Below, one piece after another: positions 1-64,000 of a DNA stretch of 64,000 bases; position 1 is the stretch's first letter; the number at the start of each line of letters is the position of its first letter. The stretch is from Terriglobia bacterium. Its GTDB lineage: Bacteria > Acidobacteriota > Terriglobia > Terriglobales > Acidobacteriaceae. Under the pieces are notes generated by a model. That model had not been told where the DNA came from. It made no database searches and saw only the letters and a list, made by a program, of their open reading frames with translations. Where the stretch lies: contig JAIQGL010000012.1 of assembly GCA_020072585.1 (NCBI GenBank), positions 1 through 64,000 of the forward strand. The letters run 5' to 3'. The translations under genes and the position numbers were made by a program.

Positions 1-2
1 GC

Positions 3-404
3 AACTATCTGATAAAGGCTGCGAAGACCTGGCGCAAGCATAACGGCGTTCTCATCATGGCGACGCAATCACCGGAGGACCTGAAGGAATCAAACCTGCT
101 TCCGCTGCTTGATTCCTTTCCTACCAAGATCTTCCTGGCTAATGCCGATGCTGATTATGACTTTTACACCCAGAAATTCCACCTCAACCCGCGTGAGGTG
201 GAGCTGATCCAGACCCTCATTCCCAAGCGCGAGGGACTTGTTAAGACATCCACGATGGGCAAAAAGTTTGTCCTCAACGTGGACCGCAAGAGCTACTGGC
301 TTTACACCAATTCCCCGAAAGACAACGAGCGATTCGCTGCCGTTGTCCAGGAGCAAGGCTTTGAACACGGCCTAGAAATCTTAGGCAGCACTCATAGGAG
401 TTGA
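3..404 (+). CDS. virB4: VirB4-family conjugation ATPase, C-terminal fragment
   Basis: The reading frame is open from the left edge (frame beginning at base 3), so only the last ~133 residues are present. The stretch reading LIMATQSPEDL, then a segment on displaced-strand handling and KIFLANADADYDFYTQKF, resembles the end of the VirB4/TrbE/CagE ATPase, where the sensor region is followed by helices. VirB4 powers assembly of type IV secretion systems at the inner membrane. The stop lies 3 bases before the next gene, so it heads the visible part of the T4SS operon. An internal ATG at 57 is not the true start. The Walker motifs lie outside the window, so the family call rests on the C-terminus and the context. 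Confidence 0.8.
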   Translation, partial: NYLIKAAKTWRKHNGVLIMATQSPEDLKESNLLPLLDSFPTKIFLANADADYDFYTQKFHLNPREVELIQTLIPKREGLVKTSTMGKKFVLNVDRKSYWLYTNSPKDNERFAAVVQEQGFEHGLEILGSTHRS

Positions 405-407
405 ATC

Positions 408-1196
408 ATGATGCAACGACTACTTCGCTTTACTGCTCTCATTGCAATCTCTCTCAGCGCCGTCTTTGCGACAGCCCAAACCCAGGATTTGAGCCGTGCA
501 GCTGCTGAGGCCCGCACGGTTAAATATGCGGCCAAAGACATTGTTCGCATCACAACCCGGCCGCACTTTACCACCCTGATCCTGCTGCCGCCGCAGGAAC
601 GCATCCTCGATTTTGTTATCGGAGACAAGGACGCCTGGGTGCTCGAAGGAACGCAAAACTTCGCCTATCTCAAGCCCACGAAAGCAGGACTTGAAACCAG
701 TATGAACCTGATTACGGCGTCAGGAAACATCTACACCTTTTATTGCACAAGCACGGAAGGCGCGCAGGCTGACCTCAAGATTTTCGTTGAACCCACGGAC
801 GAAAAATTGCTGACTGCGGCCAGCGGAGCGCCGCGGCTTCTGCCCGCATCCGATGCGGACCAGTTCCGGGAAGCTGCGGCCCTCCAAATCAAAGCCGCGC
901 AGGACCAGAGCAATCGTTTTCGGACCGAGTACCCGCTCCACGCGCTGAAATTCGATTACAAGTTCAAGCAAGACAAAAAGCCCTTCCGCATATCGGCCAT
1001 CTACCACGATGACCGGCTTACCTACATTCACTCGACTGCGACCGAAAAGCCGACATTTTACGAGATCAAAGATGGCCAGCCAACACTTGTGAATTACACC
1101 CTCGAAGATGGCGTGTACGTAATCGACCACATTGTTGACAAAGGCTACCTCTCGATTGGCAAGCATAAGAGCACATTTGAGAGGCAAGGAGAGTGA
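408..1196 (+). CDS. virB9: VirB9/TrbG/CagX outer-membrane core protein of T4SS
   Basis: A 262-residue protein with a clear signal peptide (residues 1-23, ending AVFATAQ). It has the two-part layout of VirB9/TrbG: an N-terminal domain with HFTTLILLPPQERI and VIGDKDAWVL, and a C-terminal beta domain with RISAIYHDDRLTYI and PTFYEIKDG. VirB9 forms the outer-membrane core ring with VirB7 and VirB10. No separate VirB7-like lipoprotein is visible next to it. It starts 3 bases after virB4 and is followed after 3 bases by virB10, which implies one transcript and translational coupling. Length fits the family (about 260-300 residues). Confidence 0.9.
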   Translation: MMQRLLRFTALIAISLSAVFATAQTQDLSRAAAEARTVKYAAKDIVRITTRPHFTTLILLPPQERILDFVIGDKDAWVLEGTQNFAYLKPTKAGLETSMNLITASGNIYTFYCTSTEGAQADLKIFVEPTDEKLLTAASGAPRLLPASDADQFREAAALQIKAAQDQSNRFRTEYPLHALKFDYKFKQDKKPFRISAIYHDDRLTYIHSTATEKPTFYEIKDGQPTLVNYTLEDGVYVIDHIVDKGYLSIGKHKSTFERQGE

Positions 1197-1199
1197 CCA

Positions 1200-2615
1200 A
1201 TGTCCACCACACCACAAATAGCGCCACCAAAACCTGAGCCGGAGGCACCGGAGCTTGCAACTGCTGCCGCGCCCGTCAACAACAAGCGCATTGCCGCCAC
1301 AGGCGTTATCCCGAAACGGATGCAGTCATGGATTTTCCTCTCGGTGCTTCTGGTTACGGCTGTGGGGCTTTGGTTTTCCTCTGGTTCCACCAAAGCAGCC
1401 AAGCCAAAACCCGGCACGGTTACGGCGCCAGCAGATCAGGTTAAACCGCTCGTAGGTGGACTCTCGCCCGATGAGGTACAGACGCGCCTCAAAGAGAGCG
1501 AGCAGGCCAACCGAAATGCGGCAGCCAATCAGCATTCCAGTCCACCGCAAGCTAGCGATGCGCAATTCAAAGCCGCCTTCGGCGATCCTAATTTGCCCTC
1601 CACAGACACGCAGAACCCGGTCCAAAACCCACCGCCCCGCGATCCTATTCAGGACGATGAACGCAAACGGGAATACACCGGACGCTTTGCTTCTAACATC
1701 GCATTGTCTTATCGCTCCGATCCCCATGCCGGAGCTGCGAGCATCCAATCACCTTCGAGTCAGCTCTCTCGCATCACGAATGCCAGCGAGTTACCCACTG
1801 CATCGGCCCTGCAATCGGGCCTTCCCGCTTTGCCAGCCGATTTCCAGCAACAGCTTGATTTGCTCCAGGCGCAACAAGAAAAACTCCTGTCCCAACAGCA
1901 ACAACAATTGGCCGTGGCTACGGGTGTTCTTCCGGCCTCCGCCCCGCAAGCCCAAACATCGGCGCAGAGTACTCCCGCTCGGGCCCCCCGCAATCCCAAC
2001 CTAAATCAGGCTACGGGCAAAGATCACGTCATCTTTGAGGGAACGGTGCTTGAATCGGTGCTTGTGAATCGCCTCAACGGCGACTTCGCCGGCCCGGTCA
2101 TCTGTCAGATTTCTACCGACGTTTATTCCCGCGACCATGCAGAGTTGCTGATCCCGGCTGGAAGCCGAATTCTGGGCGAAACAAAAAAGGTCAATGATGT
2201 CGGACAGGAACGGCTGGCCGTCATCTTCCATCGGCTCATCATGCCGGATGGCTATGCTGTGGACCTGGACCAGGCCCCCGGTCTCAATCAAATCGGGGAG
2301 ACCGCACTACGCGACAAAGTTAACAATCATTATTTCAAGATCTTCGGCGCTTCTATAGCAGTCGGAGCGATCGCCGGACTCTCGACCATTGGGACAAACA
2401 ACAGCGCCGTTACCGGCTTGCCTACGTCCAATGCCAGCGCTTACCGCGAAGGTGTAGCCGGAAGCCTGTCGCAGTCGTCTCTCAGAATTCTCGACAAATT
2501 CTTGAACATTCCGCCAACCATCACCATCCGCGAGGGCCACCGCGTGAGAGTTTTTCTTACCCAGGATTTGCTGCTGCCCGCGTACAGCAATCACAGGATG
2601 CCCTCGGATTTGTAA
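1200..2615 (+). CDS. virB10: VirB10/TrbI core-complex protein of T4SS
   Basis: A 471-residue protein. It has a short cytoplasmic Pro-rich N-terminus, one transmembrane helix at about residues 43-60, a long Pro/Gln/Ala-rich periplasmic linker (about 65-270) and a C-terminal TrbI/VirB10 beta-barrel domain. Typical family segments in that domain are VIFEGTVLESVLVNRL, LLIPAGSRILGE and the end EGHRVRVFLTQDLLLP. VirB10 spans both membranes and gates the outer-membrane channel. The linker contains poly-Gln (LLSQQQQQL). ATG at 1200 follows an AAGGAGAG ribosome site overlapping the end of virB9. Confidence 0.93.
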   Translation: MSTTPQIAPPKPEPEAPELATAAAPVNNKRIAATGVIPKRMQSWIFLSVLLVTAVGLWFSSGSTKAAKPKPGTVTAPADQVKPLVGGLSPDEVQTRLKESEQANRNAAANQHSSPPQASDAQFKAAFGDPNLPSTDTQNPVQNPPPRDPIQDDERKREYTGRFASNIALSYRSDPHAGAASIQSPSSQLSRITNASELPTASALQSGLPALPADFQQQLDLLQAQQEKLLSQQQQQLAVATGVLPASAPQAQTSAQSTPARAPRNPNLNQATGKDHVIFEGTVLESVLVNRLNGDFAGPVICQISTDVYSRDHAELLIPAGSRILGETKKVNDVGQERLAVIFHRLIMPDGYAVDLDQAPGLNQIGETALRDKVNNHYFKIFGASIAVGAIAGLSTIGTNNSAVTGLPTSNASAYREGVAGSLSQSSLRILDKFLNIPPTITIREGHRVRVFLTQDLLLPAYSNHRMPSDL

Positions 2616-2663
2616 AGGAGAAGTTCGCCAGTTTTATCAGATTCAAAGGAGAAGAAACACGTC

Positions 2664-3398
2664 ATGAAAAAGCTAATTTCAGTCGCAATTTTATTGCTCG
2701 CCTCCACCATACCGGGTACAGCCCAGATTGCTGTCGTTGACGTGGCCAGCGTCAGGCAGCAAATCCAACAGCTTTTGCAAATGCAAAAAGAGTTAGTGCA
2801 GCTTCAGCAGATGTATGCGCTCTACCAACAGCAATTCAATTTACTGAATGCCGAGGCGCAATCCCTCAAGGGCCTGCCCAATCGCTACCGCTACACCTTT
2901 GCCAACTGGCAGCAGTTTGTTGCTGGAAACCAGTACGGCAATACGAACAATTGGGCTAGCGGCATCACCACGGGCGACGCCAATTCGATCCAAACGGGAT
3001 TCCGCAACCTCTTGCCGACGATACAGCCCGTTGATGTCACGGCCACCCCGCAGGCGCAACAGGACTGGCGGCAACAATACGGCCTCATGCAATTGCAGGA
3101 CGCCAGCCTGATGACCGGAATAAAGACCATCGGCGACCTTCGCAACAACATGCAGCAGAACACAAGAGTGCTAGCGCAGCTTGAAGCTGATGCCACCTCC
3201 AGCGATCCGAGTTTGCAGTCGGCCAAGGCGCTCCAGCAGAAAGCCCTCGTTGCCATGTTGTTGATGATTCATACGCTCCAGGACACGAACCGGGCGCTCG
3301 CGTCTTCCATTGATTTAGAAGTGCAGACACTTGCTCAACAGCGGTGGGAGAGAGGACGAGAGTTGAACGCTACAGCCAGAGACCGCCAAGGACGCTAA
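2664..3398 (+). CDS. trbJ: TrbJ/VirB5-like pilus-tip or mating-pair protein
   Basis: A 244-residue protein with a signal peptide (about residues 1-20, ending GTAQ) followed by a Gln-rich coiled coil (about 25-65: RQQIQQLLQMQKELVQLQQM). This is the usual shape of TrbJ/VirB5 proteins, which are periplasmic and act at the pilus tip or in mating-pair formation. Two further helical segments lie at about 135-215. A purine-rich ribosome site (AAAGGAGAAG) precedes the ATG. It sits between virB10 and virB6, as in Trb-type operons. Sequence in this family is poorly conserved, so the call depends on coiled-coil form and position. Confidence 0.82.
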   Translation: MKKLISVAILLLASTIPGTAQIAVVDVASVRQQIQQLLQMQKELVQLQQMYALYQQQFNLLNAEAQSLKGLPNRYRYTFANWQQFVAGNQYGNTNNWASGITTGDANSIQTGFRNLLPTIQPVDVTATPQAQQDWRQQYGLMQLQDASLMTGIKTIGDLRNNMQQNTRVLAQLEADATSSDPSLQSAKALQQKALVAMLLMIHTLQDTNRALASSIDLEVQTLAQQRWERGRELNATARDRQGR

Positions 3399-3453
3399 TT
3401 GCGGCGACTGACAATTCAGTTGAATACGAACCGTCCTAAAAGGAGACGGAACG

Positions 3454-4314
3454 ATGGACCCGACTCTACTCAACAATTTACTGGCCTCACTGCGCGACAC
3501 CATCTTTAATGTGCTCACCGAGCACGGCACTCCTTTCGCGCAACTCGGCCTTAACATCTTCCGCACGATCACAATTGTCATGATTGTCATTGCGGGGAGC
3601 CGCATAGCATTCTCTGACCACCACTCTCTCCACAAGCTCCGCACACTTGCCGGACTGATTCTGACCGTGTGGATCATGCTAACGCTTTACACCAGACCTA
3701 GCCCGCTCCTGGGCGGCAATTCTTTTTCCGAAGCCATCCCCAAAACCGCATTCGCCATGGCTGATTTGGTGGGCACCACGACGCAGCAGCAAATGTTGAC
3801 CAAGCTTGACCAAATCACCAATGGCATTTCCGGCATGAGTTCGTTCTCCTTCTTGCATGCCCGCGATTTCATCACTTACCTCATCATCACCCTTCTTATC
3901 GCCCTATTGGAACTGGCCATGTTTATTGTCATCGGCTTCGGGTATCTCGCTCTTGGGGCCGTGCTCGTCATTGGCCCCATCCTTATTCCTTTCATGATCG
4001 TGCCGAAGCTCGATTTCCTGTTCTGGAGTTGGCTCAAAGCGCTTATCAAATACAGCTTCTATCCCGTGGTCGGCAACATCGTCCTGCTCGGAATTTGCCA
4101 GATCATGCTTTCCACCCTAAACGTCACTTTCCCACTTGCGGGCCAGATCGCCTTCAACATTGTCCAGCTCCCCATCTTGATCATAGTTTTCGCCGCTGGC
4201 CTCTATGCCATTTTCAAAATCCCCAGCTTGGTCGGGGACATCTTCAGCGGCGCAGCCAATGCCGGCAGCGGTGTGCAAGCAGCGATCGCCAGCGCCGTCA
4301 TGAAGGCTCTCTAG
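3454..4314 (+). CDS. virB6: VirB6/TrbL polytopic inner-membrane T4SS protein
   Basis: A 286-residue protein with about six hydrophobic segments (near residues 30-50, 66-84, 138-160, 163-185, 210-230 and 235-258). The family-typical tract GYLALGAVLVIGPILIPFM is followed by LDFLFWSWLKALIKYSFYPV. TrbL/VirB6 forms part of the inner-membrane channel through which DNA substrate passes. ATG at 3454 follows AAAAGGAGACGG. The C-terminus is Gly/Ala-rich. Position between trbJ and virB8 fits Trb-type gene order. Confidence 0.88.
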   Translation: MDPTLLNNLLASLRDTIFNVLTEHGTPFAQLGLNIFRTITIVMIVIAGSRIAFSDHHSLHKLRTLAGLILTVWIMLTLYTRPSPLLGGNSFSEAIPKTAFAMADLVGTTTQQQMLTKLDQITNGISGMSSFSFLHARDFITYLIITLLIALLELAMFIVIGFGYLALGAVLVIGPILIPFMIVPKLDFLFWSWLKALIKYSFYPVVGNIVLLGICQIMLSTLNVTFPLAGQIAFNIVQLPILIIVFAAGLYAIFKIPSLVGDIFSGAANAGSGVQAAIASAVMKAL

Positions 4315-4343
4315 CGACGCCGCAAAAGGAGAACAAATACGCC

Positions 4344-5057
4344 ATGAATCCGTCCTCAACCCGCAAACCAGAGTTGCCGACCGTTCCGGCAAAGTCCGAT
4401 GCCGAATTCCAGGCAGGGAAACGGCTTTATGCCGAGCAGTGGGGGAATGCCGTAGTGACCAACACGTACCTTAAGATCACCATCCTGGCGCTAAGCCTGC
4501 TGTGCGCCGGCTCGCTCTATATCGCCTATGCGACAGCCAAGAAGATCGACAGCTTTCATACCCGCTACATCCGCATTGACGCCATAGGGCGGGCCGAAGC
4601 CATCAAATACGATGACCTCAGTTACAAGCCGCAGGAAAAAGAGATCAAATACTTCCTGACTGAGTTTTGCCGCCTGTACTATGGCCGCAACAAACTGACC
4701 ATCCGTGACGACCTCCGCCGCGCCCTGCTGTTCATGGACACGCAGCTTGCGAACAACGTCCTGGCTGCCTGGACCAAAGATAAGATAATCGACAACTTCC
4801 TATCTAGCTCTGCTGCGAATCAGGAAATCAAAGTCAACCGTATTGACATCGAAGACCTGCGGGCCGCGCCGTACAAGGCCACCGTCGAGTACGAATTGAT
4901 CTACAAATCGCCCCTTGATGGCAGCGTGATCAAACGTTCTCAATACACCGCCCACTTTGTTTTCGCTTTTCGCGACACCGTGAGCAATGACCTCATTCAA
5001 ATCAACCCGCTCGGTCTCGCCATTTCCTATTTCCGGGAAGACGAGGCCCTGAATTGA
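4344..5057 (+). CDS. virB8: VirB8/TrbF inner-membrane T4SS protein
   Basis: A 237-residue protein with one transmembrane helix at about residues 43-62, then a periplasmic NTF2-like domain containing RYIRIDAIGRAEAI and the family-like end NPLGLAISYFREDEAL. VirB8/TrbF links inner-membrane components of the channel. The open frame extends upstream to 4029, but that part overlaps virB6 in another frame. ATG at 4344, preceded by AAAAGGAGAAC, gives the right length and topology and is taken as the start. Confidence 0.88.
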   Translation: MNPSSTRKPELPTVPAKSDAEFQAGKRLYAEQWGNAVVTNTYLKITILALSLLCAGSLYIAYATAKKIDSFHTRYIRIDAIGRAEAIKYDDLSYKPQEKEIKYFLTEFCRLYYGRNKLTIRDDLRRALLFMDTQLANNVLAAWTKDKIIDNFLSSSAANQEIKVNRIDIEDLRAAPYKATVEYELIYKSPLDGSVIKRSQYTAHFVFAFRDTVSNDLIQINPLGLAISYFREDEALN

Positions 5058-5082
5058 ACACGCGCAAAGGAGTACCGCAATC

Positions 5083-5412
5083 ATGCCGCAGCCGCAGCTT
5101 ACGTTACCGCAACAGTATGGACGCTTTCTGGTGACGGGGGCCTTCGTCTTTGTCCTCGTCTTCTGGGGTCTCTCCCAATTCCTGATTTCTACCCACGATG
5201 CGCACCTCAATTTCGCCGCCGTCCGCCTGACCGCTAAAGCCTCTACCCACCAGCCCTTTTCCGTTTGGCTTCAGAACTTTGAAACGGCTTATCTGCCATT
5301 CTTTCTCCGGCAGCGCTCCTTGCTGGGTTGCTACATGATTGCCTCGACCTTCGCCTGGCTCGCCGGATTCTTTCATGACACAAAGATCCTGCGTAAGGAG
5401 AACACGCTGTGA
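5083..5412 (+). CDS. Small two-helix membrane protein in the T4SS operon
   Basis: A 109-residue protein with two hydrophobic helices (about residues 15-35 and 80-96) flanking a polar loop. No family is recognised. It starts 25 bases after virB8 and its TGA overlaps the GTG of virD4 (GTGA), so it is co-translated with the coupling protein. A role beside VirD4 or in mating-pair stabilisation is inference from position only. Confidence 0.72.
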   Translation: MPQPQLTLPQQYGRFLVTGAFVFVLVFWGLSQFLISTHDAHLNFAAVRLTAKASTHQPFSVWLQNFETAYLPFFLRQRSLLGCYMIASTFAWLAGFFHDTKILRKENTL

Positions 5413-6986
5413 CATTCCCCAATTTCAAAGACCGTCGTTTCTCAAACAAAGTCATCATGGCAACGGTGCTTTTGCACTTCATAAGCCTCATGATAGCCGC
5501 TCGTTTTGACCAACTCTGGCTTACCCAGGTCGCTCTCTACGGCACCCTCAGTCTCTATCTCGGTCTCATGCCGATTCTCTGGTTGTGGCACCGCGCCACC
5601 AAGCGCTTGCCCTCCGATGACACGCTGTCGGATATCCGCAGGAGCTTCGATGAAACCGAACGGCCTGCCTATGAGCCAAGCCGCTATTTCGCTTTTCAAA
5701 AGGGAATCTTCACCGGCCTCAATGATCGCCGCAAGCCTGTTTACGTCTCCTGGGAAGAATTCAACAGCACCCACATGCAGGTCATCGGCACCACTGGCGC
5801 AGGCAAAGGCGTCATGAGCACCATGCTGCTCGTCCAATGCGGGCTCAATGGCCAGCGCGTCATCATCTTTGACCCCAAGAACGATAAGCACGCTCCCAGC
5901 GTCATTGCTCTTGCTGCGAAGCAGGCAGGTTTGCCATTCCATCTGATCGACTTGCGACCGGAGACGCCGCCCCAGGTCAACCCTTTTCGCTTTGCGACGT
6001 ATGCGGAGATGAAAGAGCTTTTGACTACAACCTTCGATCTTGCAGATAAGGGAGAGGCCGCTGACTTCTACCGGCTTATCGACCGCAGGGCGGCCCGCGA
6101 TGTAATACGCCGTGCCGGATCGAACCCGACCATCAAACGGATGCTAGAAGTCGCCGATGAAAGCCCGTTCATCACCGACGAAGACGCGGTTGCTTTTCTC
6201 GAAAAGCTCACCGAGATGACCGAACTTGACGCCATCGACACCAATGAGGGGCCAAATCTCGGCGAACTGATTTCCAGTCCCGGCTTTCTCTACATCATCG
6301 GCAGCATTCGCAGTGTCGAATCCATCCAGTGCCAAAAGCTGCTCTTGCTGCGCATCCTGCAAATCATCGAGAAACGTCCTGAAAACTTGGCTGACCGTCT
6401 GCCTATCGCCATGATGCTCGATGAGTTCAAGTACATCCTTTCACCGCCTGCATTGCAGGCGCTCGGGACGGTGCGGGACAAGAATTGCCATCTCATCCTG
6501 GCCCATCAGAGCATTGGTGACCTTGAAGAGTGCAAAGGGCTTGATCCCGCCGCCGTCCGCGGAGCAGTGCTGGAGAATACGGGAATCAAATTTATCTATC
6601 GGGCCAAAACCCCGGAGACGGCGCAATGGGCCTCAGAGCTTTCCGGAACCATCATTGCCAAAACCCGCCGCACCGATATTCAGCAATCCGCTTTCGATGC
6701 CGCGACTGCCCAATACAACGAAGTCGAAAGGGCACTGCTCACAACCAACGACATACTCGCCCTTCCCAAGCTGGTGGGAATGCTCTTTGGAGTTGGGTTG
6801 GCAAAACGCTGCCAAGCCGCCCGCATGCCAAAGGGCGAAAGGCCGCAGCTTACAGCCGCACCCAGGGCGCCGGAGATCCTTCTCAAGAACCGAGCCAAAG
6901 CAAAGATGACGCGACAGAACGAAGCCTTTGAGGCTGCATCATCTGCCGAGCGTTCGGACGATCCAACCCACGAGAACCTTACCTAA
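5409..6986 (+). CDS. virD4: VirD4/TraG-type T4SS coupling ATPase
   Basis: A 525-residue protein with two N-terminal transmembrane helices (about residues 15-32 and 40-60) and a soluble ATPase domain. The Walker A motif GTTGAGKG is at residues 127-134, followed by IIFDPKND. Walker B (IAMMLDEFKYIL) is near residue 335. The glutamine switch HLILAHQSIGDLEE fits hexameric DNA pumps of the VirD4/TraD/TraG group. These recruit the relaxosome to the T4SS. The start is GTG overlapping the previous stop. The relaxase gene follows 5 bases later. Confidence 0.93.
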   Translation: MTFPNFKDRRFSNKVIMATVLLHFISLMIAARFDQLWLTQVALYGTLSLYLGLMPILWLWHRATKRLPSDDTLSDIRRSFDETERPAYEPSRYFAFQKGIFTGLNDRRKPVYVSWEEFNSTHMQVIGTTGAGKGVMSTMLLVQCGLNGQRVIIFDPKNDKHAPSVIALAAKQAGLPFHLIDLRPETPPQVNPFRFATYAEMKELLTTTFDLADKGEAADFYRLIDRRAARDVIRRAGSNPTIKRMLEVADESPFITDEDAVAFLEKLTEMTELDAIDTNEGPNLGELISSPGFLYIIGSIRSVESIQCQKLLLLRILQIIEKRPENLADRLPIAMMLDEFKYILSPPALQALGTVRDKNCHLILAHQSIGDLEECKGLDPAAVRGAVLENTGIKFIYRAKTPETAQWASELSGTIIAKTRRTDIQQSAFDAATAQYNEVERALLTTNDILALPKLVGMLFGVGLAKRCQAARMPKGERPQLTAAPRAPEILLKNRAKAKMTRQNEAFEAASSAERSDDPTHENLT

Positions 6987-6991
6987 ATGCC

Positions 6992-7774
6992 ATGTCCCTG
7001 CTTCCCCGCACTCTCGCCTATGAGCAAAGCCAACGCAAAACGCGGGACGTGCTCTCATTCCTGCGCACATCCCTTTATTCCACCGAGCTGCTTCTCGGAC
7101 AGATCATGCGCATCAAGCATCGCAGCACTGTCCATAACACTCTCGTGCGCCTGGAGCAAGCCGGCCTCATACGCCGTGCTTCCATCCGCACCGCTATGGC
7201 ATCCATCACGCTCTGGGGAATCACCCCTGAAGGCCAGCAGCTTGCCACTCCGTCAGCTGAGGAAGTCAGCGCTCTGACTTTTAACATTTCCAAAGTCAGC
7301 GTCTCGCGGCTAGAACACTATCTATCGCTCCAGCAAATCCGCATTACCGGCGAGCAATTCGGCTGGACAGAGTTTGTCTATTGTGACCGCGAAGCAAGAG
7401 CAAACCCAGACAAAGCTGAGTCCAAATACAACGTCCGCCCCGACCTGACCGCCCTTGATCCTCACGGCCGCAAAGTGGCAATCGAATGCGAACTGTCTCT
7501 CAAAAGTCCGGCCCGCTACAAAGACAACATCATTCCCGGCCACATCCGCCACCTCAATGCGGAGGAGTACGACTATGTACTTTGGGTCACAAGAACGCCC
7601 CCAGAGCAGCAAACATTACATCAATCATTGACCGCCAGAATTCAGGACTTAAGGGAAGAACAGCGCTTGCATCTGACCCGCACGTTTACTGAGTACAAAA
7701 TGTTTCAATTCGCCAATCTCGAAACCTGGCTCAAGCCACAGCTCGTTGTCGTGTCCAGCGGAGGACAGCATTGA
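6992..7774 (+). CDS. MOBC-type relaxase (replication-relaxation family, PD-(D/E)XK-like fold)
   Basis: A 260-residue protein. The N-terminus (about residues 28-80) forms a winged helix (STVHNTLVRLEQAGLIRR, then TLWGITPEGQQLA). The second half carries a nuclease signature: R149-P-D151, then about 13 residues to AIECELSLKS with E165, E167 and K171, and an adjacent RY pair at 175-176. This matches what is known of MOBC relaxases (CloDF13 MobC, TraX group), which use a restriction-endonuclease fold instead of a HUH Tyr domain. No HUH relaxase with a histidine triad is visible in the window. Adjacency to virD4 and the palindrome-rich gap downstream support a DNA-nicking role. A purely regulatory Replic_Relax protein is the main alternative. 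Confidence 0.78.
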   Translation: MSLLPRTLAYEQSQRKTRDVLSFLRTSLYSTELLLGQIMRIKHRSTVHNTLVRLEQAGLIRRASIRTAMASITLWGITPEGQQLATPSAEEVSALTFNISKVSVSRLEHYLSLQQIRITGEQFGWTEFVYCDREARANPDKAESKYNVRPDLTALDPHGRKVAIECELSLKSPARYKDNIIPGHIRHLNAEEYDYVLWVTRTPPEQQTLHQSLTARIQDLREEQRLHLTRTFTEYKMFQFANLETWLKPQLVVVSSGGQH

Positions 7775-8052
7775 TGCATTCTCTCAGTCACATAGCGATC
7801 CGCTGGGCCAAGTCCCCGGCCTTCTTTGTTGCCGGTTCGGGCGTCCCTGAAACGCGCCACGCTCCGTCAGCGCCTCACATGGCTCACCGCCTACACCATC
7901 GCGCAGTCGATGTGCGCCGTGAAATGCGCGATAGTGTGCGCGATGCTGTACGCGGAAAATCTTTGCCCGGTCGCTCGTTTTGGGCTGCGGGCGCTCGCCC
8001 CATTCGCATCCCAGGCAGGGCTGCCGCCCCGATGCTTCGTAAAGTCGCAACC

Positions 8053-8206
8053 GGCCTCCGCGCTCTCGGCCTCGAACCAGCGTCTTTACCGCGCACTGCC
8101 CAGGCCAGCCTCCCTGTTCCGCGCTCTCACAGGGCACCCGCCGGCCAGGGCCAAAATCAAAATCTAAGAGGCGGGGATCTTCGGATTGGCCTCCGCGCTC
8201 TCGGCC
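8053..8206. repeat. 19-bp direct repeat pair in the candidate oriT region
   Basis: The sequence GGCCTCCGCGCTCTCGGCC occurs exactly at 8053-8071 and again at 8188-8206, spaced 116 bases apart. Direct repeats next to a relaxase gene often bind relaxosome proteins; that role is inferred here. Confidence 0.7.
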
Positions 8207-8246
8207 ATACACCGTTTCCGAAGACGCCCGCCTGCGCTCCCGCGCC

Positions 8247-8300
8247 CGACTGGCGGCCTATTCCCTCGCTTCGCTCGGTCATACCCCAGGCCGCCAGTCG
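8247..8300. repeat. 13-bp perfect inverted repeat, 28-base loop
   Basis: CGACTGGCGGCCT at 8247-8259 is the exact reverse complement of 8288-8300. The loop is CT-rich and contains the near-symmetric TCGCTTCGCTCGG. An imperfect stem of this kind beside a relaxase gene is typical of oriT, but a transcribed leader structure is also possible. Confidence 0.75.
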
Positions 8301-8711
8301 TGCGCGCTCCGCGCTTGACCAAGCACCGCATCAGTCGCGTCTGGGGACGCTCCTTCCGCTGTCGCTCGTTGGGACTCGCTCCTGCTTGTGCCGCGACCGG
8401 CTCAGTCAGCGCTGGGGCGCTTCCTTCTCCTTGCGCCGCCTGGGGGCGGCTTATCACGGCTCTCCGGCCCTTGGGGGCCTACGCAAACTTTCGCTGATAG
8501 GCACCAAAGAGTTTTTGCGCTTTTCTTCGGTCGCTAGAAACGACCTGCGCGCATCGTTCCATTCAACCTGCAAACGAGCTTGCCAGAAAATCGGTTGGGC
8601 TGCGAGCGCTCGCCCAATCAGGCCTCAGGCATCGAGCAAACGCGGATCAATCGCAATTCAATCATTCTTTAATCAACGACCAAACCCAGAATAAGGAGTT
8701 AATCAAAAGTT

Positions 8712-9014
8712 ATGCCGCTCATTGAAATACCACCGCAGGGGAAAGATGTTTCGATGACAGTACATCTGCCCGAGGAAACAGCAAACGATGTCAAACTCTA
8801 TGCCCGGTTTCTCAAGGCCACGCATCAATCGGCGCCATCGGCCATCATCATCGAATGCATCCGCCGAACCTTGAAACAGGATTCCGAATTCCAAACCTGG
8901 AAATCTGATCCAGCCAACACCAAAACAAATCGTGGTGGAGTTCGTCCCCGCAAAGCCGTTCCACCCGCATCACCTCAATCCAATAAATCGGAAACCGGAG
9001 CAAAAGACAAATGA
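8712..9014 (+). CDS. Ribbon-helix-helix-like small protein, possible relaxosome accessory factor
   Basis: A 100-residue protein whose middle part has a strand (SMTVHLPEET) followed by two helices (ANDVKLYARFLKA and SAPSAIIIECIRRTL). This is the order of a ribbon-helix-helix DNA-binding fold. The C-terminal third is Pro/Lys/Ser-rich and probably disordered. Its ATGA overlaps the start of virB11, so it is part of that operon. Lying directly after the palindromic gap, it could bind oriT or regulate transfer genes. The family is not recognised beyond the fold. Confidence 0.7.
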   Translation: MPLIEIPPQGKDVSMTVHLPEETANDVKLYARFLKATHQSAPSAIIIECIRRTLKQDSEFQTWKSDPANTKTNRGGVRPRKAVPPASPQSNKSETGAKDK

Positions 9015-10021
9015 ACACCGCCAGCATACATCCCGGATTCCGACTGATCCTGCCTTATCTCAGACCCATCGAGAATCTGATTCTCGATCCAGAGATAAGC
9101 GAAATTATGCTCAATTCACCCTCAGACATATTCATTGAGAAGCAGGGAGTCATAGAAAAGGTCCAGGGCATCACCATTCCAAACGACCAATTGCGCGTGG
9201 CCGTACAAAATATCGCTCGTTCGCTTGGCGATGATATTTCGGAAGAGAAACCCATCCTTGATTCACGCCTGCCGGACGGCAGCCGGATTGCCGCTGTACT
9301 GCCGCCGTGCAGCATTCATGGAATTACCCTCACCATACGCAAATTCAATACCCGTAGCTTCACCATCGATGACCTCATTCGCATCGGCACGATCACCGAA
9401 CCAATCGCCGCTCTCCTGCAAACTGCCATCATCGAAAGAAAAAACATCCTTATCAGTGGCGGTACAGGTACAGGCAAAACTACCTTGCTCAACATCCTTG
9501 CCGACTTCATTCCTGAAGAAGACCGCTTGCTGGTGATCGAGGACACAGCGGAAATTCACATCCGCAAGCCCAACCTTGTCCGCTTTGAGGCACGCCGCCA
9601 ACAGGGACCAAAGATTCCAGCCGTCACAATTCGCGATCTGCTCAAAGCAAGCCTGCGACACCGGCCCGAACGCACCATCCTGGGAGAGATTCGCGGGGAA
9701 GAAGCGTTCGATCTCTTGCAGGCGCTCAACACCGGCCACAGCGGTAGTCTTTCCACCATTCACGCCAATTCCGCCGCCCAGGCGCTTTCGCGCTTTGCCA
9801 ATTGTGTCCTGCAAAGCGGAATTGAGCTGCCTTACAGCGCGATCAAAGCCAACATCGCCGACTCGATTCATCTGCTCGTTCATATCGAGCGTCGCCACGC
9901 CCGCCGCTACGTCAACGAGATCCTTGCCATAAAGAGCTTCTCCCCGACTGACGATACCTATCAACTCGAAACTCTATTCAATCGTAATCAGGACAATTTA
10001 TCCCAGGAGTCAAAGCAATGA
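9011..10021 (+). CDS. virB11: VirB11/TrbB-type secretion ATPase
   Basis: A 336-residue protein. Walker A is GGTGTGKTT at residues 150-158. It is followed by VIEDTAEIHI (Asp box/Walker B), then RHRPERTILGEIRGEEA and the His box with GHSGSLSTIHANS. These are hallmarks of the hexameric VirB11/CpaF/PilT superfamily. It provides energy for substrate transfer and T4SS switching at the cytoplasmic face. ATG overlaps the previous gene by 4 bases, and its own end overlaps topB by 4 bases, so all three are coupled. Confidence 0.95.
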   Translation: MNTASIHPGFRLILPYLRPIENLILDPEISEIMLNSPSDIFIEKQGVIEKVQGITIPNDQLRVAVQNIARSLGDDISEEKPILDSRLPDGSRIAAVLPPCSIHGITLTIRKFNTRSFTIDDLIRIGTITEPIAALLQTAIIERKNILISGGTGTGKTTLLNILADFIPEEDRLLVIEDTAEIHIRKPNLVRFEARRQQGPKIPAVTIRDLLKASLRHRPERTILGEIRGEEAFDLLQALNTGHSGSLSTIHANSAAQALSRFANCVLQSGIELPYSAIKANIADSIHLLVHIERRHARRYVNEILAIKSFSPTDDTYQLETLFNRNQDNLSQESKQ

Positions 10022-12135
10022 TCGTCGTACTCGCAGAAAAACCATCCGTCGCCCGCGACATCGCCGCTGTTCTCGGAGCCAATCAAAAAAAAGACGGCTA
10101 CTTTCAAGGGAACGGCTATCAGGTGACGTACGCCTTCGGCCACCTTGTTGCGATTGCCCAACCGGAGGAAATGAATCCCGCGTGGGGACAGCCTTGGAGG
10201 ATGGACCAACTTCCTATGATCCCAGCTCAATGGAAGTATCAGATCGCCGACAAAGCCGAGAAACAATTTGATTGCATTAAGAAGCTCTTCCTTCAACCCA
10301 ACACGACCAGCATCATCTGTGCCACCGACGCCGGACGCGAGGGCCAGCACATCTTTGACCTCATCTATCAATTGACCGGCTCAACCAAACCAGTCAATCG
10401 CCTCTGGATCAGCTCTCTAACCCCGGATGCCATCCGCGCCGGCTTCCGTGATCTCAAACCCGCCAGTGCCTTTGCCGACCTCTCGGCGGCCGCAGCTTGG
10501 CGGGCTCGCGCTGATTGGCTCGTAGGATTGAGCGCTACCCGCGCCTACACCTTAATCAATGGTCAAACATGCACTGTGGGCCGGGTACAAACGCCGACCC
10601 TGGCCCTTATCGTCAATCGCCAAATCGCAATTGAAAACTTCAAACCTGCACTCTTTTATGAAATCCAAGCGGTCTTTGAACCAGGGTTTACGACCAAATA
10701 CATCACTCCAGGCAATGATCCCCAAACACGCCTCCAAGACCGCGTTATGGCTCAAGCGATTTTCGACCAAATCTCGCCCATCCCAAGCGGCATCGTCGTC
10801 TCAGTTACGACCACAGAGAAAACGACCAAAGCCCCACCTCTCTTCGACCTGCTCACGCTACAGAAAGAGGCAAACAAGCGATTCGGGTACACCGCACAGG
10901 AAACACTCGACGTGGCCCAGAGTCTTTACGAGCAATACAAAGTGCTCTCCTATCCCCGCACCGAATCCCGGCATCTGTCCCATGACATGCTCCCGGAACT
11001 CCCAAACATCATTCGCGCGTTGCCAAAAGACCTTCCCACTGAGAGTGCTTTGATGGCGCTTAAGGCAGGCCTCAAGCTATCCAAAACTTATGTGGACGAT
11101 AACAAACTCACCGACCATCACGCCATCATTCCCACTCACAACGCCGCGCCATCCGATCTGCCAACAAAGCACCGCAACATTTATGACCTGGTTGCAAGAC
11201 GTTTCTTGAGCATCTTTCTGCCTGCCGAAGTTCGTGATGACACTACCGCCATCATCGAACTCGGCCAGCATTCATTCCGCGCCCTTGGTTCGATCATCAA
11301 GAAATTCGGCTCGACGCTGTTAAGCACTCAATCCGAACCCGCAGAGAAAAAGACCAGTGATGACATCGAGCCTTTGCCCCCGCTCTCCCAAGGACAAAAT
11401 GTTGCCAAACGAGCTGCCCAACTCAAAGAAGGAAAGACCACACCTCCCAAGCCCTATGACGATGCTGGCCTTTTAACCGCTATGAAGAATGCCGGGCAGG
11501 AGATTGACGATGAGGATCTCGCCGCCTATATGAAGCAAAGCGGCTTGGGAACCCCGGCCACACGCGCCGCTATCATCGAAAAGCTAATTGCGGTTGGCTA
11601 TATCGAGCGTAAAAAGAAATGTCTCTTCCCCACAGAGAAGGGAAAAGCTCTCATCAATCAGGTCCATCCCACCCTCAAAGATGTAGCTCTCACTGCCTCT
11701 TGGGAACAGCAGTTGGCCAATATCCAGGACGGAACCACGCCCACCAATGTCTTCGCAGCCGCAATCACTCAATTCATCCAGCATATCTTTCCCGAAATCA
11801 TCGCTACGCGGCCAGCAATGGCCGCCCTCTCCAACCCTAACGTTTACGGGCCTTGTCCGAAATGCAAAACCGGCACAGTACGCAAGACCATCAAGGGCGC
11901 CGGTTGCTCTCGCTTCAAGGAGGGTTGCAACTTCTCAATTTGGGGACAGATCAATGGCAAGAAGCTTACCGATGAGCACATCCGCCATCTTGCGACAAAA
12001 GGCCGCACTGGACTTATCAAAGGGTTCAAGAAGAAAGATGGAAGCGCAACCTACGATGCCTGCCTTGTGCTAACGAATGATTTCACAATCCGTCTAGAAT
12101 TCGAGAGCCACGCGAGGGCAGCAAAAACGGCATGA
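10018..12135 (+). CDS. topB: DNA topoisomerase III (type IA)
   Basis: A 705-residue protein starting with MIVVLAEKPSVARDIA (TOPRIM start), with CATDAGREGQ and the catalytic tyrosine Y312 in SYPRTESRHL. The RTESRH context is typical of TopB rather than TopA. The C-terminal part has a Cys pair (YGPCPKCKTGTV) followed by a later Cys pair, i.e. one zinc ribbon. TopB homologues are common on integrative conjugative elements, where they probably resolve transfer or replication intermediates. The 4-base overlap with virB11 puts it in the transfer operon. Confidence 0.95.
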   Translation: MIVVLAEKPSVARDIAAVLGANQKKDGYFQGNGYQVTYAFGHLVAIAQPEEMNPAWGQPWRMDQLPMIPAQWKYQIADKAEKQFDCIKKLFLQPNTTSIICATDAGREGQHIFDLIYQLTGSTKPVNRLWISSLTPDAIRAGFRDLKPASAFADLSAAAAWRARADWLVGLSATRAYTLINGQTCTVGRVQTPTLALIVNRQIAIENFKPALFYEIQAVFEPGFTTKYITPGNDPQTRLQDRVMAQAIFDQISPIPSGIVVSVTTTEKTTKAPPLFDLLTLQKEANKRFGYTAQETLDVAQSLYEQYKVLSYPRTESRHLSHDMLPELPNIIRALPKDLPTESALMALKAGLKLSKTYVDDNKLTDHHAIIPTHNAAPSDLPTKHRNIYDLVARRFLSIFLPAEVRDDTTAIIELGQHSFRALGSIIKKFGSTLLSTQSEPAEKKTSDDIEPLPPLSQGQNVAKRAAQLKEGKTTPPKPYDDAGLLTAMKNAGQEIDDEDLAAYMKQSGLGTPATRAAIIEKLIAVGYIERKKKCLFPTEKGKALINQVHPTLKDVALTASWEQQLANIQDGTTPTNVFAAAITQFIQHIFPEIIATRPAMAALSNPNVYGPCPKCKTGTVRKTIKGAGCSRFKEGCNFSIWGQINGKKLTDEHIRHLATKGRTGLIKGFKKKDGSATYDACLVLTNDFTIRLEFESHARAAKTA

Positions 12136-12222
12136 TTCAAAACTCATTCATTTTTTCGCCGGGTTGCATTGCAATATTCCTCCTCCCGGTCTTTGGATAA
12201 ACTCTTAAAACCGAGGCACTAT

Positions 12223-12480
12223 ATGCATCATACGAACTTACACAATCTCACTCCGATCGAAACGATTATTGCGTTTGCAGCTTTATTTTTAGTCTTATAC
12301 ATATACTTCTTACCCACCATCACTGCCATCAGAAAAAATAGCCCGTATAAGGCCGCTGCTATCATCGTCAACATCATGTTCGGTGTCACGATTCTCGGTT
12401 GGATTATTGCGCTGATTCTCGCCAGCAAGCAACCGCAGCAGGTAGTCGTTGTCTACAACACGCCGCCACCCCCGCGCTGA
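12223..12480 (+). CDS. Superinfection-immunity-like membrane protein
   Basis: An 85-residue protein with two transmembrane helices (about residues 12-30 and 43-65) separated by the conserved-looking YFLPTITAIRK. The second helix contains FGVTILGWIIALILA. This pattern matches the Imm_superinfect family (phage T4 Imm-like), whose T4 member blocks DNA injection by a second phage. The start is ATG 12223, with GAGG 8 bases upstream; the frame also has an upstream TTG at 12169, judged less likely. On a conjugative element it may act as entry exclusion or phage immunity; this is inferred. Confidence 0.72.
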   Translation: MHHTNLHNLTPIETIIAFAALFLVLYIYFLPTITAIRKNSPYKAAAIIVNIMFGVTILGWIIALILASKQPQQVVVVYNTPPPPR

Positions 12481-12656
12481 TGGCTCAATTTTAAGTTCAG
12501 CGAAAGGACTCAAAAGCTTGACGCGCCTACGCGCCTAGTCGTTCACCCCCTTGGCAGCGAATCCTGAGTATCTATCCAATCCAATGCACACCGGCAGTGG
12601 AGCATCACAGATGCAGGATCAATTAGCGGGAGCTGGCAGAGCATCGTCCTCTATCA

Positions 12657-13428
12657 TTACTGTTTCGAGCGTTGCAAACTGAGAAACTCTGTGGCGTCCA
12701 TTTGCAGACGTTGAGTTATGAGGCCAACCAGAGGGTAGCTGAGAGTAGAAACGAGCAACACTGGACCACCACTCAAGCCTCCCAGCTCAGCTTCCGGCTC
12801 TGGCAGAGGCCGTCCATCGAAGCTGACTAGGTCCTTGTGATCAATTTGACAGATGCAGTATCCGACGCCCGATTTCGTTACCGGAAATGCTGCAGAATAA
12901 GCACCTGAACCAATCCGCCCCGCATTAGGGTATTCTTCCCTCAAGGCCCTAGGATATCCAGCCACTAAGACCATTTCGCCTTCCTGTGGCGGACGAATCG
13001 GCCAACTCTTTGGGGTCGAAATGGTGCACGGCCCTATGCGTTGCACTTGTTCATCCGAAAGGCGCAGAACAACGATATCGTTCTCCTTGTCTCTCCATGC
13101 GATTCGTGAAATCGGATCGAACGGGGGGGAGGTTACCTGCTTGCCAGTTCAGCACTTCACCCGACCGCACGCGTTCTTCGTAGCCAGCTAAGACGTGAGA
13201 TGCAGTGGCAAGAAATGTGCCTGCGCCTAGTCGCAACAAACAGCCCGAAGCCCCGTTAATCTTTCCGCCAACGCTCCGCGGGGGAGCAAAGAAGATCGGC
13301 ACTGCATGGTCTCGGGCGAATGCCGTCATCTGCCGACCAACTGCAATTAACCGCTCTTGCACAGCAGCCGGAAGCTCACGAAAGAGTTGGAAACCACCCG
13401 GTGCGCTCATATTGTCAGAATCTGTCAC
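12657..13428 (-). pseudogene. Trypsin-like serine protease gene broken in a poly-G tract
   Basis: Two adjacent minus-strand frames (13051-13428 and 12657-13046) together encode one trypsin-like protease. The catalytic His is in FLATASHVLAGYE in the first part. The Asp is in NDIVVLRL, encoded in the second frame just after the break. The Ser is in GGLSGGPVLL near the end. The frame changes at seven G residues (+ strand 13123-13129); with six, the reading would run on as NLPPFDPISRIAWRDKEND. All triad residues survive, so this is a recent mutation, slippage-controlled expression, or a sequencing error. No signal peptide is evident. Confidence 0.75.
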
Positions 13429-13561
13429 GACAGTTCCGAGCCGCTTGCTTTAATCAGATTCAGACGGAGATTGATCTAGCACGCGGAAAGTAACCGTTCA
13501 CCCAGATCTCCGGCTCTGGGTCAGCGGAATTCGGCAGACCATTATAGAATCGGGTCTTATC

Positions 13562-13825
13562 ATGAAAGTCGAAATCAATGAAATACGGCTCCGGTTTGAC
13601 TTGAGCAAAAGAGAGTCAAAGGCCATTGAAGATGCCATGTGGCATGAGTTAAAAAATCCAGCCAAACAAAAATGGTTTAAGGGAAGCAATAATCGTTTAC
13701 ATCGCGTTATTACTGGCCTCCAGACAACTCGCAAAAAATGCGGATTGCATCCACTGGAACACGATAAGCTTCTGAGCGAGGCGAACGCGATGCTGCGCAC
13801 ACTAGTAGCGGACAGTTCGCAATAA
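13562..13825 (+). CDS. Small hypothetical protein
   Basis: An 87-residue protein with a charged N-terminus (MKVEINEIRLRFDLSKRESK) and predicted helices to the end. No family is recognised. No clear Shine-Dalgarno sequence is seen before the ATG. It faces the convergent membrane-protein gene downstream. Coding status rests on open-frame length and reasonable amino-acid composition. Confidence 0.5.
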   Translation: MKVEINEIRLRFDLSKRESKAIEDAMWHELKNPAKQKWFKGSNNRLHRVITGLQTTRKKCGLHPLEHDKLLSEANAMLRTLVADSSQ

Positions 13826-13883
13826 ACCTGCGCCGTGACATCTCACGCCAATATTTGATCTCGAAAACCTTCGCAGGTTGGCT

Positions 13884-14204
13884 TTATAAAAAACTGAGCG
13901 CCGCACTGATGGCCCCCAAGAGCGCCGCAATTGCGCTCCAGATTGCCGCTTTTTTGTTTAACCGAGATGTCTCATACAAGGCCGACTGTATGCCGATAAT
14001 GTCTACTTTTGTCCCCAGGATGTGCATTTCAGGGTTGTCGCCGATTGCCGCCACAGGCGGAACTGTCGTCTTGGGGGTTGGACGACTTGAGAGATACCAG
14101 TACACGGCTGCCACAAAAGCTGAAATAGCTGTGCCGATCGAACAGGTCACATATGCGACTCGAATGGAAATCATCGGTTTGTCTTCGGAGGTTTCATACC
14201 GCAT
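13884..14204 (-). CDS. Small two-helix membrane protein
   Basis: A 106-residue protein with one hydrophobic segment near residues 16-40 and another at about 85-105 (AAIWSAIAALLGAISAAL). The loop between is partly helical and may form a coiled coil (GTKVDIIGIQSALYETSR). The N-in/C-in layout resembles small holin-like or sensor proteins, but no family is recognised. An internal ATG (14174) is an alternative start. Confidence 0.6.
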   Translation of the reverse strand: MRYETSEDKPMISIRVAYVTCSIGTAISAFVAAVYWYLSSRPTPKTTVPPVAAIGDNPEMHILGTKVDIIGIQSALYETSRLNKKAAIWSAIAALLGAISAALSFL

Positions 14205-14297
14205 TCTTCGCAGAATGTGAAGAGAAGACCCTCAACATTGAGATTAGCTTCTTTGCATTTCCGAAGAAAACTTCCCAGGTGTGCACAGCCCAATCAT

Positions 14298-14924
14298 TTA
14301 TGCAAGGTCCGGATCTGATTGACCGCCTTCAATCAGCCGCCACTCGGTAAGTCCCAACCTCTCCAACAGCATGTCCTTGAGCCATCTCCCTTCGACTTCT
14401 GCCAAAGCAAGCATTCCTTCCTCTACGTCTTTGTAATGCACCAGCAGAGTCAAGAACATGCTCCGATCAATCTTCAATCCCAATGCGCTGCGCAACCACA
14501 GAGTCACTTGCCAACGAACCTGCTGCCACCTTAATTCTGTGGCCTCATCAATCAATGCCACGATAGCCGTTTCCTGCGGGTCATACTTCAGCCCGCGCTT
14601 ACTTTCTTTAATCTTCAGCTCCTCGAAGCGTAGAGCCTGAAGAAATAACGTTGTATTGTTCGTTTCACCACGGAGGTATCCCCAATTAACTTTAAACTGC
14701 TGCCGGCGCGCCTTTCGCCCCAGCCGATCTTCAATCGGCTCCTCATCATCAAGCTGCTTGTTGTAATCCAGGACGAGATGCGCCCGCGCGGGCACCACTT
14801 TGGTGAGAATGCAGCCCCAGACGAGGCGTGAAGGATACTGAATTTTCTTCAAAAGAACCAATACGAAAATCAGGACGACAACCAGCATTGTAGGCAAGAC
14901 CGCAAGCGCACTTAACATAGACAT
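14298..14924 (-). CDS. Single-pass membrane protein of unknown function
   Basis: A 208-residue protein with one N-terminal transmembrane helix (about residues 5-27), then a charged cytoplasmic part rich in Arg, Glu and Trp, including a probable helical bundle (EATELRWQQVRWQVTLWL). AAGGAAGG 7 bases before the ATG supports the start. It is 9 bases downstream of the multi-pass protein gene 14934-15665, so the two are probably co-transcribed. The family is not recognised. Confidence 0.65.
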   Translation of the reverse strand: MSMLSALAVLPTMLVVVLIFVLVLLKKIQYPSRLVWGCILTKVVPARAHLVLDYNKQLDDEEPIEDRLGRKARRQQFKVNWGYLRGETNNTTLFLQALRFEELKIKESKRGLKYDPQETAIVALIDEATELRWQQVRWQVTLWLRSALGLKIDRSMFLTLLVHYKDVEEGMLALAEVEGRWLKDMLLERLGLTEWRLIEGGQSDPDLA

Positions 14925-14933
14925 TTGCCTTCC

Positions 14934-15665
14934 TTACAATCGTTCACCGGAAGCCCGGTAGCGGCGCAACGCCTTCCGAATCTCATCAGGTCCCATTCCC
15001 AACTCCTCGAACCCGAATTGCCTCACCGGACGCGAAAAAACATAAATCCACCAAAACACCGCTACAAAGTATCCCACGGAGGGAATGTTTTTAGTCAAAA
15101 AAATGTATTTGGTTCCAAACAAGGAGAAGCTCCCCAAATACAGCAAGAATGCAGCTGCCGCCGCTCCAAAACCAGTTACAACGGCATCCTCTCGCGTAAT
15201 GCCCTCCCTCATCAGAAAGCTCAGCACCATAGTCAATAAGGTAATCCCAAGAAAGCCCCATCGAAAAAGAAACTCAGCTCCAAACACAAAAGTGAAAAGC
15301 CGGTCTACTTGAAGGGGAGGTGCATAAATGGCTTTCCATCCTGAATAAGCGACCACAGCTATGATCACTGTCCAAACTGACCAACGAAATCCCGCCTTAC
15401 GTGTGAAGCCCTGAAAAATTCGGAGAAAACTCTCCCGCACGGCAGCAACGATCAACCCGACCTCAATCGCTTCGATCCACCAGAACGCCTCGTAATAGAA
15501 CCGTTGTCTGACCATCCAGAGTACGAATTGGACAAGAGTGGCAATGCACTCCCAAAGGACATAGAAGGCAAACCACGGCAACTGCTTCCGGACGCCCTGG
15601 CGATGCAGGATGATCAGGAGCCAGACATAAACGACGAAACCAGCAATGAACGTCGCGATTTGCAC
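14934..15665 (-). CDS. Polytopic membrane protein of unknown function
   Basis: A 243-residue protein with about seven hydrophobic segments and Trp/Tyr-rich faces (KQLPWFAFYVLWE, RFYYEAFWWIEA). The start is GTG at 15665 with AAGGTG upstream. The topology resembles acidobacterial integral membrane proteins without assigned function. It forms a likely operon with 14298-14924. No catalytic motif is visible. Confidence 0.65.
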   Translation of the reverse strand: MQIATFIAGFVVYVWLLIILHRQGVRKQLPWFAFYVLWECIATLVQFVLWMVRQRFYYEAFWWIEAIEVGLIVAAVRESFLRIFQGFTRKAGFRWSVWTVIIAVVAYSGWKAIYAPPLQVDRLFTFVFGAEFLFRWGFLGITLLTMVLSFLMREGITREDAVVTGFGAAAAAFLLYLGSFSLFGTKYIFLTKNIPSVGYFVAVFWWIYVFSRPVRQFGFEELGMGPDEIRKALRRYRASGERL

Positions 15666-15710
15666 TAGAAAAGCCGCACCTTACGGGTACAGGATTTTCT
15701 CACGCCGAAC

Positions 15711-15920
15711 CTACTTACCGCACCCTGTCGTTCCGGGACAGACAGGCCCAGGCCCCGCGTGCCGTGCGTCTTTTGACAACACGCACGGGTCTGTTCCAGG
15801 ACACACGGGCCCTGGTCCGGCCTGAACGCGTGAATACTGCCCTATTGATACAGTACTCGGAAAACTGAGCATGACTGCAGCCAGAGTTGACACCACTACC
15901 ATTTGGATTCTCGGTTTCAT
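15711..15920 (-). CDS. Tiny secreted peptide with duplicated Cys motif
   Basis: A 69-residue open frame with an N-terminal signal-like segment (about residues 1-27) and a mature part made of two copies of AGPGPVCPGT. The first is followed by DPC and the second by TGC, so each unit has two Cys. TTTTAGGAGATGAG before the ATG is a strong ribosome site. It lies 45 bases upstream of the membrane-protein gene on the same strand. Function is unknown; a cell-envelope or processed peptide is possible. Confidence 0.62.
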   Translation of the reverse strand: MKPRIQMVVVSTLAAVMLSFPSTVSIGQYSRVQAGPGPVCPGTDPCVLSKDARHAGPGPVCPGTTGCGK

Positions 15921-16458
15921 CTCATCTCCTAAAATTCCCGATTTGGGACAAGCCTCTTCTTGAGTTACCTAGGTTCCTTGACATCTGTAAACCTATTCAT
16001 TAATATCGATACAGATGGACAGAGCGTGGCCCTAGGGCTAACTTGCCCTTGGAAGCCCGCAGCGCTCTTTTCCTAAACTTAAGCAATTACCCCCGGAATC
16101 AGGAGAAGGAGAACCCGGCCTCTGCGGTCTCGCCAAATCTTCGCCAAAATTGGGATCGCAGGGGCAGGGGCTCGATCGAATGCTTCGACCTTATCCCGAT
16201 ATTCCGGTTGTGTTACCGCTAAGTCTCTGGGCGAGCATATCGCGAGCCGCGACCGAGGGCCTCAGCTCCTTAAGTAGGGGCAATGTTAGCACTGCGCGCA
16301 AAAAATGCACCCGAAGACTTCAGCGGATTTTACCCCCAAACAATTTCCTTTTCTTTCTTGACATTCAGGCTTTACCGCATAGTAATATGCTCGATTTGCA
16401 CCTACCTGCCTCTGGTACCTTTTCAGGCCAGCAGGCGCATTGAAAGCGCTCTCCCAGA
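15921..16458. other. Intergenic region between divergent genes
   Basis: No supportable gene is seen in these 538 bases. A short frame at 16150-16443 has poor composition. The region must hold promoters for the minus-strand peptide gene on the left and the plus-strand permease on the right. Confidence 0.6.
16358..16388 (+). promoter_or_regulatory. Candidate sigma-70-type promoter for the ADOP permease
   Basis: A perfect -35 box TTGACA is at 16358-16363. A -10-like TAATAT is at 16383-16388 with a long 19-base spacer, or TAGTAA at 16-base spacing. The permease ATG lies about 70 bases downstream. Sequence match only. Confidence 0.4.
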
Positions 16459-18885
16459 ATGCATCCCGTCATCCAAGACCTCCACTTCACGTTGCGGCTC
16501 ATCCGCAAGCGGGCAGGGATGACCATTTTGGTGCTCACCGCATTAGGCCTCGGGATCGGTTTGAATACAGCGATATTTAGTGCCGTCAACGCAATCATTC
16601 TGCGACCCCTTCCAATACATGACCCAGATCGTGTTGTCTGGCTTCATTCCCGAGTGAATCAAACAGGCGGACAGCTCGGTACTTCTTATGCCGATTTCCT
16701 GGATTGGAGAGCGCAGAGCCACTTATTTGACAGCATGGCTGCGATGTATTTCTTTTCCGCTACCTTGAGCAGACAAGGGCCTCCTGAACATATTAAGGTT
16801 GTGGGAATCTCCGCGTCAGGGTTTGATGTCTGGGGGCTTCAAACTGTTCTGGGCCGGAAATTCAGCAACAGCGACGATGAGACCGGCGCCAACCTCGTCG
16901 TGATCCTGACGCACACATTCTGGCAGCACAAGTTCGGCGGGAATCCAAACGTCCTGGGAAAGGATCTGGTACTAGACGACCGCCAATACACAATTATTGG
17001 TGTCCTTCAGCCCACTCCAATTAACGCCCTCACTTACCCCGATGTCTATGTAACCAACGGCCCCTTACTCAACCAGCCCCATATCATGGAGCGAGACACT
17101 CGCTGGTTTTTTCCGCTCGGGCGCATGAAATCCCACGTCAGCATTGCGCAAGCCCAAGCAGAAATGGACACGATTGCAAGCCGGCTGGCCTCTCAATATC
17201 CCGCGACAACTAAGGACATGGGAATCAGGGTTGAGAGCATGACTGAAAACCTCACCTCCGGTAACGGCAAACCGCTACTCCTTCTTATTCTCGCGTCCAG
17301 CCTTATTTTTCTTCTCGCCGTTCTGAACGTTATGACCATATTCCTTGCTGGCACCCTCGAACGTGCCCAAGAGCTGAGCGTTCGATCTGCCTTAGGCGCT
17401 CCACGCTCAATTTTGGCGCGTCAACTGCTCCTGCAAGCTCTGTTGTTCGCAATTGTGGGAGCAGGACTTGGTTTACTTTTCGCCAAACTGGGACTCGTGT
17501 ACTTCCTCGAACGTTTTCCCAATGCTGCGCAAAGATTTCACGAGACCAACATCGATCTCAGAGTCATCGCCGTCACACTGGCAATGACGATGTGTACCAC
17601 CCTGGCCAGCACCCTTGCCCCGGCTCTCTACGCCTTCCGAATCAAGATCGGCAGCGAACTGAGAGGCGAACCTGGCCTCTTCGCCGCGAACAGACGACGC
17701 CCCGTCACACGCGGCATTCTAATTTTGGGCGAGGTCGCCTTCGCCACCGGATTGTCGTTAGTAGCCGGACTGCTTATCAAGAGTCTCTATGAGGTGGAAA
17801 AAGTCGACTTGGGGTTTAATCCTCACGGCGTATTTTCGTTTCAAATCACACCCCCTCTCAACCGCTACAAAGAACCCGAGAAGCAATCGACTCTCTATAG
17901 AGCAGCCCTTGAGAAACTCGGCAGCCTGCCCGCAATGCAGTCCGTGAGTGGAATTTCGAGCCTGCCTCTAACGAGCCAAGCCTTGGTCAATAGCATGGAC
18001 ATGGATTCGCAATCCCCGCTTTTTGGGAAACCACTGCTCGTAGAAGAGGAATCCATTTTGCCCGGTTTTTTTCAGGTTATGCGGCTGCCTGTTCTCGAAG
18101 GACGGGATTTTAGCAACGCTGATCGCCAGGGCACTTCGCCAGTCGTAATTGTGGACGATGTTCTCGCAGCCAAACTCTGGCCTGGCCAAAACCCTCTCGG
18201 GAAACATTTGCGCATGGCGCTCTTCACGGGCGAGCCGGGCCCCTGGCGCGAAGTTATTGGCGTGGTGAAAGAAATCAAACACTTTGGGCCAGAACGCCAA
18301 GTCAAATGGATGCAGGTCTACGTTCCGCAGTATCAGGACCCCTCGCCGACCCTTTCCTTTCTTGTCAACACCACCCTCTCAAATGATGCAGCCAAGAATG
18401 CTGCCTTAAAAGCACTGCAAGAATTGGACAAAGACCTTCCAGTGGAGAGCTTCGAGACTCTGGAAAGCTACTTGAACAGAAATTATCTCAGTGGACGCCA
18501 AGTCAGCTTACTCCTCCTAACGACCTTTGCCGGCATCGGCATTCTCTCAGCTATCTTTGGCATCTACGGAGTTGTGGCAAACGCAGTGACCCAAAGACGC
18601 CGCGAAATTGCCATTCGCATGGCGCTCGGCGCGACACCTGCGCGAACTGCTATCCTTGTCGGCCGACTCGGTCTTTTCGCCACCACGGGAGGCATCCTCA
18701 TCGGATCAGCCATCGTGATCAGCCTGGGCCGCGTCCTGTCCTCAATGCTCTACGGCGTCACGCCCTTAGATCCTACGGTTTATATACTTAGCGCCACTCT
18801 CGTAATTCTCCTGGCAATTGCGGCCAGCGTCATCCCGGTCATGCGCCTATTTCGACTTAATATCCAGCAGATTCTCCGACAATAA
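16459..18885 (+). CDS. ADOP-type FtsX/MacB permease
   Basis: An 808-residue protein with two repeats of a MacB-like unit: a transmembrane helix (about residues 20-43), a periplasmic MacB_PCD domain, then FtsX helices (about 270-440), and the same again in the second half with FtsX helices at about 690-800. Typical tracts are GLNTAIFSAVNAIILRPLP and ERAQELSVRSALGAPRSI, repeated as RREIAIRMALGATPAR. This is the acidobacterial duplicated orphan permease architecture, usually without an adjacent ATPase, as here. Substrate is unknown. It is cargo of the element, unlike the chromosomal paralogue at 32596-35097. Confidence 0.9.
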   Translation: MHPVIQDLHFTLRLIRKRAGMTILVLTALGLGIGLNTAIFSAVNAIILRPLPIHDPDRVVWLHSRVNQTGGQLGTSYADFLDWRAQSHLFDSMAAMYFFSATLSRQGPPEHIKVVGISASGFDVWGLQTVLGRKFSNSDDETGANLVVILTHTFWQHKFGGNPNVLGKDLVLDDRQYTIIGVLQPTPINALTYPDVYVTNGPLLNQPHIMERDTRWFFPLGRMKSHVSIAQAQAEMDTIASRLASQYPATTKDMGIRVESMTENLTSGNGKPLLLLILASSLIFLLAVLNVMTIFLAGTLERAQELSVRSALGAPRSILARQLLLQALLFAIVGAGLGLLFAKLGLVYFLERFPNAAQRFHETNIDLRVIAVTLAMTMCTTLASTLAPALYAFRIKIGSELRGEPGLFAANRRRPVTRGILILGEVAFATGLSLVAGLLIKSLYEVEKVDLGFNPHGVFSFQITPPLNRYKEPEKQSTLYRAALEKLGSLPAMQSVSGISSLPLTSQALVNSMDMDSQSPLFGKPLLVEEESILPGFFQVMRLPVLEGRDFSNADRQGTSPVVIVDDVLAAKLWPGQNPLGKHLRMALFTGEPGPWREVIGVVKEIKHFGPERQVKWMQVYVPQYQDPSPTLSFLVNTTLSNDAAKNAALKALQELDKDLPVESFETLESYLNRNYLSGRQVSLLLLTTFAGIGILSAIFGIYGVVANAVTQRRREIAIRMALGATPARTAILVGRLGLFATTGGILIGSAIVISLGRVLSSMLYGVTPLDPTVYILSATLVILLAIAASVIPVMRLFRLNIQQILRQ

Positions 18886-18987
18886 TGTCATTGATTCGCT
18901 CTGTACACGTATTTTATGATTCCGTGTCAGATCAAATAAAAATCCCTTTAATATTTTCTCCCTGTGCTAAAACCACCCAAACGACCG

Positions 18988-19464
18988 ATGGCAACGGTAA
19001 AACGAAGTCAAGGCAAAGGCATCCGGGAACGATTCCTCTACACGAATCTGACCGAAGACGAACATAAGAAGATTTCGCAGTACTGCCGTGACAATCACAT
19101 CAGCATTAGTCAATTCTTCGCCGATCTGCTGTTGCAGGAAGCCGGTAAATCGAAAGAGAGACCGCAAAAGCTCACCCTCGAAATTGAATTGACGCCTGCG
19201 GAACACGAAAAGCTTGAGCAGTTGACCCGCCTTCATAAGAAGGAATCCGTCAGCGACTTTGTCCGCGAACTCCTCGAACCCGAGCTACGCATTCAAAGGT
19301 TACATGCCCCTACCAAGACCAAGCACGTCCGCTACTATTTTTCTGACGAGGAACATGAGCTAGTCACCAAGCACATGAAAGCGTTGGGAAAGTCTCCGAG
19401 CAATTACCCGGCGATCCTCGCTCTCCGCGCCATCGGAAAAACGGCTAAAAAGTCAGCCAAATAG
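18988..19464 (+). CDS. Protein with three tandem RHH-like modules
   Basis: A 158-residue Lys-rich protein. Three segments, at about residues 15-50, 61-98 and 111-148, share a short strand, then an [ST]xxEH[KE] helix start and a second helix with SxSxF-type turns (LTEDEHKKI; LTPAEHEKL; FSDEEHELV). Each resembles a ribbon-helix-helix unit. RHH proteins bind DNA as dimers; three in one chain is unusual. Start chosen at ATG 18988 (MATVKRSQGKG); a GTG at 18964 is the alternative. It may regulate the neighbouring defence-like module, but this is inference. Confidence 0.65.
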   Translation: MATVKRSQGKGIRERFLYTNLTEDEHKKISQYCRDNHISISQFFADLLLQEAGKSKERPQKLTLEIELTPAEHEKLEQLTRLHKKESVSDFVRELLEPELRIQRLHAPTKTKHVRYYFSDEEHELVTKHMKALGKSPSNYPAILALRAIGKTAKKSAK

Positions 19465-19530
19465 CACAGTCTGCTCGGGGTTTATTCAGGTTTGCAACCG
19501 CCCTCAGGCCACGCCCGGAGCAATTCAGGG

Positions 19531-19563
19531 ATCCTTTAATACCGTCCGAGATTATTAAAGGAT
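19531..19563. repeat. 11-bp perfect inverted repeat between convergent genes
   Basis: ATCCTTTAATA at 19531-19541 is the reverse complement of 19553-19563, with an 11-base loop. The half-site CTTTAATA recurs near 19577. It could be a weak AT-rich terminator serving both convergent genes or an operator. Confidence 0.65.
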
Positions 19564-19653
19564 AGCGGCATAAGCTTTAATAATGGTTCGGCTCTTACTC
19601 GCCTGTTGAATGCACTCGGAGTTCACTTGGGGATCGGCACCGCTGGAGTGCAT

Positions 19654-22119
19654 TTACATGACAAGCAGGCCGACCGATTTCATGAGCTTGAGCAAATATT
19701 CATGGTCGTCGAGATCAAAGCGGAAAAATCGTGGATTCTTTTCAAAGCGTTTCCACGCCGATGCTGCGTCTGAAGTGAGCCAGTTCGTCGCCAGCATGCA
19801 GATATTGCCATCGCCCAAAAATCCATCCATCTCGGCTCCAAAATCTATGTGGTGAGGGCATTCCGTTATGGTATGGGGTGGCGCGTCTGTTGCCACAATG
19901 CAGCATATCGGCTGACCGAGTCGTCTAGCGACATCTCGGCAGGCTTTTATTGCGTCTTCGAGTGCTTCAGGAATGTCACCTCCACTGGTTCCCGGCTCAC
20001 GCATTGCCTGATCTATCACCCAATCAGGCTGAAGCGCAGGCCCGACCTCACGCACCAGATACGGCTCACTGTGGGCAGGATCATGGTCACCAAACAGGAC
20101 AGCCCGGAACGCTCCAAAGTAACTCATCCCCGCATCCCGAAGCAGAACATCCCGCATAGTTTGCCAAAATTGTTTCAGATGTTTTTGCATGCTGCCTGTG
20201 GTATCGCATACAAAAACGAGGCTCATATTGCCTGCTGGTGCCCTCTTAACACTGGTGATCCGTAGCGTCACTGGCTGCAAAGCGACTACGAAGCTGTCAA
20301 GGAATTCCTGGGGAACTTGGCCGGGACGCACCTCTGCCAGAAACAGACCATGCCAAGCATCTCCGTGGTTCATGGTGGAACCGACGCCTTTAGTAGTCGC
20401 AAATGGGGAATAATTGACTATCCAGGTGAATGCGGCTCCCGATGCTTGACTGTACTTTTGGCCTACCTCAAGCGCCCCCTTGCGCAGGCTCTTAATCGGC
20501 ATTCGATAACGGTCCTTACCTTCCACCACGATGATGTCGCGAATAGGTGTTATGGTCGTTGTTAATGCGACATCAGGCATCATATCGACACCTGCCCGCT
20601 TCCATCGGCCTTGATACCATAAATGAAGGTCTGCTCCTGGCTGTCCAGGTATATTGATCGTGGCACACGGAGCAGAGGCTTGGGCTTTCGGAAGCATCCA
20701 TGTTTTTGCACTTCCGTTTCCATTAGTTAATGTCAGCCGGGAGTGCCAACCTGCTCGGTTGATCGCCTCCAAAGACAGAGCGATGAGCCATATTTCGTAA
20801 ATCAGCCACCGATAGCGCCAGAGCGGAAGCTGGAGATAATCATCGAATACTTCGACTACATCCATGCGGTCTAGCGTTCCAGCCGGAGTCCAAATTTCAT
20901 TTGCCAACCACTCCGATGCTCCACGAAGAGCGGTTTCCAGGCTTGCGATCCACGCGGTCAGACCATCAGGATGACCAATCAACTTTGACAGTTCGGAATC
21001 CGATGGTTCTCGCTGAATGCCAGCTTTCCACAGACCGCAAAGGCAGGCCAGCGCACCCACTGGTGAACCGTAGAAATCAGGATAAATATCAGAGTTCAGT
21101 GCAACAATACAATTGGGCGCAACTCCCATAGTATCCGAGGCTGAAAACAGGTCTTCTATCACTACATGGATGAATCCGTTATTTTCGGTCGGTCGAAGGC
21201 CCATTGTGCGGGGTCTAAGCCCTCCCCGAAGAATGCCGCGATCTTTCAGCGACAAACGGTCGTTAAAAATCCACCTCTCACCCCGAGAATCATTAGATTC
21301 GCTGTCAGTCTCTGGCTCGTTCTTTTCTTTGGACTCGATCTCTTCTTCGCGCAGAAGCGTCACGTATGCCCGCACTAACCGAAGTGCATTGGTTACGAAC
21401 GACGTAGCTGCTGCTGCGCAGGAATCAAGCTGGTCGTTGAGCATTCCCCGTCGATCCGTAAATGAGCCTCGGTGCTGGACCAGCCAAGGCAAGTAAGTTA
21501 ATTGGCGAGCGACGTTGGTCGCGGTGTCACTTTTGAGAGGCCATGAGCCGTAGAAATCCCCATCTACTCCTAAAAAGCGTGAAAGCTTATCGGCATCAAT
21601 ATTCCCGACTTCTATGGTCGTCAGAGTTTTTATTAGTTTTCTTACTCGCTCGAAAAAGGCGGGGCTCAACTGAAATGGGATATCAACATCAGCCACTCGT
21701 AATCGAAATGTCTCTGAATTGCCGCTGGTTGTCGCTTCCGCCTTCGCGAGACATCCGTATATTTCGTCCAACATGGCTATGAATCCCTTAGTGCGGCGAA
21801 AAACTGTGGATGCAAGGGCTTCAACAGTACCGGCCTTTCCAGCTAGTGCACCGCCAACAGCAGCGCGCACAAGTTGGATTCGCCGATTAGGACGCAGAGC
21901 CGCTCCTAAACCTCGCGTAGCCGATTGCTCCACTTTGTCCAATGAAAGGCCGTAATCATTACAGATTTCATCGAGCACATCGCGTTCAGCCTTCCGAGAC
22001 CCGGCTTCAAACGCGGATGCTACAAGAATGGCAAGGCGCATGATGTCCGAAGAGCCGGGGACAAGGGCTCCGGGCTTAAGGGGCTTGACGGACACCTGAG
22101 AAGCAGCATGTGCGATCAT
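19654..22119 (-). CDS. PD-(D/E)XK-nuclease-like / von Willebrand A fusion protein, candidate defence effector
   Basis: An 821-residue cytoplasmic-looking protein. The C-terminal part (about 633-821) is a von Willebrand A domain with an intact metal site: D639-T-T-G-S643, then GTSGGD near 710-715 and TDAPPH at 744-749. Ahead of it (about 485-575) is a nuclease-like signature: P515-D516, then VVEGKDR with E533 and K535, followed by a helix and FTWIVNYSPF. The N-terminal 480 residues are largely helical and not recognised. AAGGA lies 9 bases before the ATG. It lies 130 bases downstream of the HEPN-like gene on the same strand. Antiviral function is inference. Confidence 0.72.
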   Translation of the reverse strand: MIAHAASQVSVKPLKPGALVPGSSDIMRLAILVASAFEAGSRKAERDVLDEICNDYGLSLDKVEQSATRGLGAALRPNRRIQLVRAAVGGALAGKAGTVEALASTVFRRTKGFIAMLDEIYGCLAKAEATTSGNSETFRLRVADVDIPFQLSPAFFERVRKLIKTLTTIEVGNIDADKLSRFLGVDGDFYGSWPLKSDTATNVARQLTYLPWLVQHRGSFTDRRGMLNDQLDSCAAAATSFVTNALRLVRAYVTLLREEEIESKEKNEPETDSESNDSRGERWIFNDRLSLKDRGILRGGLRPRTMGLRPTENNGFIHVVIEDLFSASDTMGVAPNCIVALNSDIYPDFYGSPVGALACLCGLWKAGIQREPSDSELSKLIGHPDGLTAWIASLETALRGASEWLANEIWTPAGTLDRMDVVEVFDDYLQLPLWRYRWLIYEIWLIALSLEAINRAGWHSRLTLTNGNGSAKTWMLPKAQASAPCATINIPGQPGADLHLWYQGRWKRAGVDMMPDVALTTTITPIRDIIVVEGKDRYRMPIKSLRKGALEVGQKYSQASGAAFTWIVNYSPFATTKGVGSTMNHGDAWHGLFLAEVRPGQVPQEFLDSFVVALQPVTLRITSVKRAPAGNMSLVFVCDTTGSMQKHLKQFWQTMRDVLLRDAGMSYFGAFRAVLFGDHDPAHSEPYLVREVGPALQPDWVIDQAMREPGTSGGDIPEALEDAIKACRDVARRLGQPICCIVATDAPPHTITECPHHIDFGAEMDGFLGDGNICMLATNWLTSDAASAWKRFEKNPRFFRFDLDDHEYLLKLMKSVGLLVM

Positions 22120-22249
22120 GGTGATTTCCTTAGAGCGTATTCTGTATGGCGTTTTACTGGAGGGGCTTGATCGAACGCAAAATCGCCCAAAGAATAGTGA
22201 TTTTTAGAGCAAAAATGTTTCAAAAACCCTGCAGAAAACCTGTCTCGGC

Positions 22250-22732
22250 TTATTCTGGAACCATCTTCTTCAACTCGGTACGAATGTACATCTGAAGTTT
22301 GTGAATCATGTCCTTGAGCCTACACGCTTGTTCCGAGGTGATGACTACAGTCGGCGCTCTGACGATGTCAGTGGCAAAGCCCTTGGCACGCCATGGTCGG
22401 ATACAGTACACATCGTTATCAGAGTGAGCGCACACTTTATTGCGCAGTTTCAGGATTTTCTGGTGGAGTGCCTGGTCGCCATGGTTGAAAGGAACATTCG
22501 AAAGCTCCAGCTTCGTGGGCTTGCTATTGAAAGGCCGCGCATAAGCAACAATCAGCGTCGTTGTGAAGGCAGTCTGCTGCTGATAGATCGTGCATCGTCT
22601 TTCCCATGGTTGATGATGCCAGCCTTTCTTGATGACCATGTTCAGGCAGTAGGCGGCCGTATCAAGGTCCATGGCCGAAATATATAGGCGGCTATAGCGG
22701 CGCTTCGTATCTGGATCAAGTGAGATTTCCAT
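22250..22732 (-). CDS. HEPN-like protein
   Basis: A 160-residue, mostly helical protein. The segment ILKLRNKVCAHSD contains R97 and H103 in the R-(4-6)-H spacing that marks HEPN domains, many of which are RNases in toxin or antiphage systems. Two long helices around it fit the fold. It is upstream of the nuclease-vWA gene on the same strand, a likely operon. Whether it is a toxin or only a scaffold cannot be read from the sequence. Confidence 0.6.
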   Translation of the reverse strand: MEISLDPDTKRRYSRLYISAMDLDTAAYCLNMVIKKGWHHQPWERRCTIYQQQTAFTTTLIVAYARPFNSKPTKLELSNVPFNHGDQALHQKILKLRNKVCAHSDNDVYCIRPWRAKGFATDIVRAPTVVITSEQACRLKDMIHKLQMYIRTELKKMVPE

Positions 22733-23019
22733 GCGATGTTAAAAATTCTGATAGGCCGATTTTTCCTTCAAACATGATCTCCCTTGAGCAGGGCGCGATT
22801 ATATCAATCTGCACCGAAGGCAACCCGGAAAATATTATGCGCTAGATTGAAAAGCTCGGGCCGCAATTCAATTGGCGGCCTTTGAGTTCACTTGCAACGC
22901 GATTTCTTTTTAATTCGCGGTGTTTACTGCCAACCAAGAATGCAGCCTTTGTCTGCCAGTCAGCATTGCCCCAAGCGGTTTCATCAAATGAAAAATTGCC
23001 ACCCGTCTGAGTTCGACTA

Positions 23020-23631
23020 TCACTTGGCCGTCAGACGCTTGTAGGTGATTCGCTTCCCAACCACCGCATCCACGAAACTATCGAGACGATCCAGAGTATG
23101 ACGCTTCACGTTGCCGTCGTTCAGCCGGAAGGCGAACTCATTCACGTAACGGGGCAGGTGTTTCGGGCTGGCTTTATGGTAGACGCCATACACCCCGCGC
23201 TGAAGCGCGGCGTAGAAAGTCGTGCTCGCCGGATCGCAGAAGAGTTCTCCAGCACCGCTGTTCCCTGCGCAGGCCTCCCGGAGTCGGTGAAGAACGAACC
23301 ATGCCGACTTCTGGGTAATACCGATCTCTTTCGCCAGTTGCATCGAAGAGATGCCCTTGCGCGCCGTAAGCAAAAGGTACATGGCGTATAACCATTTGTG
23401 CAAGGGCACATGCGACCGTTCGAAAATCGTCCCGGTACGGATAGTGAAATCTAGTTTGCAGTCGTTGCAGCGGTAGAATGCCCCTTTCCGGCTCGTAATA
23501 CGTTCACGCGTCTTGCACGTGGGGCATGTGGGGCCGTTGGGCCACAGGCGATCCTCCAGGTGCTTCCGGGCGGCCTGTTGATTCGGGATAAGATCGAAAA
23601 GCTGGAACGTGCTGATTGTACTTCTGCTCAT
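23020..23631 (-). pseudogene. IS1595-family transposase with internal deletion
   Basis: A 203-residue product keeps the N-terminal zinc ribbon (CPTCKTRERITSRKGAFYRC) and HTH (GISSMQLAKEIGITQKSAWF) typical of ISXO2-like transposases, then jumps after LREACAGNSGAGEL to the family's C-terminal tract (GVYGVYHKASPKHLPRYVNE). The middle of a normal ~300-residue protein, with the first catalytic acids, is missing, yet the frame stays open. It is therefore inactive. Terminal inverted repeats could not be identified confidently. It marks the edge of the cargo region. Confidence 0.8.
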
Positions 23632-24011
23632 TGTGGCTCCCAGATAGCATTGTAGTGCTTACGATGGCCACGGCCAGTACAAAGTGCTTGTCATCCCCCG
23701 CAGTTTGACACACCAATGACTTCGAACATGGATTAGCAAAGGTTGAAGTGAAATGCTTCATTGGATATATCGATCCTCAGGGTCACTATGTTTGGAAACC
23801 CGGGAAATGAGACGTTCTTTACCACAACATCCCGTCCTTCAAATTGCGGCTTACACAAAAGCGAAGCATTTCGTCGGCCCACTCTCTCGCTCATAATTAT
23901 TACCAAAGGCCGCAACCTCAATTCTTCCTTATTCTCAGCATTCCACTGCTAACTTGGTGCCTTCTGGGTCCCTACCCAAACATCTCATCCTCTTGCTAAC
24001 TAGGTGCATCC

Positions 24012-24040
24012 GCGAGCCGGCCAGTGAAAAACCGGCTCGC
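24012..24040. repeat. 9-bp perfect stem-loop
   Basis: GCGAGCCGG at 24012-24020 pairs exactly with CCGGCTCGC at 24032-24040; the loop is 11 bases. No T tract follows on either side, so a terminator is possible but not typical. Confidence 0.55.
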
Positions 24041-24137
24041 TCAAAACCTGACTCCCAGTTCTAGGTAACAGCAGAGCTGATCTTCCAGCATTCCACATCC
24101 GTTTCATTGGCGAAGTCTGGAGCCTCGCTCGGCTCCC

Positions 24138-24240
24138 CTGTCAATCCCGCTTGTGCAGCTCTGTGCGGCGCACAAACCAAACCCGCACCGTACTCGCTTC
24201 CGCGCCCGTTTCGGCTCCGCTGCGCTTCGGGGATTGACAG
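24138..24240. repeat. 11-bp inverted repeat in leader of ArdC-like gene
   Basis: CTGTCAATCCC at 24138-24148 is the reverse complement of 24230-24240; 81 bases lie between. It could fold the leader RNA or serve as a protein site. It resembles in position the inverted repeats ahead of other element genes. Confidence 0.6.
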
Positions 24241-24341
24241 CGCCTCACTCCGCTCACCCCTCGCCCTCCATGAAACGAATGTGCTCCTCTCGCCTGAAAG
24301 GCGGAGAACCATAAAAAACCAAAATGAGGAGAACCAAATAA

Positions 24342-25220
24342 ATGCTTAACACAATCCAGAACAACCAAATCCAGACCAGTTGGCAGCTTGCCCAAGCCAG
24401 CATTGACAGCTTGACTCAGGCCATTCAATCCGGCCGCAGTGAAGCGCTTTTCACCTATCTGCAAACCATGGCGAAGTTTCCGACCTATAGCGCCCGCAAC
24501 GTTCTGTTAATCGCCGCACAACGGCCCACGGCAACCCACCTTGAGGGAGTCCGTAGCTGGAATGACTTAGGTAGGAGTGTCCGCCCCGGTGAAAAGGGAA
24601 TCCGGATTTTTGCTCCTACCGTTGGAATCAAGTCGGAGAGCCAGGCACAGGACACTGACAAGACCAGCCGCAAACGCAAGAAGCAGGAACCGGAAACGCA
24701 GCTTTTAGGTTTTCGCGCTGTGTCGGTTTTCGATATCTCGCAGACCGGAGGGGAAGCACTGCCGGATTCTCGCCAGCCCCTTGATGTGGCCGAAAAATTG
24801 GAAAAACTCACCGCCTTTGCTCAGACCCACGGCATGACCATTGAATTTGTTGAATGGATTGGAGAGAAGAAGGGGAACTCTTATCGCGGCACAATCCGTC
24901 TGCTGCCCAACATGCCACCCGCCGAGGGACTTCCGGTGTTGCTCCGAGAGGTAGCCAGCCAGTTGCTTTATACCATCAAGCGCCGGACGTTCGTGACCCG
25001 CGCCCTGCATGAGCAGGAAACCAAAGCCGCTGCTTTTGTAGTCTGCGAAGCGCTCGGACTGGACAGCAAGACCGCATTTTCCGACTGCCAGCTCTATTAC
25101 GGAGATTCCCGCCTGTTGGCCGAAAGTCTCGCCGTTGTCCACCGTACAGCCGCCCTCATTCTTGCGACCATCAGCCCAGAGATTGCGGCGCCTGCCAATT
25201 CCGCCAAGGGGGTGAACTAA
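24342..25220 (+). CDS. ardC: ArdC-like antirestriction protein with degenerate metalloprotease motif
   Basis: A 292-residue protein. The N-terminal half (about residues 10-135) fits the ArdC ssDNA-binding domain: FPTYSARNVLLIAAQRP, then VRSWNDLGRSVRPGEKGIRI and FRAVSVFDISQT. A charged insert follows GIKSESQ. The C-terminal half resembles the ArdC M78-type protease domain, but the HExxH position reads REVAS (202-206), so both metal-binding His are gone. The later Glu helix (HEQETKAAAFVVCEALGL) persists. ArdC proteins protect incoming plasmid DNA from restriction. Here activity would rest on DNA binding. Its stop overlaps the next ATG. Confidence 0.8.
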   Translation: MLNTIQNNQIQTSWQLAQASIDSLTQAIQSGRSEALFTYLQTMAKFPTYSARNVLLIAAQRPTATHLEGVRSWNDLGRSVRPGEKGIRIFAPTVGIKSESQAQDTDKTSRKRKKQEPETQLLGFRAVSVFDISQTGGEALPDSRQPLDVAEKLEKLTAFAQTHGMTIEFVEWIGEKKGNSYRGTIRLLPNMPPAEGLPVLLREVASQLLYTIKRRTFVTRALHEQETKAAAFVVCEALGLDSKTAFSDCQLYYGDSRLLAESLAVVHRTAALILATISPEIAAPANSAKGVN

Positions 25221-26044
25221 TGAGCGTCCCTGTTCCATTCTTGCCGCCCGTACTGGCAATGGTTGATGAGATGTTGACCACCAAGAAAATTCCCGCACTG
25301 TGCGGGGATGAAATGGAAACCCTGTGCAGTCATCTCTTTGCCCTTCGCGACCGCGACCAACGAATTACCATTGCTGAAATCGCTTATCTCAATCACGACG
25401 ACCCGCAGTCGTTGAATATCTTTCTTGCCAGCACCTTACCCATGGCCCAAAGAATGGCAGAACGCAAGGCAGAGCGGGTATTTACGCACCCGACGGACTG
25501 GCAACTTGAGGCCATGTACAACGGAGCAGTTTCAAATCTCTTGAACATGTTTGAGGTTCACCGGACGATCCAGCCTTTCGTTCCGAATGCGTTCCGGCGT
25601 TACCTCATGATGACCATCATTCATGGCGCAATGAATCCGTTTCGCGTGCGTGACGAGCATTGGCATATTCAAGGTGTCGAAGATGTCACCAAATTTGACC
25701 GCATTCGAGGCCGATACGCAAATCCGGCTGAACGGGAACTCATTACGCGCGATCTGCTGGAACAGGTAACCACCTTCCCCCACCTCATGGAGGAACAGGC
25801 CAGAGTGCTCAAAACCATTGCTGTTCTGGGACCGGAAAAAGCCTTGAGGCACACGAATCACTACCAGCAAGGGGGCGACAAAACACACCACAAACACATT
25901 CGGAGAAGGCGATCAATCCTCAATTTAGTGGGCATTGCAGATGCGATGGGCGTAAAGAAACAGAAGGTGAAGAACCTTTTGAAAGATAGCCGGCGAATCC
26001 TGCGCCATGTATTTAACCGTGATGGCCGGTTGTTTGCCAGCTAG
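25220..26044 (+). CDS. Sigma-70-like factor of the element (divergent)
   Basis: A 274-residue protein whose middle part (about residues 75-140: AERVFTHPTDWQLEAMYNGA, then AFRRYLMMTIIHGAMN) is reminiscent of sigma region 2. The end (about 238-262: GIADAMGVKKQKVKNLLKDS) is an HTH as in region 4. Basic residues cluster between (HHKHIRRRR). It starts within the ardC stop codon (TAATG), so it is translationally coupled. A role in transcribing element genes is inferred; a replication or other DNA-binding protein with HTH is the alternative. Confidence 0.5.
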   Translation: MSVPVPFLPPVLAMVDEMLTTKKIPALCGDEMETLCSHLFALRDRDQRITIAEIAYLNHDDPQSLNIFLASTLPMAQRMAERKAERVFTHPTDWQLEAMYNGAVSNLLNMFEVHRTIQPFVPNAFRRYLMMTIIHGAMNPFRVRDEHWHIQGVEDVTKFDRIRGRYANPAERELITRDLLEQVTTFPHLMEEQARVLKTIAVLGPEKALRHTNHYQQGGDKTHHKHIRRRRSILNLVGIADAMGVKKQKVKNLLKDSRRILRHVFNRDGRLFAS

Positions 26045-26098
26045 TCACATCTTCATCCTTCCGGGGTGCGTGCCCAACGTGCCCCCTTTTTTATTCTC

Positions 26099-26132
26099 AA
26101 AAAAATTGCGGGCTTCCGCCCGCAATTTTTTT
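26099..26132. terminator. Strong bidirectional Rho-independent terminator
   Basis: AAAAAAATTGCGGGC (26099-26113), loop TTCC, then the exact complement ending in seven T (26118-26132). It lies 55 bases after the sigma-like gene and also faces the minus-strand gene at 26293-26541. Confidence 0.95.
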
Positions 26133-26141
26133 GCTCTCGAA

Positions 26142-26202
26142 AAATCTTCAGCGAACGGCATACCTTGGCGCTTGCCGTATGTAGAACCTCACCTGAAGAT
26201 TT
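26142..26202. repeat. Nested stem-loop just after the terminator
   Basis: AAATCTTCAG (26142-26151) pairs with CTGAAGATTT (26193-26202), and inside it ACGGCA (26155-26160) pairs with TGCCGT (26173-26178). The two stems are perfect. It may be a small structured RNA or a protein-binding site. Confidence 0.6.
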
Positions 26203-26292
26203 CTGTCCGTTGGCCATCGCGCCCCCGTGCCGCGCTTACTCCTTGGGAGTACCGAACGCCGCCGGGGGCTTTATATCGGGACTGCAAAACTC

Positions 26293-26541
26293 TTATCCGG
26301 AACCAGCTTTCCCCGCACAAGCGGCAAAATCTTCATCGAGAAAATCGGCGTCCTTCGTAACAAGTTCAGCCGCTAGCATTGGCACGAATCGAACCTTGGT
26401 CCCACAACGCTTGCACATGGGCAAGGTCGTCCCGGCCATGATAATAACCACATGCGGCATTCGGTGAGCGTAATGATGAACACGGTAAACGCCCGAACGT
26501 GGAGCGATTTGACCAGGTTCCAATCGTGAAGATTCTTCCAA
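26293..26541 (-). CDS. Small zinc-ribbon-like hypothetical protein
   Basis: An 82-residue protein starting at TTG with AGGGGAG just upstream. The core reads SGVYRVHHYAHRMPHVVIIM, then LPMCKRCGTKVRF, a CxxC pair in a short beta-rich protein. Similar small proteins (Gly-Tyr-Arg-Val start, His/Pro-rich middle, Cys pair before VRF) are common in Acidobacteriota, from memory. Function is unknown. The overlapping plus-strand frames are judged shadows. Confidence 0.6.
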   Translation of the reverse strand: MEESSRLEPGQIAPRSGVYRVHHYAHRMPHVVIIMAGTTLPMCKRCGTKVRFVPMLAAELVTKDADFLDEDFAACAGKAGSG

Positions 26542-27046
26542 TGCTCTCCCCTCTCAAACGAGCCACCCGCTCTCACGCGGGGTGCATCTCCCCGGCTGGG
26601 GCTCCGCCGTCCAGATTCTAGCTAAGCATTTTCTTATCTCTTGGCTCCCTTGTCATGTGTCTCTTGCGACTATTTTTGGAGCAGCCCCAGTGGGTTAAGC
26701 AGAAGCACTTAGCACTATCCATTGCCAAAGGCGGTCTGCACGACTTAACTCCATCCGGCGAGAACGTTGTTAAACCTTGAGCCAATCGGTTCACTCTGCC
26801 TTGTTCCACTCCGTCGGATCGGGTAGGACGCCTCAAAGCGCAGAGGCTCGGACGGTCGCGACAGCAGCGCCGGTATCGCGCCAAAACATAAATCCCAAAA
26901 CAGTTTTGTCACGCACCGCGCTTCCCATCGCGCCCTGCCACCCTTCCCGACTGCGTTTCCTCCTGTCCGCCGCCCACCTGTTTTGTTCCCGCTTCGCGGC
27001 CCTGTGAAGAACAAAACAGCCGGTGACGGCAAACAGGAGAAATAAA
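26542..27046. other. CT-rich gene-free leader of the HipA-like gene
   Basis: No gene is supported in these 505 bases. The last 100 bases are CT-rich, with an 11-bp inverted repeat close to the start codon. Confidence 0.55.
26978..27019. repeat. 11-bp inverted repeat in front of the HipA-like gene
   Basis: CTGTTTTGTTC (26978-26988) is the exact reverse complement of 27009-27019; inside, CCGCTTCGCGG forms a second small stem. The ribosome site CAGGAG lies 13 bases later, so a folded leader could affect translation, or a repressor could bind there. Confidence 0.65.
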
Positions 27047-27880
27047 ATGTCAGGCAGCGCAAACCAAAACCATGAACTCCATGCTCAGCAGCACATTCGC
27101 CGGATGCGAGGCGGCTCTCAATCTCAGCTTGTGCGCGCTTCCGATGGCCATTACTACATCATCAAGCTTCAGGGCAACCCACAACATACGCGAGTTCTGG
27201 CCAATGAGTTTATCGCCAGCAGACTCGGGCGATATCTTCGTTTGCCGATGCCTGAAGTGGCAGTAATTTACGTCTCAGATTGGCTGATCGAGAACACCCC
27301 GGATCTGCGCTTTGACGTGGCTGGACTGGCAACGCCTTGCCGCAGTGGCCTCCAGTTTGGTTCGCGCTACGTGGCCGATCCCGAGACGGATATGATCTTC
27401 GATTATCTTCCCGAATCTCTCATGCTCGAAAAGACCCGCAATTTGCATGACCTTGCGCGCGTGCTCGTGCTCGACAAGTGGGCCGGTAACGCCGATGGCC
27501 GACAAGTGGTATTCACCAAACCAGCTACGGCGCGGAAGTACAGCGCGAGCTTCATCGACCAAGGCTATTGCTTTAACTGCTCCGAGTGGAATTTTCCCGA
27601 TTCTCCGCTCAGAGGAGTCTTTGCCCGCAATTCGGTCTATCAGCATGTGACCGGATGGGACTCGTTCGAGCCTGTCCTTAGCCGCGCCGAGCAGATGGAC
27701 ACCGCCGAGCTTTGGGAACTCACGGAAGGTCTGCCGGAAGAATGGTGGTCACGCTACGGCTCCGCTTCTGACCTGGCCCGCTTAATCGAAACCCTTCATC
27801 AGCGCCGTTCATCTATCCGCGACCTCATCCTGGCTTTTCGCAACTCCAGCCGCAGCCCATTTCCTAACTGGAAGGGATAG
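27047..27880 (+). CDS. HipA-like kinase-fold protein
   Basis: A 277-residue protein. DGHYYIIKLQGN has a nucleotide-lysine strand, followed by NEFIASRLGRYLRLPMPEVA, the helix and ELxxSRLG/Pro motif of HipA-like kinases. It continues with LVLDKWAGNADGRQVVF (catalytic-loop-like D-W-x-x-N-x-D) and ASFIDQGYCFN (metal-binding Asp). This matches the shorter HipA-like family rather than full HipA. SD AGGAG at 27036 supports ATG 27047. No HipB-type antitoxin is adjacent, so a toxin role is unproven. Confidence 0.75.
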   Translation: MSGSANQNHELHAQQHIRRMRGGSQSQLVRASDGHYYIIKLQGNPQHTRVLANEFIASRLGRYLRLPMPEVAVIYVSDWLIENTPDLRFDVAGLATPCRSGLQFGSRYVADPETDMIFDYLPESLMLEKTRNLHDLARVLVLDKWAGNADGRQVVFTKPATARKYSASFIDQGYCFNCSEWNFPDSPLRGVFARNSVYQHVTGWDSFEPVLSRAEQMDTAELWELTEGLPEEWWSRYGSASDLARLIETLHQRRSSIRDLILAFRNSSRSPFPNWKG

Positions 27881-28391
27881 CTGGCTTGTCCGGCTCCATT
27901 CTTCACCAATGGCCTTCCGTTTTCCCTCCATTACAGTAGCGCCTCGATTCTTGACCAGCATTGTCTCTCGTTCCTGGCCAGACTTGTTCACCCCGACTCT
28001 CACGCAATTTTTCACAACAACGGCCAGACAGCAATGGCAGAAACAGTTATCCCCGTTCACACCACGCTTTTTGCCGTCTCGCCCTGTCAAGGTCCCAGAT
28101 GACTTCCCGCTTGTGTTTGTTGTTTCTGGAATGGTGCTTGGTTGATTCAGCCCGTTCTCATCTCTCCCGCCAAATGCCGCTCACGCTTCGCCTGTGGTCA
28201 GGCTCTCCGGCTCCGGGGAATGCACCCCTCCCGCCAACGATACCCCATATTGTCAGTCGGTTTGCTTCCCATCTGCGGCCTGCCGCGCTCCCGGTTTGGC
28301 CTCTGCCCTGCCTTCTGCGGTTGTTTTTTTCTGCTAGCGCCGAGATGAAAGAAAAAAATCAATCCTCGAAAGAGGGACAGGAGAAATCATC
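27881..28391. other. CT-rich gene-free leader of ssb
   Basis: No supportable gene is seen in these 511 bases; short frames have low-complexity products. The end contains TTTTTTTCT (28324-28332) pairing with AGAAAAAAA (28350-28358), then GGACAGGAG as ribosome site. Confidence 0.55.
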
Positions 28392-28769
28392 ATGAGAACG
28401 AACACGAATTCAACTCGCAACGCATCCACCAACAATAAGAACAATCACCAGCAGAAGTCCTTCAGCAACAATCTGGTAATCCTGACCGGCAACCTCGGCG
28501 CAGACGCGACTTTCTTCGGGGCGAATGACAGTGCTGCCTCGTTCCGCATGGCCACCAAGAGCAACTTTGGCGAAAAAGAATATGTCGAGTGGCACTCCGT
28601 GGTCGCCTTCCGCGAGCTGGCCAAGGAAGTCGTTGAGAAATGCACCAAAGGCCGCTTCATCAAGGTCTACGGCTACCTGCATCACAGCCAGACCGGAAGC
28701 GAGGACGCCCCACAGTTTAAAACCGAAGTCGTTGCGACCGGAATCAAGTACCTGGACCGCAAGAAGTAA
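28392..28769 (+). CDS. ssb: Single-stranded DNA-binding protein (SSB)
   Basis: A 125-residue protein with an Asn-rich N-terminal tail (about 1-22), then an OB-fold of the SSB type: NNLVILTGNLGADATFF, FRMATKSNF, EYVEWHSVVAFRELA, and KGRFIKVYGYLHH. It lacks the long acidic C-terminal tail of chromosomal SSB, ending in KYLDRKK. It would bind ssDNA during conjugative transfer or element replication. Element SSBs of this kind are common on ICEs. A strong terminator follows. Confidence 0.92.
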   Translation: MRTNTNSTRNASTNNKNNHQQKSFSNNLVILTGNLGADATFFGANDSAASFRMATKSNFGEKEYVEWHSVVAFRELAKEVVEKCTKGRFIKVYGYLHHSQTGSEDAPQFKTEVVATGIKYLDRKK

Positions 28770-28775
28770 AGCTAC

Positions 28776-28804
28776 GGGGCGTAGCCCAGAAGCGGCTACG
28801 CCCC
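28776..28804 (+). terminator. Terminator after ssb
   Basis: GGGGCGTAGCC (28776-28786), 7-base loop, GGCTACGCCCC (28794-28804), followed by TCCATTTT. Confidence 0.85.
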
Positions 28805-28821
28805 TCCATTTTCAGTCCCGC

Positions 28822-29157
28822 TCAGTACGGGACCTTGTTCATTGATGCATAACGTGTACCGCACTCCGTTCGGCAGAACTGTTGAGTCCGATCACTCCTC
28901 ATCCGTGCTGGCAAAGAGTCATCGAAGAACGACCTACCCTCGTTTAATCTGCGGAGATCATCTAACGCCGTCTGATCGTCGATGGTGTCCTTCCATGATG
29001 CGACCGTTCCAATGAGGTAGCGATCAGCGCCGAGGTGCCGCAGCAAGTCTAAAAGCTGGTCTTGTCTTGGGCTTTCCGGCAGCACCTTGGGATCACCCCT
29101 GAGCCGAACAATGGCGCGGATTATCTCCGCCATGATTTGCGGGGTCAGTTCGTCCAT
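28822..29157 (-). CDS. Hypothetical protein
   Basis: A 111-residue protein from ATG 29157 (MDELTPQIMAEIIRAIVRLR), mostly helical and rich in Asp/Arg, ending with two Cys (QFCRTECGTRY). The open frame extends to 29637, but that part lies over a better plus-strand gene and was left out. No ribosome site is evident. The family is not recognised. Confidence 0.5.
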   Translation of the reverse strand: MDELTPQIMAEIIRAIVRLRGDPKVLPESPRQDQLLDLLRHLGADRYLIGTVASWKDTIDDQTALDDLRRLNEGRSFFDDSLPARMRSDRTQQFCRTECGTRYASMNKVPY

Positions 29158-29305
29158 TGGTTCGTAGCATAGCAAGGCGGGCCGCAGTAGAATGAAAAAT
29201 CGAGAGGAATCTTCCCAATGAAAATTTGACGTGACTGATGTCGAACGTGAATGCAACCGAGCAATAGCGAAGGTCGGCAATAACTCTGTTGCGGTAAAAT
29301 GAGAC

Positions 29306-29608
29306 ATGACTACTCCGTCAGAAAAGATGCAGCTTGATTCACAGGACAAAACAGTACTGTACATCGTTGAGGTGGGTAATTTGGAAGGGGTACAGCAAGA
29401 GGTCGCAATTAGGACTTTGGCGTGGAAGCAGAAATCAGATGGCAATTTTCCCGTGACGGGGGACACGATTACCGCCTTCGGTAAACAGTTCATGGTCGTT
29501 GGAACCTTCGGCAACAAGATTCTTGTAAAAGCCTCCTTAGACGGCAAAGGTGTGAACGAGGGAGAGCGCGTTGGAACTTTCAATATTCGTCGGGTAACAG
29601 AATCGTAG
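29306..29608 (+). CDS. Small hypothetical protein, probably beta-rich
   Basis: A 100-residue protein with alternating strands (TVLYIVEVGNLEG; DTITAFGKQFMVVGTFGNKI) suggesting an OB- or SH3-like barrel. No signal peptide. No family recognised. The start is ATG 29306; no clear ribosome site. It is divergent from 28822-29157. Confidence 0.55.
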   Translation: MTTPSEKMQLDSQDKTVLYIVEVGNLEGVQQEVAIRTLAWKQKSDGNFPVTGDTITAFGKQFMVVGTFGNKILVKASLDGKGVNEGERVGTFNIRRVTES

Positions 29609-29874
29609 TCGCCTCTCTGTGCCTTCATCATCCTCACCTTCCGTGATCATCCAGATCTTGGTCCCTGTTCTCAGGTGATAGGCAGCCAAAGCTGCGCGGG
29701 ATACGCTCGGCGGGCCGCGACGGCGGTTTTTAGTGCCATAGATCGATGGCGCTGCCGGGCCGGCGCTATAAATTTCGCTTAGGCCCGAGTGTGAGAACTC
29801 TGGTCAAATTAAAGGCCTCCGAAGACTTGTGAAGTGGCTTCATGATTGTCTGACCGGGATATAATCAGCTCACC

Positions 29875-30652
29875 ATGCAACATCCTTTCCTGCCACACCA
29901 CTTCTCTGATCAACCCAAGTCTAAGAGTTGGTTTCTAACCGAACCTCAAATGAAGTTTGTGACGGCGGTTCTCTCGCTGGCCGTGGTTCTGATTAGCGTC
30001 TTCGGGCACCAGCGGAAAGACGTCATAGCTTTGCTGGTCATAGTGCCGGGTGCGGTGCTTATCTTGAGCGTCTTTCCCGCTCTCGTTAACGGCATCAAAA
30101 GGTTCTTTAGGCGTGGCCGCCAAAAGAGATTTGTGCAGGCGCAATACCCGCGCTTACAGCGTCTGAATGAACGCCTCGTGCCGCTACGCGGATCAGAACG
30201 ATGGGCGATCTCTCCGGGCTATCCTGTATTCCGCATCGGCTTATCAGCACGATATTGTGACAAGGATTCTAGGCTCAGATTACATCTGGACATGGATGCA
30301 GTGTTATAGCTCTGCGCTGAATGACGAGCAGCCGCGTTCCTTTATGGGTTTCATGCGCCTGTGTAATCAATTCACCGCCATACTTGCGGAATATAACCGT
30401 AATTATGTGCTCAAGGCGCAAAAGGGATTGGAACAGAACCCGTTTCCCCAGGAACACGTTGTGGACCAACTTGAGACGTTCCGCGACGATTTCAATCATT
30501 ATTTGCGCGAGGTCGAGGAATGGGCCAACGGAGTGACAGCCTCAGCTTTGGTAATCGAAACTGATTTGCATAGCAGCCCACAAGTCTCTCCGTGCAATTA
30601 TTTTGAGAGGGTCAAGACGTTTCGCAAAAACAAAGTTGCCAACGTAAGTTAA
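29875..30652 (+). pseudogene. Membrane protein gene with a frameshift
   Basis: Two overlapping frames (29875-30309 and 30167-30652) appear to be one gene. The first gives two transmembrane helices (about residues 27-46 and 49-70) and a basic stretch up to LQRLNERLV. The second continues with RYADQNDGRSLRAILYSA and a long helical part. Removing one C near 30181 would join them. The soluble part contains many Tyr/Trp and acidic residues; no known domain. It may be two coupled genes, but a lesion is more likely. Confidence 0.55.
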
Positions 30653-30768
30653 TGAACAAGCAAAAGTAGGCTCCGCCTTGAATATTTTAAAAAGAGATGA
30701 GTTATCCACAGACCCGCATATTGACTGGCGGTTTCGTCCTATTCAATACTCGCACCACAGGAGGAAAA

Positions 30769-31059
30769 ATGTTCGCCTTGGGGATGGAGCCGACTGTATT
30801 TACAACAAACACTGGAACGGAGCAGATCAAACAACATGATCCTGTGTTCAAATACGATGTAACAGGAACGGATAATCGTGACTATGTTCAATACCAAATC
30901 ATGATGACGAACAAGACGCATTGGTCTGTCCTCGATTGCATAGGCAATCAAATGATGACAGGTTATGAAACACCACTGAAAGCATTGCAAGCATTAGAAG
31001 CACACTTGAACAAAACATACGGATTCATTGCTGCACCAACAAACCAGATAACTCAATAA
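30769..31059 (+). CDS. Small hypothetical protein
   Basis: A 96-residue protein. ATG 30769 follows an excellent AGGAGG ribosome site, so the upstream ATG at 30697 is rejected as start. It contains DPVFKYDVTGTDNRDYVQYQ and a C-terminal helix (TPLKALQALEAHLNKTYGF). No family is recognised. It is the last gene before the integrase and runs convergent to it. Confidence 0.62.
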   Translation: MFALGMEPTVFTTNTGTEQIKQHDPVFKYDVTGTDNRDYVQYQIMMTNKTHWSVLDCIGNQMMTGYETPLKALQALEAHLNKTYGFIAAPTNQITQ

Positions 31060-31078
31060 GGCAATCGTCCGTAGTCCA

Positions 31079-32353
31079 TCAACCTGCATGAGCGGTTACT
31101 GCGGCTGGTATTGCGCTTGCAAACGCCGCCAAGTCGCTTGCGCTCACTCGTGCCGCCACATCCTTATTGCGCACGGCCTTCAGATACACCATGGTTGAGG
31201 CCAGATCACTGTGCCCGAGCCATAATTGCAGGGTGCGAATATCGCAGACATGGTCCTGTAAGTTGCGGGTTGCAAATGTATGGCGGAATTTGTGCAGAAA
31301 CCAGTTCGAGCAGTACTCCCCGTCTGCGCATTTGTTCCCATGACGAGAGGTGCATCGACCGCAGTTCAGACCGGCCTTATAGGCAATCCGCTTCAGCTTC
31401 CATTCATGCTTTTTGTCCGGCTCGCCTTTCGTTGTCGGGAAGATCAGGTTATTCGGATTGTTTTCTTTCTGGCGCTCTTTGTGGGCCCTCAACTCAGCCA
31501 CCAGTGAGGCTGGAATCGGGATCTCGCGCTCTTCCTTGTTTTTCGGCTTAAACGCCCATTGCGTTTTAGCGGTAACCCGCACCGCATGACTGCGAAAATC
31601 CACATCTCGCCAGGTCGAATATCGAACTTCCTTATCGCGCATTCCCGTCAGGAGATAGAATAGGAACAAGGTTTTCTCCGCTGGCTGGCAAGCGCTAAAA
31701 AATGCCGTCAGGTCTTCCGGTTCATAGATCGGCCGTATCGGATCGACATATTTCGGCCAGTCGCGTTTGTGCAGTAATCCAGTGATGCCGTTCAGCTTCA
31801 GCAACTGGCAGACAATCACAGCGCGATTGTTCGCAGTACGCGGGCCGCAACCGAGGTCATAAATCTTGCGGATAAATCCGAGAATATCTTCCCGTGTGAC
31901 ATCGTGGAGATAGGTCTTCCGGCAGTTCTGGGCGAACAGTTCCAGGCAATGCTTGTATGCCCCGTAGGTCCTGGGCTCGCGTTGTGGCGGCTCGATTTCT
32001 TTGAGATAGGCTTTCACGGCATCCCAGACTCGGAGACCTTGGCCTTCTTCGCTTTCGGCCAGCACGATTCCGGCTTTGCCGGCATCAAGCTCAATGGCCT
32101 TGCGCCGCGCCTGCTCCAGCACTTCGCTCGAATCCTTAACACTCTGCCGGCGCCGAACACCATTCTCGTACCATTCAATGTAATAGGTGCCTTCGGCATG
32201 CCGCTCCGGGTTGCCATCCACCAGCACCCAATCTTGCTTCAGCTTATTGTTCTGCATCTGCGCAGGTGCGAAGCGCCACTTATCGGCTACTTTGACATAC
32301 TTGAGGATGTTGACCCGGCAAGAATACCCTTTGTGGTTTTGCGGTTTCGGCAC
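31079..32353 (-). CDS. Tyrosine recombinase integrase of the element
   Basis: A 424-residue site-specific recombinase. Catalytic residues in this numbering are R239 (LLTGMRDKEVR), H354-x-x-R357 (FLHKFRHTFATR), H381 (WLGHSDLAS) and Y390 (MVYLKAV). Between the R and the HxxR lies a Cys-rich insert (CGRCTSRHGNKCADGEYC) that may bind zinc. An N-terminal SAM-like core-binding domain spans about 110-200. The start is GTG 32353, with AGGAG 10 bases upstream; the frame also opens at a TTG at 32422. Its position 85 bases from the 3' end of tRNA-Ser is classic for tRNA-targeting ICE integrases. Confidence 0.92.
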   Translation of the reverse strand: MPKPQNHKGYSCRVNILKYVKVADKWRFAPAQMQNNKLKQDWVLVDGNPERHAEGTYYIEWYENGVRRRQSVKDSSEVLEQARRKAIELDAGKAGIVLAESEEGQGLRVWDAVKAYLKEIEPPQREPRTYGAYKHCLELFAQNCRKTYLHDVTREDILGFIRKIYDLGCGPRTANNRAVIVCQLLKLNGITGLLHKRDWPKYVDPIRPIYEPEDLTAFFSACQPAEKTLFLFYLLTGMRDKEVRYSTWRDVDFRSHAVRVTAKTQWAFKPKNKEEREIPIPASLVAELRAHKERQKENNPNNLIFPTTKGEPDKKHEWKLKRIAYKAGLNCGRCTSRHGNKCADGEYCSNWFLHKFRHTFATRNLQDHVCDIRTLQLWLGHSDLASTMVYLKAVRNKDVAARVSASDLAAFASAIPAAVTAHAG

Positions 32354-32431
32354 GGCTGGTAGGCTCCTGTCTGTTCTTTCAGCTACAGACAGGATGATAG
32401 ACAGGAAGGCATCTAAATACAAGAAAATAAT

Positions 32432-32527
<96 letters not shown>

Positions 32528-32595
32528 GCGCCGTGAAAACTTTGTGGTCTTGCTGACCATTTTATCAGGTGCGTGCAGCTATCGGGTGTAACGGT

Positions 32596-35097
32596 CTATT
32601 CGTGGCGCAGCGCCTCCGTTGGATCAACCTTCATGGCCCGGTGAGCGGGTATGTAGCAGGCAAGCATGGCAACGGCGGTGAGCAGGGCGGCGACCATGGT
32701 GAAGGTCAATGGATCAGTCGGCTTTACGCCGAATAGCATGCTCCCCATAAGGCGGGTGAGCCCAAAGGCGCCGGTCACGCCCAATATGATGCCGGCCAGC
32801 GTCATTTGCGCGCCATCTTTCATCACCAGGCGAAGCACATCCAGCTTCTGCGCACCCAGAGCCATGCGCACGCCAATCTCCTTGGTGCGTTGACCCACCA
32901 TATAAGAGAGCACACCGTAAATCCCGATGCTGGCCAGTAAGAGTGCCAGCAACGCAAAGACGCCGAGCAGTGACATGGTAAAGCGCTTGTTGGAAATGGT
33001 GTTGGCTACGGTCTTTGCCATGTCCTCAGGGTTGTGAATTACGAGTTCTGAATTGAACTCAAGCACCCGGCTGCGTAACGCAGCCAGACTTGTAGCACCC
33101 GCCGATTTTTGGCGGACAAACACGTCCGCATCCAGCCCGCCGCGCTTCAAGTCTTTGTCCGATATCTGCGCGAAAGGCAAGTAGAACTGTGCGCGCAGGG
33201 CATCTGCTCCATCATTCGCCAGCCCCCACTGGTTCACGTGACCTATCACGCCAATAATCTGCGGGTTGGGAGTCTTGTCTGGATCGGCTGCATTGGTATT
33301 GAAATCAAGATACTGGCCGATGGGATCACTATCGGGGAAATATTTTGCCGCCAGACTCTCATCAATCACCACAACGGCGGGAGCTTTTTCATTGTCAGCG
33401 ACGGTGAAAAAGCGTCCTCGCTTCAGGGGAATCTGCATGACCTGCAGATAATCCGGTTCCACCACATATTGGATCGCCATGGGAAGGTCACTCAAGTGCA
33501 ACGGTTTGGGCTTGCCTACGAACCAGAAATCGCTTTCATTGTCGCTGCCCATGGGATGGGCGCCGGCATTGAAGGACACAGACTCAACTCCGGACGTGGA
33601 GGCCAGTTTGTCATGAATCTGGCGATAGGCGGCCCGAATAGCGTCAGCAGATTGTGCTTTATAGGAAGCAGGGCCTGAAGCCTGGAATGTAGTAACGTTT
33701 TGAGGATTAAACCCCGGATCGAGCCCCCAAAGCTGGACCAGCGTGCGAATCATCAGGCCGGCTCCGATGAGCAATACGAGAGCCATGGCCATTTCACCAA
33801 CAACAAAAACGGCCTGGGCGCTGCCGCGGACGCCGACCACGGCGCGCCCGGTTGCACTCAGCGTTCCGCCCGCGCTGCTGCGTACCGCTTTCCAGGCTGG
33901 AGCCAATCCAAAGACGAGGCCCGCCAGCATGGAAATTCCCAGCGTAAACAGCAACACGCGCAGATCAATGCCAATATCTTCCGCGCGCGGCAGAGTTCGC
34001 GGCACGGCGGCCAGTGCAGCGGCGGTGCCAAACTTGGCAAGAACCAGACCCAGGACTCCCCCGATCAGCGCAAGAAGGAGGCTTTCCGTCAGGAGCTGGC
34101 GGACCACTCTCTGATATCCCGCGCCCAGCGCAATACGGATGGCGAATTCATGCTGCCGTGCGGTGGACCTGGCCAGTAAAAGATTTGCGACGTTCACGCA
34201 GGAGATCAGCAATACAAAGGCAACGGCGCCCAGCAAAACCAGCAGCACAGGCTGCATTTCGCCGACCATCTCTTCTTTCAGCGAAAGGATATTGGCTCTC
34301 TTATCTGAATCAATGTCTGGATAAGCGGCTGCCAGATCACGAGAGACGCGGTCCATATCTGCCCGCGCCTGTTCCAGTGTGACGCCGGGCTTGAGTCGTC
34401 CGATGCCGTCCAGTCCCCAGCCGGAAGCGCGCCCATTGTAAAACTTGGGCTCGTTGTATTCGCCTATGGGCGTGTATGCCTCAATCAGCGGTTCGCCGCG
34501 CTGGAAATTTTGTATGCGGAGATGAAAGCTTGAGGGCACAATGCCCACAACGGTGCGTCCCACATCGTCAAGGACCAGCCGCTGGCCAATGATGTCCGGC
34601 CGGGAACCGAACTTACGTCTCCACAGCGCTTCTGAGATCATCACGACCGGATTGGCGCCCAGGCTGTCTTCCTCGGCGGTGAAGGTCCGGCCCAGTAGAG
34701 GGTTCACACCCAGAATCTCAAAAAACCCGGCAGAAATCATTTCACCATGCAGGCGCTCAGGTTCTCCGCCTCCGGCCAGATTGAAGCCGACTCCGCGGTA
34801 CGCCGCCATGGACGAGAACGTGGTGTTCATCTTCCGCCAGTCGATAAAGTTCGGATAGGAAATGGACCCGTTCTTGAAATTGGGGATTTCCTGGAACATT
34901 GAGACCAGCTGATGGGGATCATGGAAAGGCAGCGGATTGAGCAACACGCCGTTCACCACGGAGAAGATCGCCGTGTTGGCGCCGATTCCGAGCGCCAGGG
35001 TCAGAATCGCAATCACGGAAAAGCCAGGCGACTTTGCCAGCACACGTGCGCCATAACGAAGGTCCTGAGGCAGGGAGGTGAACACGTTGTCAGACAT
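32596..35097 (-). CDS. ADOP-type FtsX/MacB permease (chromosomal)
   Basis: An 833-residue protein with the duplicated MacB_PCD-FtsX layout: first helix at about residues 25-48 ([20 protein letters not shown]), FtsX helices near 280-430, and a second set near 710-820 ending [15 protein letters not shown]. The tract [20 protein letters not shown] repeats as [19 protein letters not shown]. No ATPase partner is adjacent. It is likely an efflux or envelope-stress permease of unknown substrate; Acidobacteriota carry many paralogues. Confidence 0.93.
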
Positions 35098-35128
35098 AAA
35101 GATATTGGACTGAAATTAGCTTTACTGG

Positions 35129-35698
<570 letters not shown>

Positions 35699-35737
35699 TC
35701 AACCCCGCAGTGTTTACCAGTCTCTAACTACTGATAA

Positions 35738-35760
35738 AGCGTCCAACCTAAGTGGACGCT
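35738..35760. repeat. 8-bp perfect stem-loop upstream of the secreted-protein gene
   Basis: AGCGTCCA (35738-35745), 7-base loop, TGGACGCT (35753-35760). It lies about 60 bases before the start codon and could be an operator or leader hairpin. Confidence 0.55.
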
Positions 35761-35819
35761 GGCGGGAAAAACCTCGCACTATATAGCCCGGACGGGCACT
35801 GAAACGAAGGAGCAACGAC

Positions 35820-36701
35820 ATGAACAGGAAATTTATTTTGGCGATGATGCTTGCCTCAGGCATGGCATTTGCGCAGACCGGCAGTGCTGGATCGACACCC
35901 GACCAGCAGCCAAGCCAGCAGCCAAGCCAGCAGCCATCGACAACCACTCCATCCACGACCGGCCAGACGCCTTCAACGGCCACCAGCACGAGCGACCAGC
36001 AGGCTTCCATGAAGGGCTGCTTGAAGCAGTCGGGCGGAAACTGGGTCCTTGCCGCCGACGACGGCCAGAGCGTCAACCTGCAAGGTGACAGCTCCATGCT
36101 GAAGCCCCATGACGGCCACCAGGTCCAGATCCAGGGATCGCGCGCCAGTGATGGCTCATTGCAGGTCAGCTCGGTGAACATGATTTCCGATTCCTGCACC
36201 AGTCATCAGGCTTCGAGTGCAGCGCCTGCCGCTTCCGATGCAGCGGCTCCGAGCAGCGCTGCCGCGCCAAGCACATCCACTCCTGACCAGAGCGCCGCTG
36301 CCGCCAGCGCTGCTCCGACTACTAACCCAAATAATGCGAATGCACCAGCAGCTACCACCAGCAATCCTGCGGGTGCGGCTACTGAAAGCGCCAGCGCTCC
36401 GGTAAATCCGCCGGCGCAGACGCCCAGCACAACCGATAACGCTGCTGCTGCCAGCAGCACGACCGCACAGAATCCTCCGGCCAGCACCACAACCGGAAAT
36501 GACCAGAATGCCGCTCCTGCAGCCAGCGCGACTGCTGACAAGAGCGCAACTTCTGCTGACAAGAGCGCCGCAACCACCGCGGATACAACTCCTGCTGACG
36601 CAGAACAGAAACTGCCCCAGACAGCTTCTCCGCTCCCGCTGCTTGGACTGCTGGGCTTCGGCTCCATAGCTGCCGGTTTCTTTAGCCGCAAAAAGAAATA
36701 A
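35820..36701 (+). CDS. Secreted low-complexity protein with OB-like domain and LPXTG-like C-terminal tail
   Basis: A 293-residue protein. A signal peptide (about residues 1-18) is followed by PSQQ repeats, then a small domain (about 62-120: MKGCLKQSGGNWVLAADDGQ, HDGHQVQIQG) resembling OB-fold DUF5818-type modules with paired Cys. A ~140-residue Ala/Ser/Thr/Pro tract follows. The end is LPQTASP, a hydrophobic helix, and RKKK: the shape of a sorting signal. GAAGGAG precedes the ATG. A terminator hairpin lies 39 bases after the stop. Function may be envelope or matrix; inferred. Confidence 0.75.
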   Translation: MNRKFILAMMLASGMAFAQTGSAGSTPDQQPSQQPSQQPSTTTPSTTGQTPSTATSTSDQQASMKGCLKQSGGNWVLAADDGQSVNLQGDSSMLKPHDGHQVQIQGSRASDGSLQVSSVNMISDSCTSHQASSAAPAASDAAAPSSAAAPSTSTPDQSAAAASAAPTTNPNNANAPAATTSNPAGAATESASAPVNPPAQTPSTTDNAAAASSTTAQNPPASTTTGNDQNAAPAASATADKSATSADKSAATTADTTPADAEQKLPQTASPLPLLGLLGFGSIAAGFFSRKKK

Positions 36702-36732
36702 CAAGGGTGAATTAAGATCGTCCGAATCAAGA

Positions 36733-37872
36733 TCAATGACTGCCTGGATGCTCGTATCCAGGCAGTTTTGTCTTGCGGTGCTGCGCATCGGGTTGCTGCT
36801 GTGTCATGCAGTGGATTGCGCCCAGTCCCCAGATGAAGTCGCCGCAGTGTATGCCAACCATCTCATGTTGAGGAAACAGGCCAGCCAGAATGTTGAGCGC
36901 GATGCGGTCGTTAGGATCGTTGAAGGTCGGCACCAGCACCAGGCCATTGGCTATATAAAAGTTGGCGTAGCTGGCAGGCAGCCGCTGTCCGCGAAAGATG
37001 ACAGGGCGGGGAAGCGGAAGCTCGACGATCCGCAGCCTGCGCCCTTGAAGGTCAGTGGCGGCGCGCAAACGGCGAAGGTTCTCCTGGAGCGGCTCGTAGT
37101 TGGCGTCACTATGGCTGGGTTCGACGACGGTAAGCACCGTATCAGGAGCGACGAAGCGCGAAATGTCATCCACATGGCCATGCGTGTCATCCCCCACGAT
37201 GCCACAACCAAGCCAGATCACCTTTTCCACTCCAAGATAACCGGCAAATACTTTTTCCAGGTCCTGCTGCGTCAATCCGGGGTTGCGCTGCTGTACCTTG
37301 CTGAGAAGGCACTCTTCCGTGGTCAGCATCAGGCCCTGACCATTTACGTCAATGCTGCCGCCCTCAAGGACAACGTGATAGGGCTTGCCGTTGCGCTCGA
37401 TCACAGGCGTGAATTGCTGGAACTTGAGCTTCTTTGTAATCCGGTCTGGAAGCTGGTTGTCATGCTTCCAGTCGGGATACTTGGCCCAGGCATTGAAGCG
37501 CCAGTTGGTAAGGGCGATGCCCTGCTGGTTCTTGACGAAGATTGGGCCGGAGTCACGCGTCCAGATTCGGTTTGTGGGCCAGATGTGAAACTTTACTCGC
37601 TTCAGATCGACGTGGCTGCGCTTTAGAACATCGCGCGCTGTTTGTTTTTCGCGCGCAGAGGCCACGATAAGGTTTACGTCTTCGACACGGACGAGATGGC
37701 GGATGATATCGGCAAAGACCCAGGGTATGGCGTCGAATTTTCCTGGCCAGTCAGTGTGATTGTGCGGCCAGGCCAGCCAGGTGGCGGCGTGCGGTTCCCA
37801 CTCGGCGGGCATGCGGTAGCCGAGAGAATGGGGTGTGGCTGCTGGCGCCGCAGACGGTTTTGTGCGGGCCAT
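36733..37872 (-). CDS. aguA: Agmatine deiminase
   Basis: A 379-residue amidinotransferase-fold enzyme converting agmatine to N-carbamoylputrescine and ammonia. Motifs: WLAWPHN, RIWTRDSGPIFV, LEGGSIDVNGQG, DDTHGHVDDISRF (catalytic His/Asp), and the nucleophile C355 in GAIHCMTQQQP. The start ATG 37872 overlaps the stop of aguB (TAATG), so both are co-translated. The last codons lie inside a terminator hairpin for the convergent gene. Confidence 0.96.
   Translation of the reverse strand: MARTKPSAAPAATPHSLGYRMPAEWEPHAATWLAWPHNHTDWPGKFDAIPWVFADIIRHLVRVEDVNLIVASAREKQTARDVLKRSHVDLKRVKFHIWPTNRIWTRDSGPIFVKNQQGIALTNWRFNAWAKYPDWKHDNQLPDRITKKLKFQQFTPVIERNGKPYHVVLEGGSIDVNGQGLMLTTEECLLSKVQQRNPGLTQQDLEKVFAGYLGVEKVIWLGCGIVGDDTHGHVDDISRFVAPDTVLTVVEPSHSDANYEPLQENLRRLRAATDLQGRRLRIVELPLPRPVIFRGQRLPASYANFYIANGLVLVPTFNDPNDRIALNILAGLFPQHEMVGIHCGDFIWGLGAIHCMTQQQPDAQHRKTKLPGYEHPGSH
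36740..36765 (+). terminator. Terminator hairpin overlapping the aguA 3' end
   Basis: CTGCCTGGAT (36740-36749), 6-base loop, ATCCAGGCAG (36756-36765), then TTTTG on the + strand. It ends transcription of the secreted-protein gene, while its opposite strand encodes the final residues of AguA. Confidence 0.85.
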
Positions 37873-38777
37873 TAGTCCAGAAACCTGTGCGTGATGCCGC
37901 CGTAGCTGTCTATGCGACGATCGCGAAGGAAAGGCCAGTTGCGTCGGACATCTTCCAGATGTTTCAGATCGCACTGGCCGATCAGGATTTCTTCCTTGTC
38001 GTGCGAGGCCTCAACAATGACCCGTCCAAAGGGATCACAGAGGAAAGATCCGCCCCAGAATTCCAGACCTTTACCATGCGCGCGGTTGCCGCGAATGTCG
38101 CCGAACTCCTGACCCACCCGGTTGACCACGCCGACGAAGACACCATTGGCGATGGCGTGAGAGCGCTGAATGGTGCGCCAGGCATCGTGCTGTACCGTCC
38201 CGAACTCGGCCTTTTCATCGGGGTGCCAGCCGATCGCGGTGGGATAGAAAATAATATTTGCGCCCTGTAACGCCGTGAGGCGCGCGCCTTCGGGATACCA
38301 CTGGTCCCAGCAGACAAGCGTTCCCATGCGACCGTACTCGGTATCAAAGGCTTTGAAGCCGAGATCACCGGGCGTGAAGTAAAACTTCTCGTAATAAAGA
38401 GGGTCGTCAGGGATGTGCATCTTGCGGTAGAGACCCTTGCTGCTTCCATCGGCGTCAAGAATGACGGCCGTGTTGTGGTAGAGACCGCGCGCGCGCTTCT
38501 CAAAGACTGAGACCACAACCACCGTTTTGGTCTCACGCGCAACGGCGGCAAGCGCTTCCGTGGTGGGGCCAGGCACCGGTTCAGCCAGATCGAACAGCGC
38601 ATGGTCTTCGCGCTGGCAGAAATATTGCGTGCGGAAAAGCTCCGGCAGGCAGATGATCTGTGCGCCCTGTTTGGCGGCCGCACGCACTTTTTCCGCCGCC
38701 CGGCGAAGATTGTCGTCTGGGTCAGGCGAGCATGCCATCTGGATTAGACCGACGGTAAAGATGTCTCGGTTGGGCAT
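37872..38777 (-). CDS. aguB: N-carbamoylputrescine amidase
   Basis: A 301-residue nitrilase-superfamily enzyme. The catalytic triad is visible: E46 (CLPELFRTQYFC), K119 (YRKMHIPDD) and C156 (TLVCWDQWYPEGAR). The sequence LPELFRTQYFCQ and HIPDDPLYYEKFYFTPGDLG is characteristic of AguB. It hydrolyses N-carbamoylputrescine to putrescine. The open frame extends to 39245, but ATG 38777 gives the family start (MPNRDIFTVGLIQ). It is upstream of and coupled to aguA, and divergent from the DHS-like gene. Confidence 0.96.
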   Translation of the reverse strand: MPNRDIFTVGLIQMACSPDPDDNLRRAAEKVRAAAKQGAQIICLPELFRTQYFCQREDHALFDLAEPVPGPTTEALAAVARETKTVVVVSVFEKRARGLYHNTAVILDADGSSKGLYRKMHIPDDPLYYEKFYFTPGDLGFKAFDTEYGRMGTLVCWDQWYPEGARLTALQGANIIFYPTAIGWHPDEKAEFGTVQHDAWRTIQRSHAIANGVFVGVVNRVGQEFGDIRGNRAHGKGLEFWGGSFLCDPFGRVIVEASHDKEEILIGQCDLKHLEDVRRNWPFLRDRRIDSYGGITHRFLD

Positions 38778-38892
38778 CAGTTCAAGAATATCAAAAGCTC
38801 GCGGTTTGACTCTGCGGCGCGCAGCGTTTACTTTTTTAAGTTTGCCCAACTTTAATTGTCCAACCCATGTCCCCATCTTATGAGGTGAAGCA

Positions 38893-39984
38893 TTGAGTAA
38901 GAAGCAGGAAGGCTCAGGCATTGACCGCAAGCTGCACGATCCGGTGCAGGACAAGCTATCTCCCATTTCTCCGCTGGATCTATCCAAGGCCAAAGGCATT
39001 AGCGATCTGCTGCGCGGCATGGCAGACACCGCATTCACCGGCCGCCAGTTGGGAGAAGCTGTGGACGTGCTTGAAGCCATGGCGCGCGACAAAGACTGTT
39101 TCGTCGTCATGACACTGGCTGGAGCCATGACGGTGGCCAAGCAGGGGCTGATCATCTGCGACCTGATCGATAAAGGTCTGGTGAACGCAGTGGTTTCCAC
39201 CGGCGCCCTGATGGCGCACGGATTGGTGGAGGCTACCGGCTGCAACCACTATCGCTATGACCCGAGGATGAACGACGTTGAGCTGTATGAAGCGGGCTAC
39301 AACCGCGTTTATGACACGCTGGAGCCGGAGCAGAACCTGGACCACGTTGAACTGGTGATGGAAGAGGTGCTGGGTAAATGGGACCCGCAGCAGATTATGT
39401 GCTCATGGAAGCTGAACCGCGCCATCGGAGAGCACCTGAAGAACCATGCGAAAGGGCGGGGCATATTGAAGTCCGCCTACCAGAAGAATGTGCCGGTGTT
39501 CGTGCCGGCGTTTACTGACTCTGAGATGGGGCTGGATGTGGCGCTGAACAACCGGATGCGCGCGCGCGACGGCAAACCTCAGCTCCGCTATGATCCATTT
39601 CTTGACCTGAACTATTTTGCCGAGACGCTGTTGCAGCAGAAGAAGCTGGGAATTCTGACGATTGGCGGCGGCGTGCCCAGAAACTGGGCGCAGCAGTTTG
39701 GGCCTTATTGCGAGCTGCGGGTGCGCCGCGCCGGTGAAGATGTTCCACTCAAGCGCTATCACTACGGTGTGCGCATCTGTCCGGAGCCGGTGTATTGGGG
39801 CGGACTCTCGGGTTCGCCATACTCAGAAGCCATTTCGTGGGGCAAGTTTGTTCCGCCGGATGAGGGCGGGCGATTTGGCGAGGTCTTCATCGATGCCACA
39901 GTCGGTCTGCCGATCATGTGCGCGGCGGTATTTGAGCGGCTGGGGAAGGGATATAAGAAAACGATCAGCAAGGCCAGGCATTAG
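38893..39984 (+). CDS. Deoxyhypusine-synthase-like enzyme (probable homospermidine synthase)
   Basis: A 363-residue protein of the DHS family. It carries the NAD-binding segments (VMTLAGAMTVAKQGL; VVSTGALMAHGLVEA), IGGGVPRNW in place of the GGGVxKH of eukaryotic DHS, and the catalytic lysine K318 in SEAISWGKFVPP. Bacteria have no eIF5A, and bacterial DHS homologues are known to make homospermidine from spermidine/putrescine; that fits the aguB-aguA pair next door. TTG start at 38893 with GAGGTG upstream. The exact substrate is inferred. Confidence 0.85.
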   Translation: MSKKQEGSGIDRKLHDPVQDKLSPISPLDLSKAKGISDLLRGMADTAFTGRQLGEAVDVLEAMARDKDCFVVMTLAGAMTVAKQGLIICDLIDKGLVNAVVSTGALMAHGLVEATGCNHYRYDPRMNDVELYEAGYNRVYDTLEPEQNLDHVELVMEEVLGKWDPQQIMCSWKLNRAIGEHLKNHAKGRGILKSAYQKNVPVFVPAFTDSEMGLDVALNNRMRARDGKPQLRYDPFLDLNYFAETLLQQKKLGILTIGGGVPRNWAQQFGPYCELRVRRAGEDVPLKRYHYGVRICPEPVYWGGLSGSPYSEAISWGKFVPPDEGGRFGEVFIDATVGLPIMCAAVFERLGKGYKKTISKARH

Positions 39985-40142
39985 AAATCGGCGGACTCTG
40001 GCTTTCGTAAATCATTGCAGATGGGCCGAGCGGTGATTTTTTTGTTGCTTTTCCCCGCTGGTTCGTCTATTTCAATTGTTCAACACCCCCACGTTCATGA
40101 AGCAGGCCTTGTGTCCTGAGATAAAGGCCTGGTTAGGCAAAC

Positions 40143-41654
40143 ATGAATTCCAGAAGATGTTGGATGTGGCTATTCCTGCTGTTAGGGGGAGTTCTTTCCT
40201 GTAATGCGGCAGAATCTCCCACCGCCCTGCAACTGGAAACGGTGCCGCAATCCCTGGAGCTGACTTCCTGTGAAGAGGGCGCGCGTTTGCTGGCAATCGT
40301 GCGTAATCCCTCAAGCACGGAAATTGCCGCCGACCTGGAACTCAAGACCTTTGCCGACGTGCCGGTAAAAGTTGCCCCGGAGCCGGCTATGGCAAAAACG
40401 CTCAAGCCCGGCGAAACGATTTCCTGGGAGTTCAACGTCACGTGCACATCAGGATTCAGCACTGGAGCGATGCAGGTGGTCCTTTCCAATCAATTGAACC
40501 ACGCGGGCGTGCTGCTCTCCCAGATCGCAACCAAGCCGGTTACGCTGAAATTGCGCGATCCCCAGTTATTCGACAACATTGCCGCCATTGACGTTAAGTC
40601 CACGCTTGAGTCCTTGACCAGTTCGGACAATGGCGAACTCAACGTTGCCGTGACAAACAAAACCGTGCGGCCGTTTAAAATCACCATCAAGCCGACCGGT
40701 CCCACCTTCATAGAATTTGATCCCAAGGAGGCGCAAGGGAAGACCATTGATCCGTTGCGCGCGGAGACCGTCCGTTTTATCGTCAAGGCCACGGACCGCG
40801 TAAAGCCAGGCAAACACCTTCTGATTTTTAACGTGCAACTGGAAACGGACCGGGGCAAGCGAGACTTTCTGGTGACGCGCGAAGTCACGGTAGGAGTCAT
40901 GGGTGAATCAGAAGCGCTGAAGCTTCTTGGAGCGCCTTCCCTGCTTTTTCTGCCAGGGTTTCTGGTGGTGAGCTCGTATCTGTTTTTCTGGCGTACGAAA
41001 TGGCTGCGGCATGACCCCGCCACAACCCCGCCCGTGGAAGAGAAATCATCAGGATTCTGGCTGCTCTCCATCACGCTCTCCATGGCCATCAGCGGCCTCT
41101 TCTGGGTCAACCGGCGCGATTTCTTTTCTTACTACGGTCTGGCAGACCTGATGATGGTATGGGGGATTTCCATCGGTCTGGGTTTCGGGACGTATGTCAT
41201 CTGGCACGGCTACCTGAATTGGCGCGAGGCACGAAAGTATCCCGGCGAAAAAGATACCGCGATCAAGGTTTTGCGCAAGCTGAAACCAATCACCAGCGAT
41301 ATGGCGGTGCCCCGCATCAAGTTCAAAAAAGGAAAGCAACCGGCCTTTCTTCTGATGGAGAATGCCGATGGTTCCGCCTATGTTTGTCCGCAAATGTTGT
41401 TGTCATGGGACACCAACGCCGACCCTATTCTGAGAGACCTGGTCCGGGCGCAGCTTAAAGCCGGAGGCAAGCTGGAGACGGTCCTTCAAACAGTGGAAGA
41501 GGAGTTGAAGAAGCGAAAGCAGAGCCAGCCTTCAAGCGTGAAGGACCTTATTTGGGACATGAGCGACCCGGAAAACAATTGCGCTCACAAAATTTCGAAA
41601 GAAGAATTACTGGAGCGCGATGCAGCGGAAATTCTTGTGCGGGAAGCGAAGTAA
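40143..41654 (+). CDS. Membrane-anchored protein of unknown function
   Basis: A 503-residue protein. A signal peptide (1-22, with LSCNAAE, possibly a lipobox-like Cys) leads to an extracellular part of two Ig-like beta domains (about 25-250: LAIVRNPSSTEIAADLEL, GELNVAVTNKTVRPFKITI). Three hydrophobic helices follow (about 262-280, 300-318, 330-350) and a cytoplasmic tail with charged helices. No family is recognised. It precedes another unknown gene by 195 bases with a stem-loop between. Confidence 0.72.
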   Translation: MNSRRCWMWLFLLLGGVLSCNAAESPTALQLETVPQSLELTSCEEGARLLAIVRNPSSTEIAADLELKTFADVPVKVAPEPAMAKTLKPGETISWEFNVTCTSGFSTGAMQVVLSNQLNHAGVLLSQIATKPVTLKLRDPQLFDNIAAIDVKSTLESLTSSDNGELNVAVTNKTVRPFKITIKPTGPTFIEFDPKEAQGKTIDPLRAETVRFIVKATDRVKPGKHLLIFNVQLETDRGKRDFLVTREVTVGVMGESEALKLLGAPSLLFLPGFLVVSSYLFFWRTKWLRHDPATTPPVEEKSSGFWLLSITLSMAISGLFWVNRRDFFSYYGLADLMMVWGISIGLGFGTYVIWHGYLNWREARKYPGEKDTAIKVLRKLKPITSDMAVPRIKFKKGKQPAFLLMENADGSAYVCPQMLLSWDTNADPILRDLVRAQLKAGGKLETVLQTVEEELKKRKQSQPSSVKDLIWDMSDPENNCAHKISKEELLERDAAEILVREAK

Positions 41655-41672
41655 GGCGACAAGAAAGGTCTC

Positions 41673-41696
41673 GGGGCAGCCTCGAAAGGCTGCCCC
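41673..41696 (+). terminator. GC-rich stem-loop after the membrane-protein gene
   Basis: GGGGCAGCCT (41673-41682), CGAA tetraloop, AGGCTGCCCC (41687-41696). There is no T tract, so it may be an attenuator or processing site rather than a full terminator. Confidence 0.6.
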
Positions 41697-41849
41697 AAGC
41701 TGGGTTTACTCCTTGAGTAACACCCGCGGATAGCATCAAATCGGCGTCGATCACAGTGTAGTCAGTAACACACTGCATCAGCTGAAATGAAGTTGCAACC
41801 AAGGCTTGCGCCCACGATCGCAATAACTTCCGAAAGTCAGAGTTAGTTT

Positions 41850-43109
41850 ATGGCAAAGAACGTAACCAAAGCAACTGCGAAGAAAGCGATTCCAGCAACC
41901 CCTGTAGTGATCCAAAGCCTGCGTCTTTCCCTTATCTGGGCTGAACTCCTGCCTGATTTTCTGCGGAGCAACGTTCCGCTTGCCTCGCCTTTCGGCCCAC
42001 TCCCGCGCGACTTTTTATTTGAGAAAACCTTTGAGACCGCGCGGGACGGCGCGTCCACAAACCCAAAATTTGAAGTTCCCTGGCTCCGTGAACGCAAACA
42101 GAAGTTCTGGATGCGTTATATGGTGCAGGGCAAGCTCAGCCAGGTGAAGGGCAGTCAGGCGTGGAACTATCTGGTGCCGCTTCGACTGGACACCGGTATC
42201 CGGGTCACGGCGAATGGATTCAAGGGGGACGTGTTCATCGATGCGTTTTACTATCCCTTTGGAACAGCGGTGGTCATCTCATTGCGGTGGGACCCGAATC
42301 TGGCGCTAAACCAGATCACGGGAGATGTTTATTCCGTATACAAGAATGGGAAATTTTCCGTCGCGAACGGGCCGCAGCAGGCCGCGCTTGAGGATGTTGT
42401 GGACTATATCTTTGAGACCATGCGAGAACGCGCTCTGGGCAAGACATCAGAAAGTGTTTTCCGGACGCCTGAGCCATTCAGCCTGCTCACCGTGATCCAG
42501 GCAACGGGCGTTAATCCGAATGCAGACGTGCGCAAGGACACGCCAGTAATGGAAACGCTGGAGGCGCTTACAAGCTGGCCGGCAAATCCGAGCAATCTCA
42601 CGCTCCCGGACCTGAACAAGGCATGTTTGCCAAGCAAAGGGCATTCTCCCCTGGGCTCTGCGCTTTTTTCTGAGCGAAGAGGAAGAGCGGTGTGGATCCC
42701 CACACTCTTTGGCGTGAACCAGCCGCCATCGCAATTTCAGGCCCCGGCCCAAGCTCGATTGTCATCCAAGTTGGGTTGCTACCACAGAAATCTGTTGTTT
42801 GCGTCATTGCAGATCGAAAGCCTGGGCCGCCTGCTTTGTTATACTTCAGGGCTTTTTGCGCAGGGCACGCGGAAAGCCGACCTGCCTGCCGGCCATCGCG
42901 ACCTGGTGGAAAATGCCGCTCTGCAACTGGCCAAATTGTACAAGGGGCTAAGGGACGACACGTGGCGATCCGCCAGCGCACAGCGCCAGATATTGGAAAA
43001 CTGCTTTACGTGTCTTCAGACGGTTCTGGGTGAGTTTCAGCACGAGAAGCTCCCTGACCCGGATGCCAAACCCGCCGCGCCAACAGGACCCACGACCAAG
43101 CCGGCATGA
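41850..43109 (+). CDS. Hypothetical protein
   Basis: A 419-residue soluble protein. A Lys/Ala-rich N-terminus (MAKNVTKATAKKA) is followed by a region rich in Trp/Phe (WLRERKQKFWMRYMVQGKL) and a beta-rich part (GDVFIDAFYYPFGTAVVISL). The C-terminal third is helical (DLVENAALQLAKLYKGLR) and ends Pro-rich. Not recognised. Co-orientation with the preceding membrane protein suggests a functional pair. Confidence 0.68.
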   Translation: MAKNVTKATAKKAIPATPVVIQSLRLSLIWAELLPDFLRSNVPLASPFGPLPRDFLFEKTFETARDGASTNPKFEVPWLRERKQKFWMRYMVQGKLSQVKGSQAWNYLVPLRLDTGIRVTANGFKGDVFIDAFYYPFGTAVVISLRWDPNLALNQITGDVYSVYKNGKFSVANGPQQAALEDVVDYIFETMRERALGKTSESVFRTPEPFSLLTVIQATGVNPNADVRKDTPVMETLEALTSWPANPSNLTLPDLNKACLPSKGHSPLGSALFSERRGRAVWIPTLFGVNQPPSQFQAPAQARLSSKLGCYHRNLLFASLQIESLGRLLCYTSGLFAQGTRKADLPAGHRDLVENAALQLAKLYKGLRDDTWRSASAQRQILENCFTCLQTVLGEFQHEKLPDPDAKPAAPTGPTTKPA

Positions 43110-43225
43110 AATGGACGGAGGGCCCGGTCAGGTAAGACCACATCTCCTTCCACAATAAAGAAGGGAAGGCCGCGTCTCTTAACGTGTGAATCGGATTATT
43201 GTGCTTAGAGCGGTTTTATAGATAA

Positions 43226-43332
43226 CGTAAACTTTTTAAGGCAAGCACAAGGTCCCTCCGTCCTACTCACGCGCTGATGAAAGCGCGCGCTCGCTTAACG
43301 GACGTCGGGATGACGAGTCAGAAAGGTTTACG
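43226..43332. repeat. Imperfect inverted-repeat element in a non-coding gap
   Basis: CGTAAACTTT (43226-43235) nearly matches the reverse complement of 43323-43332 (9 of 10). Inside are CT-rich and CGCGCG stretches. The 273-base gap between neighbouring genes holds no ORF and looks like a small intergenic repeat. Confidence 0.4.
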
Positions 43333-43382
43333 CTAACACTAAGACTGCTATAGCGTTCATCGTCATCGCTTATCGTTTATCG

Positions 43383-44205
43383 TTACCGCTTAATCGGGGG
43401 CTTCAGGGAAGACGCAAGTGGGAGCCGGGCTTCGCGTATACCATGAACCGCCAGCTCAGCCATTACCTGTGCGCCGTCTGGCGAGAAGTGCGTATTGTCT
43501 TCAATTCCATCAGGGTAGTTTGGATTTTCCGCCGGCTTGAGTTGCAGGAAGAGGGCCCTGGAATGTTCCGGCCCGTATCGTTCTAAAATCTCCGCGCTCT
43601 TGCGGTGCATATCAATCAGCGGCGTCCTGGAATCGGCGGCCACGCTGCGGACAATGTCAGGATATTCGCCGTGGGTGTCCACAAGCTTTCCCTCGGCATC
43701 AAATCGCCGTCGCATCAGCGGCGTGAGCAGAACGGGAAAGGCCTGTTTGCTCCGCACATCATCGATGAAGCGAACAAGGTTTTTGCGGTAGTCATCCGGC
43801 GGAGTGTAGCGGTCCACCTTATTCTTTGGATTCGTCATTGTGTCCGAACTGAATGAACACGTAATCGCCGGGTTTGACGTGTGCCAGAAGATTGGCCCAA
43901 AGCCCTTCAGAGATGAAAGTTCGGGTGCTCCTTCCATTTTTGGCGTAGTTCCTGATTTCAATCTGCTTGTCATTAAAAAACGATTGCAGGCGCTCGCCCC
44001 ATCCGGTTTCAGGGCGCTTGGCCGGCAATTTTTCCGCCATGGTGGAATCGCCCGCCAGATGGATGGTGACCGGCTGCTGGCTGTAAGCCCGGCCCGGCAG
44101 AACCATCAGGACCAAAACCGCGCAATACCAGGCAAACGGCAGAAGCTTTCTGCGATTGCCTGGCCGCCACCACTTGGGCGAGCGTGCGCGATTTTGAGCG
44201 GGCAT
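43383..44205 (-). pseudogene. Rhamnogalacturonan acetylesterase-like SGNH gene, frameshifted
   Basis: Two frames join to one secreted SGNH hydrolase. The first (from ATG 44205) has a signal peptide ending LPGRAYSQQ, block I HLAGDSTMA, block III RNYAKNGRSTR and block IV FIQFGHND, then runs into a stop. The second continues NKVDRYTPPDDYRKNL to the final motif DNTHFSPDGA with the catalytic His. One extra A (T on the + strand at 43825-43827) separates them. Intact, it would deacetylate pectic rhamnogalacturonan (CE12 family). Confidence 0.78.
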
Positions 44206-44218
44206 TATTTCTTGCTGG

Positions 44219-44764
44219 TTACTCGAAGATGAGAATTGCCGACGCAATCACCGTGGTCCACAGGCCGCGTTTGTCGCCCACGCCGCTCTGGGTGATGTTG
44301 GTGGTGCGGACGATTTTGTTGGAGATGCGGTAAATCTCTTTTTTCTCGTCCCAGGAGGTATCCGGATTGAATTCCACGTTGAGGGTGGTGGCGAGCATTT
44401 CAGCGGCCAGCTCCTCAGCATATTCACCGGCCACGTCGTCGGCTTCGCCAAAAGAGTGGTGTTCGCTCAGATAGCCGTAGGTGCTGTGGTCCGCCGGCAT
44501 GGCGAGACCGATGCTGGCGGCGGTGAGGCGGTGCGGTTCACGGGTGGAGTTTTCCGCTACCACGGCAAACGTGACTTCGCCCGGATGAAGGAACTTGACC
44601 CCTTCTTTGCGCGAAATCAGCTTGCAATGAGGTGGAAAAATCGATGAAACCCGGACCAGATTTTGCGCCGCAATTCCCGCATCCCTGAGGGCCAGCTCAA
44701 AAGATGTAAGTCTTTCTCTGTGCTTTCCCACTCCGTTGGTCAGGAAGATGCGCTTCGGCACCAT
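44219..44764 (-). CDS. Pyruvoyl-dependent arginine decarboxylase
   Basis: A 181-residue protein from ATG 44764 ([20 protein letters not shown]). The self-cleavage site is S40-S41 in VRVSSIFPP, producing the pyruvoyl group. [20 protein letters not shown] and [11 protein letters not shown] match the PvlArgDC family. It makes agmatine from arginine, the substrate of AguA encoded 6 kb to the left. The upstream extension to 44914 is not family-like. Confidence 0.93.
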
Positions 44765-44950
44765 GTTTAATCCCAATTTGCTTGCCTCCAAAAACCTGTT
44801 TTTTGTGAATAAAAAAAAATAACACATGCAGACGGGCGAGCGCAGGAAATTTCCGGTAAATTTTGCCGGAAAAAGAACCTTGGCGGAAAAAGCTTCAGCT
44901 TTTCTCAGCTGCACTGCTTTTGGTGCAGCCGTGGCTCGCCCATATCACCG

Positions 44951-45868
44951 CTATAGGGCGTTTTGCGGAGCGCCTGCGGCAGACGCGGCCTGTTTGATCT
45001 TTACGGCGATATCGATAAACGCCATGGCGGCGCGGCTCAGTGCCTTGTCTTTGCGGAAAACCAGGGCCAGATCGCGGCGGATAGAGGCATCTGCCATGGC
45101 GATTGCCGCCAGAACGCCGGCCCTCACATCCTCAATCACATTGGAGCGGGCAATAAAACCCACGCCGACATCGGCTGCTACAAAGCGCTTGAGCAGCTCG
45201 CTGGAGTCCAGTTCCATGGCGATCCGGGGCTTAAGGCCGCGCTCATCGAAGAGGTTTTCAAGCGCATAGCGAGTGCGGCCGATCTTGGGAAGAAGCAGCG
45301 GGAAGCGGACCACATCGGAAATATTGACATGTTCCAGGCGGCAGAGTGAGTGGCCGGGTGGCGCGATAATGACCAGTTCGTCGCGATGAATATTTACCAC
45401 GGTCAGGCGCTTGTCATCCACCGGCGCGGAGACCACGCCGAAATCCACGGAATTGTCGATAATCGACTCCATGATTTTGGCCCGCTCCAGCCGGCTGATC
45501 TGAACGCCCACGTTGGGATAGAGTTTTTTGAATTCGGCAAACACCTCAGGCAGGATGTGCAGGCAGGTGCCCTCATTCGCGCCGACCACGATTTCGCCCC
45601 GCGGGATGCGCTCCATCTCCGCCACGGTGACCAGCATGGTTTTGCGGGATTCAAGAGTCTGTTCCGCATATTGCTGGAAGTGTTTGCCCGCGCCGGTGAG
45701 GGCCACTTTGCCGCCGCTACGGTCAAACAGCCGCGCGCCAACCTCTTCTTCCAGGGCGCGAATCTGAGAGGAGATGGCCGGTTGCGTACGGAAGCGCTTC
45801 TCTGCGGCACGGGAAAAGCTCGAGTGGCGGGCGACCTCGAGAAAGGTCTCTAGTTGGTCGAAATCCAT
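44951..45868 (-). CDS. LysR-family transcriptional regulator
   Basis: A 305-residue LysR protein: N-terminal winged HTH (MDFDQLETFLEVARHSSFSR, then RTQPAISSQIRALEEEVG), a linker helix, and a periplasmic-binding-like effector domain (GEIVVGANEGTCLHILPEVF; VDFGVVSAPVDD). ATG 45868 gives the standard LysR start. It is upstream of pvlArgDC on the same strand and faces the quinone oxidoreductase gene divergently; a repeat element lies between. Target genes cannot be read from the sequence. Confidence 0.93.
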   Translation of the reverse strand: MDFDQLETFLEVARHSSFSRAAEKRFRTQPAISSQIRALEEEVGARLFDRSGGKVALTGAGKHFQQYAEQTLESRKTMLVTVAEMERIPRGEIVVGANEGTCLHILPEVFAEFKKLYPNVGVQISRLERAKIMESIIDNSVDFGVVSAPVDDKRLTVVNIHRDELVIIAPPGHSLCRLEHVNISDVVRFPLLLPKIGRTRYALENLFDERGLKPRIAMELDSSELLKRFVAADVGVGFIARSNVIEDVRAGVLAAIAMADASIRRDLALVFRKDKALSRAAMAFIDIAVKIKQAASAAGAPQNAL

Positions 45869-45900
45869 ATGTGGCTCTATTCTATTGACTTGACCGTTTT

Positions 45901-46062
45901 TAGCAATTAGCAACTGGCAAATAGCAATTAGCAAAATCTTTTACCGCAATGAACGCAAAGATCGCAAAGGAGATTTCATTTTCCACTCTCTCTTTCTCCC
46001 TTTGCGCCCTTCGCGTCCTTTGCGGTGGAAGGGTTTGGCTAACTGCCAGTTGCTAATTGCTA
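45901..46062. repeat. 162-bp palindromic intergenic element
   Basis: TAGCAATTAGCAACTGGCA (45901-45919) is the exact reverse complement of 46044-46062. Between, CCGCAAAGGA-like motifs also form an imperfect inverted pair (about 45942-45970 against 46000-46030). Several AATTGCTAATTGCT units follow. It looks like a MITE or REP-like hairpin inserted between lysR and the oxidoreductase. Confidence 0.75.
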
Positions 46063-46086
46063 ATTGCTGATTGCTGACCGCTCTAC

Positions 46087-47094
46087 ATGAAAGCCGTTCT
46101 CTGCGAACAATACGGCGGACCTGAGGTGCTGAAGGTCGAAGACGATTTGCCCACGCCGCGCGTGGGGCCGAACGGAGTTCTGGTGCATGTGCGCGCCACT
46201 AGCGTCAATCCGGTGGATTGGAAGTTTCGCAGTGGGTTGCTGGCTGCTGTTCGCCCGGTGGTGTTCCCGGTGATATGGGGTTGCGACCTTTCCGGCGTAG
46301 TGACTGAAGTTGGCCCGTCAGTTACGCTGTTCAAACCCGGTGACGAAGTGTACGGCTATAAAGATGGATATGTCGGCAAGACGTTCCGGGGCACATATGC
46401 TGAATTTGCCGTGGTGCCGGAGAAATCTCTGGCCGCAAAACCAAAGAACCTGAGCCATGAGGAAGCTGCAACCGTGCCTCTCGCCGCGCTCACCGCATGG
46501 CAATCGCTCTTGGGCCAGGGCAAGCTCAAGCCGGGGCAGCGCGTGCTGATTCAGGCTGGAGCAGGCGGCGTGGGCGTGATGGCCATACAGATCGCCAAAG
46601 CGTTTGACGCCTATGTTGCCGCCACTGCCAGCACACGGAACCAGGATCTCCTGCGCGAGCTGGGCGTGGATGAACCGATTGATTACACGCGAAGCGAAGC
46701 CGATGGCAAGCAGCAGAAATTCGATCTGGTACTGGATGGTGTGGGGAAGAGCGTTTGGGCTGGGTCGCTACGAGCGCTGAGATTCGGAGGACGGCTGGTT
46801 ACCCTGGCTGTGCCGATTCCGCAAGAGCCGTCCGGCAAACTTAAATTCTTTTCTACGGCAATCGCCGGAATGGCTGCGGGAAACGCACGTGCGCTGTTTG
46901 GCGGAAAGCGACTGCTGATGGCGCGAGTGAAGCCTCGTGGCGGCGACCTGGAAAAGATCACCGCTTTGATTGAGGCGGGCAAGATTCGTCCAGTGATTGA
47001 TAAGGTTTTTACTCTTGAGCAGATTGCTGAGGCGCATCGATTGAGCGAAATGGGCCATGTGAGAGGGAAGCTGGTGGTGAAGGTAAGCGGTTAG
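46087..47094 (+). CDS. NAD(P)-dependent quinone oxidoreductase-like protein (MDR)
   Basis: A 335-residue zinc-free medium-chain dehydrogenase. Features: MKAVLCEQYGGPEVLKVED start, SVNPVDWKFRSG, GCDLSGVVTEVG, cofactor-binding VLIQAGAGGVGVMAIQIAK and EAHRLSEMGHVRGKLVV at the end. No catalytic-zinc Cys/His set. Probably reduces quinones or enones with NADPH. It is divergent from lysR, with the palindromic element in the shared intergenic space. Confidence 0.88.
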   Translation: MKAVLCEQYGGPEVLKVEDDLPTPRVGPNGVLVHVRATSVNPVDWKFRSGLLAAVRPVVFPVIWGCDLSGVVTEVGPSVTLFKPGDEVYGYKDGYVGKTFRGTYAEFAVVPEKSLAAKPKNLSHEEAATVPLAALTAWQSLLGQGKLKPGQRVLIQAGAGGVGVMAIQIAKAFDAYVAATASTRNQDLLRELGVDEPIDYTRSEADGKQQKFDLVLDGVGKSVWAGSLRALRFGGRLVTLAVPIPQEPSGKLKFFSTAIAGMAAGNARALFGGKRLLMARVKPRGGDLEKITALIEAGKIRPVIDKVFTLEQIAEAHRLSEMGHVRGKLVVKVSG

Positions 47095-47304
47095 CAATTA
47101 GCTCTTGGCCTTTAGCCTTTGGCATAGAGAGTCTTTGAAAAGCAGGGGCATTTTTCTTGTTATTGGTGGATTAACTTCGTCCTCATTCCAGCTCTTGATT
47201 GCGGTCAAAGCATGCTGTTGGAGGCTGGACTTGCACTAAATTTGAATCCACGCTGCTCACAATTGAGTCTGCTGGTAGATCAATTACAGTTCTCAAGGAA
47301 ATCC

Positions 47305-48675
47305 ATGAAGAGTTTTCGCCTGATCATCTTATTTCAGTTCCTGGTGGTCCTTTTGGCTGCGGGGCAGACTCCATCCCCCACGCCTCCACTGCTCAAGCCG
47401 GATGATCGCCTGAAGGTTGACGTGTTGCTGGTGGTCGCCCATCCGGATGATGAGACTGGCGTGGTTTCCTATCTGGTGCAGCTTGTAGACCAGCACAAAC
47501 GCGTAGCAGTGATCTACACCACGCATGGCGAGGCTGGCCACAACAACATGGGGCCGGAACGCGCACGTTCACTGGGTGCGGTGCGCGAGATGGAGCTGCG
47601 GTATGCGCTGGATAGCGTGGGCATCAAGAACGTATGGTTCCTGGGCGGGCGGGATACGCCAAGCCAGAACGTATTGCAGTCGCTGGCGAACTGGGGCCAT
47701 GGGCAGGTGCAGGAGGAACTGGTCAGGATGGTGCGGCTGACGCGTCCGGAGGTGATGCTGACATGGATGCCGGGATTCTTCTTCGGCGAAAATCACGGAG
47801 ACCATCAGGCGGCGGGAGTGCTGGCTACGGAAGCGTTCGATATGGCGGGCGATCCTTCAGTTTTTCCGGCGCAACTTGCCGGGCCGGCAAAAGTAAACGA
47901 GACGCTGCTGGATGGCTTACAGCCGTGGCAGCCAAAGAAGCTTTACTACGTGCCAGACGCGGCCGATGATATTTTCAAGGGCACCGGACCCACCTATCAG
48001 ACGAGCGGCATTTCTCCCGGTCTTAAGTTGCCTTACTGGCGCACAGGGTTTGAGACGTTCAAGTATCACCTGACGCAGTACCGCAGCTACATTGAAGGCC
48101 TGAAGAAGATGGATGAGAAACAGGTGGCGGAGCAGGAGAAGAACTGGGGCGGCGAGGGCAGCTTTACTCTGGGCAAGTCACTTGTGCCGGGAAGCGTGAC
48201 AGGAAATGTTTTTGAAGGCATTACGCCGGCGCGAATCGCATTTGTTCCCCTGGCAAGAGAAGCCTATCAGCAGCCAGCGGCGCTCTCAGTGGAATTGGGC
48301 GGGCCGTGGAGTTTCTATGAAAAATTTCGCCGTGCTCACGGGATTACCAGTCTACCGAAACCAAGCGGGCCAGAGATCGGGATTAAACGCGGCGCAACTT
48401 TGACGGTCCCGCTAGAGCTGCACAATCATACTGACTCCGTGAAGGCCATCACCATTTCAGTGAAGCTGCCGGATGGCTGGACGACGCAGACCGGCGCCGG
48501 CAGCTATTCGCTTGAACCGCAAAGCGACTACTTCGCGCAGGTCCTGCTGGAGTCGCCAAAAGCTGAAACGAAGTCAGTCCAGCAAATCGAATGCCGCGCT
48601 GAAGCCGACGGCAAGACGATCGGCGAAGTAAAACTCTCCGTGCGGCTGGTGAACGGAGGGTTGCCGCAGAATTGA
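47305..48675 (+). CDS. Secreted PIG-L family deacetylase with NEW3-like domain
   Basis: A 456-residue protein from ATG 47305 with a signal peptide (about 1-21). The PIG-L/LmbE zinc site is visible: VVAHPDDETG and GENHGDHQAAG. Other family tracts are VIYTTHGEAGHNN and LTRPEVMLTWMPG. The C-terminal part (about 355-450: VPLELHNHTDSVKAITISVK) resembles an Ig-like NPCBM-associated domain. It probably deacetylates N-acetyl sugars outside the cytoplasm. Upstream ATG 47212 lacks signal-peptide context. Confidence 0.88.
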   Translation: MKSFRLIILFQFLVVLLAAGQTPSPTPPLLKPDDRLKVDVLLVVAHPDDETGVVSYLVQLVDQHKRVAVIYTTHGEAGHNNMGPERARSLGAVREMELRYALDSVGIKNVWFLGGRDTPSQNVLQSLANWGHGQVQEELVRMVRLTRPEVMLTWMPGFFFGENHGDHQAAGVLATEAFDMAGDPSVFPAQLAGPAKVNETLLDGLQPWQPKKLYYVPDAADDIFKGTGPTYQTSGISPGLKLPYWRTGFETFKYHLTQYRSYIEGLKKMDEKQVAEQEKNWGGEGSFTLGKSLVPGSVTGNVFEGITPARIAFVPLAREAYQQPAALSVELGGPWSFYEKFRRAHGITSLPKPSGPEIGIKRGATLTVPLELHNHTDSVKAITISVKLPDGWTTQTGAGSYSLEPQSDYFAQVLLESPKAETKSVQQIECRAEADGKTIGEVKLSVRLVNGGLPQN

Positions 48676-48769
48676 TGGGTGAATGAACGCACGGCCCGCG
48701 AAACTGCAAGCCAGCGTCAAGCCAACACCGCGAGTCAATTACAATGGCGCTGCAAAAAAAGGAGACTAC

Positions 48770-49750
48770 ATGCGCGCCGTGCTGTGCAAAGAATGGGGTG
48801 GACCAGAAAAGCTGGTGGTGGAAGAGGCGCCTTCGCCCGCCATCAAAGAGGGCGCGGTGCGAATTGCCGTGCAGGCCGCGGGCATCAACTTTGGCGACCT
48901 GCTGCTGATCTCCGGCCAGTACCAGGAGAAGCCCGCGTTTCCATTCACGCCCGGCATGGAGGCCTCCGGTACGGTGACCGAAGTTGGAGCGGGCGTCACC
49001 ACTCTTCGCGCGGGCGACCGGGTAATGGCGCTGACCGGCACCGGCGCTTTCGCGGAAGAGGTCGTAGTGGACGCCAGCCGCGTTTACAAAATCCCAGACA
49101 AGATGGACTTTATCTCCGCCGCCGGATTTCCCGTGACCTACGGCACCTCGCACGGCGCGTTTGACTGGCGCGCGGACCTCAAGCCGGGCGAATGGCTGCT
49201 GGTCTTTGGCGCCGCCGGCGGCGTGGGGCTGACTGCCGTCGAAATCGGCAAGGCCATGGGCGCCACGGTGATTGCCTGCGCCCGCGGCCCGGAAAAACTG
49301 GAGATCGCGCGGCAGTACGGCGCGGACCATCTGATCGACTATTCGCGGGAAGACATTCGCGAACGCGTGAAGGCCCTCACCGGAGGCCGCGGCGCAGACG
49401 TGGTCTATGACCCCGTGGGCGGCGACGCCTTTGACGCCGGCCTGCGCTCGATCGCATGGGGCGGCCGCATCCTTATTATCGGCTTCACCTCCGGACGCAT
49501 TCCCCAGGTCCCGGCCAACATCCTGCTGGTCAAGAACATCAGCGTGATCGGCTTTTACTGGGGCTCCTACCAGGCGCGCAAGCCGGAGATGCTGCGCGAC
49601 TCTTACGCCATGTTGCTGCGCTGGTATGAAGAAGGCAAACTCAAACCGCATGTTTCGCAACACTTTGATCTGAAGGACGTGGCAGCGGCCATGGAGCTGC
49701 TGCGGCAGAGAAAGTCGACGGGGAAAGTGGTGCTGACGACGGGACGGTGA
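48770..49750 (+). CDS. NADPH:quinone oxidoreductase-like protein (MDR)
   Basis: A 326-residue MDR protein: MRAVLCKEWGGPEKLVVEE, AAGINFGDLLLISGQYQ, PFTPGMEASGTVTEVG, VFGAAGGVGLTAVEIGKAMG and VYDPVGGDAFDAGLR. This is the QorA-like zinc-free group. ATG 48770 has AAAGGAG upstream; the frame begins earlier at 48683. It shares fold but only moderate similarity with 46087-47094. Confidence 0.93.
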   Translation: MRAVLCKEWGGPEKLVVEEAPSPAIKEGAVRIAVQAAGINFGDLLLISGQYQEKPAFPFTPGMEASGTVTEVGAGVTTLRAGDRVMALTGTGAFAEEVVVDASRVYKIPDKMDFISAAGFPVTYGTSHGAFDWRADLKPGEWLLVFGAAGGVGLTAVEIGKAMGATVIACARGPEKLEIARQYGADHLIDYSREDIRERVKALTGGRGADVVYDPVGGDAFDAGLRSIAWGGRILIIGFTSGRIPQVPANILLVKNISVIGFYWGSYQARKPEMLRDSYAMLLRWYEEGKLKPHVSQHFDLKDVAAAMELLRQRKSTGKVVLTTGR

Positions 49751-50507
49751 GCCTGGCGGTGTGCCTTGGTTTTTGGGCTTTTCAATTACCCGATTACCAA
49801 TCTCTGCCTCCGATCTTGGCTGTTCTCCGTGTCTCCGCGTCTCCGTGGTAGGTTTAGGTTTTCCGATTCCCGGCGATTTGGCGATTTTGGCAATCTCTTT
49901 GTGGCCCTCTGCCTGCGTCCTTCAGCCAGACCCCCACCCGGCATTTTCCCAACTCTCATTGCAAACAAAAGGCTTACACAAATCGACGCGCGGGTCGCCC
50001 GTGCGAGACGCTTGCGTGGCCCTTGGGTCTCGCTTGGGTCACCCTTGGGTCACCCAAACCCAATCCCAAGTCGGCAGAGGGTCGCACCTTGTAAAAGCCG
50101 CGCGGCGCAACAATCGCCGCGCCTCAACCCGTCATCCTGAACGAGCGGTGCAACCGGGAGTGAAGGATCCCAAACCGGCGTAGCCCACCAAATTTTGGGC
50201 TGACTGCTGAGTGCTGATGGCTGAATGCTTGTTTTCAAAGATCGCCGCCCAAGGCACACTTCCACCTCGGGCAGAATATCGTACTTTACCATTTGTTCGC
50301 CTTTGTGTCAAGCGAAAATGCCTGATTTCGCCCGAGAAAGCAATTGCCCACGGGGTGGAGCAGGCCATTCATGCCTGCGCTGAGAGGCAAGGAGAGGCCC
50401 CTTCCTCGCGCCTGCGGCCCGCGCGTAGCCAAAGGCGCAGCGCGCTTCCCATTGCGGCTCGCCCTTGCCGTGGTATAAGTTCCTAGGCAACAACCGCCGG
50501 AGCAAGG
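49751..50507. other. Non-coding region with direct repeats before the type III R-M operon
   Basis: No supportable gene in 757 bases. It contains CTTGGGTCACCC-type direct repeats near 50030-50055, and a CT/GC-rich stretch (50380-50480) with the left copy of an 18-bp inverted repeat. GCCGGAGCAAGG precedes the res ATG. Confidence 0.55.
50401..50418 (+). repeat. Left copy of 18-bp inverted repeat bracketing the R-M operon
   Basis: CTTCCTCGCGCCTGCGGC here is the perfect reverse complement of 56854-56871, on the far side of the res-orf-mod operon; match continues imperfectly inward for about ten more bases. Confidence 0.7.
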
Positions 50508-53500
50508 ATGCCTCAAACAAGTACCGTGGGCCAAGCTGAGGAAATTGCAACTAAGCGCCTCGTCGTTATTGAAGACCCGATCCTCAATAGCCCGTTTGAA
50601 GTTCCTACCAGGCATTTCAAATTCACTGAAGAGGGTATTAGTAACGAAATTGTTCCAAAGCGCCGTTCCAGCGCTTATTTCATCCCCGTCCCGCGTCCAC
50701 GCAACAGCCGCAAGGGTGCCCAGCTCGCCTTTGATACCGAGTGGACAGCCGACCGGCTCCAGGAAAATGACTTTATCAATCGGGTTCGTGCCAAAGTAGC
50801 GCAATGGAGCGCCAGCAACTACGCCAACTCACCCATCACAAGCGTCACGCGTCAACTTCTCGCGCACTGGAGAGAGCAAGACCGTGAGCGTCGCCTGTTT
50901 TTCTGCCAGCTTGAGGCCGCCGAGACCGCCATATATCTGACGGAAGTTGCTCCCAAGTGGGACCCTTGGATTGAAAACCAGCTCCGGGACGCAAATATGG
51001 CCGCCAACCCTGAGCTTTACCGTATCGCTCTCAAAATGGCAACGGGCAGCGGTAAAACCGTGCTAATGGCCATGATCATTGCATGGCAGGCGCTTAACAA
51101 ATTCGCCAATCCGCAAGATGCCAGATTTTCAGACAGCTTTCTCGTTGTCACGCCCGGAATCACCATTCGTGACCGTCTTCGCGTTCTGCTCCCCAATGAC
51201 ACGGAGACTTACTACAAAGGGCTGGATCTGGTTACGCCGGAGCAGCTTGTCCAACTGGAAGCCGCAAAGATAATCATCACCAATTTTCACGCATTCAGGG
51301 CGCGTGAACTGGTTGATGCCAGCAAACTAACCAAGAGCATTCTTAGAGCCAAAGGAAACGGCGCAGGCATGTTTACCGAAACGCCGGACCAGATGGTCCG
51401 ACGTGTCTGCCGCGAGTTAGGCAACAAGAAGAACATAGTTGTTCTAAATGACGAAGCGCACCATTGCTACCGTCGCAAGCCGGATGCTGAAGAAGAAAAG
51501 CTTTCGGGCGACGACAAGAAAGAAGCCCAGCAACGCGAGGAAGAAGCCCGCATCTGGATTTCAGGCCTGGAGGCGGTTAAGCGCAAAATTGGTGTTCGCG
51601 CCATCTATGATGTTTCGGCCACACCATTTTTTCTGCGCGGCTCCGGCTATCCTGAAGGCACTCTTTTCCCTTGGGTCGTGTCTGATTTCTCTCTGATCGA
51701 TGCCATTGAAGCTGGCATCGTCAAGGTTCCGCGCGTCCCCGTGGATGACGACCAGATGCGCGGCAATCAGCCAACCTACCGCGATCTCTGGCTGCGCATC
51801 CGCAATGAACTGCCCAAAAAAGGGCGCAAGAAGGCGGCTATTAGCGGCGAGCCAAAGCTGCCCGCTGTGCTTGAGGGCGCGCTGCAAAGCCTTTACGCCA
51901 ATTACCGGAAATCGTATGAGCTATGGGCACAGAGCGAATCTGCCAAATCGGGCGATTCCACCCCGCCGGTTTTTATCGTTGTCTGTAGCAACACCAATGT
52001 TTCCAAACTGATTTATGACTACATCGCGGGCTGGCCAAAAAATCTGCCGGATGGAACTGAAATCCCTGTTCCCGGCAAGCTTGAGCTTTTTGACAATGTG
52101 AAAGACGGGCGCTGGCTCTCTCGCCCAAACACCATCCTCATAGACAGCCAACAACTCGAATCGGGCGAAGCCATGAGTGACGATTTCAAGAAAATCGCCG
52201 CCCGCGAGATTGATGAGTTCAAGGAAGAGTATCGTCGGCGCTTCCCTGGCCGGGACGTGGAACAGCTCACCAATGAAGACCTTTTGCGTGAGGTCATGAA
52301 TACGGTGGGAAAACGCGGCAAGCTGGGCGAGCAGGTGAAGTGCGTGGTATCCGTTTCCATGCTGACGGAGGGCTGGGACGCAAACACCGTGACTCATATC
52401 CTCGGAGTACGCGCCTTCGGAACGCAGCTGCTTTGCGAGCAAGTGGTAGGTCGCGGCCTGCGCCGGATGTCTTATGTGCCGGTCATCAAGGATGGCGCCG
52501 AACGCTTTGAAGCTGAATACGCTGAAATATATGGTGTCCCGTTCTCCTTCATTCCTTGCTCGGGCTCAACTGCTGAGCCTAGGCCGCAGAAGACTCCCAC
52601 CCGCGTGCGCGCTCTGGAAGAACGAATTGCTAGCGAGATAACATTCCCACGCCTCACCGGATACAAGTACGATCTTCCCGCGGAGACTTTGGAAGCCCGA
52701 TTCACCAAAGACTCACAGATGGTTCTTTCCGTCGAGGACACCGTCCCCACCAAAACGGAGAATGCTCCAATCGTCGGCAAGTCCAGCATTCATACCCTTG
52801 ACGATCTCAAGACGCGCCGCGTCAAAGAGGTCGCATTCCTGCTCGCCAAGATTACCCTGGAAAAATACTTCCGGGCCGACAGTAAGCAGAGCACGTTTGA
52901 CCTCAATCAGCACGAATTTGTTCCGGATGTAAAGGTTTGGCTGTTTCCTCAAGTTCTGGCGATTACCAATCGGTGGCTGGCCGAGTGCGTCACCTGCCGC
53001 GACAACACATTTCCCCAGATGCTCCTGCTTTTGCGTCTGGCCCATGACGCTACAGACAAGATTTATCAGGCCATCGTGGCTTCCACTCGCGGAGAGAAGC
53101 TGCTAAAGCCCACACCGTTCCCCTATGACACTGTAGGAACGACCCGATATGTGGACTTCAGCACGTTTCGCCCAGCGTGGGCGACACGTGCGGACAAATG
53201 CCACATCAGCCATATCGTCGCGGACACCGGTGCATGGGAACAAAAAGTGGCCCAGAGTCTGGAAGATATGGAAGAGGTGCGGGCATACGTAAAGAATGAC
53301 CGCTATGTTGGATTCAAAATTCCCTACGCGGTGAACGGAGAAGAAAAGAATTACGAGCCGGATTTCATCACGCGTGTGGATGACGGCCATCCAGATTTGT
53401 TGAATTTGATTGTCGAAGTCTCCCGGCGTGCGGATGCCAAAGAACGCGAAGAAGCCAAGAAAACCAAGGTAGCCACCGCCCGTAATTTCTGGGTTCCCGC

Positions 53501-53615
53501 CGTCAATAATGACGGACGCTTTGGCCGCTGGGCCTTCATTGAAATCACCGACCCATGGAACACTGTCAACGAGATCCGCTCGACTCTTAGGAAACAAAGT
53601 ACAGAAAGGAAATGA
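50508..53615 (+). CDS. res: Type III restriction enzyme Res subunit
   Basis: A 1035-residue SF2 helicase/nuclease. Walker A G180-S-G-K-T184 (KMATGSGKTVLMAM), DEAH box D315-E-A-H (VVLNDEAHH), YDVSATPF, and the motif VI-like QVVGRGLRRMSY. The C-terminal endonuclease region has EPDFITRV (D952) and LIVEVSRR (E970), where the usual catalytic lysine reads Ser972; WVPAVNNDGRFGRWAF follows. It would cleave DNA after translocation with Mod. ATG 50508. Order res before mod is the reverse of the common arrangement. Confidence 0.92.
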   Translation: MPQTSTVGQAEEIATKRLVVIEDPILNSPFEVPTRHFKFTEEGISNEIVPKRRSSAYFIPVPRPRNSRKGAQLAFDTEWTADRLQENDFINRVRAKVAQWSASNYANSPITSVTRQLLAHWREQDRERRLFFCQLEAAETAIYLTEVAPKWDPWIENQLRDANMAANPELYRIALKMATGSGKTVLMAMIIAWQALNKFANPQDARFSDSFLVVTPGITIRDRLRVLLPNDTETYYKGLDLVTPEQLVQLEAAKIIITNFHAFRARELVDASKLTKSILRAKGNGAGMFTETPDQMVRRVCRELGNKKNIVVLNDEAHHCYRRKPDAEEEKLSGDDKKEAQQREEEARIWISGLEAVKRKIGVRAIYDVSATPFFLRGSGYPEGTLFPWVVSDFSLIDAIEAGIVKVPRVPVDDDQMRGNQPTYRDLWLRIRNELPKKGRKKAAISGEPKLPAVLEGALQSLYANYRKSYELWAQSESAKSGDSTPPVFIVVCSNTNVSKLIYDYIAGWPKNLPDGTEIPVPGKLELFDNVKDGRWLSRPNTILIDSQQLESGEAMSDDFKKIAAREIDEFKEEYRRRFPGRDVEQLTNEDLLREVMNTVGKRGKLGEQVKCVVSVSMLTEGWDANTVTHILGVRAFGTQLLCEQVVGRGLRRMSYVPVIKDGAERFEAEYAEIYGVPFSFIPCSGSTAEPRPQKTPTRVRALEERIASEITFPRLTGYKYDLPAETLEARFTKDSQMVLSVEDTVPTKTENAPIVGKSSIHTLDDLKTRRVKEVAFLLAKITLEKYFRADSKQSTFDLNQHEFVPDVKVWLFPQVLAITNRWLAECVTCRDNTFPQMLLLLRLAHDATDKIYQAIVASTRGEKLLKPTPFPYDTVGTTRYVDFSTFRPAWATRADKCHISHIVADTGAWEQKVAQSLEDMEEVRAYVKNDRYVGFKIPYAVNGEEKNYEPDFITRVDDGHPDLLNLIVEVSRRADAKEREEAKKTKVATARNFWVPAVNNDGRFGRWAFIEITDPWNTVNEIRSTLRKQSTERK

Positions 53616-53616
53616 G

Positions 53617-54045
53617 ATGGCGCTCAAGAGTAAAGAATGGTTTTACAAGCAATGTCTGCAACGAGTCAAAACACATGACCGGATGGCTCACTTGTGCTGG
53701 AACATCCTTGAAAAGGGAATCGGCCAGAGCGACAGCACTCGAGGTCATGTGACTCAAGCAGTCGGAGTGGCCCAGCAATTCTTGACGGACAACCCCGGCC
53801 TTGTACAGGTTATCCGCGCTGCAGATCCGACCAGCGCGTTCGACGTTGCCGGGAATCAGCAGGTCAGCAACGCGTTCAAGCAGTGGATTGCTCCAAAGAA
53901 TGGTGAGCTGAGCGAGCGCTTTGGATACAGCTACGATACTTTCAAAAATATCGTGACACCCTCCCTCGGTGGTAAGCCAAAGGGCGGTGGCGGCGGCGAC
54001 GACGAATTCAAGAAGGTGCTCCGTCTAATGGCAGAGTTTTATTGA
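53617..54045 (+). CDS. Small protein inside the type III R-M operon
   Basis: A 142-residue protein (MALKSKEWFYKQCLQRVKTH), helical, with a Gly-rich segment (GKPKGGGGGDDE) near the end. It starts 2 bases after the res stop with AAAGGAAATGAG as ribosome site, and mod follows 16 bases later. Not recognised; a specificity, regulator or inhibitor role is only a guess from location. Confidence 0.75.
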   Translation: MALKSKEWFYKQCLQRVKTHDRMAHLCWNILEKGIGQSDSTRGHVTQAVGVAQQFLTDNPGLVQVIRAADPTSAFDVAGNQQVSNAFKQWIAPKNGELSERFGYSYDTFKNIVTPSLGGKPKGGGGGDDEFKKVLRLMAEFY

Positions 54046-54061
54046 TAAGGTATTAGAATCC

Positions 54062-56821
54062 ATGTCCCAGATAAAAACGAAGCCAATAGTTTCTATTCGT
54101 CACAAAACGAAGCGGGTTAACATTCCGACGGAGGAACTCCGCGACTTTGTGGCCGATCAGGAAAAGACCCCAGTGGGGGTTCCATATCCACGCGATCCTT
54201 CACTCGATCCTCAGTTGGTGTGGAAAGGTAAGGACGAGCAGGATTCGAAACCGCTTCAAGTCCCCGCCGTTCCAATTTATATTCAAGAAAAGATCCATCC
54301 GCAGGCGGTCGTTGAAGATCTGCTGAGCTGCGGCAAAGAACATAGTCAGCCTCAGATGCAGCTTTACGCTGACTTTAACGGTCTTCCCGAAGAATTTGAA
54401 AAACGGGTCGATTTCTATCATTGGAACCAGAACTGGTCGAATCGCATGATCCTAGGCGATTCTCTAATGGTAATGACTTCTCTTGCTGACAAAGAGGGCC
54501 TTAAGGGGAAAGTCCAAATGATTTACTTCGATCCTCCTTACGGCATTAAGTTTGGTTCTAACTGGCAGGTAAGCACACGCAAACGAGAAGTAAAAGACAA
54601 AGCGGAAGACGCCACACGCCAACCGGAGCAAATTCGAGCTTTCCGGGATACCTGGAAGCTCGGAATTCATTCCTATCTCGCATATTTGCGGGATCGGTTG
54701 GTCGTAGCTCGAGACCTGCTTACCGAAACCGGCAGCATCTTCGTCCAGATCGGTGACGAGAATATACACCTTGTGAGGTGCCTCCTCGACGAGGTATTTG
54801 GAAGCAATAACTTCGTTGCAAATATCGCCTTCAAGAAAAAGAAGATGCCTCTCGGCGAAACCTACATCTTCACGATGTGCGACTACCTTGTCTGGTATGG
54901 CAAGGATGCCACAAGAACCAAATTTAAGAAGCTTTTCAGTGTTCGAAACGACTCTGAGGAGGGAGATTACGGCTATATCGAGACAGCCGCAGGCGAGTGC
55001 CTGTCGCGCGCCAAAGCAACGGATATCACGCCCGATTCAGGCGCAAAGCTTTTTCAGTCAATGGATTTGCGCTCCTCGGGGCGTACGGAATCCTGCGTTT
55101 TCGATTTCGAGTTTGCAGGTCAAAGATTCTCCCCCTCAGCTGGCAAGAGCTGGAAAACAAATCGAAATGGGATGCAAAAGCTCCTGCTGGCTGGCCGATT
55201 GTTTTTCCCTGGCGATTCGCTTCGGTACAAGTTGTATTTTGATGATTATCCCGTTCAAGAAATTAGCCATATGTGGATGGACACCCAAGGCGCTACCGAC
55301 AAGGAATATGTCGTCCAAACCAGTACGAAGGTTGTCGAACGCTGTCTGCTAATGACTACAGAGGCAGGCGATCTTGTTTTTGACCCCACCTGTGGCAGCG
55401 GAACAACTGCGTACGTTGCCGAGCACTGGGGACGCCGTTGGATTACCACTGACACAAGCCGAGTGGCTTTGGCGCTTGCTCGTACCCGTCTGATGTCCAG
55501 CCGCTTTCCCTACTACATTCTTTCCGACTCGCCTGAGGGTGTGCAGAAAGAATCTGAGATTACCAACGTCTTCCGATCTGACGCGAAGACGCAAGGGGAC
55601 GTGACCAAGGGTTTCGTTTACAAACGAGTTCCTCACGTCACCCTCAAGTCTATTGCCAACAATGAAGAGATTGATGCCATTCATACCCAGTGGCAGGACA
55701 AGCTGGAGCCCATTCGCGCCGAACTGAACAAGCAGCTCAAACAAAAATGGGAAGACTGGCAGATACCTCGCGAATCCGAGGCAAACTGGCCTGCCAAAGC
55801 AAAGGAAATACACCACCAGTGGTGGTCTTTGCGCGTCGAACGCCAAAATGAAATTGATGCCTCCATCGCATCGCACGCCGATACCGAGCAGCTTTACGAC
55901 CAACCTTACGAAGACAACTCACGGATTCGAGTGACCGGACCTTTCACCGTAGAGAGCCTCTCTCCCCATCGTGTCATCGCCGCCGAGGAAGATGAGCCGA
56001 GCTCAGCGGCCGAGGCCAGTACCGAGTCTTCCGCCAACTTCGCTCAGACCATCCTTGAAAACCTGCGCAAGGCTGGAGTGCAGAACACAATCAAGAACGA
56101 ACGCCTCAAATTTGAGCGCCTTGACCCGTATGCGGGCATCTACCTAAATGCAGCCGGCGAATACATGGAAGGAAATAAAACGAAGCGGGTCGCCGTCTGC
56201 CTGGGGCCGGAGTATGGCACCGTGGGACCCGACTTGGTGAAGGAAGCAGCCAAAGAAGCCGTGCAGGGCCTGGGCTTTGATCTGCTCATTGTCTGCGGGT
56301 TCGCGTTTGATCCGCACGTCGGCGAAGAGGTCAAACGCTACGGCAAACTCGTGATTCTGCCCACGCGCATGAACAATGACCTCGCCATGGGCGATGAATT
56401 GCTGAAGAAGACCGGTGCAGGGAATCTCTTTATGGTCTTTGGCGAGCCTGATATCAACATCGACAAGCAGAAAGACGGCACGCTCACGGTAACAGTCAAA
56501 GGCGTGGACGTTTACGACCCCACCACCGGCCAGATTCGCAACAGCAGCACTGACGACATCGCCTGCTGGTTCATCGATACCGATTACAACGGCGAAAGCT
56601 TCTTTGTCCGCCACGCCTATTTCACCGGTGCAGACGAACCCTACGAGAAGCTCAAGAAGGCATTGCGCGCCGAAATCGACGAGGCCGCATGGGCATCGAT
56701 CTACTCAACCGTAAGCCGCCCATTCCTGCGCCCCCAACCCCGCGACAAGAAACCTCCGCAGATTGCCGTGAAGGTTATCAACCATTACGGTGACGAGGTT
56801 ATGAAGGTGTTCAAAGTCTGA
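54062..56821 (+). CDS. mod: Type III adenine-N6 DNA methyltransferase Mod subunit
   Basis: A 919-residue beta-class N6-adenine methyltransferase: motif IV DPPY at D157 (MIYFDPPYGIKFGSNW) precedes motif I FDPTCGSGTT at 440-449, the beta-class order. The region between would hold target recognition. After about residue 560 there is a long extra part (helical, with KQLKQKWEDWQI, and a Rossmann-like KLVILPTRMNNDLAMG) beyond normal Mod length (about 600-700). It modifies the recognition site and guides Res. Confidence 0.92.
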   Translation: MSQIKTKPIVSIRHKTKRVNIPTEELRDFVADQEKTPVGVPYPRDPSLDPQLVWKGKDEQDSKPLQVPAVPIYIQEKIHPQAVVEDLLSCGKEHSQPQMQLYADFNGLPEEFEKRVDFYHWNQNWSNRMILGDSLMVMTSLADKEGLKGKVQMIYFDPPYGIKFGSNWQVSTRKREVKDKAEDATRQPEQIRAFRDTWKLGIHSYLAYLRDRLVVARDLLTETGSIFVQIGDENIHLVRCLLDEVFGSNNFVANIAFKKKKMPLGETYIFTMCDYLVWYGKDATRTKFKKLFSVRNDSEEGDYGYIETAAGECLSRAKATDITPDSGAKLFQSMDLRSSGRTESCVFDFEFAGQRFSPSAGKSWKTNRNGMQKLLLAGRLFFPGDSLRYKLYFDDYPVQEISHMWMDTQGATDKEYVVQTSTKVVERCLLMTTEAGDLVFDPTCGSGTTAYVAEHWGRRWITTDTSRVALALARTRLMSSRFPYYILSDSPEGVQKESEITNVFRSDAKTQGDVTKGFVYKRVPHVTLKSIANNEEIDAIHTQWQDKLEPIRAELNKQLKQKWEDWQIPRESEANWPAKAKEIHHQWWSLRVERQNEIDASIASHADTEQLYDQPYEDNSRIRVTGPFTVESLSPHRVIAAEEDEPSSAAEASTESSANFAQTILENLRKAGVQNTIKNERLKFERLDPYAGIYLNAAGEYMEGNKTKRVAVCLGPEYGTVGPDLVKEAAKEAVQGLGFDLLIVCGFAFDPHVGEEVKRYGKLVILPTRMNNDLAMGDELLKKTGAGNLFMVFGEPDINIDKQKDGTLTVTVKGVDVYDPTTGQIRNSSTDDIACWFIDTDYNGESFFVRHAYFTGADEPYEKLKKALRAEIDEAAWASIYSTVSRPFLRPQPRDKKPPQIAVKVINHYGDEVMKVFKV

Positions 56822-56853
56822 TCTTCTAGCGCGCTCCGCTTCGCTGCGCGCAT

Positions 56854-56871
56854 GCCGCAGGCGCGAGGAAG
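56854..56871 (-). repeat. Right copy of 18-bp inverted repeat bracketing the R-M operon
   Basis: GCCGCAGGCGCGAGGAAG is the reverse complement of 50401-50418. It lies 33 bases after the mod stop and next to a GCGCGC-rich hairpin (56830-56851). Confidence 0.7.
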
Positions 56872-56908
56872 AACCTTTTTCGTTCCCGCGTGGTTAAATA
56901 GCTTCTTC

Positions 56909-58582
56909 ATGAAATTCTGCTCTCAACTCGTTATTGTCTTATTTCTCGCCATACCTCTTTTCGCCCAATCCGCTCCGCCCCGCATCTTCTTCTCCGATCT
57001 TGAGAGCGGCCCCAACATTGGCGGACAGAACAATCGCGGCGTCTGGGTGACGATCTGGGGCAAGGGATTTGGCGCGGCGCGGGGCAACTCGACCGTTACG
57101 GTCGGAGGGGGCGCGGCGGCGGATTATCCCATCTGGACGGACACGAAGATCACCTTCCAGCTTGGGCCGGCGGCGAAGACCGGCGAGATCGTTGTGCATG
57201 TAAAAGGGAAAGATGCAAGCGCAGCCAGTAATGGACTGCCGTTTGTTGTCCGCGCGGGAAAGATCTTCTTTGTCGCCGTGAATGGCAGTGACCACCGCCG
57301 CGGAAGCCTTGACTTCCCGTGGCGGACGATCATCCATGCGAAAAACAAGCTGTCCGCCGGGGATGTGGCTTATATAAAAGACGGGGTCGCACAAACTTCT
57401 GAAGACAGCTTTACCGCGAACGTGAGCATGGACCGCGATGGCGGCAACAATTCCGGCAAGCCCGATGCGCCGAAAGCGCTGGTGGCGTATCCGGGAGCGC
57501 GGGTCACGATTGGCAAAGCGCACGGATTGGAGTTCGGCATGCGCACGCCGAACATACCGGCGCGCGAAGACTGGTGGGTGATTTCACAGCTGCATATTAT
57601 CGGCGGCACGCAGGCGATTGAAATCAGCGGAACGGGCTGGAAGATTGTGGGGAATGACATTGAATGTCCCGGTGCGGATGGGCAGGTAGGTTGTGTTGAA
57701 ACCAGCGGGGCCAGCCGGATCAAATTTTACGGGAACGAAGTGCATAATGCGGGCACGCCGCCAACATCGTCAAAGTATTATCACGCGGTTTATTTCAGCA
57801 CGGAATCCAACCACATTGATGTGGGATGGAACCATATCCACGACAATTTCACGTGCCGCGCGATCCAGTTCCATTCGTCGCCGCTATGCAATCCGGGTTG
57901 CGGCGCCAGTGACGAGACTGGCCACAACCAATTCGATTTGCATGTGCATGACAATTTGATTCATGGCGACAACTGTAACGGGATAAATTTCGCCACGGTG
58001 GATCCCGCAAAGGGCGTGGTGGAGGCCTATAACAATGTGATTTATCACGTGGGACTGATGGACCCGAAGGGTGAAGGCGGCGCGTTCTCCTGCATCTACG
58101 TGGCGGGGATCACGAACCACGGCCGCGCGGGGACGGGCACGGTGGAGGTCTTTAACAACACGCTCTTTGACTGCGGCGCCAATCGCTCCAGAAACTCTGA
58201 TGGCTCACGTGGGGCATTCAGCGTGGGAGGCGGACCGGCGCAGCTGACGATGCGGCTGCGCAACAACATTGTGTACCAGCTGCCGGGGGAGATTTATATC
58301 GATGGCGTGAAGGGGCAGATCAGCGGCGAGAAGAATCTCTGGTTCGGCGCAGGAAACGGACCGGCTGAAACGCAGGGCAACATCAATGCCGATCCTCAGT
58401 TTGTGAATCTTGCCGGCTTTGATTTCCATCTTCGCGGCACAAGCCCAGCGCGCGAGGCCGGTACGGCGGCTTTGCCCAGCAATCCATTTGTTTTTGGCAG
58501 CGCACAAGCAAGGGACAAAGATGGCGTGTTGCGTCCGCAGGGCAAAGCGTCTGCGCTGGGAGCGTATGAAGTTCCGCGATAG
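56909..58582 (+). CDS. Secreted IPT/TIG and right-handed beta-helix protein
   Basis: A 557-residue protein from ATG 56909 with a signal peptide ending LFAQS. An IPT/TIG-like domain (about 25-115: GVWVTIWGKGFGAARGNSTV) precedes a right-handed parallel beta-helix (about 120-540) with repeated GNxxHxxG/NxVY turns (WKIVGNDIE; NLIHGDNCNG; YNNVIYHVG; FNNTLFDCG). Similar proteins include pectate-lyase-like and sugar-binding surface proteins. No catalytic residues assigned. Confidence 0.85.
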   Translation: MKFCSQLVIVLFLAIPLFAQSAPPRIFFSDLESGPNIGGQNNRGVWVTIWGKGFGAARGNSTVTVGGGAAADYPIWTDTKITFQLGPAAKTGEIVVHVKGKDASAASNGLPFVVRAGKIFFVAVNGSDHRRGSLDFPWRTIIHAKNKLSAGDVAYIKDGVAQTSEDSFTANVSMDRDGGNNSGKPDAPKALVAYPGARVTIGKAHGLEFGMRTPNIPAREDWWVISQLHIIGGTQAIEISGTGWKIVGNDIECPGADGQVGCVETSGASRIKFYGNEVHNAGTPPTSSKYYHAVYFSTESNHIDVGWNHIHDNFTCRAIQFHSSPLCNPGCGASDETGHNQFDLHVHDNLIHGDNCNGINFATVDPAKGVVEAYNNVIYHVGLMDPKGEGGAFSCIYVAGITNHGRAGTGTVEVFNNTLFDCGANRSRNSDGSRGAFSVGGGPAQLTMRLRNNIVYQLPGEIYIDGVKGQISGEKNLWFGAGNGPAETQGNINADPQFVNLAGFDFHLRGTSPAREAGTAALPSNPFVFGSAQARDKDGVLRPQGKASALGAYEVPR

Positions 58583-58683
58583 GGCTGCGAATTACAGATC
58601 GCGATCAGATGCATGAGAGCGATAAACTTGAGCTGCACAAATCAGCAGCAGCTCCGTTCTTGAAAGTGGAAGGAGACCGAACG

Positions 58684-59988
58684 ATGCATCTGGCTGCCCG
58701 TGGCTTCGAAACAACCGGCTTCAAAACGACCGGCTCTAAACCAACCGGCTTTAAAACGGCGTGCTTCAGAATGACGGCGCTGGCATTGCTTACGCTTTCG
58801 GCACTGGCCACATTTGCACAATCGCCTGCGCCCGCGGCCACGCCGGCACAAACCGCGGACACCAACCTGAATGATCCTGATCGGCAGGAAGCGATGCGCG
58901 TGTACCAGGAGCACAAACTGCCTGAAGCGGCCGAGCTATGGGAAAAAGTGCTGGTGAAGTATCCAGGAGATGTTGGCGCTCATGAAGCGCTGGGTGCATC
59001 ACTGCTGAGCCGGGCTGACACGCAGGCCGATCCGGAAAAGAGAAAGGCTGACCGCAAGCGCGCAAGAGCTGAATTGCTGCGCGCCCAGGAGCTGGGCGAC
59101 CACTCCGATTTATGCAAAGTCCTGCTGGCGGGCATTCCAGAGGATGGCAGCGATCCTGCATTTTCCAACGACAAAGAAGTACAGGCGGCCATGGCCCGCG
59201 GAGAAGCGGCCTTCGCCAAGGCGGAGTGGGATGAGGCGATCAAACAGTACTCCCGCGCATTTGAACTTGATCCCAGGCTGTATCTGGCCGCGGTGGACAT
59301 TGGCGACACATATTTTCGCCTGAAAAAAATGGACGCGGCAGGAGAGTGGTTTGCTAAGGCCATCCAAATTGCACCCAATGAGGAAATGGCGTACCGCTAC
59401 TGGGCTGACGCGCTGATGGCAGACGGAAAAATGAAAGAGGCCCGTGAAAAATTCATTCAGGGGCTGGTGGCGTTTCCCTATGCAAAGACCTCATGGGGCG
59501 GGCTCAATGGCTGGCTCACTCGCAATCATCTGGCCTATAACAGAATTTCCATTCAGGTGCCTCAAGGCCCCACCACGGGCCCCAAGGGAGAAACGAATAT
59601 CACCATCGATGCCGCAGGTCTGGGAAAGAATGATGGCGGTGAAGCCTGGCTGGTGTATTCCATGCAGAGGGCCCTTTGGAAGAATGAAAAATTCGCCAAA
59701 GAGTTTCCTGGCGAAAAAACCTACCGGCATACGTTGAAGGAAGAGGTCGACGCACTGTCTCTGGCGGCAAAGGTTTTTGCTGAAAACCAGCGGCGGAAAA
59801 AAAACGGGAACCCTGATCCGTCCCTGGTTATGCTGGCGAAGCTACAGGCTGACGGGATGCTGGAGCCATACATTCTGCTGGTGCGTCCGGACAACGATAT
59901 TGCCCGTGACTATTCTGCGTATTTAGCCGCGCATCGAGACAAGCTGATTCAGTTTGTGGATAAATACGTTGTGCCGCCAGCGCCGTGA
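58684..59988 (+). CDS. TPR-containing secreted protein
   Basis: A 434-residue protein from ATG 58684, preceded by GGAAGGAG. The N-terminus holds five tandem pentapeptides (TTGFK type), then a signal-like segment (about residues 30-47: MTALALLTLSALATFAQ). After that come TPR repeats (about 70-260: EAAELWEKVLVKYPGDVGAH; EAAFAKAEWDEAIKQYSRAF; AGEWFAKAIQIAPNEEM). ATG 58771 would give a normal signal peptide and is a serious alternative start. A role in protein-protein scaffolding is likely. Confidence 0.8.
   Translation: MHLAARGFETTGFKTTGSKPTGFKTACFRMTALALLTLSALATFAQSPAPAATPAQTADTNLNDPDRQEAMRVYQEHKLPEAAELWEKVLVKYPGDVGAHEALGASLLSRADTQADPEKRKADRKRARAELLRAQELGDHSDLCKVLLAGIPEDGSDPAFSNDKEVQAAMARGEAAFAKAEWDEAIKQYSRAFELDPRLYLAAVDIGDTYFRLKKMDAAGEWFAKAIQIAPNEEMAYRYWADALMADGKMKEAREKFIQGLVAFPYAKTSWGGLNGWLTRNHLAYNRISIQVPQGPTTGPKGETNITIDAAGLGKNDGGEAWLVYSMQRALWKNEKFAKEFPGEKTYRHTLKEEVDALSLAAKVFAENQRRKKNGNPDPSLVMLAKLQADGMLEPYILLVRPDNDIARDYSAYLAAHRDKLIQFVDKYVVPPAP
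58696..58770 (+). repeat. Five tandem 15-bp repeats
   Basis: Units of the type ACAACCGGCTTCAAA repeat at 58696, 58711, 58726, 58741 and 58756, with 9-14 of 15 bases conserved. In frame they encode [TAP][TR]G[FS][KE]. Confidence 0.8.
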
Positions 59989-60021
59989 GCGATATTGAGC
60001 GGGAAACTGAGGACCGCTGAA

Positions 60022-60420
60022 CTATTCTGTAGCGTTTCCTGCGGCCAGGCGCAACAAGCCGCGGAATTTTTCCGTCTGCTCTTTGTCGGCCGGAGCGTCC
60101 AGTAGAAATTCAATGCCGTAGTTATAGCCCCGGCGATGGCGCACTATACCGCGAGCGCGGACAGGTCCGCTGGCGAATGGAGGCGTAAATTCAATGGAAA
60201 CCTCGTCGCCGGTCTTGAGTTCCATTCCGGCAAAGACCAGGACGCCCCCTTCGCTCATATCGTTTCCCCGGCCACTCATAATCTTGGTTGTTCCGTCCTG
60301 GGTAAAAATGAGCCGGATAGGCAAATTCAACCGATACCGCTGCCAGCGGCGAAAAACCGCTCTTTCTTGTGGTGAGGATTTGCCGCCTGGAGTCGAACGT
60401 AAGCGCGCCTGCGTTGCCAT
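60022..60420 (-). CDS. PilZ-domain protein
   Basis: A 132-residue protein with a single PilZ domain. The c-di-GMP-binding signature is present: R-W-Q-R-Y-R (RxxxR type) near residues 25-30 and NDMSEGGVLV (DxSxxG type) near 53-62. It would sense cyclic di-GMP, in keeping with the exopolysaccharide genes to the right. It is convergent to the TPR gene. Confidence 0.88.
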   Translation of the reverse strand: MATQARLRSTPGGKSSPQERAVFRRWQRYRLNLPIRLIFTQDGTTKIMSGRGNDMSEGGVLVFAGMELKTGDEVSIEFTPPFASGPVRARGIVRHRRGYNYGIEFLLDAPADKEQTEKFRGLLRLAAGNATE

Positions 60421-60646
60421 GGCGTGATCATATCCGTAGAAATTCTTCCATTGAAGGTTACAGAAGTATCAAGCAAGTGTCCGGGGAGTTTCTGGATACC
60501 CAAAACAGGAAAAATCCTCATCGCTGTGGCTGACCGCTTGTTGAAGAATCAGGCGAGAATCCATGAAGTTTTTAAGAGAAAAATTAGAACAGTAACCATG
60601 AATTGGGCGGTGGAAATCCGCCTCAAAGACGATGATCCGCCACAGC

Positions 60647-60677
60647 AAAAAAAGGCTGGCGCAAAATGGCCAGCCTT
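60647..60677 (-). terminator. Terminator of the nucleotide-sugar dehydrogenase gene
   Basis: On the minus strand AAGGCTGGC, an 8-base loop, GCCAGCCTT and a run of T (A residues 60647-60653 on the + strand). It follows the gene's stop by about 28 bases. Confidence 0.92.
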
Positions 60678-60705
60678 CAATGAGCGAGCTAAAGGGCCCA
60701 AAACG

Positions 60706-62061
60706 TTAACAGCGGACGATCTTAGGACTCTGAATTCCTTTGGTCGCGTTGCGTGTATCCACTACCAGTTTTGCTTCCTTGACGATGCCGGCGTAATCAT
60801 ACGAAGAATGGTCGGTCACGATGATGACCGCGTCGTACTGCTGGAGATTATCAAGCGGAGTGTTCTTCATCTCCAGGTTGTACTTGCGGCCGCGCCCCAC
60901 ATACTCAAAGAACGGATCGTTGTAGCTGACCTTTGCGCCTTCCTTCTGCAAAAGCTCGATGATGGTTAGCGAAGGCGATTCGCGCAGATCGTCGATGTCT
61001 CTTTTGTACGCGACCCCAAGAATCAGCACGTTGGCGCCATTCAGGCTCTTGCGCTCGCGATTGAGCGCCGTCGCTGTTGAGGCAACCACGTGATATGGCA
61101 TATTGAGGTTGATTTCGCCCGCCAGCTCGATGAATCGCGTGTGGAAGTCGTACTCCTTGGCCTTCCATGAGAGATAGAAAGGATCAATGGGAATGCAGTG
61201 TCCGCCAAGGCCAGGTCCGGGATAGAACGGCTGGAAACCGAACGGCTTGGTTGACGCCGCGCCAATCACCTCCCAGATATCGATGCCCATGCGCAGACAG
61301 AGCAGCTTGAGCTCATTCACCAGAGCAATGTTCACGCAGCGATAGATGTTTTCCAGCAGCTTGGTCATTTCAGCTGCTGCCGGTGTTGAAACCGGGACCG
61401 TGCGATGAAAAATTGTGCCATACATCTGGCGGCCAAGTTCGGTAGCTTGCGGGTTCAGACCGCCCACCACCTTGGGAATATCGCAGCGTGCCACTGTGTC
61501 ATTGCCCGGATCTTCACGTTCTGGCGAGAATGCCACATAGAAAGACTGTTTCGGATCTTCATCGCCACGGGCTGCTTTCAGGCCGAGAGGGTTCTTCTCC
61601 AGGATTGGGATCAGCAGCTCTTCCGTTGTGCCGGGATATGTGGTGCTTTCCAGTACCACGAGCTGTCCCGGACGCAGATGTGGAGCGATCGCTTCGGCTG
61701 TGGCGGCAATAAAGCTCAGATCAGGCTCATGGTGATCATTCAAAGGCGTGGGGACACAGATAATGATTGCGTCCATATTTGCGATCTTTGAATAATCGGA
61801 GGTCGCTGTGAAGCCTTTGTTCTTGGCCGCCCGGATTTCTGTCTCCGGGATGCGCACAATGTAAGACCCGCCGCGATCAATTACATCAATTTTCTTCGCA
61901 TCAATGTCGAAGCCGGTGATGCTGAAATCCTGTTCGCTAAAGAGCAATACCAGCGGAAGGCCAACATAACCCAGGCCTATTACGCCAATCTGCGCAGTAC
62001 GGTTTTCCAGCTTGGTTGTGAGAGAGTCAGAGGGTGCAGATATATATTCCACGGTGCTCAT
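60706..62061 (-). CDS. UDP-sugar 6-dehydrogenase (WbpA/TviB type)
   Basis: A 451-residue nucleotide-sugar dehydrogenase: Rossmann GVIGLGYVGLPLVLLF, CVPTPLNDHHEPD, LESTTYPGTTEELL, SPEREDPGN, and the catalytic Cys in GPGLGGHCIPIDPFYL. SPERxDPG and the GHCIPIDP form suggest oxidation of UDP-N-acetylhexosamine to its uronic acid rather than UDP-glucose. It supplies sugars for exopolysaccharide or LPS. Start ATG 62061. Confidence 0.94.
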   Translation of the reverse strand: MSTVEYISAPSDSLTTKLENRTAQIGVIGLGYVGLPLVLLFSEQDFSITGFDIDAKKIDVIDRGGSYIVRIPETEIRAAKNKGFTATSDYSKIANMDAIIICVPTPLNDHHEPDLSFIAATAEAIAPHLRPGQLVVLESTTYPGTTEELLIPILEKNPLGLKAARGDEDPKQSFYVAFSPEREDPGNDTVARCDIPKVVGGLNPQATELGRQMYGTIFHRTVPVSTPAAAEMTKLLENIYRCVNIALVNELKLLCLRMGIDIWEVIGAASTKPFGFQPFYPGPGLGGHCIPIDPFYLSWKAKEYDFHTRFIELAGEINLNMPYHVVASTATALNRERKSLNGANVLILGVAYKRDIDDLRESPSLTIIELLQKEGAKVSYNDPFFEYVGRGRKYNLEMKNTPLDNLQQYDAVIIVTDHSSYDYAGIVKEAKLVVDTRNATKGIQSPKIVRC

Positions 62062-62268
62062 AACGCCTGTGATAAAGGCACTTCAGGTGCCAAAATTGAA
62101 CGGATGTGGCCAGATAGTCTAAATTAGCAAAGGTCTTTGTTATCTTGGGAGTAGCAGAACTTACGTTAGACGAACCATGGCTTGCCCGTCTGGGAGAGCG
62201 CAAAGTTTTGCATAGTTGTTCTGAAACGCTTGCAACTCTGGTTACACATTGAATATTTACACTTAATC

Positions 62269-62916
62269 ATGAGCAGTTCAATCCAATCCGTACCTGCTTT
62301 ACCCTCCGCAACCGAACACCGCTCACTTTTGCGGTCAAAGAAGAGGCTCGTTCTGTTAGGGCTGCTGGTTGTCTTTGTGTCCTTTGCCCGATTCGCAGGC
62401 CGCGTATTGGTAAGGGATCATCCGGAACGGTCTGATGTGATTGTGGTGCTTGCCGGTGACAGCCAGGATCAGCGTTACCGCCGTGGCATGGAGCTGCTGC
62501 GGGCTGGATACGGAAAGCATCTGTTTCTTGACGCATCGTCCGATTCCAATTACTTCGGCCATACGCCAGCCGAATACGCGGAAGCATTTCTCAAGCAGGA
62601 TGCCAAAGAGATGGCAGCGCTGGTCAGCGTTTGTCCTTTTGAAGAAGACTCCACGCTGACTGAAACTCGGTTTGTTGCCAGGTGTCTGGAGCCGCTCCAC
62701 CCTGCCAGCGTTCTCCTGGTTACTAGTGACTGGCATACGGCGCGGGCGCAGGCTATTTTTGCCAATCGCTTACCGCAGATCCATTGGTCGGTGGCGGCAG
62801 CTTTGGATGACCGTCTCTTTGGTGTGCATTGGTGGAGTCATCGGGAGTGGGCCAAGACAACGTTTCAGGAGTGGCTCAAGGTCATTTGGTGGAACACCAT
62901 TGACCGTTGGCGGTGA
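62269..62916 (+). CDS. YdcF/ElyC-like DUF218 membrane protein
   Basis: A 215-residue protein with one transmembrane helix (about residues 26-47) and a DUF218 domain: SDVIVVLAGDSQDQRYRRGM, ELLRAGYGKHLFLDA, SVLLVTSDWHTARAQAIF. The usual ExxST segment is replaced by FEEDSTLTETRF. Relatives act in envelope polysaccharide metabolism. ATG 62269 chosen over the longer frame at 62182. Divergent from the dehydrogenase gene. Confidence 0.85.
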   Translation: MSSSIQSVPALPSATEHRSLLRSKKRLVLLGLLVVFVSFARFAGRVLVRDHPERSDVIVVLAGDSQDQRYRRGMELLRAGYGKHLFLDASSDSNYFGHTPAEYAEAFLKQDAKEMAALVSVCPFEEDSTLTETRFVARCLEPLHPASVLLVTSDWHTARAQAIFANRLPQIHWSVAAALDDRLFGVHWWSHREWAKTTFQEWLKVIWWNTIDRWR

Positions 62917-63282
62917 GCAACCAAAGTTGATCTGCTTTCTCCTATCGTGAAAAGTATTGCACAATTCCTGCTATTGTGGTTCTAGATGTGTGTCTGTAGA
63001 TATTGATAAATATTAATTTAATGGCATTCGTTGGTGGTTGGAATGGCCCATATATTGCACTGATCAAACCAACTTTGCGGAAAAACCCCGTGCCACAGGG
63101 AAATTCCAGAATTACTGAATTACTTGAAGATTGATGTAACACCTCCCCATTTAACTTGGAGGCCGTTGAGGGGGATGCGAGATCCACGTTCCGGGTAAGC
63201 GTACCTGAGAGACCGGAAACATGTTTGCACGTGCGGTCTTTATGACCGTGAGGCGCACTATTCTGGCCCCTAGCAGGTATGG
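62917..63282. other. Intergenic region before the acyltransferase gene
   Basis: No gene is supported in 366 bases. The first part is AT-rich. CGGTCTTTATGACCG near 63234-63248 is a short hairpin 35 bases before the next start. Confidence 0.5.
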
Positions 63283-64000
63283 ATGTTTGTGGAGATAGTG
63301 GGTGACGGCCAGTCAGTCAAGCTGATTGCGCCTGGGAGATTCAAGGACAATTCGTCGGCGCCCGCCAATCGCGGTCAATTTACAGCCAGAATTTTCACGG
63401 GCGTGAATCCGTTTCGCGAGCTTGCCTCTGAATGCGCCGGAGTTGAAGAGTTCACAACCACTCCGATGCAATCGCACATTTGGAACTTGGCCTGTGCTGA
63501 GAGCTTTCCCGATGGAGGTCCGGTCCTTGTCACCGTGCAACGGCAGGGCAAGACCGTTGCGTTTGCGCCGTTGTTTCGGCCGCGCGGTCAGAAGCGTTTG
63601 CTCTTCCTCGGTCAGAGCCTGTTCGAACCCACGCTTTTCGCCTATGCGGATGACGAGTCTTGTTATGCTCTTGCCCAGGCCCTGCTCAAGCTGAAAGATC
63701 CCATTTTTTTACGTGACGTGGATGCTTCCTCGCCTATGGTGCCGGCTTTGCAACAGGCTTGCCGTGCCGGTAAGCGCGTCTGCATTACGCGCTCCATGCC
63801 ATCCCATCCCTGGCTCAGGTTGAATGAGAGTTGGAGACGTCCTGAAGAGCATTTGAATTCCGGGCGCAGATCAGACCTGCGGAGAGCACGCAGGATCGCG
63901 GAAAAGAATGGTCTGCTGACATTCCTGAATATCAATCCCGCGCCGGCTGAGCTTGACGAATTATTAACGGAAGTCTTTCGCGTGGAATCGGCAAACTGGA
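63283..64000 (+). CDS. CelD/FemAB-like GNAT acyltransferase, N-terminal part
   Basis: The frame from ATG 63283 stays open to the window edge (239 residues). It contains ARIFTGVNPFRELASEC, an early TPMQSHIWNLACAE and, near the end, GRRSDLRRARRIAEKNGLL. The last tract matches the BioF2-like/CelD acyltransferase group, often in exopolysaccharide loci. A stop just upstream (63271) fixes the start to 63283 or later. The C-terminus is missing. Confidence 0.75.
   Translation, partial: MFVEIVGDGQSVKLIAPGRFKDNSSAPANRGQFTARIFTGVNPFRELASECAGVEEFTTTPMQSHIWNLACAESFPDGGPVLVTVQRQGKTVAFAPLFRPRGQKRLLFLGQSLFEPTLFAYADDESCYALAQALLKLKDPIFLRDVDASSPMVPALQQACRAGKRVCITRSMPSHPWLRLNESWRRPEEHLNSGRRSDLRRARRIAEKNGLLTFLNINPAPAELDELLTEVFRVESANW

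What the first reader, a model, noticed from the sequence alone, without database searches (positions are those of the whole stretch)
50401..56871. 18-bp inverted repeat bracketing a type III R-M operon
A perfect inverted repeat, 6.4 kb apart, sits about 90 bases before res and just after mod, with imperfect extension. It may mark the ends of a mobile or invertible defence cassette. A related tract GCGCTTCCCAT-GCG occurs at about 26917 in the ICE and about 50442 here, hinting at shared repeats.
Basis: partly seen in the sequence, partly recalled or inferred. Interest (0 to 1): 0.55.

Follow-up and report, generated by a model that had tools for sequence, protein, structure and literature searches.

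The report
Dispersed palindromic repeats flanking restriction operon
The matching sequences on either side of this bacterial defence operon are two copies of a small hairpin-like repeat that is scattered through the genomes of its genus and often sits beside transposase genes; they mark a spot whose gene content differs between sister species, but they are not proven ends of a mobile element.

Summary
The 18-bp perfect inverted repeat is real (50401-50418 +, 56854-56871 -) and exceeds chance. It is not a private pair of ends. Each arm is the core of a ~46-bp GC-rich repeat (50399-50446 +, 56828-56873 -), found 28 times in the host genome and 143 times in 8 of 9 genomes of the genus at E<=1e-4 (up to 40 are the model's own rows). 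Its first hairpin shows one clearly compensatory pair.

Copies lie within 500 bp of 8 of 62 Y1-transposase matches (0.29 expected) and of 0 of 150 ABC controls. It resembles the REP/TIR repeats of RAYTs, without their known foot motifs.

In sister G006 the left flank and a diverged left copy persist, followed by a different, type IIG-like gene. In G004 the same flanking genes enclose other genes. So this is a repeat-marked variable locus.

Inward-facing pairs occur at six loci, four around defence-type genes. But no target duplication was seen, and outer neighbours are defence-like as often as inner ones. A cassette moved by its repeats is possible, not shown. The 26918 tract is no copy.

The parts
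50399..50446 (+). left copy of the dispersed repeat (contains the 18-mer arm 50401-50418)
   Evidence: model R2, 51.8 bits, E 2e-12; the copy is one of the rows R2 was built from
56828..56873 (-). right copy of the dispersed repeat (contains the 18-mer arm 56854-56871), directly after mod
   Evidence: model R2, 61.9 bits, E 3.5e-15; also one of the model's rows
50508..53615 (+). res: type III-like restriction subunit, 1035 aa
   Evidence: Pfam ResIII 3.4e-10 and RE_endonuc 1.3e-6; NCBIfam restr_BPTD_3080 1155 bits, cut-off 800; PADLOC REase_III only 2.5e-9
53617..54045 (+). small ORF between res and mod, 142 aa, function not known
   Evidence: sequence; the longer frame 53509-54045 matched no family
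54062..56821 (+). mod: type III-like N6-adenine methyltransferase, 919 aa
   Evidence: Pfam N6_N4_Mtase 1.8e-28; PADLOC MTase_III 2.3e-294; DPPY and DPTCGSGT motifs
49806..50379 (.). left intergenic flank, alignable in pieces to sister genome G006 up to about 20 bp before the left copy
   Evidence: blastn pieces against L125; alignment
48683..49750 (+). left flanking gene, zinc-type alcohol dehydrogenase-like
   Evidence: Pfam; orthologues in G004 88% and G006 86%
56909..58582 (+). right flanking gene with TIG domain
   Evidence: Pfam TIG 6.3e-7 on the longer frame; orthologues in G004 78% and G006 77%; start chosen by me

Best explanation
The inverted repeat is two inverted copies of a dispersed, hairpin-like intergenic repeat of the REP/TIR kind, associated with Y1 (HUH) transposases including RAYTs in this genus. 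The copies flank a variable intergenic spot between an alcohol dehydrogenase-like gene and a TIG-domain gene, which here holds a type III-like R-M operon and in sister species other genes. Shown: the repeat family; one compensatory pair in its first hairpin; proximity to Y1 genes; different content beside a positionally matching left repeat. Inferred: that the repeats spread by transposase action on single-stranded hairpins, and that the operon arrived by recombination or insertion at or near a repeat. The right copy, directly after mod, may also be transcribed as a 3' hairpin. No inversion switch is implied.
For: 143 copies at E<=1e-4 in 8 of 9 genus genomes, 28 in the host (only 150 candidates per genome were scored, so a lower bound; up to 40 are the model's own rows). 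Pair 10-16 is G-C in 22, A-U in 8 and G-U in 1 of 40 rows; cells changed on both sides 10, reached by 0 of 500 shuffles; 86% of cells paired against 16-52% when slid. Y1_Tnp: 8 of 62 matches within 500 bp, 0.29 expected; ABC control 0 of 150 within 500 bp, 0.66 expected. 5 of 18 RAYT-type frames have a copy within 35 bp, all in one of two clades (5 of 11 against 0 of 7). G006: flank alignable, diverged left copy (22.7 bits, E 0.0018), then a type IIG-like gene. G004: the same flanking genes enclose other genes and one copy.
Against: Single copies fold no better than shuffles as DNA (z 1.13, -1.02, 0.71, -0.27, 0.40) and RNAalifold alone found few pairs; the structure counted was drawn by me from these rows, and the counts of covarying pairs and of pair types are not unusual (96 and 118 of 500). 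Of the 8 near Y1 matches, 4 are RAYT-like (YIxxNP), 3 IS200-like (YIxNQ) and 1 was not typed, so the cognate transposase is not settled; clustering on the RAYT tree is weak (30 of 500 shuffles as low). 54 of 62 Y1 matches have no copy within 500 bp. The known GT[AG]G foot is absent. Uniform placement ignores that repeats and mobile genes share variable regions. In G006 the two flanking genes lie on different contigs and the right flank has no copy. The terminator scan lists nothing at the right copy.
Confidence: 0.8

Rival explanations
1. The two copies are true ends of a mobile cassette: the R-M operon, like some other single defence operons in the genus, lies between inward-facing repeats and is moved in trans by a RAYT or related transposase.
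For: Six inward-facing pairs 0.8-7 kb apart, 0.88 expected under uniform placement, P 5e-5. They enclose the type III operon, a KAP NTPase operon (weak partial PADLOC match), a PDC-S28 helicase (3e-107), an HNH_2 nuclease (3.4e-21), a trypsin-TPR protein and an unknown gene. Gaps to the genes are often under 100 bp. Both window copies share a variant core found exactly in only 3 places in the host and 1 in G004 among genus genomes.
Against: Copies cluster in every orientation (13 pairs against 3.5 expected; 6 inward, 1 outward, 6 same-way), so the inward excess is mild. No target duplication by eye and no transposase between the arms. Of 8 related mod loci only G008 has a copy better than E=0.01. 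Defence-type PADLOC hits are as common on the outer side (4 of 13) as on the inner (15 of 44).
Confidence: 0.17
2. An invertible switch: recombination between the arms flips the operon.
For: The arms are inverted.
Against: No recombinase match among the ORFs between the arms; no reads were available; the family is dispersed.
Confidence: 0.01
3. Chance similarity of GC-rich sequence.
For: The 18-mer also occurs in 39 stretches of other genomes without the extension by eye.
Against: 0 of 60 random sequences had an inverted repeat of 18 or more; both arms belong to one family.
Confidence: 0.02

Closest known systems
REP sequences and REPtrons of RAYT (TnpA-REP) transposases (PMC6006769, sections 12 and 27 and passages read)
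   Same: Short palindromic intergenic repeats in dozens of copies; some copies directly beside RAYT genes
   Different: No GT[AG]G foot seen; also near IS200-like genes; paired copies here enclose an R-M operon
TIRtrons/TIRYTs, RAYT genes flanked by non-REP inverted repeats, a sharp group of them from Acidobacteria (PMC3733652, abstract, passages and section 16 read)
   Same: Moderately abundant non-GTAG repeat family beside tyrosine transposases
   Different: The GGGGWSAS motif is not seen in the consensus; copies near RAYTs here are mostly upstream and not a clean inverted pair
REPs as insertion targets for IS elements (PMC1525189, abstract read)
   Same: Foreign DNA placed beside palindromic repeats
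   Different: There the inserted DNA is IS elements within REPs; here an R-M operon lies beside or between copies
Type III restriction-modification (BPTD_3080 family res)
   Same: res and mod families matched
   Different: res precedes mod, with a small ORF between; mod is 919 aa. That mod usually comes first is recalled

Membership tests
REP element of a RAYT | Short repeat dispersed in many copies in one genome | tested here: met
   28 in the host, 143 in 8 of 9 genomes at E<=1e-4
REP element of a RAYT | Imperfect palindrome / hairpin | tested here: inconclusive
   one pair with 8 compensatory rows, but no excess stability over shuffles
REP element of a RAYT | 5' GT[AG]G foot at the hairpin | tested here: not met
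   not in the consensus of 40 copies (by eye)
REP element of a RAYT | Copies flank a cognate RAYT gene | tested here: met
   5 of 18 RAYT-type frames with a copy within 35 bp; the cognate is not settled because IS200-like genes also have near copies
REP element of a RAYT | Cleavage or mobilisation by the RAYT | not testable with these tools
   needs an experiment
TIR of a TIRtron | GGGGWSAS motif shared by some TIRs | tested here: not met
   not in the consensus (by eye); the source says only some TIRs share it
Ends of a transposon or mobile insertion cassette | Target-site duplication outside the arms | tested here: not met
   flanks TGAGAGGCAAGGAGAGGCCC and AACCTTTTTCGTTCCCGCGT do not repeat
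Ends of a transposon or mobile insertion cassette | Empty site in a relative breaking at the arms | tested here: inconclusive
   G006 and G004 carry other content, not an empty site
Type III R-M system | Mod methyltransferase with Res helicase-nuclease | tested here: met
   activity not testable here

The most novel reading that the evidence does not exclude
In this genus, inward-facing pairs of transposase-associated hairpin repeats delimit single-operon defence cassettes that are exchanged at repeat-marked spots by a RAYT acting in trans, giving RAYT/REP-like systems a role in shuffling defence genes.
Probability: 0.17. Interest if true: 0.75.

Novelty: new member of a known kind. Interest (0 to 1): 0.38.

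Why it matters
What RAYTs and their repeats do for their hosts is, as far as I recall, an open question. If repeats of this kind delimit and help to exchange restriction and other defence operons, they would have a testable role. Without that, the family still explains the inverted repeat without a new mobile element and marks a variable locus in this genus.

Tried and rejected
Rejected: invertible switch (no recombinase match between the arms; no reads to test). Rejected: a motif conserved across phyla; in the 39 stretches with the exact 18-mer I see no extension by eye (whether they are coding was not tested). Rejected: the tract at 26918 as a copy.

Weakened: my early impression (noted) that the inner side of the repeat faces defence genes. 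The first ten proteins were picked as long neighbours. At PADLOC E<=1e-10 the inner-side genes give 15 of 44: window mod but not res, HNH and Vsr fragment at L052 but not DUF2971 at L127, 7 of 9, 3 of 20, 2 of 10 (L240 among these was fetched knowing a methyltransferase was near). Outer-side genes give 4 of 13. No PADLOC baseline on random genes was run. Methyltransferases: N6_Mtase 1 of 25 within 1 kb (P 0.17) and 4 of 25 within 2.5 kb (0.41 expected); N6_N4_Mtase 1 of 27, the window itself.

Limits and rows left out: alignment A3 uses 40 of the 59 sites; weak, truncated or inserted copies and the L200 sites were dropped. Inner or outer neighbours were annotated for part of the 143 copies only. 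The ABC control uses the 150 rows listed of 561 matches. One of the 62 Y1 rows is below Pfam's cut-off. 52 of the Y1 loci plus L163 were scanned (53 sources; one search adds L164). The tree holds 18 RAYT-type frames; my filter left out most IS200-like rows. L173:3361-3712 was a wrong frame and not used. L053 and L057 end inside or near the mod gene, so their upstream ends were not seen. The closest relative (G003, 71%) has a 16.4-bit hit (E 0.019) about 256 bp beyond mod, in the opposite sense. PDB search of the bracketed L239 protein: no match.

Full report
Observation. In 60 Markov-1 random sequences the longest perfect inverted repeat was 17. In the host genome the exact 18-mer occurs only at these two places. 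In the named genome collection it occurs in 39 stretches, none with the extension by eye.

What it is. The core CGCGCCTGCGGCNNGCGCG occurs exactly three times in the host: the two window copies and one beside an HNH nuclease gene and a Vsr fragment. Among 61 genomes it has four further matches; by eye only the one in sister genome G004 carries the rest of the element. A model of these four copies gave matches at E<=1 in all 9 genus genomes, weak only in G001 and G008. A second model from 40 copies found 143 at E<=1e-4 in 8 of 9 genomes, 28 in the host; none in G001. Up to 40 of these are the model's own rows, and only 150 candidates per genome were scored. The majority consensus is CCTTCCTTGCGCCGCAGGCCCGCGCGCAGCGAAGCGGAGCGCG.

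Structure. In the first hairpin TGC-GCC-GCA alternates with TAC-GCC-GTA; the window copies read CGC-GCCT-GCG. On A3 the middle pair is G-C in 22, A-U in 8, G-U in 1 and unpaired in 9 of 40 rows; cells changed on both sides number 10, reached in 0 of 500 shuffles, while the numbers of covarying pairs and pair types are not unusual. Five folds of single copies as DNA were no more stable than shuffles beyond z -1.02. So a hairpin is likely but not strongly shown.

Link to transposases. Eight of 62 Y1_Tnp matches lie within 500 bp of a copy, 0.29 expected; of 150 ABC genes none within 1 kb, 1.12 expected. Four of the eight are RAYT-like by the YIxxNP motif, three IS200-like, one not typed. Of 18 RAYT-type frames, 5 have a copy within 35 bp, in one of two clades; the L275 copy is weaker (28.6 bits). 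In G004 two RAYT genes in a row have copies just upstream. This resembles REPtrons or TIRtrons; Acidobacteria appear in that literature. That the host is an acidobacterium is recalled from sequence style, not a result.

The locus. Orthologues of both flanking genes exist in G004 (same contig) and G006 (two contigs). In G006 the flank aligns to about 20 bp before the left repeat, a diverged copy follows (22.7 bits, E 0.0018), and a type IIG-like gene begins, 150 aa to the contig end (8.9e-17). In G004 the space holds an FAD-binding protein, a polyketide-cyclase-like protein (below Pfam's cut-off), a PEMT protein and an HNH-repeat protein, and one copy. The spot is variable, and a left repeat is shared by two species with different content. 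The two window copies share a rare core variant that the G006 copy lacks, so the left copy may also have been replaced or changed with the operon.

Brackets. Inward-facing neighbours 0.8-7 kb apart occur six times, 0.88 expected, P 5e-5; but pairs of every orientation are in excess, 13 against 3.5. They enclose the type III operon, a KAP NTPase operon, a PDC-S28 helicase, an HNH_2 nuclease, a trypsin-TPR protein and an unknown gene. Against a cassette: no target duplication; 1 of 8 related mod loci (G008, 47% identical) with a copy better than E=0.01, about 116 bp upstream of mod; and equal defence-type hits on outer (4 of 13) and inner side (15 of 44) at PADLOC 1e-10.

Right copy. It follows the mod stop by 6-8 bases. 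An RNA fold of the region gives -28.9 kcal/mol, but the terminator scan lists no site there.

Literature. Searches listed no paper whose title or shown abstract describes such brackets; the library is partial. PMC3733652 was read in abstract, passages and section 16; PMC6006769 in passages and sections 12 and 27; PMC1525189 in abstract.

Verdict. The pair is best read as two members of a transposase-associated, REP-like family at a variable locus. A role as cassette ends is possible but unproven.

Noticed in passing
window 45900-46063: A 20-bp perfect inverted repeat (TTAGCAATTAGCAACTGGCA), the longest in the window.
   Followed up: no
window 50283-50311 (-): A sigma-70-like promoter match TTGACA-17-TAAAGT on the minus strand, in a stretch alignable to G006 and similar by eye to the flank of L195.
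   Followed up: no
L199 (G006:C66:46400-54600) 4342-5682: A reverse-transcriptase gene (PADLOC RT_other 2.8e-149) about 200 bp from a copy.
   Followed up: no
L181/L284 (G004:C5 about 110400-112300): Two near-identical RAYT genes in a row with five copies at E<=1e-4 upstream of them, all in the same direction.
   Followed up: partly
L052 (G000:C3) about 9950-10200 (-): A truncated Vsr-like gene beside an HNH nuclease gene (PADLOC 1.1e-85) and a copy of the repeat.
   Followed up: partly
L163-L201 flanks, e.g. L163, L167, L173, L181: Several other palindromic modules (such as TAGCCCGG...CCGGG and GTGCCGTAAAG) stand next to the repeat on its outer side, giving mosaic intergenic arrays.
   Followed up: no
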